Below, piece after piece: positions 1 to 42,489 of a DNA stretch of 42,489 nt. Each line of letters begins with the position of its first letter. Position 1 is the stretch's first letter. Made by a program: the position numbers and the translations under genes. The notes beneath the pieces are model-generated. The model searched no databases. It was not told the DNA's origin and worked only from the letters and a program-made list of their open reading frames with translations. Source of the DNA: a virus; the IMG/VR virus record IMGVR_UViG_3300017726_000016, positions 1-42,489 of that record; one strand, written 5' to 3'.

Positions 1-56
1 CACATGAATCGTTTGTATTCCCAGAGGAAGTATTACCCAGAGGAAATGCATTATGA
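1..56 (+). CDS. psbD: Photosystem II D2 protein, C-terminal end only (partial)
   Basis: The window opens inside a gene whose last 17 codons (frame starting at base 3) read HESFVFPEEVLPRGNAL followed by TGA at 54-56. From memory this is essentially the invariant C-terminus of the photosystem II reaction-centre protein D2, which ends in FPEEVLPRGNAL in cyanobacteria. Phage-encoded D2 replaces host D2 in the thylakoid membrane during infection. The stop overlaps the ATG of the next gene by ATGA, so the two are probably translated together. Only the tail is visible, so whether the rest of the gene is intact cannot be judged. Confidence 0.88.
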   Translation, partial: HESFVFPEEVLPRGNAL

Positions 57-466
57 TTCAATCGTTAGGGTTCTTACTACTTCGATTATCAATAGGTATC
101 ATGCTTATCCATCATGGATATGAAAAACTTGATAGTATTGAGAACTTTGCTGACGCTTTTGTCCGTCCCCTCCATCTACCATTCCCAATCGTCCTATCTT
201 ACATCGCAGCATTCTCTGAGATCTTTGGAAGTTGGTTGGTTATCTTTGGACTCGGCACTCGCCTGGGTGCCTTGGCAATCTTGGGAACGGTTTCTTTTGG
301 AATCTATCACGCCATTATGACATCAGGTCTAAATATCTACCTACTAGAACTCTTAGTTCTTTACTGGGGAGGTTGTGCCTGCATTGTTCTCAATGGTGGG
401 GGTAATTTCTCAATAGATTATCTCATAAAACGACAGATAACTTTTAATAAGGGTTCTTCTTATTAA
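53..466 (+). CDS. DoxX-like integral membrane protein
   Basis: A 137-residue protein with four hydrophobic segments at about residues 3-20, 45-66, 69-90 and 97-113, and an early RLSIGIMLIHHGYEKL motif typical of DoxX-family membrane proteins. Length matches the family (about 130-150 aa). DoxX relatives are subunits or partners of quinol oxidases and other redox membrane complexes; the role in phages is not established. The start overlaps the psbD stop (ATGA) and a purine-rich AGAGGAAA precedes it. Its place right behind psbD suggests a role in thylakoid electron flow, for example venting electrons to oxygen. That function is inference; the family call is fairly secure. Confidence 0.75.
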   Translation: MIQSLGFLLLRLSIGIMLIHHGYEKLDSIENFADAFVRPLHLPFPIVLSYIAAFSEIFGSWLVIFGLGTRLGALAILGTVSFGIYHAIMTSGLNIYLLELLVLYWGGCACIVLNGGGNFSIDYLIKRQITFNKGSSY

Positions 467-494
467 AACTTTAACCCTTAATCTTTAAAAGGAT

Positions 495-740
495 ATGATT
501 AAATCAATCTTCAGTATTATGTTTGCTGCTCTAATGTGGGTGCAAGTCCCACAGTGGAGTGACGATTGGTCTAAGTGTGCAGTGGATGTACCAGACACAG
601 CATGTCATTGGTACATCACAGCACCCGATAGCACCATGGGTGAAGGATTTAGTTGGGCAAATGCTCCATGGTTCTCTGTTGAAGGTCTCCGAGACATTGG
701 AGAACTTCATAACACAGTTCAATCTCTTCAAGGAGCATGA
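495..740 (+). CDS. Small exported or membrane-anchored protein, function unknown
   Basis: An 81-residue protein. The first 18 or so residues (MIKSIFSIMFAALMWVQV) look like a signal peptide or membrane anchor. The rest is polar with two cysteines (about residues 28 and 37) in a KCAVDVPDTACHWYI segment and many aromatic residues. The paired cysteines would suit a disulphide in the lumen or periplasm. An AAAGGATAT ribosome-binding site precedes ATG 495. The stop overlaps the next start by ATGA. Placement between the D2/DoxX genes and talC suggests a photosynthesis-associated role, but I recognise no named family. Confidence 0.7.
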   Translation: MIKSIFSIMFAALMWVQVPQWSDDWSKCAVDVPDTACHWYITAPDSTMGEGFSWANAPWFSVEGLRDIGELHNTVQSLQGA

Positions 741-964
741 TGAATAACTTTGAAGTCTTTCTTTATTTTGTATGCTTCTCCTTGATTGGTGGTGCTGCGT
801 TTGCAATGATGTGGAGTAACATTCAATCTATTAACATAGAGATGAGCACTCCTCCTAAACCACGTCATCCAGAGGCACCTGCCCCTGGCGAAGAGGTAAT
901 GTATGTTGATATGACAAGAGAACGTTTGGAGGACCTTTACAAGGGAGAAAAATCTGATATATAA
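737..964 (+). CDS. Small single-span membrane protein, function unknown
   Basis: A 75-residue protein with one transmembrane helix at about residues 7-26 and a cytoplasmic-looking tail that is proline-rich (PPKPRHPEAPAPGEE) and then acidic and basic. It starts in an ATGA overlap with the preceding gene and has a good AAGGAG ribosome-binding site at 730-735 inside that gene. The Pro-rich linker followed by a charged tail resembles small cyanophage membrane proteins often found near photosynthesis genes, but no function can be assigned. Confidence 0.68.
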   Translation: MMNNFEVFLYFVCFSLIGGAAFAMMWSNIQSINIEMSTPPKPRHPEAPAPGEEVMYVDMTRERLEDLYKGEKSDI

Positions 965-986
965 TGGGCATAGCAATCGCCAATAA

Positions 987-1631
987 ATGAAAATCTTCCT
1001 TGATACTGCTGACACCGATGTAATTGAAAAATATTTCTCCACGGGATTAGTTGATGGTGTCACAACTAATCCCACTCTTATTATGAAGAGTGGCAAAAAC
1101 CCAGAAAATGTCTATCAAAAGATCAAAGACATTGGGGTAAAAGATATAAGTATGGAGGTCATGGGATCTGACCTTGAGATGTACGATGAAGGCATTCGTC
1201 TGTATGAAAAGTTTGGTGACGTATGCACAGTCAAAGTTCCCTGTACACGCGAGGGTCTAATCGTCTGTAAGCGACTCTCAGAGCAAGGTATTAAGGTCAA
1301 CGTCACATTGATCTTCTGCGCTTCTCAAGCGGTCCTAGCAGCGAAGGCAGGGGCAACCTACGTCTCTCCTTTTGTAGGACGCTTGGACGACCAATCAGTG
1401 GCAGGTTTGGAGGTTGTCAGATCCATCTCCGAGTTGTATCATATTCACGGGGTCAGAACTCAGGTTCTTTCTGCTTCGATTCGTAGTGTGCAACGTGCTA
1501 TCAGGTCATGGTATAATGGTGCTGATATCTGCACGATGCCACCAAAGGTATTCGACCAAATGTATGATCACATCCTTACTGATAAAGGTATGGAAATTTT
1601 TGATAATGATTGGAAGGAGGTTCAGAAGTGA
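987..1631 (+). CDS. talC: Transaldolase, TalC/FSA type
   Basis: The 214-residue product is the short TalC-type transaldolase found in many cyanophages (host TalB is about 330 aa). Visible family motifs are FLDTAD at residues 4-9, TTNPT at 26-30, the Schiff-base lysine K83 in TVKVPCT, and SPFVGRLDD near residue 127. It transfers dihydroxyacetone units between sugar phosphates in the non-oxidative pentose phosphate pathway. With phage CP12 it is thought to push host carbon toward ribose-5-phosphate and NADPH for nucleotide synthesis. No strong ribosome-binding site is seen ahead of ATG 987. The stop overlaps the glutaredoxin GTG start. Identification is secure. Confidence 0.95.
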   Translation: MKIFLDTADTDVIEKYFSTGLVDGVTTNPTLIMKSGKNPENVYQKIKDIGVKDISMEVMGSDLEMYDEGIRLYEKFGDVCTVKVPCTREGLIVCKRLSEQGIKVNVTLIFCASQAVLAAKAGATYVSPFVGRLDDQSVAGLEVVRSISELYHIHGVRTQVLSASIRSVQRAIRSWYNGADICTMPPKVFDQMYDHILTDKGMEIFDNDWKEVQK

Positions 1632-1864
1632 CGTTCACAGTCTATTCAAAAGATGGTTGCCCCTATTGCACCAAGGTAGAACAAGTTTTAAAACTTGCAG
1701 AACTAAAGCATGTCATATATAAACTTGATAGGGATTACACCCGTGAAGAATTTTATGGCAAGTTTGGAGTAGGATCTACCTTCCCCAAAGTTATAAGTGA
1801 TGACAAAATTATTGGAGGGTGCACCGAAACTGTAAAATATTTGCGGGAGAACAAGTTGGTTTAA
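1628..1864 (+). CDS. Glutaredoxin
   Basis: A 78-residue thioredoxin-fold protein with the CPYC active site at residues 11-14, a TFP cis-proline at 51-53 and a GGCTET glutathione-binding segment at 63-68, as in classical glutaredoxins. It reduces protein disulphides with glutathione; a phage ribonucleotide reductase is the usual suggested client. I place the start at GTG 1628, inside a GTGA overlap with talC, because an AAGGAGG ribosome-binding site lies at 1614-1620 with correct spacing; an ATG upstream at 1610 would put that site inside the gene. Confidence 0.92.
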   Translation: MTFTVYSKDGCPYCTKVEQVLKLAELKHVIYKLDRDYTREEFYGKFGVGSTFPKVISDDKIIGGCTETVKYLRENKLV

Positions 1865-2226
1865 TGTCATCACTTAACTTGTACGAAACATACACAGATG
1901 TAGAGAAGGCAATCGACCTTGCCTTTGATGGTCACTTTGTGTTAAAGTTCTATGACTATCTTAAAATTAAACAAGTAAAAAAAGTTGAGATCGAAGAGTT
2001 TATTGAGAGCTCCACTGCTAAAGAACTAAGTGATTTGGTAGTGGAGTTAAACGATTACCTTGAGGGTGGTAGTGATAATATGCACAAACAACTCCGAGAG
2101 GGGTATGGGCATATTCCAAAACCACAGGCAAGGAAGATAAAAAATTATCTTAATGAAATTTTAGAAGACGCCTTGAGGTACAACCATGATAGAAGGAGAG
2201 GCAGAAGAAAAAAAGAAACTAAATAA
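1864..2226 (+). CDS. Conserved-type cyanophage protein, function unknown
   Basis: A 120-residue soluble protein starting MSSLNLYETYTDVEK, with start ATG overlapping the glutaredoxin stop by one base (TAATG). It is charged and mainly helical in appearance, with a strongly basic C-terminus (RRRGRRKKETK) that could contact nucleic acid. No recognisable catalytic motif. An upstream in-frame start inside the glutaredoxin gene is less likely because it would create a long overlap. Its role is unknown. Confidence 0.68.
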   Translation: MSSLNLYETYTDVEKAIDLAFDGHFVLKFYDYLKIKQVKKVEIEEFIESSTAKELSDLVVELNDYLEGGSDNMHKQLREGYGHIPKPQARKIKNYLNEILEDALRYNHDRRRGRRKKETK

Positions 2227-2392
2227 TCACAATTCCCACATCAATCGTGGGGTTGAGTTGCTACTACGCAACAGGAGGAGGAAACCAGAACCGCCCAAAA
2301 CTTTTCAGGTAAAGTTCGGTAAGATGGTATCTCTCTTCCGCAGAGAAATTGTTTTCCATCTTAACTTCTATCTGGATATAAGAAAGAAATAG
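2186..2392 (+). CDS. Small basic protein, function unknown
   Basis: A 68-residue, very basic protein (runs such as RNRRRKPEPPK) starting at ATG 2186, inside the end of the preceding gene (41-nt overlap, different frame). It has no membrane helix and no family I recognise. The C-terminal part (about residues 45-66) is more hydrophobic. It fits the pattern of short overlapping genes in this operon and continues the spacing to the next gene (18 nt), which supports it being real, but the evidence is moderate. Confidence 0.55.
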   Translation: MIEGEAEEKKKLNNHNSHINRGVELLLRNRRRKPEPPKTFQVKFGKMVSLFRREIVFHLNFYLDIRKK

Positions 2393-2410
2393 TCTCTGGA
2401 GGACAAAAAA

Positions 2411-2629
2411 ATGTTGGCAGTAACCCTCACTATTGGAACATTAGTTTCCGTTATGATGTTTTTTGTTGGAGGTATGGTAGGATGGCTTGCGAAAGAACAT
2501 GTCTACAATACTCAACCGGTGTATACTCACCCAGAGATGTTTGACGAAAACGGTAATGTTTTGCCCGATGAAATTTTAGCAGTACGATTTGAAAACGATT
2601 ATGACGACCACGAAGAAGACGACAACTAA
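2411..2629 (+). CDS. Small N-terminally anchored membrane protein with acidic tail
   Basis: A 72-residue protein with one transmembrane segment (about residues 2-27, rich in Val, Gly, Met) followed by a soluble tail ending in a very acidic stretch (ENDYDDHEEDDN). A GGAGG ribosome-binding site lies at 2399-2403. The tail contains FDENGNVLPDEI. The gene overlaps the next one by 29 nt. Function unknown. Confidence 0.68.
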   Translation: MLAVTLTIGTLVSVMMFFVGGMVGWLAKEHVYNTQPVYTHPEMFDENGNVLPDEILAVRFENDYDDHEEDDN

Positions 2630-3098
2630 AAGAAACTTTAGTGTGAAGGCAAATAAACTTCCTGCTAATCCATTTCAACATGAAATCCTTGAGTTAACAG
2701 ACAAGCAAAGATCAAAAGCAAAGAGAGTTGAAATTCTCAAAGAGTATGGAAACGATGCACTGAAAGCACTTTTCATTTGGAATTTTGATGACAGCGTAAT
2801 CTCTTTGCTCCCTGATGGTCATGTCCCTTACAAAGAGAATGAAGTTCCTGTTGGCACCGACCACACTAGTCTTCGTAGAGAATACAAACAACTCTTTCAC
2901 TTTGTAAAAGGTGGTAATGACGGATTGAGTTCTCTCCGTAGAGAGACTATGTTCATTCAAATGCTGGAAGGATTGCATCCAATGGAGGCAGAACTTCTTT
3001 GTTTGGTCAAGGACAAGAACCTTGGATCTAAGTATAAGATTACAAAAGAAATGGTAGTAGAAGCATACCCGGACATCAATTGGGGAGGACGGTCTTGA
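2601..3098 (+). CDS. DUF6433-type conserved cyanophage protein
   Basis: A 165-residue soluble protein. The central part (AKRVEILKEYGNDALKALF, then DDSVISLLPDG and PYKENEVP, then FHFVKGG and LHPMEAELL) matches what I remember of the DUF6433 family, widespread in T4-like cyanophages but of unknown function. Its Thr/Lys-rich N-terminus (MTTTKKTTTKRN) overlaps the acidic end of the previous gene. I chose ATG 2601 over the TTG at 2589; neither has a clear ribosome-binding site, so translation is probably coupled to the upstream gene. Confidence 0.72.
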   Translation: MTTTKKTTTKRNFSVKANKLPANPFQHEILELTDKQRSKAKRVEILKEYGNDALKALFIWNFDDSVISLLPDGHVPYKENEVPVGTDHTSLRREYKQLFHFVKGGNDGLSSLRRETMFIQMLEGLHPMEAELLCLVKDKNLGSKYKITKEMVVEAYPDINWGGRS

Positions 3099-3433
3099 TG
3101 GCAAATCAATTAGGAGAAGCACCAGTGACTCATGAGTGGTCGGCAGAAGAGAAAGAATCTATGATTCAATCTTACAGTTGTAATCTCATTGCTGAGCGAG
3201 CCACTCCTGAGCAAATCAAAGATAAAACTCTACCCACTGACACTTTGCAGGTTCAGTATGAACTCGATGATAAGATTTATACTGACTTGTGTAGAGGCAA
3301 GAGGGTAGATGTTTTTAATCTTTACTATGATAAGTTTGGAAAGGGTGCACTAATTCTTATTGATTGGGCACATGGAACAGTTAATCCCAAGATATGGGGA
3401 TACAAAGCACCAGATAAAAAGAAAAGAAAATGA
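3098..3433 (+). CDS. Conserved-type cyanophage protein, function unknown
   Basis: A 111-residue soluble protein starting MANQLGEAPVTHEWS, with ATG 3098 overlapping the previous stop by one base (TGATG) and a GGAGG site at 3084-3088. It ends in a basic KKKRK tail. Its middle contains YYDKFGKGALILIDW. No domain recognised. The start at 3098 is preferred because earlier in-frame starts would swallow the ribosome-binding site. Confidence 0.68.
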   Translation: MANQLGEAPVTHEWSAEEKESMIQSYSCNLIAERATPEQIKDKTLPTDTLQVQYELDDKIYTDLCRGKRVDVFNLYYDKFGKGALILIDWAHGTVNPKIWGYKAPDKKKRK

Positions 3434-3699
3434 AAGAAGAACATCTTAGAGATCAAATCAACGACTTGATTAGAGATGAAATCCAAGAGGTGATTAATGA
3501 TTATGTTGATACTAGAGACTCAACAAAGAGTAGTGGTCTTGGATTCGTTGAAGAAAAAGATGAATTAAAAGTATCAATATCTAATCAAGAGATCAACAAA
3601 ATCATAAAAGAATATAAGAAAATTAAAAAGAGTGATAGATCAAATCTCTCGCATATCAAAAAGTTAGGACTTGTCGATAAGCACGGAAGACCCCTATGA
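3430..3699 (+). CDS. Small charged protein, function unknown
   Basis: An 89-residue hydrophilic protein, almost entirely Lys, Glu, Asp, Ile and Asn, predicted by eye to be alpha-helical with heptad-like spacing (IRDEIQEVINDYV; INKIIKEYKKIKK). It starts in an ATGA overlap with the preceding gene and ends in an ATGA overlap with the next. No cysteine, no membrane segment. Function unknown. Confidence 0.65.
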   Translation: MKEEHLRDQINDLIRDEIQEVINDYVDTRDSTKSSGLGFVEEKDELKVSISNQEINKIIKEYKKIKKSDRSNLSHIKKLGLVDKHGRPL

Positions 3700-3944
3700 A
3701 AGATCTAGTAACCATCTATTCAAACGGCAATCAAGAATGTGATCGTGTTATATCGTTGATTGAAAGAATGGGAAAGAACTATCAAGTGTATCGATTGAAT
3801 AATGACTTCAATCAAAGAGCATTTGAGCAGGAGTTCGGCAAGGGAACAGAATATCCTCAGATTGCCATTGGATATAGACACATCGGTAACTTGAAAGAGA
3901 CCTTGCAACATTTGCAGGCAGAAGGAGAATTCTGTAAAGCCTGA
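3696..3944 (+). CDS. Glutaredoxin-like protein lacking the CxxC motif
   Basis: An 82-residue protein with the layout of a glutaredoxin: a first beta strand (LVTIYSNG), the active-site loop, an acidic middle, a cis-proline (TEYPQIAIG, near residue 51) and a GNLKETLQHL helix. The expected CPYC is replaced by NQEC with one residue less, so only the second cysteine (C13) remains. It can therefore not work as a normal dithiol glutaredoxin; a monothiol, regulatory or binding role is possible. It overlaps the preceding gene (ATGA) and ends the operon that begins upstream with the true glutaredoxin. Family call inferred from pattern only. Confidence 0.65.
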   Translation: MKDLVTIYSNGNQECDRVISLIERMGKNYQVYRLNNDFNQRAFEQEFGKGTEYPQIAIGYRHIGNLKETLQHLQAEGEFCKA

Positions 3945-3955
3945 TACGAAGACAC

Positions 3956-3984
3956 TTGACTAAATAATGTATGAGGTCTATAAT
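3956..3984 (+). promoter_or_regulatory. Host-type sigma-70 promoter
   Basis: TTGACT at 3956-3961 and TATAAT at 3979-3984 are separated by exactly 17 nt, close to a perfect bacterial sigma-70 promoter. It should start transcription near 3991 and drive the small genes 4051-4518, which end at the terminator at 4525-4549. The -10 box lies inside a short palindrome (AGGTCT at 3974-3979, AGACCT at 3986-3991) that could be an operator or an early hairpin. Confidence 0.75.
3960..3966 (+). promoter_or_regulatory. T4-type late promoter box (CTAAATA)
   Basis: CTAAATA matches the cyanophage version of the T4 late promoter (TATAAATA). It lies between the -35 and -10 of the sigma-70 promoter, so the same genes could be read early and late. 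One of a recurring set in this window. Confidence 0.5.
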
Positions 3985-3993
3985 AAGACCTGA

Positions 3994-4050
3994 CGTTCAT
4001 CCCGCTTTAGGGTGGGACGCAAGTAAGTCGCGGAACGGAGCGTTCATCCC
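3994..4050 (+). promoter_or_regulatory. Structured leader with two competing hairpins
   Basis: The direct repeat CGTTCATCCC occurs at 3994-4003 and again at 4041-4050, ending right at the ATG at 4051. The segment GGGTGGGACGC at 4010-4020 can pair with either copy (8 of 10 positions with the first across a 6-nt loop; 9 of 11 with the second across a 19-nt loop). The second pairing encloses the ribosome-binding site GGAG (4037-4040). The two pairings exclude each other. The complementarity is seen directly; a regulatory role is inferred. Confidence 0.5.
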
Positions 4051-4215
4051 ATGATAGATTTACTTCTATATGCTACACTTAGTTGTCAAGATGCTGAAGC
4101 AATTATGCTCAGGATCACTAAGAACCAAACCGTACCACCTTTGGTAAAGGTTGAGTTGGTTGAGACCGTAAGGGAAGCAACCGAACCTGAGTGTTACTGG
4201 GACGCACACGACTGA
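4051..4215 (+). CDS. 54-aa protein, function unknown
   Basis: A short open frame, MIDLLLYATLSCQDAEAI onward, ending ECYWDAHD. The GGAG at 4037-4040 is a suitable ribosome-binding site. The composition (Leu/Ile/Val plus acidic residues, two cysteines, mainly helical) looks like a real small soluble protein. It is the first gene behind the sigma-70 promoter at 3956. I do not recognise a named family; it resembles short conserved proteins of picocyanobacteria and their phages. Confidence 0.65.
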   Translation: MIDLLLYATLSCQDAEAIMLRITKNQTVPPLVKVELVETVREATEPECYWDAHD

Positions 4216-4245
4216 AGGAACGGGGATTAAAAACCCTAACTTCAG
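4212..4245 (+). promoter_or_regulatory. Stem-loop overlapping the ribosome-binding site of the next gene
   Basis: CTGAAG at 4212-4217 pairs fully with CTTCAG at 4240-4245. Inside it, GGG at 4223-4225 pairs with CCC at 4234-4236 around an A-rich loop. The 3' arm includes the first two bases of the AGGAG ribosome-binding site (4244-4248) for the gene at 4257. There is no T-run, so a terminator is unlikely; control of translation is inferred. Confidence 0.45.
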
Positions 4246-4256
4246 GAGACTGACAA

Positions 4257-4424
4257 ATGAACACACTAAACATCATCAGAAAGCAGATCAACAAAGCATC
4301 TGCTTTGCATGACGCACGTATTAGTCACACCTCATATCGTGGTGTTGAGTATTCGACACGTTGTGTAGAATCAAAGGAAACCCATGGCACATTCTGCTAT
4401 CGCGGTCGTACCTACGTGAAGTGA
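4257..4424 (+). CDS. DUF4278-like small protein
   Basis: A 55-residue basic protein with two YRG motifs: SYRGVEYSTR near residues 26-35 and CYRGRTYVK at the C-terminus. Repeated YRGxxY is the hallmark, as I remember it, of DUF4278, a short domain common in cyanobacteria and their phages, of unknown function. Ribosome-binding site AGGAG at 4244-4248, partly locked in the stem-loop at 4212-4245. It belongs to the early-type small-gene unit behind the promoter at 3956. Confidence 0.7.
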   Translation: MNTLNIIRKQINKASALHDARISHTSYRGVEYSTRCVESKETHGTFCYRGRTYVK

Positions 4425-4425
4425 T

Positions 4426-4518
4426 ATGGAAGCACTACAAGTCGCCGGGATCATATCCCTAAGTTCTGTAGCATTCCTTTCACTAATATACGGAGAGATT
4501 AAAGTTCTTTCCAAATGA
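4426..4518 (+). CDS. 30-aa single-helix membrane microprotein
   Basis: The frame starts one base after the preceding stop and encodes 30 residues: a short N-terminus (MEALQVAG), one hydrophobic helix (IISLSSVAFLSLIYG) and a charged end (EIKVLSK). Size and shape resemble the very small subunits of thylakoid complexes (Pet and Psb microproteins), but it does not match any of those I know by sequence. It sits directly before an intrinsic terminator, which supports it as the last gene of the unit. No strong ribosome-binding site. Confidence 0.5.
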   Translation: MEALQVAGIISLSSVAFLSLIYGEIKVLSK

Positions 4519-4524
4519 TACACA

Positions 4525-4549
4525 GGGAGGTTAACTACCTCCCTTTTTT
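4525..4549 (+). terminator. Intrinsic terminator
   Basis: Stem GGGAGGT (4525-4531) with ACCTCCC (4537-4543), loop of five bases, followed by six T residues (4544-4549). A textbook Rho-independent terminator closing the small-gene unit. Confidence 0.9.
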
Positions 4550-4589
4550 ATTAACTATTACCAGACTTCATTAAGTTAGCATACGCTGA

Positions 4590-4596
4590 CTAAATA
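4590..4596 (+). promoter_or_regulatory. T4-type late promoter box (CTAAATA)
   Basis: CTAAATA inside GACTAAATAAT, the same context as the box at 3960. It lies about 80 nt before the gene at 4673, after the terminator. Likely late promoter for that gene. Confidence 0.5.
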
Positions 4597-4672
4597 ATTA
4601 CAGAATTAAAGGAAAAAGCCTATGCACTGATTCGTTTCTTCCTTATTATTTGTACTGTACGGAGAGTGATTT

Positions 4673-4837
4673 ATGCACAATCTTATTTCTCGCAATCAAC
4701 TAGCAGAATGGGATCTCTTTGAGAAAACATCCAACCCAAGAGAATCAGATCTGGTAAATGATTATTTTGACTGCTTGATTGAATGCGACGAAGACCAACA
4801 AACTTGCAAACGAGTATGTAAAAAACTTTTAGTTTAA
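4673..4837 (+). CDS. 54-aa protein with twin CX3C motif
   Basis: A short acidic protein (MHNLISRNQLAEWDLFE onward) with a GGAGAG ribosome-binding site at 4661-4666. Its only four cysteines form CX3C-X6-CX3C (C34, C38, C45, C49) in the C-terminal third, an arrangement that suits a disulphide-bonded helical hairpin or a metal site. It is a one-gene unit between two intrinsic terminators, with its own late promoter box. Family not recognised. Confidence 0.65.
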   Translation: MHNLISRNQLAEWDLFEKTSNPRESDLVNDYFDCLIECDEDQQTCKRVCKKLLV

Positions 4838-4842
4838 AAAGG

Positions 4843-4867
4843 CGGGGGTTTCCACCCCCGTTTTTTT
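4843..4867 (+). terminator. Intrinsic terminator
   Basis: Stem CGGGGGT (4843-4849) with ACCCCCG (4854-4860), four-base loop TTCC, followed by seven T residues (4861-4867). Strong Rho-independent terminator after the gene ending at 4837. Confidence 0.92.
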
Positions 4868-4868
4868 A

Positions 4869-4877
4869 TGGTATAAT
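4869..4877 (+). promoter_or_regulatory. Extended -10 sigma-70 promoter
   Basis: TGGTATAAT is a perfect extended -10 element (TGn plus TATAAT at 4872-4877). The position for a -35 box, 17 nt upstream, holds only TTTCCA and lies in the terminator stem-loop, so the extended -10 probably carries the promoter. It would drive the gene at 4900, thyX and probably phoH. Confidence 0.65.
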
Positions 4878-4899
4878 GTAGGGCAAGCGATATCACCAT

Positions 4900-5073
4900 A
4901 TGGAAAAAGACAAACTTAAGTTGATCGTCCGAAACCTAGAGTTGCTTGTAGAGGCTTTGAAATCAGAAGTCTACTCCGATGTTAAAGCATATGAATACGA
5001 AAACATCGCATCACACCTAACAGATTACGACGAAGTTTATGACGAAGGAGACGATGACGGATACCCCGATTAA
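4900..5073 (+). CDS. 57-aa acidic protein upstream of thyX
   Basis: A 57-residue frame, MEKDKLKLIVRNLELLVEA onward, with a helical N-terminal half and a very acidic C-terminus (DEVYDEGDDDGYPD). It follows the extended -10 promoter by about 22 nt and lacks a strong ribosome-binding site (short leader). The thyX start lies inside its end in another frame. Codon pattern and acidic composition look genuine; function unknown. Confidence 0.65.
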   Translation: MEKDKLKLIVRNLELLVEALKSEVYSDVKAYEYENIASHLTDYDEVYDEGDDDGYPD

Positions 5074-5698
5074 ATTGATTAGCGTCAGTCCAGACGCAGA
5101 AAAGCACATGGCATATTGTGCTCGTGTAAGTAATCCAAACAACCAAGACAATGAAAAGTTTGCTGGTCTGCTGAAGTATTGTATCAAGCATCAACACTGG
5201 AGCATCTTTGAGCAAGCATATCTGACTCTGGAGATCAATACTTCTAGAGCAATCGCAGCTCAAATACTGAGGCATCGTTCGTTCACATATCAAGAGTTCT
5301 CGCAACGCTACGCTGACTCTAGTGCTTTGATGGAAGGTAAGATTCCTCTGCCAGATCTGAGGCGGCAGGACACTACTAATCGTCAGAAGTCTATTGATGA
5401 TCTTGATCCTTTCGTTAGACAGAAGTATGAGATTTGGATGGAGCATCACTTCAAACAAACTCTAGATGTTTACCAGGACATGTTAGATAATGGCGTGGCA
5501 AAGGAATGTGCAAGAATGATTTTGCCACTCGCTTGTCCCACCAGAATCTACATGACGGGTTCAGTTCGTTCGTGGATTCACTATATTGATCTTCGCACTG
5601 GACACGGAACGCAGAAGGAACACATGGAAATTGCTGAGGGTTGTAAGAAAATCTTCATTGAACAATTCCCTATGGTTGCTGAAGCACTTGAATGGTAA
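5054..5698 (+). CDS. thyX: Flavin-dependent thymidylate synthase ThyX
   Basis: A 214-residue protein with the ThyX signature RHRX7S: R73-H74-R75 and S83 in RHRSFTYQEFS. Other family features are TSRAIAAQILRHRS, the substrate-side QRYAD, and the C-terminal RSWIHYIDLRT. It makes dTMP from dUMP using FAD, NADPH and methylene-tetrahydrofolate, feeding phage DNA synthesis. Length is typical (about 210-230 aa). I choose ATG 5054 because a GAAGGAG site lies just before it at 5044-5050; an ATG at 5039 has none. It overlaps the preceding small gene by 20 nt. Confidence 0.95.
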   Translation: MTDTPIKLISVSPDAEKHMAYCARVSNPNNQDNEKFAGLLKYCIKHQHWSIFEQAYLTLEINTSRAIAAQILRHRSFTYQEFSQRYADSSALMEGKIPLPDLRRQDTTNRQKSIDDLDPFVRQKYEIWMEHHFKQTLDVYQDMLDNGVAKECARMILPLACPTRIYMTGSVRSWIHYIDLRTGHGTQKEHMEIAEGCKKIFIEQFPMVAEALEW

Positions 5699-5704
5699 TA
5701 AATA
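5698..5704 (+). promoter_or_regulatory. T4-type late promoter box (ATAAATA)
   Basis: ATAAATA starts at the last base of the thyX stop codon, 25 nt before the next gene. It could supply late transcription of the following genes; placed beside replication genes, it may be a chance match. Confidence 0.35.
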
Positions 5705-5728
5705 TTTACATCTAAAGGAGGTCTAACA

Positions 5729-5986
5729 TTGCCAACATATCCTGTTATTAATAGAGAAACTGGAGAGAAAAAAGAACTCTCCATGACAATGAAAGCATAT
5801 GATGAATGGAGGAAAGAGAATCTTAGTTGGGACAAAGACTGGCAGGCAGGTGTCGCTGGTGTAGGAGAAGTGGGAGAAATGCACTTGAAGGGTGAAGCCA
5901 ACTCAAGTGGATGGAACGAAATCCTAGACAGAGCATCCAGACAACCTGGTGCAAACGTTCGTAAAAATCGCGATTACAGTTTCTAA
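5729..5986 (+). CDS. 85-aa conserved-type cyanophage protein
   Basis: An 85-residue soluble protein, start TTG 5729 chosen because a perfect AAAGGAGGT ribosome-binding site lies at 5714-5722. The N-terminus (PTYPVINRETGE) recalls the first strand of FmdB-type regulators, but the zinc cysteines of that family are absent. The middle has YDEWRKENLSWDKDWQ and a Gly-rich turn, and the end is RKNRDYSF. It sits directly before phoH (stop and start adjacent). The FmdB relationship is a guess; the gene itself is well supported. Confidence 0.72.
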   Translation: MPTYPVINRETGEKKELSMTMKAYDEWRKENLSWDKDWQAGVAGVGEVGEMHLKGEANSSGWNEILDRASRQPGANVRKNRDYSF

Positions 5987-6742
5987 ATGCCTAGAAGAAA
6001 AAAGAACTCTGATCAACCCATTGGAGTTGGTCTAACTGTTAAACAAATGAAGAGAAAGAAACCCATCAACTCAGACTTGATTCGGGAAATTGATCCACTA
6101 ACTGAGAATCAAAAACTTCTCTTTGAAGCATATGAAAACGATAAGAATGTCGTTGCATATGGTGCAGCAGGAACGGGTAAAACCTTTATCACTCTATGGA
6201 ATGCACTGCAAGACGTGCTTGATGAGAATACGCCTTATGAAAAAATTTATATCGTAAGGTCTCTTGTTGCCACCAGAGAAATTGGTTTCCTTCCTGGAGA
6301 CCATGAGGATAAGTCAGCACTTTTCCAAATTCCATATAAGAATATGGTTAAGTATATGTTTACGCTCCCCACAGACGTAGACTTTGAAATGCTGTATGGT
6401 AACCTAAAGACTCAAGGAACTATTAGTTTCTGGTCTACCTCATTCATTCGTGGTACGACCCTTGATAAATCCATTATCATTGTTGATGAATTTCAAAACT
6501 TGAATTTCCATGAACTTGATAGTATAATTACGAGGGTAGGTGAAGACACCAAAATTATGTTCTGTGGTGATGCTACTCAAACTGACTTGACCAAGCAGAA
6601 TGAGAGAAATGGCATCATGGATTTTATGAGAATACTACGAGTCATGCCATCAGTCGAAATGATTGAGTTTGGCGTTGATGATATTGTACGTTCAGGTCTT
6701 TGTAAAGAATATCTACTTGCTAAACTTGATTTGAATTTATGA
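5987..6742 (+). CDS. phoH: PhoH-like P-loop ATPase
   Basis: A 251-residue PhoH-family protein. Walker A GAAGTGKT lies at residues 59-66 and Walker B IIIVDEFQN at about 163-171; FCGDATQTDL near residue 190 is the family's sensor region. The basic N-terminus (MPRRKKNSDQ) is extra. PhoH proteins are ATPases with helicase-like or RNA-linked roles and are near-universal in marine phages; the phosphate-stress link is debated. The stop overlaps the exonuclease start by ATGA. Identification is secure, exact role open. Confidence 0.93.
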   Translation: MPRRKKNSDQPIGVGLTVKQMKRKKPINSDLIREIDPLTENQKLLFEAYENDKNVVAYGAAGTGKTFITLWNALQDVLDENTPYEKIYIVRSLVATREIGFLPGDHEDKSALFQIPYKNMVKYMFTLPTDVDFEMLYGNLKTQGTISFWSTSFIRGTTLDKSIIIVDEFQNLNFHELDSIITRVGEDTKIMFCGDATQTDLTKQNERNGIMDFMRILRVMPSVEMIEFGVDDIVRSGLCKEYLLAKLDLNL

Positions 6743-7422
6743 ATTTTACTCATTGTAATTATCTTGGTGACCTTGAACTCAATAAGAAAGAAAAGAATGG
6801 CATCCGTCTCTACAATCTTCCGAATGGAGAGTGGGTGCCTTCTATCACATCTGTAACTTCTTTCTATAACAGACAAATCTTTGTCAAGTGGAGAGCACGG
6901 GTTGGTATTGAAGAAGCAAATCGCATTACAAAGAAAGCAACCACACGAGGAACAGACTTCCACGAAGCGGTTGAACTTTATATGCTGAATAAAGAAATTA
7001 ACTGGAATGAGTTTAGACCTCTAACCAAGTTCATGCTTCATCATGCCACACCATACCTAGACCGCATAAATAACATACACGCTATAGAAAGAACTCTGTT
7101 CTCAGAGTATCTTGGTTTAGCAGGTAGGGTTGACTGCATCGCTGAATATGAAGGAGAACTTGCAGTCATCGATTTTAAGACTTCAGAAAAAATAAAACCC
7201 GAAGAGTGGTTGGAAAACTATTTCGTCCAAGAAATGTTTTATGCCACTGCTTACTACGAACTGACCGGCATTCCCGTCAAAAAACTAATCACCATCATGG
7301 TTACTCCTGGTGGTGAAGTTAAAGTATTTGACAAAAGAAATAAAGGAGACTATATTAAATTGCTAGTAAGGTATATTAAAGAATTTGTACATCACAATAC
7401 TGGGTCAAAAGATGGAGAATGA
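6739..7422 (+). CDS. PD-(D/E)XK exonuclease, RecB/Cas4-like
   Basis: A 227-residue nuclease. Motifs in order: GTDFHEAVE at residues 71-79, GRVD with D132, the IDFKT core with D145 and K147, and QxxxY at Q164-Y168. This set defines the RecB/Cas4/MGME1 branch of PD-(D/E)XK nucleases. It probably degrades or trims DNA ends during replication, recombination or host DNA breakdown. It overlaps phoH (ATGA) and the next gene by 11 nt, placing it in the replication cluster. Commonly present at this spot in T4-like cyanophages. Confidence 0.85.
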   Translation: MNFTHCNYLGDLELNKKEKNGIRLYNLPNGEWVPSITSVTSFYNRQIFVKWRARVGIEEANRITKKATTRGTDFHEAVELYMLNKEINWNEFRPLTKFMLHHATPYLDRINNIHAIERTLFSEYLGLAGRVDCIAEYEGELAVIDFKTSEKIKPEEWLENYFVQEMFYATAYYELTGIPVKKLITIMVTPGGEVKVFDKRNKGDYIKLLVRYIKEFVHHNTGSKDGE

Positions 7423-7669
7423 ACTAGAAAAGGCATTTGAGAGCAAGTTCTTTTGCCCATCTCGTTTCGCGCAAGAGATTGAAACACTTGTGCAAAAGCA
7501 TAAAGGTATGAGCTACATCGATGCCATCGTGCATTTCTGTGAACTTAATTCCATTGATTTAAACTCTGTTCCTAAATTGATTTCAAAACCATTGAAGGAA
7601 AAGATCAAATATGAAGCAATGGAACTGAACTTTTTGAAGAAGACCTCTCGCGCAAAATTGGTCTTTTAA
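7412..7669 (+). CDS. gp33: Late transcription coactivator, gp33-like
   Basis: An 85-residue, mostly helical protein, MENELEKAFESKFF onward. The segments SYIDAIVHFCELNSID and LISKPLKEKIKYEAMELNFL match what I know of the T4 gp33 family (late-transcription coactivator). gp33 bridges RNA polymerase and the sliding clamp so that late promoters fire only on replicating DNA. Start ATG 7412 lies inside the end of the exonuclease gene, preceded by AAGATGGAG-like purines; a longer form from 7385 seems unlikely. The many CTAAATA/ATAAATA boxes in this window are its expected targets. Confidence 0.75.
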   Translation: MENELEKAFESKFFCPSRFAQEIETLVQKHKGMSYIDAIVHFCELNSIDLNSVPKLISKPLKEKIKYEAMELNFLKKTSRAKLVF

Positions 7670-7723
7670 TTTCAAAAGGGGGCGAAAAAATTTCCGCCAA
7701 AAAATTGACCCTATTACTTTTTT
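7652..7723 (+). repeat. Copy A of a dispersed repeat of about 70 bp (terminator-like)
   Basis: It spans the last five codons and stop of gp33 and the gap before gp59. It closely matches 25965-26037. Shared landmarks are GCAAAATTG, TAATT, a GGGGG run, AAAAAA followed by TTCC, then TTGACCC and ACTTTTTT. The G-run can pair with CCC ahead of the T-rich end, so it may terminate or attenuate transcription between gp33 and gp59. Confidence 0.7.
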
Positions 7724-8314
7724 ATGATGCCATTTGATGCCTACAGATGTTACTTGTCAATGAAGAACCACTTCACCAAGGACAAGTATGATTACCACAA
7801 GTATCGTGGCAAGAGTCGTGCGACTGTTCAATCTTTCTATAAAAGAAAAGATAGATTCTGGTTTGAGAAGTTGGCAAGAAACAAATCAGACCAAGAGGTG
7901 GTTGAATTTTTTGTATCTAACTTTATCAACTGTACTGATCCAGGGAAACTTTGGATTGGTGAAATGATTAAGGATGGTGAGGGTAGATACACAGAGTGGA
8001 AGAAAAGAAATCAATCACTATCATATGTCTTCAAGGAAGAAACTGAATTTATTTTCAGTGATAGTAACTTTGATTCTATGTTTGCCATGGATGGCACACG
8101 ACATCCGCAAATTCTAAAAGAATATCTTAGAAAAAATATATCAGTTGAAACTCTAGTCATCCTGGATAAGATTCTAGGATTTAGAGAAAACTTTGATTCC
8201 CATCTCAAAGACCCAGTGTGGGAAACCGTCAGCATGAGAATGAAAAAATATTCTCCTTTTCTAAATATTGATGTACAACGTTATAAAAAAATTCTTAAGC
8301 AGGTAGTCCTATGA
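7724..8314 (+). CDS. gp59: DNA helicase loader gp59
   Basis: A 196-residue protein (T4 gp59 is 217). It aligns by eye with T4 gp59: MKNHF-KYDYHKY near the start, YKRKDRFWFEKLA (T4 KRRDKYFFQKL), FFVSNFINC, WIGEMI (T4 WIGDI), ILKEYLRKNISVETLVILD and the C-terminal SMRMKKYSPFLNIDVQRYKKI. gp59 loads the gp41 helicase onto gp32-coated forked DNA. It is preceded by the repeat element ending at 7723, with no strong ribosome-binding site. The stop overlaps the next start (ATGA), and gp32 follows one gene later, as expected for partners. Confidence 0.9.
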   Translation: MMPFDAYRCYLSMKNHFTKDKYDYHKYRGKSRATVQSFYKRKDRFWFEKLARNKSDQEVVEFFVSNFINCTDPGKLWIGEMIKDGEGRYTEWKKRNQSLSYVFKEETEFIFSDSNFDSMFAMDGTRHPQILKEYLRKNISVETLVILDKILGFRENFDSHLKDPVWETVSMRMKKYSPFLNIDVQRYKKILKQVVL

Positions 8315-8646
8315 GTTTCTTTGACTCTGAAATTGTTAGGTCAGAGATGACTAAAATTAGTGAACTCCAAGATGAGGTCTATGGAAAGTTTATGCACTTT
8401 CCATACATGAGTGATGATGACAAATTAGAGCAAGTTTCTAATTTGGAAAAACTCATAGAAAAACAGAAAATTCTTTACGCTCGATTGTCTTTATCTGATG
8501 ACCCAGATGCAATTGAAATGAGAGAAAGAATCACTGACTCTGCACAAATGATGGGTCTTCCCAAAGATGTTGATATGAATACTGTATTCAATAATATGTC
8601 AGAGATGCTCAACGTTATGAGAAAACAACTTGACAGTGATACCTGA
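8311..8646 (+). CDS. DUF1825 family protein
   Basis: A 111-residue helical protein starting MSFFDSEIVRSEMTKISELQ, the pattern I remember for DUF1825, a cyanobacterial and cyanophage family of unknown function. Middle motif LEKLIEKQKILYARLSLSDDP and C-terminal MLNVMRKQL suit an all-helical, possibly oligomeric protein. It starts in an ATGA overlap with gp59 and its last codons contain the -35 box of the gp32 promoter. Its position between helicase loader and gp32 suggests a replication link. Confidence 0.75.
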   Translation: MSFFDSEIVRSEMTKISELQDEVYGKFMHFPYMSDDDKLEQVSNLEKLIEKQKILYARLSLSDDPDAIEMRERITDSAQMMGLPKDVDMNTVFNNMSEMLNVMRKQLDSDT

Positions 8647-8658
8647 GTATAGTATGAT
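8630..8658 (+). promoter_or_regulatory. Consensus sigma-70 promoter for gp32
   Basis: TTGACA at 8630-8635, a 17-nt spacer and TATGAT at 8653-8658: a near-perfect host-type promoter. It should start transcription near 8665, 38 nt before gp32. The -35 is inside the DUF1825 gene. Confidence 0.85.
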
Positions 8659-8702
8659 AGCGTCGTACACACAAGCCAAATCCAACTAATCCGATTAATC
8701 CT

Positions 8703-9611
8703 ATGTCTTTCGCAAATCTTAAAAAGCAATCTGGTCTTGGTTCTCTCACCTCTAAACTGGTGAAAGAAGTTGAGAAGATGAATAATACTGGTGGCGGTGG
8801 TGATGACCGTCTGTGGAAACCAGAAGTAGATAAAACTGGTAATGGTTTTGCAGTCATCCGTTTCCTCCCTGCCCCTGAAGGAGAAGACCTTCCTTGGGCA
8901 AAGATGTACACCCATGCTTTCCAAAGCACTGGTGGATGGTACATCGAAAACTCCCTGACTACTATTGGTCAGAAGGACCCTGTTTCAGAGCACAACAGTC
9001 AACTTTGGAACTCTGGTGTCGAATCTGACAAAGAGATTGCACGTAAGCAAAAGCGTAAACTGTCCTACTATGCCAACATCTATGTTGTGCAGGACAAATC
9101 AAATCCTCAGAACGAAGGTAAAGTCTTCCTCTATAAGTTTGGTAAGAAGATCTTTGATAAGATCATGGAAGCAATGCAACCTGAGTTTGAGGACGAGACT
9201 CCTATCAACCCCTTTGACTTCTGGGAAGGTGCTAACTTCAAACTGAAGATCGTTCGTAAGGATGGTTACTGGAACTACGACAAGTCTGAGTTTGATCGTG
9301 TATCACCTCTGCTTGACGATGATGATGCACTGGAAGCACTGTGGAAGAAGCAGTATTCTCTTGCTGCTTTGACTGCACCTGACCAGTTTAAAACCTATGA
9401 GCAACTGCAGAATCGTCTGCAACTTGTCCTGGGTCAGAAGTCTATTCGTCCTACACTTGATGAGGAAGTGCGAGAAGAGGACAATGATCGTGGATCATTC
9501 AAACCCAACTTCCCTCTCCAGCAAGAGACACCCAAACCTGCTCCTGTTGTATCTAAGGATGAGGACGAGGATGATGCACTGTCTTACTTCCAGCGTCTTG
9601 CTGATGAATGA
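8703..9611 (+). CDS. gp32: Single-stranded DNA-binding protein gp32
   Basis: A 302-residue T4 gp32 homologue (T4 301 aa). The basic N-terminus (MSFANLKKQSGLGSL) carries the LAST-type motif for cooperative binding. The central OB-fold core includes FAVIRFLPAP and YYANIYVV. The C-terminal tail is acidic (KDEDEDDALSYFQRL) and would bind gp59 and other partners. There is no cysteine in the whole protein, so the zinc site of T4 gp32 is missing: the region aligned to it reads ENSLTTIGQKDPVSE. It has its own strong promoter at 8630-8658. It coats single-stranded DNA at the fork. Confidence 0.93.
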   Translation: MSFANLKKQSGLGSLTSKLVKEVEKMNNTGGGGDDRLWKPEVDKTGNGFAVIRFLPAPEGEDLPWAKMYTHAFQSTGGWYIENSLTTIGQKDPVSEHNSQLWNSGVESDKEIARKQKRKLSYYANIYVVQDKSNPQNEGKVFLYKFGKKIFDKIMEAMQPEFEDETPINPFDFWEGANFKLKIVRKDGYWNYDKSEFDRVSPLLDDDDALEALWKKQYSLAALTAPDQFKTYEQLQNRLQLVLGQKSIRPTLDEEVREEDNDRGSFKPNFPLQQETPKPAPVVSKDEDEDDALSYFQRLADE

Positions 9612-9629
9612 GACACTGGTCTTATGAGA

Positions 9630-9646
9630 GAGCGTGTCTTACGCTC
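9630..9646 (+). other. Hairpin between convergent genes
   Basis: GAGCGT (9630-9635) and ACGCTC (9641-9646) form a perfect six-base stem with a five-base loop between convergent gp32 and gp53. No T-run follows, so it may be an RNA-processing or weak termination signal. A second AT-rich inverted repeat lies at 9672-9690. Confidence 0.4.
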
Positions 9647-9687
9647 CTTGTAGTCGCTACTTATTATGCTCTAATATTTAAATAATA

Positions 9688-10380
9688 TTATTGATACAGT
9701 CTGATATTATCACCACGCTTAAGGGTTTCACTCACATACTGGGTGGAACCCTCTTTATATTGCATCATTTCTTCTAAGTCATCGAAGACGATGTTAAGGT
9801 ATTTTGGTTTAAGAATATTGATTATTCTCTTTCTATTATTTAATCTCTCTTCGTAAGTATAGTTGGTGATGGGTGTTGCTACATTAGAAATAGTAATTTC
9901 TTTTTGTAATCTATCATCATAGAAAGTTACACCTTGATTGTTATCAACTTGTAATCCTGCAGGAAAAATAATTGTTCCATTACTATCTCTCACTTCTACT
10001 GATTCATAATGATGAACTCCATTGAATAAAGTATTAGCAGCTGTCCCTGCAAAAACATCAAGGTATTTTTCTTCAGTGTATGCATCAAAAGCCTCTTGGT
10101 CTAAGGGCCACTCTTCATAAACATTGATAATGTTGTTAGAGAGTAATACAACCCAATCTAATGTGGAGTCTCCATAAACCTCAAAGGCAACATTGTCTGG
10201 GCGATCATTACCTGTGACCGTATACTTTTCAAAGAAAGTTGATTCGGTGGTGAGGTCCTCTCTTAACTTTCCTTTTTTAAATAAATTTTTGACCGTAACA
10301 TAATCAGATATACTCCTTCCATCAGAAGTAGTATTGACATATTCAAAGTCAGGTAGATTGCGGAAGTAAGGATTTGCCAT
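9688..10380 (-). CDS. gp53: Baseplate wedge subunit gp53
   Basis: A 230-residue protein. It starts MANPYFRNLPDFEYVNT; motifs such as DYVTVKNLFKKGKLRED, DSTLDWVVLLSNNIINVYEEWPL and the C-terminal NNRKRIINILKPKYL match T4 gp53 (196 aa). The region near residues 185-200 resembles a LysM-like fold known in gp53. gp53 joins neighbouring wedges around the hub during baseplate assembly. It is last of a four-gene minus-strand operon, and only one base separates it from gp48. Confidence 0.85.
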   Translation of the reverse strand: MANPYFRNLPDFEYVNTTSDGRSISDYVTVKNLFKKGKLREDLTTESTFFEKYTVTGNDRPDNVAFEVYGDSTLDWVVLLSNNIINVYEEWPLDQEAFDAYTEEKYLDVFAGTAANTLFNGVHHYESVEVRDSNGTIIFPAGLQVDNNQGVTFYDDRLQKEITISNVATPITNYTYEERLNNRKRIINILKPKYLNIVFDDLEEMMQYKEGSTQYVSETLKRGDNIRLYQ

Positions 10381-10381
10381 T

Positions 10382-11875
10382 TTAGAAACCTAATTCTGTG
10401 TCAGGTGTATTTTGTGAATTACCATAATCATCATTGAATACTGGTTCAAGTTCTTGGAAACTCATGGTAATTTGATATGAAATCATCTTGCCATCACGGA
10501 AAGTTGCATAGTTTCCTTCCGGTGTATAATTGACAGTCATATTCTTTAATGCACATTCTTTGAATCTATTTAAGAATGGATGGTCTCCACCATCATGGAT
10601 GTATCTAATTTTAAAAGTATGTGGTGATTTAATAAACAAATTAGATGCTGATCTAATTGGTGCCATACCTTGCTTAAAGAATCTAATAATTCTAATAATT
10701 TCATCTGCTTCTTTGACACTTCTTGCAGACATTTTAAATGTAAAATCAAATGGTCTTAGTGTTGGTTTTTGGAATAACAGTTCGAGGTTTGGATTAAGAA
10801 TTGCACCAGTTGTTCTCGTTAAAAGACCCTGAACTCCTGCTGCATCTCCAGCGATTGTTGTTTGTAATGCAGTTTTTACATCAGGAGCACTTTCAGCTAC
10901 TTTTGCCAGAGCGTCTTTAGCTGCTGCAGCAGCACCTGTAAAACCCTCACCAATTCCTTGCATTGCTATCTGCGCTAAGGCAGCTTGAACGGGAGTTATA
11001 GTGCCTTCACCCCAGGAAGCACCTGTTGTATCAGTAATACCATTAGGTATTGGTAAGAAAACTCTTCCGATTATATTTCCATTCTCTCCTTCCCTAAACT
11101 GCTGCTGTCTTGGTGGAGATCCAAAATTAGAATTATCGAGACCAGGTGCCACGTATCTAATCATATTAAATTGCATTTTATCTTGTTTTGAATCTCTTAA
11201 ATTCAATGGATATGTTAATGCACCAGATCCTCCAATACCTGGAAATTTATCTCTTGTCCCTGCATTCTCAGATATACTTTTACTTGTGCCAAATTGTGGA
11301 GGTTGTGGTCCTGGTTCTGTATTTCTATTTCCATCTGTTGGAGTGGGACCGGTTGGTGGGGGAACTGGATCTTTGGTCTCCGTATTTTTTTCACTTTCAA
11401 TTAGGGTTGTCCTATCCGCAGGCAGAATAGATTCATCACCTCTTACTCTATCTGCTACTGTCTTATCAACGTCTTTCTTAATGGCAGATCCCGGTATGTT
11501 AAGATCTTTTTGTAAACCAGCGCCAGCAACACCTTCCATGGTGGGAAACTGAGGGTCTGAAAATGAATATGATGCTCCACCATCAGTAGAGACTGCAGCA
11601 GGTTGATATGTTCCGTTCTTTTCAATATAGAGAACTCTCTTAGACCCAGTTACTGCTCCGCTACTATTTTTTACTGGATATACAACAGACCTATGATAGA
11701 TACGAGTCCCTGATTTAACAACTCTACTTCCTCTTCTTACTTGACCTATCATACTAGAAGTTTTATTAGGAACAATAGGCGCAGGACTCCCCTCATTGAT
11801 GAAGGTTTCAGTGTTAGTATACTGAGCAGCACCTGACTCTACTTCTTCTCTTGTCCCTGCTTTAAACTCTGGCAT
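10382..11875 (-). CDS. gp48: Baseplate tail-tube cap gp48
   Basis: A 497-residue protein, longer than T4 gp48 (364 aa). The C-terminal 200 residues carry the conserved gp48 features: RPFDFTFKMSARSVKEADEI, FKIRYIHDGGDHPFL, and SYQITMSFQELEPVFNDDY at the end. The N-terminal half is low complexity (Pro/Thr/Gly-rich around residues 165-200) and probably cyanophage-specific. gp48 caps the hub and, with gp54, starts tail-tube polymerisation. A late promoter box on the minus strand at 11893-11899 lies just upstream. Confidence 0.85.
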   Translation of the reverse strand: MPEFKAGTREEVESGAAQYTNTETFINEGSPAPIVPNKTSSMIGQVRRGSRVVKSGTRIYHRSVVYPVKNSSGAVTGSKRVLYIEKNGTYQPAAVSTDGGASYSFSDPQFPTMEGVAGAGLQKDLNIPGSAIKKDVDKTVADRVRGDESILPADRTTLIESEKNTETKDPVPPPTGPTPTDGNRNTEPGPQPPQFGTSKSISENAGTRDKFPGIGGSGALTYPLNLRDSKQDKMQFNMIRYVAPGLDNSNFGSPPRQQQFREGENGNIIGRVFLPIPNGITDTTGASWGEGTITPVQAALAQIAMQGIGEGFTGAAAAAKDALAKVAESAPDVKTALQTTIAGDAAGVQGLLTRTTGAILNPNLELLFQKPTLRPFDFTFKMSARSVKEADEIIRIIRFFKQGMAPIRSASNLFIKSPHTFKIRYIHDGGDHPFLNRFKECALKNMTVNYTPEGNYATFRDGKMISYQITMSFQELEPVFNDDYGNSQNTPDTELGF

Positions 11876-11891
11876 TAGAGATGGTTTTTAT

Positions 11892-12236
11892 TTATTTAGT
11901 TATGAACTTTGCATATGGTATTGCAAGTAGATCATCTAGTTCATTTCGTTGCACAATGTAAACTTGTCCGACAAGTTCTGCCCAAGTATATGCCCTAGAC
12001 TCTCCCCAGTGGTAATTAATGGCACGAAATCCCCATGGAAAAATATCAGTGACTGCAACTAAAGGATGCTGATCATATGTAATTCCTGGAGTTTTTGCAT
12101 TATATACAAAGGTACAATACATACCAACATCTGGAATAGGAGTGACCGTATCCTTTAGAGTTTCCATGATTTCTTCCATCATTTCCTCTTGGTCATTAGT
12201 CGCATTATTAATTTGATTTCCTTCTAAACGGTTCAT
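11892..12236 (-). CDS. 114-aa protein of the baseplate operon, function unknown
   Basis: A 114-residue protein between gp4 and gp48. The N-terminal 35 residues are acidic and helical (NDQEEMMEEIMETLKDT); the rest has a compact beta-like pattern (VGMYCTFVYNA, PLVAVTDIFPWGFRAINYHWGESRAYTWAEL). It starts in a 4-nt overlap with gp4. Its company suggests a virion or assembly protein. I recognise no T4 counterpart. Confidence 0.7.
   Translation of the reverse strand: MNRLEGNQINNATNDQEEMMEEIMETLKDTVTPIPDVGMYCTFVYNAKTPGITYDQHPLVAVTDIFPWGFRAINYHWGESRAYTWAELVGQVYIVQRNELDDLLAIPYAKFITK
11893..11899 (-). promoter_or_regulatory. T4-type late promoter box (CTAAATA, minus strand)
   Basis: On the minus strand the sequence reads CTAAATAAATA, two overlapping late-type boxes, about 18 nt before the gp48 start and inside the last codons of the 114-aa gene. 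Likely an internal late promoter for gp48-gp53. Confidence 0.5.
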
Positions 12237-12676
12237 TTAATTCCTAGTTCATTCTCGGTTATGATTTTGAACTCAACACGATTATCAGCACAGAACTCTT
12301 TTGCTGCTTTCCACTTTGCTTGATTGACTGCATACATCTGACACTCATAGATGTATGATTTGGTTTGCCTCTTTCGTTTCTTTGGTGGTGCAGTTTGCTT
12401 CTTTGGTTTGACCTCAATTACATATGTCTTAACCTTACCAGTTGACTCCTTGACTTTAATCAAGTAATCTGGGTAATATCTATGGACACGATTATCAACT
12501 GGTGACACATAGGGGATACTGAACTCTTCAGATGCCCATGATACAATACTTTTATTTAAGTCACACCATTTACAAAAACGTCTCTCCCAACTACTTCTAC
12601 AAATGATATTGTTTGGATTGCCTTGATACTTCTCAGGATATGATGGTTTATATCTGCTTTTGATACTTTCTCCCAT
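12233..12676 (-). CDS. gp4: Head completion protein gp4
   Basis: A 147-residue protein closely matching T4 gp4 (gp50): YKPSYPEKYQGNPNNIICRS, SSWERRFCKWCDLN, IPYVSPVDNRVHRYYPDY and YVIEVKPKK. The PDY...EVK arrangement is that of a PD-(D/E)XK-type nuclease fold, which gp4 is thought to keep. It completes the filled head before tail joining. It is the first gene of the minus-strand operon, 33 nt behind a perfect TATAAATA box. Confidence 0.9.
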   Translation of the reverse strand: MGESIKSRYKPSYPEKYQGNPNNIICRSSWERRFCKWCDLNKSIVSWASEEFSIPYVSPVDNRVHRYYPDYLIKVKESTGKVKTYVIEVKPKKQTAPPKKRKRQTKSYIYECQMYAVNQAKWKAAKEFCADNRVEFKIITENELGIK

Positions 12677-12708
12677 TTCTCTTATACATAATATATAAGG
12701 TCAAAAAG

Positions 12709-12716
12709 TATTTATA
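12709..12716 (-). promoter_or_regulatory. Perfect T4 late promoter box (TATAAATA, minus strand)
   Basis: The minus strand reads TATAAATA, an exact match to the T4 late consensus, 33 nt before gp4. It lies immediately before the divergent gp54 ATG at 12718, so the two starts share a 41-nt intergenic region. Confidence 0.75.
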
Positions 12717-12717
12717 A

Positions 12718-13620
12718 ATGCCTCAACCACTAGGTATTAGACAAATTAAAAGCAAGTTGTTGAGTCCTGCACTCACCTCTCTATACTATGTACAGATTCC
12801 TTTGCCGAGCACTGGTCCTCTGAACCTTGCTTACTTCAATAGTGCTGGTGTGCCAATCGACCAGGACAGATTAAATTTGATGTGTTGCGAAACTGTGTTG
12901 CCTGGATCTAGACTTGCAACATTAGAATTAAATAATGATCGCACTGGTGTGACAGAGAAGCACGCACATAGGAAGATATATGATGATAGAATTGACTTGA
13001 CATTCTATGTCAATGCAGAAAACTATATGCCAATTAGATTCTTTGAGACGTGGATAAATTATATTACTCAACAAAGCACGGCGAGGGTAGAAGGAAGACC
13101 AGGAGCACTAGATAAAGATTATTTCTATAGATTTGAATACCCAGATACGTACATGTCTGATAGTGGAATGAGAATTACTAAGTTTGAAAAAAGTTCTTTC
13201 GGCACATCTGGTAATAATTTTCTAAGTTTTCTTGGACAACAACCAAAATCAGCAGGACAACTAACATATACTTTTATCAGAGCATTTCCTCTTTCTATAG
13301 CATCAATGCCTGTATCATATGATCAGTCTAATCTTTTGAAGTGCATTGTCTCAATGTCATACGTCAGATATGTCGTTGATGGTTCTAATCCACCTGTGAC
13401 TGCTGGGTCCATTCCTGGTGGTCAAAGTGATTCTAGCAGAGCAACAGATACATCTTTCCCTCCACAGATACTGACTGGTAACGGTCAAGCTATTAATGCA
13501 GCAGCAGCACAATTTAATGCAACTAGTAATGCTATTAGTGCCGAAGCACGGGCAAGAGGTGTCACAGCAGCACCTATTTCCCTTGGTGGGCAATTCGCAT
13601 CGGAATCAAGAGTTTTCTGA
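12718..13620 (+). CDS. gp54: Baseplate tail-tube initiator gp54
   Basis: A 300-residue protein (T4 gp54 is 320). The N-terminal LGIRQIKSKLLSPALTSLYYVQI and the core LPGSRLATLELNNDRTGVTEKHAHRKIYDD with FYVNAEN are typical of the tail-tube-like fold shared by gp54, gp48 and gp19. It binds gp48 on the hub and nucleates the gp19 tube. The C-terminal 70 residues are Ala/Ser-rich and probably flexible. No strong ribosome-binding site is seen. Confidence 0.83.
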   Translation: MPQPLGIRQIKSKLLSPALTSLYYVQIPLPSTGPLNLAYFNSAGVPIDQDRLNLMCCETVLPGSRLATLELNNDRTGVTEKHAHRKIYDDRIDLTFYVNAENYMPIRFFETWINYITQQSTARVEGRPGALDKDYFYRFEYPDTYMSDSGMRITKFEKSSFGTSGNNFLSFLGQQPKSAGQLTYTFIRAFPLSIASMPVSYDQSNLLKCIVSMSYVRYVVDGSNPPVTAGSIPGGQSDSSRATDTSFPPQILTGNGQAINAAAAQFNATSNAISAEARARGVTAAPISLGGQFASESRVF

Positions 13621-13627
13621 TTACCCC

Positions 13628-13634
13628 ATAAATA
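13628..13634 (+). promoter_or_regulatory. T4-type late promoter box (ATAAATA)
   Basis: CATAAATAATC lies 28 nt before gp26, directly after the gp54 stop. Good position for a late promoter of the hub operon that follows. Confidence 0.6.
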
Positions 13635-13661
13635 ATCATACTGAAATCTTTATAAGATATT

Positions 13662-14381
13662 ATGCCTTTACCAAAAATTGCGACTCCCACATATGAACTT
13701 GAGTTGCCATCCACAGGACAAACGATTACTTATAGACCCTTCCTTGTAAAAGAAGAAAAGGTTTTGGTGATTGCATTAGAAAGTGAGGATACAAAACAAA
13801 TCACTAATGCAATTAAAACAGTCATCAAAAACTGTATCACAACAAGAGGTGTCAAGGTAGAGCAACTTCCTACTTTTGATATTGAATACTTGTTCCTTAA
13901 TATCAGGGGTAAGTCAGTTGGTGAAGAAATTGATGTAAACATTATGTGCCCTGATGATGAGGAGACACAAGTCTCTGTGAAGATTAACCTTGATGATATT
14001 GAAGTAATTAAAAGTAAAGAGCATATCAATCAGATTAAGATTGATAAAAAAATTATGATGGAAATGAAGTATCCATCACTTGATCAGTTCATTAAAAACA
14101 ATTTTGATTTTGCTGATAACAGTGCCATGGATCAATCATTTGAATTGATCGCATCTTGTATTGATAAAATCTATACTGAGGATGATGTTTGGGTCGCTGC
14201 AGATTGCACTAAGAAAGAGGTAAATGAGTTCCTTGAATCAATGAACTCCTCACAGTTCAAAGACATAGAAAAGTTCTTTGAAACTATGCCAAAACTTTCT
14301 CATACAGTCAAGGTAACGAATCCAAATACTAAGGTCGAAAGTGAGGTAGTCTTAGAGGGATTAGCGTCTTTTTTCGCGTAG
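13662..14381 (+). CDS. gp26: Baseplate hub subunit gp26-like
   Basis: A 239-residue protein (T4 gp26 is 208). The opening MPLPKIATPTYELELPSTGQTITYRPFLVKEEKVLVIALES is characteristic of the T4 baseplate gp26 family; QITNAIKTVIKNC, FDIEYLFLNIRGKSVGE and the C-terminal EGLASFF also fit. It takes part in hub assembly and acts like the tail-assembly chaperones of other phages. The next small gene begins three bases after its stop. Confidence 0.85.
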   Translation: MPLPKIATPTYELELPSTGQTITYRPFLVKEEKVLVIALESEDTKQITNAIKTVIKNCITTRGVKVEQLPTFDIEYLFLNIRGKSVGEEIDVNIMCPDDEETQVSVKINLDDIEVIKSKEHINQIKIDKKIMMEMKYPSLDQFIKNNFDFADNSAMDQSFELIASCIDKIYTEDDVWVAADCTKKEVNEFLESMNSSQFKDIEKFFETMPKLSHTVKVTNPNTKVESEVVLEGLASFFA

Positions 14382-14383
14382 CA

Positions 14384-14563
14384 ATGATCCACATGGATCT
14401 CATTAGTTATTTCAAACTCAACTTTGCCTTGATGCAGTATCATAAATACTCTTTGACCGAGATTGAAAATATGATGCCTTGGGAACGAGATATCTATGTC
14501 GGGTTATTGCAATACCACCTTGAAGAAGAAAAACTAAAACAGCAGCAGTCACATGGATCTTGA
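14384..14563 (+). CDS. 59-aa hub-operon protein, possibly gp51-like assembly catalyst
   Basis: A short frame, MIHMDLISYFKLNFALMQYH onward, with IENMMPWERDIYVGLLQYHLEEEK. The 'MPWER...YVGLL' pattern recalls the C-terminal part of tail-assembly chaperones and of the small gp51-type hub assembly catalyst annotated in cyanophages. It starts three bases after gp26 and overlaps the next gene by 11 nt, so it is embedded in the hub operon. The gene is convincing; the gp51 name is tentative. Confidence 0.65.
   Translation: MIHMDLISYFKLNFALMQYHKYSLTEIENMMPWERDIYVGLLQYHLEEEKLKQQQSHGS
14442..14448 (+). promoter_or_regulatory. Possible internal late promoter box (ATAAATA)
   Basis: TCATAAATACT lies in the coding sequence of the 59-aa gene, about 105 nt before the 593-aa gene. 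It matches the late box, but being inside a gene it may be chance. Confidence 0.3.
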
Positions 14564-16334
14564 TGATCTCCTTAAATCCATAAGAGAAGAAGGTAAGGGT
14601 GGAAAGATCGTCCCTGCAAAATTTCTTGGTGAGGATAGATACGAGAAATATAAAGAGGAACTTGCTGCACAAGGATCCATTGGTGGAGAGCAACTTACAC
14701 CAGAAGAAAGAAAGGAAGGATTTAAAAAGAGAAACGATAAGATAGGGTTTGAGAAGTTCATCAATAAAGTATTAGCAAAGAAAAAATCTGCAACGGTAGC
14801 ACCAACTGGTAGTAGAGGATTACCTCGTTCGGGTGCTATTGTAAAGGCACCTGGTGGTGCAATGCAGAAGTTTATACAATCACCTGTGGGTGAAAGCACT
14901 GAGAAAATTGTAGAGGAGATTAACCAGAAACTTGATGACCTCATCGCTACGATTAGAGAGGAGCAAAAGTTAGAAGGGAAATCATTAGAGAAAGAAAGAG
15001 TATCCGCAGAAAGAGATAAGAGAAGTAAGGCAGAGAATAAATTAGAAAAAGGATTTACTGTATTAAAGAAATCTGCAGAGAAGATATTAAAACCAGTTAA
15101 GGGTATTTTTGATAGGGTATTTGATTTTATTAAAAAAATAATACTCGGCAATGTCTTAATGAAGATCATTGATTGGTTTGCTGATGATGAAAATCAAGGT
15201 AAAATAAAAACAATATTCAGATTTATTGAGGACTTCTGGCCTGCTCTTACTGCTGCGGTTCTTTTATTTGGGACTAGTTTTGGTGGCATTGTCAGAGGTC
15301 TGATAGGAACTGTTGTCAAACTAACAGTAGGACTTGTTAAATTAATTCCAAGATTTGCAAAGTTCTTTATGACTCCTTTGGGTGCAGCACTGGGTCTAGG
15401 TGCACTTGCTGCTGGTGGCGCATTCGTGGCTTCACAGCAGAATGAAAAGAGAAGATCAGAGTTAGATGCCGAAGACGATGATTCTGTTGTAACACCAACG
15501 GAGACAAGAGAGGAAGGTCAGACGCCTGGTGCATCGCAGTTGATGCAAGAATCAATTCTTCAACGTGGCATGGGTGGCGGTTTCAATAAAGGTGGATTCG
15601 TTGGTGGTGGCGGTCCAAACAGTGACACTGTTCCTGCGATGCTGTCTCCAGGTGAGTTTGTGATGAGCAGAGGTGCAGTTCAAAGATATGGAACATCAGC
15701 ACTTGAGTCCATGAACTCTGTGGGTGGAGGAACAAACGTACCTGTAATTAATCAGTCCTTCACAACCTATGCTAAGGGTGGTGGAATGATGCCTTATAGT
15801 ACAGTGAATAATGTCAACAAGTCACAACTTCAAAAAAGATCTAAAGAACAGAAAAAATTAACACACACGGTTAAAGCACCGAAGATGCCAAATATGATGG
15901 GTCCAATTTTAGCAATGGATCCTATTCTTGGACTGAGTGGCGGTGGTGGTGGCATCAATGCTTTAACTGAACAATCAAAAGTTGGAAGTATAGGTGCTGT
16001 TCTTGGTGGTATGTTTGGTGCCTTTAAGAAAAAAGAAATTGATCCTCAAAATATCTTGTTTGATGAGGGTGATCTCTACCAAGATAATAGAGTTATGATG
16101 AGTCCTGGTCAGCAGAGATCTAAGAAAAACATGAGTGTATCTCAGGATCAAATTCAAAGGACACCGATTGGACCACCAACAAAACCAAAACCACAGGTTG
16201 AATTCTTACCGTTAGGGTCTGGTGGTGCTAATGGACAGAGTGCACAGGTAGCACCAACTGAATCTCAAATACCATCTTTCAGTGCATCCACTAGTGGGTC
16301 TGGTAATAAAATGCAGACACTGGGTATAGGATAA
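14553..16334 (+). CDS. Tail tape-measure-like virion protein
   Basis: A 593-residue protein. Residues 110-195 are charged and helical, likely coiled coil; 195-295 contain several hydrophobic helices (IKKIILGNVLMKIIDWF, LTAAVLLFGTSFGGIVRGLIG, MTPLGAALGLGALAAGGAF); residues 346-380 hold GGFVGGGGPNSDTVPAMLSP followed by GEFVMSRGAVQ, a motif often seen in phage tape-measure proteins. Length is close to T4 gp29 (590 aa). Position in the hub operon also fits a tape measure or hub protein. Direct similarity to gp29 is not evident by eye, so the call rests on architecture. Confidence 0.6.
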   Translation: MDLDDLLKSIREEGKGGKIVPAKFLGEDRYEKYKEELAAQGSIGGEQLTPEERKEGFKKRNDKIGFEKFINKVLAKKKSATVAPTGSRGLPRSGAIVKAPGGAMQKFIQSPVGESTEKIVEEINQKLDDLIATIREEQKLEGKSLEKERVSAERDKRSKAENKLEKGFTVLKKSAEKILKPVKGIFDRVFDFIKKIILGNVLMKIIDWFADDENQGKIKTIFRFIEDFWPALTAAVLLFGTSFGGIVRGLIGTVVKLTVGLVKLIPRFAKFFMTPLGAALGLGALAAGGAFVASQQNEKRRSELDAEDDDSVVTPTETREEGQTPGASQLMQESILQRGMGGGFNKGGFVGGGGPNSDTVPAMLSPGEFVMSRGAVQRYGTSALESMNSVGGGTNVPVINQSFTTYAKGGGMMPYSTVNNVNKSQLQKRSKEQKKLTHTVKAPKMPNMMGPILAMDPILGLSGGGGGINALTEQSKVGSIGAVLGGMFGAFKKKEIDPQNILFDEGDLYQDNRVMMSPGQQRSKKNMSVSQDQIQRTPIGPPTKPKPQVEFLPLGSGGANGQSAQVAPTESQIPSFSASTSGSGNKMQTLGIG

Positions 16335-16335
16335 T

Positions 16336-18621
16336 ATGGCAAAATTATTACCACCAGTATCCAAGGGAGGTTCCCTCGCAAAAGTTTCTAAACCAACCAC
16401 GGGTGGTATGTCATCACCTCTTGCTAGTGGTTTTTTAAATACTAAAAAGAAAGTTATAACCCTTGATACCCTGTTCAAAGATAGAGTAGACAGAGAGAAA
16501 AAAAGTCAATCTGTAAAAGCAAAACTTAAAGAGAGAGAACAGAGAGGTGCAAAGGAAACTAATTTAGAGAAACAACCAACTCAAAAAGAAGCAAAGAAAA
16601 AGTCAACTAAAACTCCTGGGGTTAGTTTTTTAGATAAGGTTAAGAACTTTATTGGAAAAATAATATTAGGATTTTTTGTAACCAGACTGGTTGACTCTGC
16701 TAATGATCCAAAGATTGGATCTTTCTTAGATGGTGCTGCTGCAGCAGGTGATTTTATTATTGATTTTGGTGGTAAAATTTTTGATGGTCTTGTCACCTTC
16801 CTTGACTTTGGATATGGCATGTATGATGGTCTTAAGAAAAACGTCGGTGATTTATTTGGAGATGAAGGAGTAAAGCAATTAGAGGACTTCGCTGCTTCAT
16901 TTAAAAAGGTTGCCAACTACACTCTTATCACAGGGATGGCATTCGCTGGTTTTGGTGAGGCAGCTGCAAACGCACAGAAAGCACTTATCAAAAAAGTTGC
17001 AAGACCAGTAGCAGCGGCAGCAGTAAAAGGGATATCAAAACTTGTTGGTAAAGGAGCAGCGAGAGTAGTTCTCAAAGGTCTCAAATTAGCATCTCCTATC
17101 TTCAAAAAGATTCCAATCATTGGTCCTTTAATTAATTTCTTAATCAGTTACTTTGTTTTCAAAGAACCCATAGGTAAAGCGGCACTAAGAGCAGTTGGAT
17201 CTGCAATCTTTGGTGCTCTCGGTGCAATTGCTGGATCTGTTGTTCCTATTGTAGGAACAGCAATTGGTGGATTTTTAGGATCAGTTGCTGGTGACTACGG
17301 TGGTGCATTGTTGTATGATGCATTCTTCTCTGGAAAGAAACCTATAGCGGGAGATGAAACACAAGATCAAAGACCAGGAGTATCTGGTAGTTCAGTAACT
17401 CCTGTTGCTGGTAGTAAAGTTTCCGGTAATCTCAAAGGGACAAAAGAAGAGAAGTGGGCAGCAATAATTGCAATGGCGAAGAAGGCAGGAGCAAAATACC
17501 CAGAACTTGTGGCAGCACAGTTTGCGCTAGAATCGAACTGGGGCACAGCACTGTCTGCACCAAACAACTTCTTTGGTATTAAAGCAACAGCAAGTGAGGC
17601 AGGAACAACTTCAGCAACACAAGAAGTTTATGGTGGAGTTACAATCAACACTGCAGGTAAATTTAAAAACTTTGCCACACCACAAGATGCTGTCAATCAT
17701 TTGGTGACACAATGGTATAAAGATTATAGAGGATATAGTGGTATCAACCGTGCTGGTAGTGCTGATGAAGCAGCGGAACTGCTAAGAAGAGAAGGATATG
17801 CAACTGACCCAAGATATGCAGGCAAGTTAAAACGATTACTGAGTCAATACAGAAATGTGCAGTCCGCATCAATGAGATCTGGAGATTCTTCCACTAGTTC
17901 CATTACTGCGAACACTGATACAAGTAGTTCTGGTGCAGATATTAGAAATCAAAGTGAAGGATCTAAACTTGCAGGAGAACTTGGTAGATTCCTAGATGCA
18001 AAAGGAGTTGGTGGTTTTGGATCAGGTGTGCACCAACACCCAGAGCACCCACCTTGGCCTAGAGAGTCTGGTCACAGAGCCAACTCTCTGCATTATGAAT
18101 CTCAAGGTGGAAGAGCAATCGACATTGGAGGATATGGTCCAAATCTGTTTAAGAGAAAGATAGGAGCAGGTGTAGATGATCAGACAAAGATCATTGCGGC
18201 TATCCAAGAGTGGGAGAAAAAGAATAATAATCCTAAACGTGCTGAGTTTGTCCATGAATCTAACGATCCCAGAGGACATGCAGACCACGTTCATATTGCA
18301 TATAAGAGAGGTGGTGTGGTTCCAAAAGATCTCTATGCGCTCCTACATAAAGGAGAGATAGTTATTGACCCAGATAGTGCTGGACCTGCTAAGCAGATGT
18401 TGCTTGCAATCAACGAAGCAAATAGTTATGAAGGTATCTTAAAAGCAATTCGCGATTATGCTCCGTATGATGCTCTTAGTCAACAAACAGTAGTGATGTC
18501 TCAACCAGGTAATGGATCTCAACAGATGTATAATCAAGGAGAGGGTAGTGTATCTTACCTACCAGTGCCCTCTGCCGGAGCAACTAGCAGTCCGAAAGAT
18601 ATTCTTTATAAGGGAGCATAA
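16336..18621 (+). CDS. Tape-measure-like protein with two cell-wall lytic domains
   Basis: A 761-residue protein. Residues 95-120 (FIGKIILGFFVTRLVD) resemble the neighbouring 593-aa protein; 190-335 are rich in hydrophobic Gly/Ala helices. Residues about 370-505 look like a glucosaminidase (GH73/FlgJ type) domain: YPELVAAQFALESNWG with putative catalytic E399, NNFFGIKA, and a C-terminal GYATDPRYAGKL. Residues about 550-660 look like an M15/LAS metallopeptidase: H586 and D596 in SLHYESQGGRAIDIG and the HVH pair (651-653). The end carries LLHKGEIVIDPDSAGP, again tape-measure-like. It probably opens host peptidoglycan during injection. It lies two bases after the previous gene. Confidence 0.7.
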   Translation: MAKLLPPVSKGGSLAKVSKPTTGGMSSPLASGFLNTKKKVITLDTLFKDRVDREKKSQSVKAKLKEREQRGAKETNLEKQPTQKEAKKKSTKTPGVSFLDKVKNFIGKIILGFFVTRLVDSANDPKIGSFLDGAAAAGDFIIDFGGKIFDGLVTFLDFGYGMYDGLKKNVGDLFGDEGVKQLEDFAASFKKVANYTLITGMAFAGFGEAAANAQKALIKKVARPVAAAAVKGISKLVGKGAARVVLKGLKLASPIFKKIPIIGPLINFLISYFVFKEPIGKAALRAVGSAIFGALGAIAGSVVPIVGTAIGGFLGSVAGDYGGALLYDAFFSGKKPIAGDETQDQRPGVSGSSVTPVAGSKVSGNLKGTKEEKWAAIIAMAKKAGAKYPELVAAQFALESNWGTALSAPNNFFGIKATASEAGTTSATQEVYGGVTINTAGKFKNFATPQDAVNHLVTQWYKDYRGYSGINRAGSADEAAELLRREGYATDPRYAGKLKRLLSQYRNVQSASMRSGDSSTSSITANTDTSSSGADIRNQSEGSKLAGELGRFLDAKGVGGFGSGVHQHPEHPPWPRESGHRANSLHYESQGGRAIDIGGYGPNLFKRKIGAGVDDQTKIIAAIQEWEKKNNNPKRAEFVHESNDPRGHADHVHIAYKRGGVVPKDLYALLHKGEIVIDPDSAGPAKQMLLAINEANSYEGILKAIRDYAPYDALSQQTVVMSQPGNGSQQMYNQGEGSVSYLPVPSAGATSSPKDILYKGA

Positions 18622-18624
18622 GAT

Positions 18625-19968
18625 ATGACAACTAAGGGAACATCAAAGGGAGCAGAGACTTCTTCTATAACAAAGTTAGAAATAATATCTAATAAAGATG
18701 AGAATAAAAAAATTAGTTTGTTAGGTGGAACAGAAACTCCTGGTCCTAGATTTTTTAGGTTCATGTATTATGAAAGTATTCTACAAGACGCAGTGAAAGC
18801 AGAAGTAATCTTTGTAGATACTGGTGGTGCCATTGATGGCAAGTCTGCTGTAGAAGGATTACCTTTGGTTGGAACCGAACAAGTAAATTTTGCAATGGAG
18901 GATAACCAGCAGAATAAAATTAAACTCACATTATATGTCAATAAAGTAACACCACTTAGTGAAGATACCAGAAAGTCATCCATCAAACTAAACATGGTGT
19001 CGGAAGAGTTTATGAGAAATGAAGAGGGAGACTCTAGACTTAATGTTAGGTTTGATGGTAAGATATCAGACCACATCACTAAGATATTAAAATCATTTTT
19101 AAAAACAAAAAAGAAACTTGATATTGAGGAGACAAGAAACAATTATAATTTTATTGGCAACAATAGAAAACCTTACTATGCTTTGAATTGGTTGTCTAAA
19201 ACTTCTATACCAAAGGATGCAGGTAAGAAAGGATCAAGTGCTGGATTCTTTTTCTATGAAACATCTGAAGGATTCAAGTTTAAATCCATTGATGGTCTGT
19301 TTGCCCAGGAAAAGAAGAAGTCTTTTATCTTCAATGAAACACCTGATAGTGGCGATCAAGTCCCATCGGGTTATAATGGTAAAGTCCTTTCACAAGAGTC
19401 AGACAATGCAATTGATGCTCAGTCAAAATTTCAGATGGGAGCATACAGCACTCGATTAGTTACCTTTGATCCTTTCAACTGTCACTACAAAGTTATTAAA
19501 CAGAGTGCGGAGGAAACAAAAGATGGCACCTCACTTGGGGGTAAAGATCTACCAACGTTAAACAAAAAATTTGAAACAGATTTCACAAGAACAACTTATA
19601 TGTTGATAGATACAGGGACCATGCCATCTGGGACAACCGATCAACAAATTGATGCATCGTCAGATAGCAACTTTGAGACGCCTCAAGTTCTAAATCAAGC
19701 GATCCGTAGATACAATCAAATGTTCGCCGGATCACAAACAATAACAATCGCTGGTGATTTTAGTTTACATGCAGGAGATGTTGTTTTTGTAGACACTCCA
19801 GGCAGAAACGCCGAAAAGGGAGATCAGATTGACAAGGAGAATGGGGGTCTATATATTATAGCTGACTTATGTCATTACGTATCAACAAAAGAAACTTATA
19901 CGAAATTGAATCTTGTTAGAGACTCTTTCGGAAGAAAAGGAAACCACACTACTAATATTCCATTATGA
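18625..19968 (+). CDS. gp27: Baseplate hub protein, gp27-like
   Basis: A 447-residue protein (T4 gp27 is 391). The N-terminal pattern GPRFFRFMYYESILQDAVKAEVIFVDTGGAI, the middle KISDHITKILKSF, and GFFFYETSEGFKFKSIDGLFAQ followed much later by AGDVVFVDTPG fit the gp27/gpD hub fold that forms the ring holding the gp5 spike. It stands in the expected order before the spike gene, with a CP12-like gene between. Similarity to T4 is distant, so the name is likely but not certain. Confidence 0.72.
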   Translation: MTTKGTSKGAETSSITKLEIISNKDENKKISLLGGTETPGPRFFRFMYYESILQDAVKAEVIFVDTGGAIDGKSAVEGLPLVGTEQVNFAMEDNQQNKIKLTLYVNKVTPLSEDTRKSSIKLNMVSEEFMRNEEGDSRLNVRFDGKISDHITKILKSFLKTKKKLDIEETRNNYNFIGNNRKPYYALNWLSKTSIPKDAGKKGSSAGFFFYETSEGFKFKSIDGLFAQEKKKSFIFNETPDSGDQVPSGYNGKVLSQESDNAIDAQSKFQMGAYSTRLVTFDPFNCHYKVIKQSAEETKDGTSLGGKDLPTLNKKFETDFTRTTYMLIDTGTMPSGTTDQQIDASSDSNFETPQVLNQAIRRYNQMFAGSQTITIAGDFSLHAGDVVFVDTPGRNAEKGDQIDKENGGLYIIADLCHYVSTKETYTKLNLVRDSFGRKGNHTTNIPL

Positions 19969-20198
19969 GTAATAAATCTATTCAGCAACACATTAAGAAG
20001 GACAAAGAGATCCTTCAAGATCCTACAACTAATCCACAAATGCGTCGTCACATTGAAGGCGAATTGCATGATTTGGAAGAATATGCAGAGCATCATAAAA
20101 AAGAAATTGAAGAAGGAGATCATCACGATCCGTCTTACTTAGAATTATTCTGCGACCAAAACCCATCCGAACCAGAATGTCTGGTATATGACGACTGA
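19965..20198 (+). CDS. CP12-like Calvin-cycle regulator
   Basis: A 77-residue hydrophilic helical protein. The C-terminus reads LFCDQNPSEPECLVYDD, matching the C-terminal domain of CP12, whose hallmark is CxxNPxxxEC plus an acidic YD/YE end; both cysteines (C63, C72) are kept with the usual spacing. The N-terminal cysteine pair of plant CP12 is absent, as in many cyanobacterial forms. CP12 binds GAPDH and phosphoribulokinase and shuts down the Calvin cycle. Here it overlaps the gp27-like gene by ATGA and the gp5-like gene by one base (TGATG), so it would be made with virion hub proteins late in infection. A structural role cannot be ruled out. Confidence 0.72.
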   Translation: MSNKSIQQHIKKDKEILQDPTTNPQMRRHIEGELHDLEEYAEHHKKEIEEGDHHDPSYLELFCDQNPSEPECLVYDD

Positions 20199-22489
20199 TG
20201 GAAGGAGGAGCACTATTTAATCCAGGATTTCTTGGCGGCAATTTTCTTTGGTGGGTTGGCCAAATTGCTGACGATTCTACTTGGAGAGAAAACATAAGTG
20301 CCGGAAAGATAAAGAGTAAAAATGATACCCCCGGTTGGGGGTACAGATATAAGGTAAGAATCATTGGTCTGCATGATCAGGGTGAGGCATCAATTAAGTC
20401 TCAGCAATTACCTTGGGCACAGGTAATGTATCCGATCACCGCTGGTGGTGGTCAAGGTGGATCATTCCAAACTCCTGCACTTAAACAGGGTAACTTCGTC
20501 TTTGGGTTCTTCCTTGATGGTCAGGATCAGCAGGTTCCTGTCATTATGGGTGTATTGGGAAACAATGCATCTACAAAATTAAAAACCAAGACTGCCTTAG
20601 CACCAAGTGCACCAACACCAAGTGCATCAACACCAGGATCATCTACTGCAACAAGTTCTGTTGCTACAAGTGCTGCAGCTTCTGTTCAAAGTGCAACACC
20701 AGAACCAAAGAGAAGTGATTTCCCTATGGGAAGATCTGGTGCTAATGCTTTCATTAAGGCAAGAAAAAAGTGGAAGAAAGAGCAGGAAACTAAGACAACT
20801 GCAAATGGACAAAACTTTACTCCACAGAGTCATCATTCAAAAGGAGTAGATAAAGACACTACAAAGAAAGTTGCTGATACTGAGTTAGCATCTGAGGAAC
20901 CCTCATCTGGCACACTACCCACAAAAGAGGCTTCCGATTCTGTTCACCAAGAGACAGCAGAAGATAACAAGAAAGAAAAAATTCTGAAGAGAAAGCACGC
21001 TCTGGCATGTCCTGACCCAGAGCAGAGTTCAGAGATGACTGCTATCCAAACAGTCATTGAAAATATGACTGAAAAAATACAGGATGCACAGAAAGCACTG
21101 CAGCAGTATACAAGTGCTGTTTCTCTACCAATCAAAAATGCGTTCAAAGACATAAATGAAATTCTGAGTGAAGCAGCGGGAGAAATCTCAAAGCACATGA
21201 AGAAAATTTTTGGCAAAGTTCAAAACTTTGTAACAGAACAAATTAATGATATTGCACAACCTCTCTTAAAAATTTCACCACCATCAATTCGTATTCAACT
21301 TTTAGATGATTTGGTAAAGGGTTTTGAAGGATTGGTATGTGCTTTCAATGGTATCGTCGGTGAGTTGTTAGGAACAATCTTGGGAGCACTTCAAAATATT
21401 ATGAACAGAAAGTCTAACTCCTCACGATCAGTTGGACCATCATCAGCACAATCGCCTCAAAATTCTACAGAACCTCAAGTTGGAACTGTATCTGAATTTG
21501 ATCCTGCGTATAGTGTTCCACCACTACCACCTGAGGGATACTACACACCAAATCCTATTTGTTCCACTGAAGAGTTAGTTGGTGAAGTTTTAGGTTCAAC
21601 CTTGGGAACAATCATGGCATCGGTTGAAACTGCGATAGGACCAATGATTACTAGAGTTTCGACAACATCTGCCGCAGGAAAACAAGCAGCAGGGTCTTCA
21701 CCAAGTAAATCTACATCTAACAGTGGTATATCAATCCCTGCTGTCGCTGCTGCACTTGCATCTGGTGGTCTGGTTGCAGGTTTATCAAATGCCTTAGCAC
21801 AACAATTAGATGTTAGTCCCATATTAATTGGCGGTGTAACATCTGCACTACAAACTGGTGATTTAGTTAGTGGATTAACAGCTCTTGGAGGACTTGCAGG
21901 AGTTGATCCTGAGATAGTCGCTACTGCCGCTGATATTCTTCAAGGTGGAGATGTTGTTACTGGTATTACATCACTCTTTGGTCCTGATGTGGCATCTTTT
22001 GGACAGGCATTCTCTGCCATTGAATCTGGTGATCTAAACTCTCTCGTTGGAATTATAGGACCTCTTGCCGGAGCAAACCCTGCAATACTTGGAGCAATTA
22101 CTGGTGGTGGAGCAATCGCTGGTCTTGCTGGAGGACTTGGTGCTTTAGGTGGTATAAACCTAGACATCGCAGCATCACTTGGATTTATTTCATCGATCAC
22201 TCAATTCTTTGATTGTGATCCAAAACCAATGTGTTCTCCAAATGACACATACACCTTACAAGAGGGTGGTAGCGGCAAACCTGGTGTTGAAAAACCAAAT
22301 CCAAATCAAGTCGCTGATAATGCAGCGGCACAAGCAGAAAAACCAACATCAATACCAGAGACCGACGTAATCGGAGATGAATTAGATAAACCTATTACTG
22401 ATGCTGAAAGACAAGCAGTGAGAGAGGGTAGAATTATTGATGAGCAAGGAAATACCATCGGAACGATTACATCGAGAGGAAGCACATAA
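20198..22489 (+). CDS. gp5: Baseplate hub/spike protein, gp5-like OB-fold
   Basis: A 763-residue protein. Residues 45-125 match the gp5 N-terminal OB domain: GWGYRYKVRIIGLHDQGEA, LPWAQVMYPITAGGG, and GNFVFGFFLDGQDQQVPVIMG. After a low-complexity Thr/Ser/Ala linker comes a helical region (about 250-400) and then Gly/Ala-rich repeats (about 500-670, units like GLVAGLSNALAQQLDVSP). The lysozyme domain and triple beta-helix of T4 gp5 are not seen; lytic domains are in the 761-aa protein and a spike-like beta repeat in the 181-aa protein. It would form the core of the puncturing tip under the gp27 ring. Confidence 0.75.
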   Translation: MEGGALFNPGFLGGNFLWWVGQIADDSTWRENISAGKIKSKNDTPGWGYRYKVRIIGLHDQGEASIKSQQLPWAQVMYPITAGGGQGGSFQTPALKQGNFVFGFFLDGQDQQVPVIMGVLGNNASTKLKTKTALAPSAPTPSASTPGSSTATSSVATSAAASVQSATPEPKRSDFPMGRSGANAFIKARKKWKKEQETKTTANGQNFTPQSHHSKGVDKDTTKKVADTELASEEPSSGTLPTKEASDSVHQETAEDNKKEKILKRKHALACPDPEQSSEMTAIQTVIENMTEKIQDAQKALQQYTSAVSLPIKNAFKDINEILSEAAGEISKHMKKIFGKVQNFVTEQINDIAQPLLKISPPSIRIQLLDDLVKGFEGLVCAFNGIVGELLGTILGALQNIMNRKSNSSRSVGPSSAQSPQNSTEPQVGTVSEFDPAYSVPPLPPEGYYTPNPICSTEELVGEVLGSTLGTIMASVETAIGPMITRVSTTSAAGKQAAGSSPSKSTSNSGISIPAVAAALASGGLVAGLSNALAQQLDVSPILIGGVTSALQTGDLVSGLTALGGLAGVDPEIVATAADILQGGDVVTGITSLFGPDVASFGQAFSAIESGDLNSLVGIIGPLAGANPAILGAITGGGAIAGLAGGLGALGGINLDIAASLGFISSITQFFDCDPKPMCSPNDTYTLQEGGSGKPGVEKPNPNQVADNAAAQAEKPTSIPETDVIGDELDKPITDAERQAVREGRIIDEQGNTIGTITSRGST

Positions 22490-23712
22490 TGCCAATACAA
22501 CCACCATCAAAAGATAATATTAAAGTTGGATATATCAGTCAAACTGGAGGATATGTCAAAGGACTTACTATCGAGGAGGCAAATAGTTATGAAAAACTGG
22601 CTCCAAAAACAACATTCATATTCATTGATGGTGATAATGAAGTACGATATCTTTCAATTGCTGAAGTAAATGATCTTACAATTAATAATTTGAAGAGGAG
22701 TGATCCTTGTGATGTCTCTCCAAAACGATGTGGACCACCAACACTTAATTTTTACGGTGGTGAAGGAATAGGAGCAAAAGCAAATCCAATCGTTGATGTG
22801 CAGGGTAATCTCATTGCTGCTGATCTTATTGATAGAGGGTATGGATATAAAACACCACCCAAAGTTCAGGTGATTGATCCATGCAACAACGGCAATGGAG
22901 CAGTATTAGAAACTGAATTAGTATACAAAAATGGAAAGAACACTGGTAGGGTGCTTCGAGTGATAGTGCGTGACAGTGGAACAGGATACCTTCCTCCCGG
23001 ACAGACAGTTCCTCAGTATCCAGCACTGATAAAACTATCGGATGTCATTGTTAAAAATCCGGGTATCAATTATAATTGTGGAGTAGATCAATTGGTGGTC
23101 GTTCCTAATAATGGAACTTCATTATCATACAATTGCGATCCATTTGGTAAGATTAAATCTGTAAAAGTTAATGATGGAGGTAATTTTACAAGTCTTCCAA
23201 CAATTTTTATGGACAGTGAAACTGGGGTGAATGCAGATTTTATTCCTGTATTTGATGTTGTTAGAGACCCACTGGTTGCAGAGGAGGTTGATCCAGGACA
23301 AGTTGTTCAGGTATTTGACCTGGTTGGTTTGCAAATCAATGGGTATGTTGGAGGAGACCCTTACTATGGAAATATATTCTTTGAGAATGGAGTCAAGTAT
23401 GCAGGAATGAGAAACACTGGTGTAAGAGTTTACAGCACTAGAGCAGAAAGCATTGGAGCAGAAGTAACGATAACCCCAGGCACAGATGTAGTTGCTACGT
23501 TTGTCCCTCAAACTACAACTGATATTGCATCAACTCCCACGGTTGATACCACAGCAGCACCTGCTTCTACACCAACGCCAGCGCCGACTCCTGCTGCTCC
23601 ACCTCCTCCAGCACGTTCAACACCTGCTGCGCCACCTCCACCCCCTCCAGCAGCACCTCCACCGCCACCACCGGCAGCACCTCCACCACCTCCATCATAT
23701 GGTGGTTACTAA
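22489..23712 (+). CDS. Virion structural protein with polyproline tail
   Basis: A 407-residue protein starting in a TAATG overlap. The body is beta-rich with repeats of the type DRGYGYKTPPKVQVIDP and DSGTGYLPPGQT, where GYG/GTGY precede Pro-rich turns. The last 50 residues are almost only Pro and Ala (three blocks of AAPPPPPP) ending SYGGY. It is probably a baseplate or fibre component specific to cyanophages. A late promoter box for the next gene follows its stop. I recognise no T4 homologue. Confidence 0.7.
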   Translation: MPIQPPSKDNIKVGYISQTGGYVKGLTIEEANSYEKLAPKTTFIFIDGDNEVRYLSIAEVNDLTINNLKRSDPCDVSPKRCGPPTLNFYGGEGIGAKANPIVDVQGNLIAADLIDRGYGYKTPPKVQVIDPCNNGNGAVLETELVYKNGKNTGRVLRVIVRDSGTGYLPPGQTVPQYPALIKLSDVIVKNPGINYNCGVDQLVVVPNNGTSLSYNCDPFGKIKSVKVNDGGNFTSLPTIFMDSETGVNADFIPVFDVVRDPLVAEEVDPGQVVQVFDLVGLQINGYVGGDPYYGNIFFENGVKYAGMRNTGVRVYSTRAESIGAEVTITPGTDVVATFVPQTTTDIASTPTVDTTAAPASTPTPAPTPAAPPPPARSTPAAPPPPPPAAPPPPPPAAPPPPPSYGGY

Positions 23713-23718
23713 TAAATA
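23712..23718 (+). promoter_or_regulatory. T4-type late promoter box (ATAAATA)
   Basis: CTAATAAATATT directly follows the stop of the 407-aa gene, 21 nt before the next start. Likely late promoter. Confidence 0.5.
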
Positions 23719-23738
23719 TTAGGACAATCCTTTAAGTC

Positions 23739-24284
23739 ATGGCAGAAAAGAGAAATTTTTGGACACAAGTTATTGGTGCGATGAATGGTGCTATCTCCTT
23801 TGGAGGTATCAGCAAGGATAAATCTGTCACGTCTAGTGTTGAACTCAAGGGACTTGATGGCAGACACTTCTTTGATATGACAGAGGATGGTGTCCGTGAG
23901 GGTTGGACCACCATGAACGCTCCTGGAGCAACTCAAATAAACTCAGGTGAGGATCTAAGTAAAGGTCAAAACGCTGTCTTTATAAATGCAGAAAATGGTG
24001 ATATAATATTAAGAGCTAGAGATGGAAAAGTTCGCATCGAAGGCACCGATGTAGAGATTGTTGCTACTGGACAAGATCCAGAGGGTGTAGTCTGGGTTGA
24101 GGGAAATCAATCAATTAAACTTGACTCAAAAAATATCACCCTTGATGCAAAGCAGTCACTTAAACTTCTTACCACAGGAGTTTTGACTATTAATGGTAAG
24201 TTAGGAACACAACTTATATCCCCTATAATTAATGGTGTATCTTGTGCGACCAATCCAAAGAAAAAACCAGGACAAATAAAGTAG
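23739..24284 (+). CDS. Spike-like beta-helix protein
   Basis: A 181-residue protein. Residues 80-160 show short strands of alternating hydrophobic residues (AVFINAENGDIILRARDGKV; SIKLDSKNITLDAKQSLKLL; VLTINGK), the pattern of the needle part of gp5/VgrG-type spikes. The N-terminal 60 residues may attach it to the hub. It could form or extend the membrane-piercing tip that the gp5-like protein lacks. It ends in a basic KKKPGQIK. Confidence 0.6.
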   Translation: MAEKRNFWTQVIGAMNGAISFGGISKDKSVTSSVELKGLDGRHFFDMTEDGVREGWTTMNAPGATQINSGEDLSKGQNAVFINAENGDIILRARDGKVRIEGTDVEIVATGQDPEGVVWVEGNQSIKLDSKNITLDAKQSLKLLTTGVLTINGKLGTQLISPIINGVSCATNPKKKPGQIK

Positions 24285-24291
24285 GAGTATC

Positions 24292-25086
24292 ATGGCATTT
24301 CAGTTTGATGAAGGACATATCTATGATGGGCAACTATTAGTTTGCCCAGAGAATGTTATACCAACAGCACTGGGTATTGGACCGCAAAAAATCATTGGAT
24401 CCTCTTATATTCAGGGTCCATTGAATGTGGGCAGCACTGGATTCCCATTTCCACCACCTGCCACAGTAATGATTGGTCCTAGAGTAGACGCTGGACCATC
24501 TAGTACCTTAACAGGATCAATTTGTGGATCTACTGCAAGTAATTTGTCATTGTATGTGAAAGGAAACACGGCAATCAAAGCAAACCTTTTTGTTTCATCT
24601 GATATTTTAGCAAGAGGAAACATCACCGCTCAGGGTGAAGTAAAATCACGCTGTGGTGCACATATTCTGTCTGCTAAAAAGAACTTTGATATTCCACACC
24701 CAACCAAAGAGGGATGGAGATTACGTCATACCTGCCCCGAAGGTCCATCAAATGATGTATACTTTAGAGGTAGGATTTCAAACAAAGACAAGATCTATCT
24801 ACCTAAGTATTGGGAAGAACTTGTTGATCCAACCACAATTACAGTTAACTTGACACCTATTGGTGCACATCAAAATGTGATTGTAAAAAGAATTGGTGAG
24901 AATGTTATTCACCTACAAGCAAATGGTGGACTACCTATCAATTGCTTCTTTCATGTATTTGCTACTCGTGCAGATGGTGAGAGACTTATCCCTGAATATG
25001 AGGGAGAATCACCTGCGGATTACCCAGGAAATAATGAGGAGTATTCTATCTCGGGATACCACTATGACACCAAGGAGACTAAGTAA
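24292..25086 (+). CDS. Fibre-type structural protein, paralogue 1
   Basis: A 264-residue protein. The N-terminal half is Gly/Ser/Thr-rich (IGSSYIQGPLNVGST). The C-terminal half (from about residue 125) contains FDIPHPTKEGWRLRHTCPEG, then VYFRGRI, LPKYWEELVDPTTITVNLTP, IGAHQNVIV and the ending YSISGYHYD. The same domain is present in the next gene, so the two are duplicates. I remember such a domain at the C-termini of tail fibre proteins in marine phages; its fold is unknown to me. GGAG at 24284-24287 precedes the start. Confidence 0.7.
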   Translation: MAFQFDEGHIYDGQLLVCPENVIPTALGIGPQKIIGSSYIQGPLNVGSTGFPFPPPATVMIGPRVDAGPSSTLTGSICGSTASNLSLYVKGNTAIKANLFVSSDILARGNITAQGEVKSRCGAHILSAKKNFDIPHPTKEGWRLRHTCPEGPSNDVYFRGRISNKDKIYLPKYWEELVDPTTITVNLTPIGAHQNVIVKRIGENVIHLQANGGLPINCFFHVFATRADGERLIPEYEGESPADYPGNNEEYSISGYHYDTKETK

Positions 25087-25733
25087 TGGCAGAAGAATTT
25101 GTACCACCAAGTACACTTGCAGATACTAAAGATTGTGGTGGATCTACTACGGGCACAAAAAGAACTGATCTGAAATTTATTTCATACTCAACAACAGGTG
25201 ATACTAGTTACCCCGGTGATGCATGTGGTAGATTAGTTCATGGTAATGCACAGATTGATAACCTGCAGGTGAATCAAACTTGTACCGCAACAACTTTTCA
25301 AGGGACAATCAATCAGCAAGCTTGGAAAGGTTTTGACATCAAGCACCCTAACAAAAAAGGTCAGCGTCTTCGTCACATTTGTTTAGAAGGTCCAGAAGCA
25401 GGAATTTATGTTCGTGGACGCTTGGAAGGAGGTGATAATAGAATTATATTACCTGATTATTGGCATGGATTGATTGATCCAAATACAATTACAGTTTCTC
25501 TTACTCAGATTGGATCATCTCAAGATCTGATTGTGGATAAAATTGAATGGGGGAAAACGATTTACATTAAATCTGGAAATGCATCAGCGATTGATTGTTA
25601 TTATACGGTTCATGCTTCTAGGATTGATGGAGAACCATTAATTGTTGAATATCAGGGAGAAACTCCAGCAGAATATCCAGGTGGATCAAGACAGTTCTCT
25701 ATCTCTGGGTATGACTATGATGCAAGAGGTTGA
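25086..25733 (+). CDS. Fibre-type structural protein, paralogue 2
   Basis: A 215-residue protein, start overlapping the previous stop (TAATG). From about residue 85 it repeats the domain of its neighbour: FDIKHPNKKGQRLRHICLEG, IYVRGRL, LPDYWHGLIDPNTITVSLTQ, and ending FSISGYDYD. The N-terminal 80 residues differ and are shorter (KDCGGSTTGTKRTD onward). Both are probably trimeric baseplate or fibre proteins. The stop codon lies inside the -35 of the promoter at 25730. Confidence 0.72.
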   Translation: MAEEFVPPSTLADTKDCGGSTTGTKRTDLKFISYSTTGDTSYPGDACGRLVHGNAQIDNLQVNQTCTATTFQGTINQQAWKGFDIKHPNKKGQRLRHICLEGPEAGIYVRGRLEGGDNRIILPDYWHGLIDPNTITVSLTQIGSSQDLIVDKIEWGKTIYIKSGNASAIDCYYTVHASRIDGEPLIVEYQGETPAEYPGGSRQFSISGYDYDARG

Positions 25734-25758
25734 CACCTGACCCTTCTGGTCCTATAAT
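25730..25758 (+). promoter_or_regulatory. Perfect consensus sigma-70 promoter
   Basis: TTGACA at 25730-25735, 17-nt spacer, TATAAT at 25753-25758: both boxes match the consensus exactly. It starts within the stop of a structural gene and should transcribe the 60-aa gene, the two tRNAs and the 89-aa gene up to the terminator at 26498-26527. Confidence 0.92.
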
Positions 25759-25781
25759 GAGCAGGTAATCAAATAAACCTA

Positions 25782-25964
25782 ATGCAAGACGACTTTCTTT
25801 CCCGCTGCGTTGTTGACCCTGTGGCACGTAAGTTTTATTTGTACTCTGAGAATGGTGATGAGCGTATAGTTGATTGCGAGACTGTAGACCAGTTCATGTC
25901 GGTGCTTGAACTGGTGCGTGATAAATGTGGTGATGATATCCTAGCGTATGCTGACCCTGTGTGA
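25782..25964 (+). CDS. 60-aa acidic protein, function unknown
   Basis: A 60-residue protein (MQDDFLSRCVVDPVARKFYL onward) with two short beta-like strands (KFYLYSENGDERIVDC) and a helix (VDQFMSVLELVRDKC). Three cysteines. It is the first gene after the perfect sigma-70 promoter at 25730, so probably expressed early, unlike its structural neighbours. No ribosome-binding site is obvious. Function unknown. Confidence 0.68.
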   Translation: MQDDFLSRCVVDPVARKFYLYSENGDERIVDCETVDQFMSVLELVRDKCGDDILAYADPV

Positions 25965-26037
25965 GCAAAATTGATCTTTAATTCCAAAAAACGGGGGAAA
26001 AAAATTCCGGCAAAATTTTGACCCCTTTACTTTTTTT
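25965..26037 (+). repeat. Copy B of a dispersed repeat of about 70 bp (terminator-like)
   Basis: Starts right after the stop at 25964 and matches 7652-7723 along nearly its whole length, including the segment that in copy A encodes the last residues of gp33. GGGG (25993-25997) can pair with CCCC (26022-26025), followed by TTTACTTTTTTT. It may be a weak terminator or attenuator ahead of the tRNA genes, and marks a past duplication. Confidence 0.7.
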
Positions 26038-26039
26038 CT

Positions 26040-26112
26040 GCTTCCTTAGCAATCTGGTGAATGCAGCAAACTCATAATTTGCCTAAGGTGAGTTCGATCC
26101 TCACAGGAAGCA
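26040..26112 (+). tRNA. tRNA with CAT anticodon (Met, or Ile2)
   Basis: 73-nt cloverleaf: acceptor GCTTCCT (26040-26046) with AGGAAGC (26105-26111); D arm around 26049-26064; anticodon stem GCAAA/TTTGC (26066-26070, 26078-26082) with loop CTCATAA, anticodon CAT at 26073-26075; T arm GTGAG/CTCAC (26088-26104) with loop TTCGATC; discriminator A26112. No CCA is encoded. Elongator Met is the simplest call; a lysidine-modified Ile2 tRNA would look the same. Confidence 0.88.
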
Positions 26113-26116
26113 CTAA

Positions 26117-26201
26117 GCGAGTATGGCGGAATCGGTAGACGCACCAGACTTAAAATCTGTTGAGAATTAATCTCGTGGGAGTTCAAGTCTCCCTACTCGC
26201 A
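26117..26201 (+). tRNA. tRNA-Leu (TAA anticodon)
   Basis: 85-nt class II tRNA: acceptor GCGAGTA (26117-26123) with TACTCGC (26194-26200), anticodon loop CTTAAAA with TAA, a long variable arm (GAGA...TCTC), T arm GGGAG/CTCCC with loop TTCAAGT, discriminator A26201, no CCA. It reads UUA and UUG codons, useful because the phage is AT-richer than many marine Synechococcus hosts. Four bases separate it from the preceding tRNA. Confidence 0.93.
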
Positions 26202-26208
26202 CTAAATA
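26202..26208 (+). promoter_or_regulatory. T4-type late promoter box (CTAAATA)
   Basis: CTAAATAAA follows directly on the tRNA-Leu 3' end, 18 nt before the start at 26226. It could provide late expression of the 89-aa gene. Confidence 0.5.
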
Positions 26209-26225
26209 AACGAAAAAAGAATAGT

Positions 26226-26495
26226 ATGAAATATCGAATAGAAACAGCATACTGTTGGTATAGTCAAAAAAAGACTATTGTTCTAATGTATTTCATAAAC
26301 GATATTCCTTTTACTTTTGATGAGTTGCCTCATACTGCACTTCACACTACAGAGGTAGTAGAAGCAGCAAATGCAGGTAGAACTTTTGAACCGGAAGATA
26401 TGTATAGATATTCTACATATTTGATTGCTGAAGCTTGTCACCCAATGCTTTTTGAGTTAGAATTAGAAAACCCAGAATTATTACCTGTAGACTGA
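26226..26495 (+). CDS. 89-aa protein, function unknown
   Basis: An 89-residue protein, MKYRIETAYCWYSQKKTIVL onward. It is acidic toward the end (LFELELENPELLPVD). The start is set at 26226 because any earlier in-frame start lies inside tRNA-Leu. It ends two bases before a strong terminator. No family recognised. Confidence 0.65.
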   Translation: MKYRIETAYCWYSQKKTIVLMYFINDIPFTFDELPHTALHTTEVVEAANAGRTFEPEDMYRYSTYLIAEACHPMLFELELENPELLPVD

Positions 26496-26497
26496 TG

Positions 26498-26527
26498 CCA
26501 AATAACAGATCTGTTATTTGGTTTTTT
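26498..26527 (+). terminator. Intrinsic terminator, perfect 12-bp inverted repeat
   Basis: CCAAATAACAGA (26498-26509) is followed immediately by its exact complement (26510-26521) and six T residues (26522-26527). It closes the tRNA-containing unit. Confidence 0.9.
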
Positions 26528-26537
26528 AGGAGATTTT

Positions 26538-26717
26538 ATGAAAATAAATTTATGGTATTCAAAAGGCATGAGTCAGTGGCGTTGGACTCTTGTTGAAGAA
26601 TGGAAAAATGGTGTTACTAAGACAGAACAACACTCCGGTCAGCAACCATTTCTCCGCGATGCGATGGACGATGTTGCAAATACTGTAGAATATATCTTAT
26701 CTGATAAATTTGAATAG
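26538..26717 (+). CDS. 59-aa small protein, function unknown
   Basis: A 59-residue protein with aromatic-rich N-terminus (MKINLWYSKGMSQWRWTLVEEW) and a helical acidic C-terminal half (RDAMDDVANTVEYILSDKFE). AGGAGA at 26528-26533 is a good ribosome-binding site, just after the terminator, so it may be read by partial readthrough or from an unseen promoter. Similar short proteins occur in cyanophages as far as I recall; no function known. Confidence 0.65.
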   Translation: MKINLWYSKGMSQWRWTLVEEWKNGVTKTEQHSGQQPFLRDAMDDVANTVEYILSDKFE

Positions 26718-26735
26718 GTCCTCGTTCTTTTAATG

Positions 26736-26742
26736 CTAAATA
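26736..26742 (+). promoter_or_regulatory. T4-type late promoter box (CTAAATA)
   Basis: GCTAAATAATC lies 33 nt before the 1956-aa gene, the first of the fibre region. Position is ideal for a late promoter. Confidence 0.65.
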
Positions 26743-26774
26743 ATCCATAACAGAACTTATAGTGTTTAGATAAG

Positions 26775-29700
26775 ATGGGTCTTTCTAGATTAGAGAATTT
26801 TCTTAAGAATGCGCGTGGTAATATTCTGTATGTAAGTCCTAATGACCTGGATTCTACAGATAGCGTTGAAAACAGGGGTAATTCACTTACCAGACCTTTT
26901 AAAACCATTCAACGTGCACTAATTGAAGCGTCAAGGTTTTCGTATCAGCGTGGTCTGAATAATGATAGATTTGGTCAAACAACCATCTTATTATACCCTG
27001 GTGATCACGTAATTGATAATAGACCTGGTTTCATACCAGATGGACTAAACAATTATAGAAAGCGTGATGGTTCAACAACTAGTGATTTACCACCTTGGGA
27101 TTTAGAGACTGTATATGATTTAAATAACCCAGATAACCAACTATACAAACTTAATAGTATTCACGGTGGTGTAATTGTTCCTCGTGGTACTTCTATTGTT
27201 GGACTTGATTTAAGAAAGACAAAAGTTAGACCAAAATATGTTCCAAACCCAGCAAATGATAATATTGAAAGATCTGCACTGTTCAGAATCACTGGTGCTT
27301 GCTATTTCTGGCAGTTCACTATGTTTGATGCAGATCCAAACGGAACTTGCTACAAGGATTATACAGATAACCTTTTCGTACCTAATTTCTCTCATCATAA
27401 GTTAACTTGTTTTGAGTATGCTGATGGTGTTAATGATGTAAGTATTAAGGATGCTTTCCAAACTTACACTGCCACCAACAGAACCGACCTTGACATGTAT
27501 TATGAAAAGGTTGGACTGGTTTATGGAACTGCAAGTGGTAGAGAAATTGAACCAGATTATCCATCCAGTGCAATTGATATTGAACCAAAAATTGATGAAT
27601 TTAGAATCGTTGGTTCAACTGGACAAGAAGTAGGTATTACAAGTATTAAAGCGGGAGATGGTGTTACTTCAACCACTGATATTACTGTAACTACAGAAAC
27701 TGCAGTAAGTGGACTTGACGTTGATACTCCGTTTAGAATTGAAGGAATTACTGCAGATGGTTATGATGGACAATTTGTTGTCGCAGAAAGAATAAGTTCA
27801 ACACAATTCAAATACGAAGTTCAAAACCCTCCAGGAGCTGCATTACCAGCGGTAACTGGTTCATCAGTCACACTTCAATCTGATACCGTTACATCTGCTT
27901 CACCATATATCTTTAACCTCTCTCTGAGATCTGTTTTTGGTATGTGCGGTATGCACGCAGATGGAACAAAGGCGACCGGATTCAAGTCAATGGTCGTCGC
28001 ACAGTTCACTGGCATTAGTCTTCAGAAAGATGATAGTGCATTCGTAAAATATAATTCAACAACTGGAATTTATGAAGATAGCACTATTTCTGGTAATGAG
28101 ACACTGAGCACAGATTCTAGGTCAATATATAAACCTACTTTCTCTACTTTCCACATTAAGTGTACGAATAATTCTGTTATTCAGGCAGTTTCTATCTTCG
28201 CCATTGGATATGCAGAACACTTTGTATCTGAAAGTGGTGGTGACATGTCCATCACTAACTCTAACTCTAACTTTGGATCAAATGCTCTGATTGCTAGAGG
28301 ATTTAGACCAGAGGCATTCACCCAAGATGACCAGGGATATATAACTCACATCATTCCACCAAAAGAAGTTCCAATCACTGAAAGTGCGATTGAATTCAAT
28401 GCAATTGATGTAGCAAAAACTGTTGGCGTAGCATCAACCGCACATTTATATCTTTATCAACAGACAAACCCAGATGCTCCACCAGAAAACGTATTAGAAG
28501 GTTTCCGAGTTGGTGCTAGAACGAACGATCAACTTCATGTTTTAGTTCCTTCAGGCGGAACAACCACTGAATTCAAATCACGTATTGTGATGCCTAACTC
28601 TGAATCAAGTTCAGAGAAGAAGTTCTTAGTAGCACAGAGTGCAGCAGGTATTAGTAGTATTAGTAGCAATACTTTTACTCTGACCACCCCTCACACTTTT
28701 GAGAACACGGAATCAGTTAGAGTTTTCAGTGACAACGGAAGATTGCCTGATGGATTAGATCCTAACACTGTATATTTTGCAATCACCGATTCAAATACTG
28801 CTGCAGGTATCACCACGAACGTTGATATTCAACTTGCTAAGACAAAAACTGATGCTGAAAATGCATCAGAACTGATTATTAATAATCTTGGCGGCACATT
28901 ATCGATTGTAAGTAGAGTATCAGATAAAAACTCTGGTGATGTTGGACATCCTGTTCAGTTTGATACCGCTCAAGGACAATGGTTTGTTAAAGTTGCATCG
29001 GCAAGCACAGAGAACCAAATTTACAATGATGTTGTAACTGGTTTAGGTGTAGCGGTATTAGGTGAAGCAACCCCAAGAACATTTGTTAAGAGAAAGTCAG
29101 ACACCAGAAATGCTGTTGACACCACTTACAGAGTAAGATATGTAGTTCCTTCTTCTATTGGTGGAGCGGTATCTAGACCTCCACAAGATGCATTTGTCTT
29201 ACAAGAATCATCGAGCACAACTGGAAGCACAGATGCTGAGATTCAAACTTACTTTGGTACGGGATCTCTTACTCATGTCAACCAATTAAGAAACACCAGA
29301 TTCATTGCAGATGCAAAGTGGTTGTCAAACAACACTGCTAACATTGTTGCAGAACTTCCACACGACCTGACTGTTGGATCACTTGTTAAAATTAATAATG
29401 TTAAAAGTGCTAGTAACACTCTCGGTGCTGGAAACTCTGGTTTCAATGGTATATTCAATGTTGTTGGTATTAGCAGTGCTCTTGCATTTACAATTGGAGT
29501 TAGCACCAACCCAGGTCAATTCCAAAGTGATACCATAACAAGAACAACTGATCTGCCAAGCTTCAGCAGACAAGAATATAGCACTAATTTCCTTGTTCAA
29601 AGTTCACAGGAAGTTCAACCACTTATCGGTGGTCAGCAAGATGGTATCTATTATTTCACCTTAGTTAACTCTTCTAATAAACCAGCAACTGCACCATTTA

Positions 29701-32645
29701 CCAATAGAAATTTTGCACAACCAATTGTAAACCTATTCCCTCAAAGAGACAGAGATACCCCTATCTCTGACCCAGAACCATCTACCTCATTTGCTGAAAG
29801 CGAGACTATTGGTTCAGTTATCACTGATGATGTTAAGAAGAGTATTACTAGAGAGACAATTGACAAATTTATCTCTAATACTGATATTGGGGTTGGCGTT
29901 ACAGATATTGTAACATCAGTTGATGGAACAGTTCATACAATTCATACTGAAATCGATCATGGATTCAACCGTGTCACCAGAGTTAGTATCGCAAGTAGCG
30001 GAAATGACTATGGCACTGGTGCGAATGCAACTTATTATAATGCAAAACTAGTCTCTATTGGTAGTTCAACTACTGGTAATCACGCTACGGCAAAAGTTAA
30101 TGTTGCTGACAGTGGTGGAATCACTGCAATTCAAATCATGGATGGTGGTAGTGCATATGGTGTTGGTAACACAATGCATGTTGTTGGTATTGCAACCACA
30201 GGAAACTCTCACGTACCAGCAGTTGTCACGGTCACGTCAATCTATGATAATAGAGGTGACATTGTTAGAATTGCAGGTGTTACTTCAGAGACCAATCAAC
30301 CATATAACACAGTCTATAGACTGACTAATTTAGAAGTTGGTGCAGCGAAGAGTTTTGTTCTACAATCTGACTCACTAGCAGGTGTTCAAACTGCAGGTAT
30401 CGGATCTTCCAGGTTGAGTAATGCTACTGCATACTTAACAGGCGAAGAACTAAAGATCAGTGCATTTACGTTTGACCCAACCTCTGGCATTGCAACGGTA
30501 ACAACATCTGGTAATCATGGTCTGAGAGTCAATAACAAAATTAAGATCTCAACCGGTATCTCTACTTTTGCAGTATTTAATGATAACTTCGTTATCCAGG
30601 AGAACATTAGTTTAACTAAGTTTAGTATCTTAGTTGGATCTGGTGCTACGAGTTCCACAGCCGTAACTGGTTCTTCCATGTTCGCATTGCGTGGTGGTAT
30701 TCAATCTAATGATGGTATTCCAACTATTGAGAATGAAAGTCTTAATGGTAGAATGGTTCCACAATATGCTGGAATCACCACGACTCTTGCATCTGGTATT
30801 GCAAATGCGGTGACAAATAATGTTTCTCTAACTGGAGTTGCTAATCTTGGATTAAAGATTGGTGATTATCTTGCAATTGATGATGAGATTGTCAGAATTA
30901 AAACTGCTCCTGCTAACCCAGCGACTAATCCAATTGAGGTATTCCGTGCTGTTCTTGGAACAAGGGCAGTGGCACACGATACTGGATCAGTTATTCGTAG
31001 AATCAAACCATTCGCAGCTGAATTAAGAAGACACTCTATTAACAGAGCATCTGGTCATACGTTTGAGTATGTTGGATTTGGTCCAGGTAACTATTCAACT
31101 GCACTACCTGATAGACAAGATCGTAGTATTAATTCCAAAGAAGAGTTATTATCACAGTCTATTAAGGAATCTGGTGGTGTTAACTTCTTCACTGGAATGA
31201 ATGATAGAGGTATTTCATTCTCTGGTAACAAGAAACTGAGTAGTGTCACGGGACAGGAAGAAGTCTTTGATAGTCCAGTTAGAACCACGACTGGTGAGGA
31301 TATTTCTGGACAGAAATCAATCAACCTTATTAATGCGACTGATGGTGTCATTACAAACACTCTTCGTGTTGATGGTGGGGCAGAAGGTAAATCTGCATCA
31401 GAATTCACTGGTCCGGTAATCTTTACCAACAAAGTTTCGTTCAGTAAGAGTATTGAAGCAGCGATGGTATACCTTCAGGGAGACTCAACTGTTTCTCGTC
31501 TTCATACCGTTGGTATCGCAACCCCGGTCACTGCAGGAACTCCTGGAGATATCGTATACTTTGAAAGCCCAGATGAAGGAAAGTATCTTGGTTGGGTTTA
31601 CACTACAGCAAATGAGTGGAGAAGATTTGGTAATGTAAGTCTCTCTAAAGACGCAGATCAGTATCTGTTTGATGAGGTTGGCATTGGAACAACATCCTTT
31701 GGTGACTCTGCTCTTAGAGTTGTCTCTGGATCCTCCATGTTTGATGTTAGTGATGATGGTGTTGGTATCGGCACCACTGCTAATGGTAAGAGACTTCGCG
31801 TTATTGGTGACACTGAATTCACTGGAAACATTAGAGCTGGTGTTATAACTGCCACATCTTTTGTTGGTGATGGTAATGGTCTGTTAAACTTGAATGCATC
31901 AGCAACTGGTTGGGAGCAAGTAGCATCTGGTCTTGGAACTGGTATTTACAATAGCGCATTAACCAATGTTGGAATTGGAACCACGATACCAAGGTTTAAC
32001 TTACACTTGGGTGGTCCTGGATTTGCAAGAACTGCACTCTTTGTTGAGGGTAATTCTATATTCCATGCAGGAATTGCTGCATCTGATATCACGGTTGGTG
32101 TTATTACTGCTAATAACTTCAGACTGAACAATAGCAGCACTGGTCACATCAACGCCGGTATTGTTACCACAGGAGATCTCATTGTTGGAACCTCCGGCAC
32201 TGTGATTACCACATCATCAGGTAAGGTTGGTTTTGGCACAGTCGTTCCAAGATCACCAGTTGATATTGAGTCAAGACTTCGCCTTAAGAGTTACCATGAA
32301 GCAGTTGATTCGGTTTCTAGTTCCTCTAATAACGTAAATATTGATTTGAGTCGTGCACAAAACTTCACTCTGACAACCTCAGAAGATGTTTCCCAGTTTA
32401 CGCTACTAAATACACCCGATGAGGTAACAACGTTTACCATCAAAATTGTTCAGGGAAGCACCGGTCGCAATGTCGGTATAGATACATTTAAGAACTCTGG
32501 CGGTAATCTCATTCCGATTTACTGGCCAGGTGGCGTTCTTCCTGTAGTAACCGTGGGTGCAGGAAAATCAGACATCTATTCATTCAAATCTTTTGATGGA
32601 TGTAGCACATTATATGGTGTAGTTGGAGGTCAGAACTTCGGATGA
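26775..32645 (+). CDS. Giant virion structural/adhesion protein
   Basis: A 1956-residue protein. The N-terminal 250 residues (RLENFLKNARGNILYVSPND, NSLTRPFKTIQRALIEASRF, TTILLYPGDHVIDNRPG, GGVIVPRGTSIVGLDLR) have the look of a pectate-lyase-like right-handed beta-helix. Long Thr/Ser/Val-rich beta regions follow, and the last 350 residues contain the fibre motif VGIGTT with 'TGNIRAGVITATSF' repeats. The end is a compact beta domain (FTIKIVQGSTGRNVG). Cyanophages commonly carry such a large protein in the baseplate-fibre region. It likely forms part of the baseplate periphery or a side fibre. Its stop overlaps the next start (ATGA). Confidence 0.7.
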   Translation: MGLSRLENFLKNARGNILYVSPNDLDSTDSVENRGNSLTRPFKTIQRALIEASRFSYQRGLNNDRFGQTTILLYPGDHVIDNRPGFIPDGLNNYRKRDGSTTSDLPPWDLETVYDLNNPDNQLYKLNSIHGGVIVPRGTSIVGLDLRKTKVRPKYVPNPANDNIERSALFRITGACYFWQFTMFDADPNGTCYKDYTDNLFVPNFSHHKLTCFEYADGVNDVSIKDAFQTYTATNRTDLDMYYEKVGLVYGTASGREIEPDYPSSAIDIEPKIDEFRIVGSTGQEVGITSIKAGDGVTSTTDITVTTETAVSGLDVDTPFRIEGITADGYDGQFVVAERISSTQFKYEVQNPPGAALPAVTGSSVTLQSDTVTSASPYIFNLSLRSVFGMCGMHADGTKATGFKSMVVAQFTGISLQKDDSAFVKYNSTTGIYEDSTISGNETLSTDSRSIYKPTFSTFHIKCTNNSVIQAVSIFAIGYAEHFVSESGGDMSITNSNSNFGSNALIARGFRPEAFTQDDQGYITHIIPPKEVPITESAIEFNAIDVAKTVGVASTAHLYLYQQTNPDAPPENVLEGFRVGARTNDQLHVLVPSGGTTTEFKSRIVMPNSESSSEKKFLVAQSAAGISSISSNTFTLTTPHTFENTESVRVFSDNGRLPDGLDPNTVYFAITDSNTAAGITTNVDIQLAKTKTDAENASELIINNLGGTLSIVSRVSDKNSGDVGHPVQFDTAQGQWFVKVASASTENQIYNDVVTGLGVAVLGEATPRTFVKRKSDTRNAVDTTYRVRYVVPSSIGGAVSRPPQDAFVLQESSSTTGSTDAEIQTYFGTGSLTHVNQLRNTRFIADAKWLSNNTANIVAELPHDLTVGSLVKINNVKSASNTLGAGNSGFNGIFNVVGISSALAFTIGVSTNPGQFQSDTITRTTDLPSFSRQEYSTNFLVQSSQEVQPLIGGQQDGIYYFTLVNSSNKPATAPFTNRNFAQPIVNLFPQRDRDTPISDPEPSTSFAESETIGSVITDDVKKSITRETIDKFISNTDIGVGVTDIVTSVDGTVHTIHTEIDHGFNRVTRVSIASSGNDYGTGANATYYNAKLVSIGSSTTGNHATAKVNVADSGGITAIQIMDGGSAYGVGNTMHVVGIATTGNSHVPAVVTVTSIYDNRGDIVRIAGVTSETNQPYNTVYRLTNLEVGAAKSFVLQSDSLAGVQTAGIGSSRLSNATAYLTGEELKISAFTFDPTSGIATVTTSGNHGLRVNNKIKISTGISTFAVFNDNFVIQENISLTKFSILVGSGATSSTAVTGSSMFALRGGIQSNDGIPTIENESLNGRMVPQYAGITTTLASGIANAVTNNVSLTGVANLGLKIGDYLAIDDEIVRIKTAPANPATNPIEVFRAVLGTRAVAHDTGSVIRRIKPFAAELRRHSINRASGHTFEYVGFGPGNYSTALPDRQDRSINSKEELLSQSIKESGGVNFFTGMNDRGISFSGNKKLSSVTGQEEVFDSPVRTTTGEDISGQKSINLINATDGVITNTLRVDGGAEGKSASEFTGPVIFTNKVSFSKSIEAAMVYLQGDSTVSRLHTVGIATPVTAGTPGDIVYFESPDEGKYLGWVYTTANEWRRFGNVSLSKDADQYLFDEVGIGTTSFGDSALRVVSGSSMFDVSDDGVGIGTTANGKRLRVIGDTEFTGNIRAGVITATSFVGDGNGLLNLNASATGWEQVASGLGTGIYNSALTNVGIGTTIPRFNLHLGGPGFARTALFVEGNSIFHAGIAASDITVGVITANNFRLNNSSTGHINAGIVTTGDLIVGTSGTVITTSSGKVGFGTVVPRSPVDIESRLRLKSYHEAVDSVSSSSNNVNIDLSRAQNFTLTTSEDVSQFTLLNTPDEVTTFTIKIVQGSTGRNVGIDTFKNSGGNLIPIYWPGGVLPVVTVGAGKSDIYSFKSFDGCSTLYGVVGGQNFG

Positions 32646-34495
32646 GTATAAACCAACAGTGGGATGAAACTCCCACTAGATTATTTTTAAATGGACCAAA
32701 ACTTTCTTTTACTTCGGAACCCTCTAGTATCACTTTAGATAGTGGAGATAGTGGGACTTTTGTTGGAGTTGCTACTGCAACATTCCCTGCTGAAGTGACT
32801 GATGCTGAAAGTGATGGTGCAATCGCATATCAGTGGTATCGTAAATTATCATCTGAGACTTCTTTTAGTGCTCTTGGTGCTGGATCTACTTTTTATTCAG
32901 GTCAAAACAGCACTACTTTAAATATAGATTTTGCACTGAGTCCAGATTTTCATGCTAGTCAATATTACCTCGAAGCAACATACAATCCAGTCGGTCTTGG
33001 AGTAACGGAGGGAACTGCTGGTGATGCATTTAATGAACCGATTATAACATCTACTGCAACACTATCTACCAACCCTGGTCTGGCAATTAATGTTCAACCA
33101 TCTGATCAGACAGCGGTTATTGGCGCTAATGCATCATTTACAGTTACACCAACTCTAACTGATGTTACTCAAGGAGCAGTAACATATCAGTGGAGTGTGA
33201 ACGGGTCTCCTGCATCTGATGGTGATACCATCACAACATCAACACTGATAACTAGTTCAAACAAATATGGGGAGGCCAATACCGGCGGCACCGGCAGACT
33301 GATAGTAGATATCCCTGACAATGCCACCGATGTTCAGATAGAAATTTCTGGTGGTAAAGGTGCAAGTGGGAGTAATTATTTAAATGGATCTGGTGGCGGA
33401 GGAGGGTATGGTGCAAGAGGCACATTCAATCTCCCAGATGGAGGAAGACAATTAGAACTTTATATTGGAACTGCAGGAGGGAATCCAGATAAACCAAATC
33501 TTGCCGGAGGTAACTCAACTAATTACAACTTTATTAAAGGTGGAACAGGAGGAAGTGGAAACGCCGATGGAGGCGGAGCAGGATCTGGTTCTTTTGTCCG
33601 TGATGCCACTTTTGATGCATATATTCTCGCTGCTGGAGGCGGTGGAGGAGGGGGAGGAGGAGCTCAAAACTCTGGAACCTCAAACTCTGGTTCTAATGCA
33701 GGAGATTTTTCTGTAGTCTCAGATATTAATGTCAACAACTCTCAAGGAGATAATGGAAATAGCATTGCCTCTGGTGGAGGAGGGGGAGGAGGAGGATCAG
33801 GTTATGTAGGAGGATCTGGTGGAAGTGCTGGTGCTAATATCGCACCCCCACCACCGCCACCGCCGCCACCACCACCACCACCGCCTCCGCCACCACCGCC
33901 GCCACCACCACCGCCGCCGCCACCACCTCCACCGCCGCCGCCACCAAGACGGCGTAGGAGAAGAAGAGGTAAGATTATTTGTAAGAATCTTGCTGCCCTT
34001 GGATATTTCAAGGACAAGGAAATGAATGATGCCGATCAGCGGTTTGCAGTTTGGCTTAAGAGAAATGATCCTATTGCATACGATGGTTACATAGTCTGGG
34101 CTAGAACCGTTGTTGATCTAATGAATGGTGAAGGCAATCATGATACTTTCAGAAAAATTACATTCTTCTGGGAGAAAGATGATTCTAAGAGAATCTATCT
34201 TCAGCAAAAATTAGTATGCTACTATATGGATCGTCTTGCCAGACCTTGGGCGAAGGAAATGGCACACCGCATGGGTGCTAAGGGATACGAGAAATCAAAT
34301 CCTGCCGGTAATTTGATGATGAAGATTGGATTACCATTATGCCGTTGGGTTGGCAGAGCAAAGAGTGATAAAAAAATGAATCAAACTCTTAAAGTCTTTT
34401 TGATATGGAAAATTGTCACTATCTTATTACTATCCACCGGCACCATTTCTGCAATTGATTTCTTGTTAAATAAAATTAAAAGATTATTTAAATGA
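32642..34495 (+). CDS. Ig-like, glycine-rich, polyproline protein with membrane-type C-terminus
   Basis: A 617-residue protein with five parts. Residues 15-195 hold two Ig-like units (YQWYRKLSS; ANASFTVTPTL...YQWSVNG). Residues 205-400 are glycine-rich (runs of 8-9 Gly), as in fibre adhesins. Residues 402-435 are 34 consecutive prolines, and 436-442 are seven arginines. Residues 445-560 form a separate helical domain (ICKNLAALGYFKDKEMNDAD; ARTVVDLMNGEG; YYMDRLARPWAKEMAHRMG). Residues 575-605 look like a transmembrane helix followed by a basic end. The frame is open throughout and overlaps both neighbours by ATGA. A virion adhesin is likely for the front half; the back half is unexplained. Confidence 0.7.
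   Translation: MSINQQWDETPTRLFLNGPKLSFTSEPSSITLDSGDSGTFVGVATATFPAEVTDAESDGAIAYQWYRKLSSETSFSALGAGSTFYSGQNSTTLNIDFALSPDFHASQYYLEATYNPVGLGVTEGTAGDAFNEPIITSTATLSTNPGLAINVQPSDQTAVIGANASFTVTPTLTDVTQGAVTYQWSVNGSPASDGDTITTSTLITSSNKYGEANTGGTGRLIVDIPDNATDVQIEISGGKGASGSNYLNGSGGGGGYGARGTFNLPDGGRQLELYIGTAGGNPDKPNLAGGNSTNYNFIKGGTGGSGNADGGGAGSGSFVRDATFDAYILAAGGGGGGGGGAQNSGTSNSGSNAGDFSVVSDINVNNSQGDNGNSIASGGGGGGGGSGYVGGSGGSAGANIAPPPPPPPPPPPPPPPPPPPPPPPPPPPPPPPPPPRRRRRRRGKIICKNLAALGYFKDKEMNDADQRFAVWLKRNDPIAYDGYIVWARTVVDLMNGEGNHDTFRKITFFWEKDDSKRIYLQQKLVCYYMDRLARPWAKEMAHRMGAKGYEKSNPAGNLMMKIGLPLCRWVGRAKSDKKMNQTLKVFLIWKIVTILLLSTGTISAIDFLLNKIKRLFK
33845..33967 (+). repeat. CCN triplet tract: 34 Pro codons then 7 Arg codons
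   Basis: 34 proline codons in a row (CCA, CCG, few CCT/CCC) at 33845-33946 are followed by seven arginine codons at 33947-33967. The top strand of the proline part is almost free of T. Mixed codons argue against a simple sequencing slip. Confidence 0.9.
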
Positions 34496-34842
34496 TTGAT
34501 ACTAACAATCTTCCCAGCAATTTTGATAATTGTATTCTTTATAATGCAATTATTAAAGATGATTTTCCATATGATAGTTGGGAAGTACAATATTTTATAA
34601 ATTTTGCCCGAAATGGATTGCAGTCTCAAGTCGAGGAGTATCATCGTAGGTCTGAAAAGATTATAACTAAGATGAGAGAACTTGGTGTTGATACTGATGA
34701 AACTTGGATTGAGATTGATCAGAATGTAGTGGATCCTATTTTTGATAGCATTGATGAAGAGGGCACTATCGGTTTTGTAGAGGCATATAGAAAACTCCAA
34801 GAAGCACTAACAACACTAGAGTCAAGGTACGAGGTAAACTAA
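34492..34842 (+). CDS. 116-aa acidic protein of the fibre region
   Basis: A 116-residue soluble helical protein (MIDTNNLPSNFDNCILYNAI onward) with a likely coiled-coil end (FVEAYRKLQEALTTLESRYEV). Its start overlaps the previous gene (ATGA) and its stop is one base before the next start. Size and place would suit a fibre assembly chaperone, like T4 gp38/gp57-type helpers, but there is no sequence evidence for that. Confidence 0.65.
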   Translation: MIDTNNLPSNFDNCILYNAIIKDDFPYDSWEVQYFINFARNGLQSQVEEYHRRSEKIITKMRELGVDTDETWIEIDQNVVDPIFDSIDEEGTIGFVEAYRKLQEALTTLESRYEVN

Positions 34843-34843
34843 A

Positions 34844-36070
34844 ATGGCAAAAGCAGGTGGAGGCGGTGGAGGAACCAGCAGATTTAGATCGACAACAACT
34901 GGTGGCAGTATAACAAAAGTTTCTTCATCAATTGATGGGGTTACTCCTTTTATACAAGTATCTTATAAGGTTCCAGGAACAGGTGGCGAAACTGTCACCG
35001 AAACCACTACGATATCTGGTGCAACATCTCAGACCATGACCATTAGTTGTAATGTAGTGAAAACTCAATCAGTAAGTGTCACAATTGATGGTGGGTCTAT
35101 TCCAACTATTCCCACCACTGTTACATCAGACACTGCAAATTTTTATTCAATTAGTCAGAGTAACTTACAACAATCTGAAGTTGTCTTACAAATTATTGAT
35201 GATGAAGATGGCACACAGAGCACCTCCACGACAAATCTTTTTCAACAAGACTTAAATTTAATACCAACATCAACAACATCTGACAGAAGTTTTGTTGTAT
35301 ATTCGGGAAAAAATATACCAGTAAGAATTACACTTGATGGTGCTGGAGGTGGGTCTACAACAAATGCTACCGGTGGATCCGGTGGAAGAACCGTCTTTGA
35401 TTATACATTACTTGCAAACACAGAGTATGTTTTTAAACTTGGTATACAATCAGGTAATGTTCAGGGTGGTCCTGCAGCATATTTTTATGAAAAGGGAACA
35501 ATATTAGTTATTTCTGGTGGTGGAGGAAGTGCTGGATCTACTGGTAATGGTGGAAGTGGTAGTGGTGCAGGTTTAGCTGGTATCAAAGGAATTAAAGGTG
35601 GCGGAAACAGTTCTGGTTCAGGTGGAGAGGGAATAGTAAGTGGTACGTTACCTGGAACAGGAGTATTGCCATCAGGCACAGTGGGTGGTAGAGTTGAATC
35701 ATGTACCTCAGGTTATTACTGGGCAACTCAAGGAAAAAGTCCTTGTGAGGAACTAGGAACTGTAAAATTTAGAACAGCTGGAGGTAATGAAGTTAGTGAA
35801 TCAGTTGATACCATAACGAGAGGGTTCAAAGCAGACTTTTCATATTCCAACAGTGGTAACTTTGGATTCCGTAAGAACGGAGGATCTAGCACATTTGGTA
35901 ATGGTGGTGGTGGATCTGGTGTTGTTGGCGGTAATGCAACCTCTAATGGAATTGGAGGAGGTGGCGGAGGATCTGGTTATACTAACGGTGCTGTAACCAT
36001 AGTTTCTACTGGAGCAAGTCCAGAGGGTGCTGGTGGTGTAGCACGAGCACTCATAGAATTACGGACGTAA
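34844..36070 (+). CDS. Glycine-rich fibre/adhesin protein
   Basis: A 408-residue protein. A short Gly-rich start (AGGGGGGTSRFRSTTTGGS), a Thr/Ser beta-rich part (about 20-140), and from residue 165 a glycine-rich region with stretches such as ISGGGGSAGSTGNGGSGSGA and GGGGGSGY, ending GVARALIELRT. It resembles the glycine-rich part of the upstream 617-aa protein and the polyglycine host-recognition domains of T-even adhesins. A role in binding the cyanobacterial surface is inferred. Confidence 0.68.
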   Translation: MAKAGGGGGGTSRFRSTTTGGSITKVSSSIDGVTPFIQVSYKVPGTGGETVTETTTISGATSQTMTISCNVVKTQSVSVTIDGGSIPTIPTTVTSDTANFYSISQSNLQQSEVVLQIIDDEDGTQSTSTTNLFQQDLNLIPTSTTSDRSFVVYSGKNIPVRITLDGAGGGSTTNATGGSGGRTVFDYTLLANTEYVFKLGIQSGNVQGGPAAYFYEKGTILVISGGGGSAGSTGNGGSGSGAGLAGIKGIKGGGNSSGSGGEGIVSGTLPGTGVLPSGTVGGRVESCTSGYYWATQGKSPCEELGTVKFRTAGGNEVSESVDTITRGFKADFSYSNSGNFGFRKNGGSSTFGNGGGGSGVVGGNATSNGIGGGGGGSGYTNGAVTIVSTGASPEGAGGVARALIELRT

Positions 36071-36077
36071 AAATATA

Positions 36078-36084
36078 CTAAATA
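36078..36084 (+). promoter_or_regulatory. T4-type late promoter box (CTAAATA)
   Basis: ACTAAATAGTA lies 29 nt before the 1049-aa fibre gene, with an AGGGGGAGAG purine stretch at 36094-36103 as ribosome-binding region. Likely late promoter. Confidence 0.6.
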
Positions 36085-36112
36085 GTAAAAAATAGGGGGA
36101 GAGTGAACCCAA

Positions 36113-39100
36113 ATGGCTGTAAATAAGAATTTTGTAGTCAAAAACGGTTTAGAGGTAAATACTAATCTTCTTGTCGCTGATCTTGATACGCAGACAGTTG
36201 GCATAGGGACAACTATAGCACCACATGAGCTGCATGTTGTTGGTGGTATTGGTGTAACGAATTTAAATGTCACTGGTGTCGCAACAATTGCCAATCTGAG
36301 AATTGGCGGAATCTCTACGTTTGTTGGTTTTACGACTTTCCTTGGTGATATAAATGTAGGTGGTGCATTAACGGTCTCTGGTGTAACTGACCTTAATGGT
36401 GGTCTACAAGCAAATACTGCGATAGTAGAAAACTTAACTGATAACAGAGTAGTAATTGCTGGTTCTACCAAGAACCTTGAAGATGATGCCAACTTTACTT
36501 TTACTGGCAATCAACTTACTTTAGGTGTTGGTGCAACAGTTGGTGGTGGATTGACTGCTTCCACCGTTATGGTGGAGGACCTTACCAATAACAGAGTTGT
36601 CATTGCTGGAACTGGTGGTGAGTTAGAAGATGATGGTAACTTTACTTTTACTGGTAATCAACTTACTTTAGGTGTTGGCGCAACAGTTGGTGGCGGATTG
36701 ACTGCTTCCTCTGTCATGGTGGAGGACCTCACTAATAATAGAGTTGTTATTGCTGGAACTGATGGTGAGTTAGAGGATAGTTCAAACTTTGTATTTGATG
36801 GTTCGCAACTTATTCTTGGTGTTGGTGCAACAGTTGGCGGCGCACTGACAGTTGCTGGTGCAACTGACCTCAATGGTGCTGTAGATATTTCTGGTGAGAC
36901 AAACTTTAGCAGTGGCGTTGGAATTGCTGATTCCATCTTCCACATTGGAGACGACAACACTCAAATCAGATTCCCTGCTAATGATACATTTACAGTAGAG
37001 ACTAATGGTAATGAAGCATTCCGTATTACGGGTGATCAAAGAATTGGTATTGGTACTGATGCTCCAACAAGACTATTAGAAGTTTTTGATTCAACTAATG
37101 CACTCATAAACTTAAAAAGTGCTACGCAATCTAGTGTTATATTTTCAGACCCCGCTGATATAAACCCTGGGATGTTGATATATGAGCATAGTAGTGACTC
37201 TATGCAGTTTCGTGTCAATGATGCAGAAAGAGTTCGTGTAACTTCTGGTGGTGACGTAGGTATCGGCACCATCACTCCAAAAGGTAGTCATGCTGTAACT
37301 GCTTCCAACGAAGCTGTATTAGCAGTTGGTATTGCTACTGCACGTAAAGTATTCTCTGATTCATTAGAGGTTGGTGGTAGTCAAGTTATTAGTGATGCAA
37401 GACAACTTCAGAACATTGCTTCACTTGATTCAACCACCACTGCAACAATTGAGAGTGCAATTGCAAATGCACCAAATACCTTTACTGACATTGAAGTTAC
37501 TGGCATTGCTACCTTTAAGAGCACAGTTAAGGTTGAAGATTTAGCACCAAACAGAGTTGTCTTTGTCGGTGCAGGTGATTCTCTAACTGATGATGCAAAC
37601 TTCACCTTTGATAGGTCACAACTCATTCTTGGTGTTGGTGCAACAGTTGGTGGAGCGTTAACGGTCGCTGGTATAGCAACATTTGCTAGTGCCGTTGGCA
37701 TTGCAGAATCTATCTTCCATATTGGAGATCCTAACACTTCATTTGGATTCCCTGCTGCTGATACATTTACCGTAGATACTGGTGGCGGTGAGAGACTTCG
37801 TATAACTTCTAGTGGATTGATTGGAATTAATGAAAATAATCCTGGTCATTTCATTGATATGAATATTGGTACTACCAATATTGGTATGAAAATGACCAGC
37901 ACAGACCCTGGTGCTTATATACAGTTTGTTGACAACACTACGTCATCTGAAAATAGTATTGGTGCTCTTGGTGATAATTTACAATTTAAGACAGATGGTT
38001 CAGAAAGAGTTCGTATAACTTCTGCTGGTTCGGTAGGTATCGGGACCACAAATCCAGGACATAACTTGCATATTTATGGAAGTTTCCCTGACTTTGCAAT
38101 TTCTGATTCAGATACCACAAATGATAAATTTAGAATATTACATAATAGTGGTGGAACACAATTACAGGTAGATCCAAATAATGTTTCATCTGGTAGTTAT
38201 CTTTTAGCAGCGATTGATGGATCAGAAAGACTTCGTATCGCATCTGATGGTAAATTATCTCTTACAGGTAGTGCTGCCAACATGGAATACCTCCGTATGG
38301 GTGGTAATAATGATCGTGGTCTTAGATTTACTTCCTCATCTGGTACATCATCTGTTGGAGTTGTTCATACAATTAATGCTCCAGGTGATAGTAGTGCTCA
38401 AGGAGAGATAGCATTACAGACAAATAGTGTAGAAAGACTTCGTATAACTTCTGCTGGTGACGTTGATTTCAAAGGTGCTAATGGAATAACTTCCATGTCC
38501 TTTGACCGGTCTTCTAATTCACTGGATTTTGTTGATGGTGCAAAAGCACAGTTTGGTACTGGTAATGACTTACAAATTTACCATGATGGAACTAATACTG
38601 TAATTGGTAACACGACAGGTAATTTATACATTCTTGATGATAATGCTGTTATTCTTGGGTCTAATAGTGGTACAGAGTCGTACTTCAAAGGAGTAAAAGA
38701 TGGAGCGGCTGAACTTTACCACGACAACTCCAAGAAACTTGAAACCACTGGTGCTGGTGTAACAGTCACTGGTATTTGTAGTGCATCTGGTGGTTTCGAT
38801 ATTGGTATCCACTCTGCAGGAACCAGTGTTGTCAGTGGTCCAGTTAAGATTTTAAACTTTGTTGGATCTGGTAATACCTTTGCTTACGATGCATCTACAG
38901 ATACAATTGATATTAGCATCGCTGGTGGTAGCGGAGGAGGAGGAGGTGTCACAGAGACTGACACTACAGTTTCCACTGTTAATCCAACTGGTGTTGGTTC
39001 ATTTGCAACTGCATCCTTCAGGTCTGCTTCAGTCATCACACAAATCAACCAACTGAATACTGATTTCCAAGTTGGTCGATACTTGATGATACATGACGGC

Positions 39101-39262
39101 ACAACGGTAACGGTTATAGAAGAATCAGCAGTATCAACAGGTAGCACAATGCTTGGTTCGTTTACTGGAGTAATTGATGGGTCGAATGTGGAATTAAGAG
39201 TTACACTAGCATCTGCGGGAGTATCAACAATTACTACCAAGATAGATACAGTGACAGTTTGA
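36113..39262 (+). CDS. Long tail-fibre-like protein with internal repeats
   Basis: A 1049-residue protein. Residues about 100-250 hold three nearly identical 49-residue units (GNQLTLGVGATVGGGLTAS, then VMVEDLTNNRVVIAG), and a further related copy lies near residue 490-540. Recurrent fibre motifs RVTSGGDVGIGT, RITSAGSVGIGTTNP and RITSAGDVDF mark the shaft. A Gly-run GGSGGGGGV near residue 940 precedes a compact C-terminal beta domain. Such repeats form trimeric beta-helical shafts. The gene has its own late promoter box and is likely a side or long tail fibre. Confidence 0.75.
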   Translation: MAVNKNFVVKNGLEVNTNLLVADLDTQTVGIGTTIAPHELHVVGGIGVTNLNVTGVATIANLRIGGISTFVGFTTFLGDINVGGALTVSGVTDLNGGLQANTAIVENLTDNRVVIAGSTKNLEDDANFTFTGNQLTLGVGATVGGGLTASTVMVEDLTNNRVVIAGTGGELEDDGNFTFTGNQLTLGVGATVGGGLTASSVMVEDLTNNRVVIAGTDGELEDSSNFVFDGSQLILGVGATVGGALTVAGATDLNGAVDISGETNFSSGVGIADSIFHIGDDNTQIRFPANDTFTVETNGNEAFRITGDQRIGIGTDAPTRLLEVFDSTNALINLKSATQSSVIFSDPADINPGMLIYEHSSDSMQFRVNDAERVRVTSGGDVGIGTITPKGSHAVTASNEAVLAVGIATARKVFSDSLEVGGSQVISDARQLQNIASLDSTTTATIESAIANAPNTFTDIEVTGIATFKSTVKVEDLAPNRVVFVGAGDSLTDDANFTFDRSQLILGVGATVGGALTVAGIATFASAVGIAESIFHIGDPNTSFGFPAADTFTVDTGGGERLRITSSGLIGINENNPGHFIDMNIGTTNIGMKMTSTDPGAYIQFVDNTTSSENSIGALGDNLQFKTDGSERVRITSAGSVGIGTTNPGHNLHIYGSFPDFAISDSDTTNDKFRILHNSGGTQLQVDPNNVSSGSYLLAAIDGSERLRIASDGKLSLTGSAANMEYLRMGGNNDRGLRFTSSSGTSSVGVVHTINAPGDSSAQGEIALQTNSVERLRITSAGDVDFKGANGITSMSFDRSSNSLDFVDGAKAQFGTGNDLQIYHDGTNTVIGNTTGNLYILDDNAVILGSNSGTESYFKGVKDGAAELYHDNSKKLETTGAGVTVTGICSASGGFDIGIHSAGTSVVSGPVKILNFVGSGNTFAYDASTDTIDISIAGGSGGGGGVTETDTTVSTVNPTGVGSFATASFRSASVITQINQLNTDFQVGRYLMIHDGTTVTVIEESAVSTGSTMLGSFTGVIDGSNVELRVTLASAGVSTITTKIDTVTV
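36422..36862 (+). repeat. Tandem 147-bp coding repeats
   Basis: Three consecutive units of 147 bp (49 codons). Matching landmarks, the GGNAATCAAC / GGTTCGCAAC positions, lie at 36506, 36653 and 36800. The first two units are almost identical at the DNA level; a diverged unit recurs near 37610-37670. Recent tandem duplication within the fibre gene. Confidence 0.8.
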
Positions 39263-39273
39263 GGTAAGATAAG

Positions 39274-40761
39274 ATGCCTACTATTCGCGTTGGTTTTTCC
39301 TCTGACTTTGTTGTCAACAATAATCGTGTCGGTCTGGGCACAGTATCGGCTGCTGGTGGTAAATTAGATGTTGATGGAGCAATTAAAGGCAATTTTTCTA
39401 TTGCCGGAGTTGCAACACTTACATCTTATGGTGGTTTTGTAGCACAGAATCAGCATATCAATAAGGCATCAACAATTGGTTTTGGAACAGTTGGTGTTGG
39501 GACATTTCAACAATACTATGAAACAGAGACAGGATTTACTGATCTAGGTGGTGTTCATCACGGAGATGATCAATATTACAATACACTTTCTCAAGATCTG
39601 GTCATTGATGATGGTCAGATCTTAAATATTACCAGCATTGATATGGTTGGTGTTACAAACATCGGTGAGTATGACCCACACTCTCATCAATCACATGTTT
39701 GTCTCGGAGCACTTGAAGAACTATCAGTCACCGATCACTTCTCTGTTCCAAATGGTGGAATTAATGAGAGACAATCATTTATTGAAGGAACCGTAAGATT
39801 TAATGATGATCTGAATACACTTGAGTTCTTCAATGGAAATGAGTGGAAACAATTCACTTATAATCAAGGACAAAGTGGTCGTGCGGTGTTTGGTGGAGGA
39901 AATCCAATGTCCTCTGCTAATCAAGTTATTGACTTCGTTAATATAACAACACTTGGAAATGCACAAAACTTCGGAGAGATGTATGCATTGAGAAGAAGTG
40001 CTTCTGGGATGTCTTCTTCGACTAGAGGATTATTTGGTGGAGGAGCATCTCCAGCACCATCATCTAATGATGATACTATAGATTATATTACAATTGCATC
40101 AGCAGGAAATCCAATAGATTTTGGAAATCTTTCGACAGCACGAAGAAATCCAACAGGTGCATCATCATCTACGAGAGGATTAACTGCTGGAGGATATGTA
40201 TCTGCAGCAAATGACACAATTGATTATGTAGAAATTGCAACACTTGGAAATGCGCTTGATTTTGGTAATCTAGTTCAGGCATCATTTTATCCTAGTGGGT
40301 CATCATCACCGACTCGGGCTATATTTGCTGGAGGAATCGGGGGCAGTGATTTATCTGCAATGTCTTTCGTATCATTTGCATCAAAAGGAAATTCTACAGA
40401 ATTTGGAGATATGGTAAGTGGCGGTGGAGAACTTTCACAAGGATGTTCAAGTTCTATTAGAGGAATATTTGCTGGTGGGAGTGGATCTTCACCATATACT
40501 AAAACTATAGAATATGTAACTTTTAGTTCTCTTGGAAATTCCATATATTTTGGAGAATTAACACAAGCCAGAGTAACTTTTAATGCATCTACTCAAGTAA
40601 GAGCAGTTCTTGCTGGTGGAGCAACTCCTGCAAACGTAAATACAATTGATTACATAACCATTTCATCTGCTGGAAATGCACAAGATTTTGGAGATTTGAC
40701 CCGAGAAAGGACAGGAGCATGTACAGTTTCAGACTCTCATGGTGGTCTAGGAGGTTTCTAA
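39274..40761 (+). CDS. Fibre protein with six propeller-like repeats, paralogue 1
   Basis: A 495-residue protein. The N-terminus (MPTIRVGFSSDFVVNNNRVG) begins a fibre-type attachment region. From about residue 205, six repeats of about 47 residues follow, each with R(A/G)xFAGG, then IDYITIASAGNA and FGDL (variants RAVFGGG, RGLFGGG, RGLTAGG, RAIFAGG, RGIFAGG, RAVLAGG). Six such units suggest a six-bladed beta-propeller, a fold often used for ligand binding. The end is SDSHGGLGGF, shared with the next gene. Likely receptor-binding tip. Confidence 0.72.
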   Translation: MPTIRVGFSSDFVVNNNRVGLGTVSAAGGKLDVDGAIKGNFSIAGVATLTSYGGFVAQNQHINKASTIGFGTVGVGTFQQYYETETGFTDLGGVHHGDDQYYNTLSQDLVIDDGQILNITSIDMVGVTNIGEYDPHSHQSHVCLGALEELSVTDHFSVPNGGINERQSFIEGTVRFNDDLNTLEFFNGNEWKQFTYNQGQSGRAVFGGGNPMSSANQVIDFVNITTLGNAQNFGEMYALRRSASGMSSSTRGLFGGGASPAPSSNDDTIDYITIASAGNPIDFGNLSTARRNPTGASSSTRGLTAGGYVSAANDTIDYVEIATLGNALDFGNLVQASFYPSGSSSPTRAIFAGGIGGSDLSAMSFVSFASKGNSTEFGDMVSGGGELSQGCSSSIRGIFAGGSGSSPYTKTIEYVTFSSLGNSIYFGELTQARVTFNASTQVRAVLAGGATPANVNTIDYITISSAGNAQDFGDLTRERTGACTVSDSHGGLGGF

Positions 40762-40762
40762 G

Positions 40763-42193
40763 ATGGCTAAAATAAGAATTGGTTTAGGGTCTGAATTTAA
40801 TCTTAACAATAGTAACTTAGGTCTTGGTGTCACCAATCCTCAGGTAAGATTAGATGTTGATGGCACTGTAAAGTCAAAGGACTTTGAGGTAACTGGTGTT
40901 ACTTCATTCACTGCATATGAGGGTTTCTTAAGATCAGATCATCAGATTGATGGAGACCTTACACTCAACACCGGTCAAGGTCTTAATGCTTCACTGTCTG
41001 GTGAGATTATCGTTAAAGATGGTGTCACAGTTACAGTTGGTGCTATTGGACTAGGAACCACATCAGTTGGTGTTGGAACAGAACTCATCACAAACACCAT
41101 TGATTCCAATGCAACAAACCTTGCAGGTGGAAGTGAGATTGAGTGTCTAAAAGTCTTCAATACTTTCACACCTCCAAGTGGTGGAACAAATGAGAGACCA
41201 TATGCACCAAAACCAGGAGAGTTATACTATAACTATGACTTCAAGACCATTGAGTTCTTTGATGGTTATGGTTGGAGACAGGTAGATAATACAACCAGAA
41301 GTGGTCGTATGGTGGTTGGTGGTGGTATTACTCTAGGTTATACTAATGTAATTCAATACTTTAACATAAACACGTTTGGAAACTCACAAGATTTTGGAGA
41401 TATTAGTTTAGCTAGAAGTAATATATCATCCTGCTCATCAGCAATTCGTGGCATATGGGCTGGTGGAGCAGATGGAACTTATCGAGATATTATCGAATAT
41501 GTAACTATTGCATCAGCAGGAAATTCAATAGATTTTGGTGACTTATCAACAGCAAATAGAGCATATATGGGAGGAACTTCCTCATCAACTCGTGGTATAT
41601 TTGGTGGTGGATATACAACAAGTCCATCAGCAGCAACCGTAAATGTAATAGATTACATTGAGATTGGAACATTAGGAGATGCACTTGATTTTGGAGATTT
41701 ATTTACGGGTAGATATTCTGCTGGTGCTGTCTCAAATGGAGTAAGAGCAGTTTGGGCAGGAGGTAATCCAACTCCAGATAAAAGTATTATTGACTTTGTT
41801 AATATTGCTGCTAAAGGAAATTCAGTTCGTTTTGGTGATCTAACTTATGCGAGAAGAAATGCAGCAGGAGCATCATTCTCCAATAATGTTCGTGGTGTTT
41901 TTGCTGGAGGTAGACACCCAACAGTTGTAGGTGAAATTGATTACATCACTATTGCCTCTGAAGGAAATGCAATTTATTTTGGTGATTTGACAATGGCAAG
42001 ACAAAGGTCTGCTGGATCTTCTACTCAAACTAGAGGTATTTTGGCAGGAGGTCTTAATCCATCCACAGTAGATGTAATTGATTATGTAAATATTACATCT
42101 ACTGGTAATGCACAGGACTTTGGAGATTTATATCAGGGAACTGGCGCGGCAGATGGTTGTTCAGACTCTCATGGTGGTTTAGGAGGTTTCTGA
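40763..42193 (+). CDS. Fibre protein with six propeller-like repeats, paralogue 2
   Basis: A 476-residue protein, one base after the previous stop. The N-terminus MAKIRIGLGSEFNLNNSNLG and a SGEIIVKDGVTVTVG segment are fibre-type. From about residue 190 come six repeats (RMVVGGG, RGIWAGG, RGIFGGG, RAVWAGG, RGVFAGG, RGILAGG) with FGDL endings, and the same C-terminal SDSHGGLGGF. It is clearly a duplicate of the upstream gene, most alike in the repeats and tail, less so in the N-terminal part. Confidence 0.72.
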   Translation: MAKIRIGLGSEFNLNNSNLGLGVTNPQVRLDVDGTVKSKDFEVTGVTSFTAYEGFLRSDHQIDGDLTLNTGQGLNASLSGEIIVKDGVTVTVGAIGLGTTSVGVGTELITNTIDSNATNLAGGSEIECLKVFNTFTPPSGGTNERPYAPKPGELYYNYDFKTIEFFDGYGWRQVDNTTRSGRMVVGGGITLGYTNVIQYFNINTFGNSQDFGDISLARSNISSCSSAIRGIWAGGADGTYRDIIEYVTIASAGNSIDFGDLSTANRAYMGGTSSSTRGIFGGGYTTSPSAATVNVIDYIEIGTLGDALDFGDLFTGRYSAGAVSNGVRAVWAGGNPTPDKSIIDFVNIAAKGNSVRFGDLTYARRNAAGASFSNNVRGVFAGGRHPTVVGEIDYITIASEGNAIYFGDLTMARQRSAGSSTQTRGILAGGLNPSTVDVIDYVNITSTGNAQDFGDLYQGTGAADGCSDSHGGLGGF

Positions 42194-42199
42194 TGTCCG

Positions 42200-42206
42200 A
42201 TAAATA
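42200..42206 (+). promoter_or_regulatory. T4-type late promoter box (ATAAATA)
   Basis: CGATAAATATAGG lies 18 nt before the third fibre paralogue. Likely late promoter. Confidence 0.5.
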
Positions 42207-42224
42207 TAGGAAAGTTGTAGTGTA

Positions 42225-42489
42225 ATGCCAAAAATAAGAATTGGTCTATCAACTGATTTTAATTTAGTAGATGAGCAGGTTGGAATCGGCATCACAAATC
42301 CAACTGCTCGCTTAGATGTTGCTGGACAGATTCTTGCGGACAATACTGCTGGCAATGGTGGAATATCAACCTTCAAAGAATATCAAGGATTTAGTCAGAC
42401 TTTAGCAACTCTTCCACATGAGATTGCAACTGAAGAGGGTGTCTTTAGTTCTCTGACTGGTGAAATCAAAATCACTGGAGAGACAACAG
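42225..42489 (+). CDS. Fibre protein, paralogue 3 (cut by window end)
   Basis: An open frame from ATG 42225 runs to the end of the window (88 codons). MPKIRIGLSTDFNLVDEQVG and VGIGITNPTARLDVAGQI align with the N-termini of the two preceding genes (IRIGLGSEFNLNN; LGVTNPQVRLDVDG), and LTGEIKITGET resembles LSGEIIVKDGV. It is therefore a third tandem member, incomplete here, so its repeat region cannot be seen. Confidence 0.75.
   Translation, partial: MPKIRIGLSTDFNLVDEQVGIGITNPTARLDVAGQILADNTAGNGGISTFKEYQGFSQTLATLPHEIATEEGVFSSLTGEIKITGETT

Follow-up and report, generated by a model that had tools for sequence, protein, structure and literature searches.

Introduction

Riboswitches are normally seen as compact leaders before genes. 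Glutamine riboswitches turn genes on in response to glutamine and have been linked to DUF4278 (PMC6316151), and they are already known in cyanophages (PMC9964418). In the Glutamine-II crystal structure, the ligand site comprises C1:G40, G2:C39 with G18, and C19:G41 (PMC6698751). Glutamine riboswitches also occur in tandem, with 157 doublets described (PMC9481103). An open reading frame inside an aptamer has one precedent that we found, the closest in the literature searched, namely the metE B12 riboswitch of M. tuberculosis, in which the upstream ORF uMetE2 lies inside the aptamer (PMC11260477).

The window analysed here is the whole 42,489-nt stretch of the virus record IMGVR_UViG_3300017726_000016. 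As judged from its sequence and that of its relatives, it probably holds the regulatory region of a small phage operon, in which two glutamine-type aptamers stand in tandem and the second is split by a complete gene in its P2 loop (Table 1).

Table 1. Predicted features of the control region and the genes it adjoins
Feature	Position	Strand	Basis
Probable sigma-70-type promoter: -35 TTGACT 3956-3961, 17-nt spacer, -10 TATAAT 3979-3984	3956..3984	+	sequence
Aptamer 1, glutamine-riboswitch type	3994..4038	+	Rfam matches, ligand-site residues, P2 pairing in relatives
Aptamer 1 parts	CGUUCA 3994-3999; P2 hairpin 4000-4017; CGC 4018-4020; GGAACGG 4032-4038	+	
P1/PK of aptamer 1	3994-3998 with 4033-4037	+	
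Competing hairpin GAACG-GAG-CGUUC (anti-P1), aptamer 1 3' strand with aptamer 2 5' strand	4033..4045	+	loop length, fold probability
GGAG, probable Shine-Dalgarno of embedded gene, 10 nt before ATG	4037..4040	+	place-specific in relatives
Aptamer 2, 5' half	CGUUCA 4041-4046; P2 5' strand UCCCA 4047-4051 (last base = A of ATG)	+	
Embedded gene, 54 aa, phrog_504 (T4-GC_430 in annotated phages), in aptamer 2 P2 loop	4051..4215	+	PHROG E 2.5e-24
Aptamer 2, 3' half: UGGGA 4198-4202, CGC 4203-4205, GGAACGG 4217-4223	4198..4223	+	
Aptamer 2 helices	P1, 4041-4045 with 4218-4222; P2, 4047-4051 with 4198-4202	+	
Hairpin CUGAAG 4212-4217/CUUCAG 4240-4245, taking part of next gene's AGGAG (4244-4248)	4212..4245	+	covariation
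Downstream gene, 55 aa, DUF4278-like, phrog_545	4257..4424	+	PHROG E 2e-34

A Repeated Leader Block in Cyanophages

An earlier note on this DNA had pointed to two identical repeats flanking a segment that could pair with either, and CGTTCATCCC is indeed found exactly at 3994-4003 and 4041-4050, with no further site in the window when one mismatch is allowed. As about 1.5 one-mismatch sites of CGTTCATCCC are expected by chance in the whole window, the repeat count alone is no proof. Chance is ruled out for the block that carries CGTTCATCCC because this block recurs in cyanophages: in a distant BLAST search, 3950-4055 matched 430 phage records, one place in each, all of them cyanobacterial or marine phages. 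The GGAG and the ATG (4051) lie where they had been placed, and the copy at the ATG extends into the region where the next gene begins. What had been missed is that the leader probably belongs to a known class, the glutamine riboswitch, and that the second repeat opens a second, gene-containing aptamer.

The First Aptamer

At Rfam gathering cut-offs, the window returns two tRNAs only, and aptamer 1 surfaces only at a relaxed threshold. At that threshold, 3991-4044 matches Glutamine-II (RF01704) with 25.3 bits and an E value of 2.4e-4 (7e-6 in the own-record search) and Glutamine-I (RF01739) with 23.8 bits and an E value of 5e-3, both scores lying below the gathering scores of 33 and 35, respectively. 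Low or split scores of this kind are what makes Rfam at its cut-off miss the element in the window. At least one of the two matches falls at the same place in 5/6 relatives. The matches being significant but below cut-off, element 1 is filed as a probable member of the glutamine riboswitches.

The residues that form the ligand site in the crystal structure are all present in element 1, as C3994:G4037, G3995:C4036 with G4019, and C4020:G4038 (compared with PMC6698751). Pairs 1-4 of its P2 are canonical in 97, 97, 94 and 90 of the 97 relatives with a short first hairpin, and the hairpin directly after CGUUCA is kept by covariation in both the short and the gene-containing forms. Single-sequence folding gives weak z-scores (-1.7 and -0.9), which are not decisive. 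The element resembles Glutamine-II (Downstream-peptide) in its succession of CGUUCA, P2-type hairpin, CGC and GGAACGG, and in its picocyanobacterial setting with short peptide genes downstream. It differs from that family in its score and in the 3' pseudoknot-closing helix, for which, as for the P3 of Glutamine-I, only about 3 bp can be drawn (CGC 4029-4031 with GCG 4040-4042), and also in that a gene lies within the hairpin of the second copy. We regard 3991-4044 as probably a glutamine-riboswitch-type aptamer, for which ligand binding is predicted.

A Probable Second Aptamer Split by a Gene

The 3' half of aptamer 2 is recognised in GGGACGCACACGACTGAAGGAACGG at 4199-4223, about 150 nt from its 5' strand and after a complete small gene. 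The ligand-site positions recur in element 2 as C4041:G4222, G4042:C4221 with G4204, and C4205:G4223 (compared with PMC6698751). P2, which has only 5 bp in the window, forms across the gene with a pair probability of 0.64-0.82, and P1 has a near-zero probability in the ligand-free fold. Element 2 is without the AAGUAAG part of the linker, and its affinity may consequently be low or lost.

Among the relatives, the spacing from the first core to the second half is bimodal, either about 18-33 nt or 144-252 nt. The longer spacing marks the nested form, found in about 105 loci including the window, with the ATG 3-6 nt after CGTTCA; this placement of the ATG holds in 159/161 genes. The unnested form is found in S-PM2 and about two dozen metagenomic loci, where only a few bases separate element 1 from a short-hairpin aptamer, with a downstream gene after it. 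In S-PM2, element 2 is an ordinary short hairpin directly downstream of element 1 that scores 33.3 bits against RF01739 (cut-off 35), and the gene after the tandem is YRG (DUF4278-like). Because the search motif fixed CGTTCA and ACGCA, the constancy of both proves nothing, and loci anchored on element 1 alone provide the fairer sample: ACGC and GGAACGG follow the gene or hairpin in 104/109 of these, and CGTTCA together with the ACGC...GGAACGG half is present in 103/109. Departures from the common layout include L118, with an insert of about 45 nt between aptamer 1 and the CGTTCA of aptamer 2, and L056 (2063-2180), with one aptamer immediately ahead of AGGAGG and an ATG and no second aptamer recognised.

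Three further described arrangements come close to this one. The likeness to Glutamine-I (glnA, RF01739) lies in the S-PM2 element 2, which matches along its whole length, in the DUF4278-like target, and in CUGAAGGAACG, which resembles the consensus CcGAAGGAACG; unlike that family, P3 is reduced or missing here, and in most relatives the P2 loop holds a gene some 50-65 codons long. As in the known tandems (PMC9481103), two aptamers of the same class stand in a row, but here 3-4 nt separate the 3' strand of aptamer 1 from the 5' strand of aptamer 2, the two strands can pair as a hairpin, and a gene parts the halves of the second aptamer. The metE riboswitch shares with this locus a translated ORF within the aptamer, and downstream expression is changed there (PMC11260477). 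The metE case involves a short upstream ORF in a peripheral extension of one riboswitch, whereas in the present arrangement, which many phages share, it is a core helix whose loop is occupied by a conserved protein gene, and the start codon is part of that helix. In the literature searched, we found no description of a gene that occupies the loop of a core aptamer helix and has its start codon within it, though an earlier mention may exist.

The Embedded Gene

The family of the embedded gene was found in 307 phage records by tblastn, and its relatives differ mostly at third codon positions. The core of aptamer 2 supplies the last codons and the stop; in most nested loci, the last codons are GAC GCA ... 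GAC and the stop is the TGA or TAA of CTRAAGG, and the stops of embedded genes cluster at a few fixed offsets. The embedded genes fall in phrog_504, phrog_6471 and phrog_13397, with a hydrophobic stretch at the start and cysteines that are kept; the families are several, some of them weakly similar to one another, and may be old paralogues. GGAG is present at this place in 55/82 loci with an embedded gene vs 0/21 without (Fisher p 5e-9, uncorrected for relatedness).

Some 40 loci, such as L006, have a gene inside the first aptamer too. In L006 (2538-2783), L008, L010, L020, L033 and others, it is the first aptamer whose P2 loop contains a gene, of phrog_6471; no obvious ribosome site precedes these genes, and some of the loci have a gene in the second aptamer as well.

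Compensatory Changes in P2

The two strands of P2 pair better within a locus than between loci, with mean stem scores of 5.93 vs 4.76 for element 2 and 5.70 vs 4.24 for element 1, and 0/5000 shuffles were as high in either element. With a fixed alignment, the covariation score of P2 is 0.319 in element 2, vs 0.149 (sd 0.012) when shuffled (0/500), and 0.227 in element 1, vs 0.139 (sd 0.023; 1/500), while slid controls show lower covariation than the true P2 register. Because such locus shuffles ignore relatedness, the changes were recounted on protein trees from which the P2 codons had been left out. On these trees, pair 3 of element 1 switches between C-G and U-A at least 6 times, with 41/41 loci paired and no unpaired state, and pair 4 of element 2 changes type at least 19 times, in part through G-U, with 119/119 loci paired. 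Loci missed by the motif still pair in P2, with CCCC/GGGG in L051, L075 and L102 and GAUUAUGG with CCAUAAUC in L088. The residue before Asp, which is read from the 3' strand of P2, is W, Q, K, I, E or R, varying as pairing demands. A point against the nested reading is that genes embedded in the first element have only 3 continuous P2 pairs in 13/42 cases. These comparisons indicate that P2 of aptamer 2, start codon included, is kept by compensatory changes across the gene.

Flanking Elements and Downstream Gene

A promoter pattern of the form TTGNNN-N15-19-TRNNNT is present in 120/133 relatives, and transcription is expected to start just 5' of aptamer 1. The -10 box is surrounded by the palindrome AGGTCTATAATAAGACCT (3974-3991), whose symmetry is kept in the 133 relatives while its arms change together (GGTC/GACC, GTGT/ACAC, GGTATG/CATACC), the mean best stem being 6.1 vs 4.1 in shuffles; it may be an operator, a DNA hairpin, or an RNA hairpin formed on read-through.

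The loop of the anti-P1 hairpin has 3 or 4 nt in 134/139 distinct relatives and 5 nt in 3, and the hairpin has a probability of about 0.5-0.58 in the window fold; its stem is invariant and hence gives no covariation signal. The hairpin before the downstream gene competes with aptamer 2 for position 4217 and is part of the minimum-energy fold of 4199-4262. At its variable R-Y pair, A faces C in 0/43 loci and G faces C in 50 of the G loci scored (Fisher p 1.3e-10). In line with the association of the class with DUF4278 genes, the downstream gene carries a match to Pfam PF14105 (E 3.4e-4), which at 21.4 bits is below the cut-off of 25.3. The region 4673-4868 holds a further small ORF (4673-4837) and then a strong GC-rich hairpin with a T run, ggcgggggtttccacccccgttttttt, likely the terminator of the small operon.

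Alternative Readings of the Repeats

The earlier note had proposed that 4010-4020 pairs now with one CGTTCATCCC copy and now with the other, so that the GGAG and the start codon are either free or hidden, and this reading is very unlikely. Its complementarity to both copies holds in part: in the best register, 4010-4019, 8/10 bases pair with either copy, around a 2x2 mismatch in the middle, and forced folding of 3991-4060 yields -16.5 kcal/mol for the first-copy pairing, only about 2 kcal/mol above the best fold (-18.4, unconstrained), and -12.7 for the second. The inner pairs of these helices are not kept, forming in only 24 to 55/97 relatives, and the innermost is impossible in 34/97 short-loop relatives. 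Compensatory changes, which the note had proposed to look for in homologues, are present, but they track the aptamer helices instead of the 4010-4020 register. One segment able to pair with either repeat does exist; it is probably GAACG 4033-4037, complementary to both copies at 5/5. The idea of a two-state RNA switch likewise stands, very probably as a ligand-type switch, in which the aptamers are probably of the glutamine-riboswitch type, rather than as an orphan hairpin.

Two further readings concern the nesting itself. It is very unlikely that the repeats are just scars of gene gain, left when recombination between CGTTCATCC copies put small genes into loops with no regulatory role: the identity of the repeats, the presence of several gene families at the same place in either aptamer and the existence of unnested versions would fit, but compensatory changes arising after insertion, within single gene families, and start codons that always lie inside P2 are left unexplained. 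Recombination between repeats may nonetheless be how the nested arrangement arose. A less remote reading, which we still consider unlikely, is that aptamer 1 works while the split element 2 no longer binds glutamine, its P2 being a hairpin that masks the start codon in ordinary translational control. Element 2 is shorter than the class consensus, and its long-range P1 is not predicted without ligand, as this reading would have it; against it, ACGC and GGAACGG persist in 104/109 of the loci anchored on element 1 alone, the codons of the C terminus keep their link to the aptamer core, and short versions match RF01739.

A Proposed Model for Reciprocal Control

Under the preferred reading, a tandem whose second aptamer is split by a gene, GAACG 4033-4037 is most likely the conserved switching segment, pairing with CGUUC either at 3994-3998 (aptamer) or at 4041-4045 (hairpin). 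With little glutamine, it would pair with the second CGUUC copy, leaving aptamer 2 unable to fold, and the hairpin at 4212-4245 would hold the DUF4278-like gene in the off state. When glutamine is abundant, aptamer 1 would take GAACG for its own P1 and free the second copy, and aptamer 2 would close over the embedded start codon and free the next ribosome site. Since the class turns its genes on with glutamine and is linked to DUF4278, and given the hairpins, we infer opposite effects of glutamine on the two genes, the DUF4278-like one being opened and the embedded one closed. Any ribosome translating the embedded gene would have to melt aptamer 2; translation of this gene and sensing by aptamer 2 would be mutually exclusive because the last codons and the stop are part of the aptamer core. 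Least certain is how aptamer 1 acts on the embedded gene: GGAG shares 4037 and 4038 with the bound core, so that the action could be OFF rather than ON. The full model, in which a core helix encloses a whole gene that starts within the helix and stops within the ligand-binding half, glutamine switches the embedded gene off and the next one on, and ribosomes veto sensing, is put forward tentatively, as somewhat short of probable.

Distribution in Hosts and Implications

In cellular genomes, the second-element pattern gave 7 matches, including one Prochlorococcus single-cell genome contig (L182); several of these, in unrelated taxa, may be misbinned phage contigs or chance. L182 has the nested arrangement with phage-type genes beside it and probably stems from an infected cell. 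In the group around this Prochlorococcus genome, RF01739 is found in 33/101 genomes, a count that would miss any nested genes, as the covariance model is blind to an aptamer whose halves lie 150 nt apart; the phage-style motif CGTTCAYC ... ACGS ... GGAACG is absent from all fetched loci of those genomes except the L182 contig.

If the model is true, wrapping a sensor around a gene would set translation of that gene in direct competition with ligand sensing, and the locus would show how short coding sequence and structured RNA can share the same sequence. The presence of the block in hundreds of cyanophages, cultured ones included, makes glutamine sensing in marine cyanobacterial infection testable.
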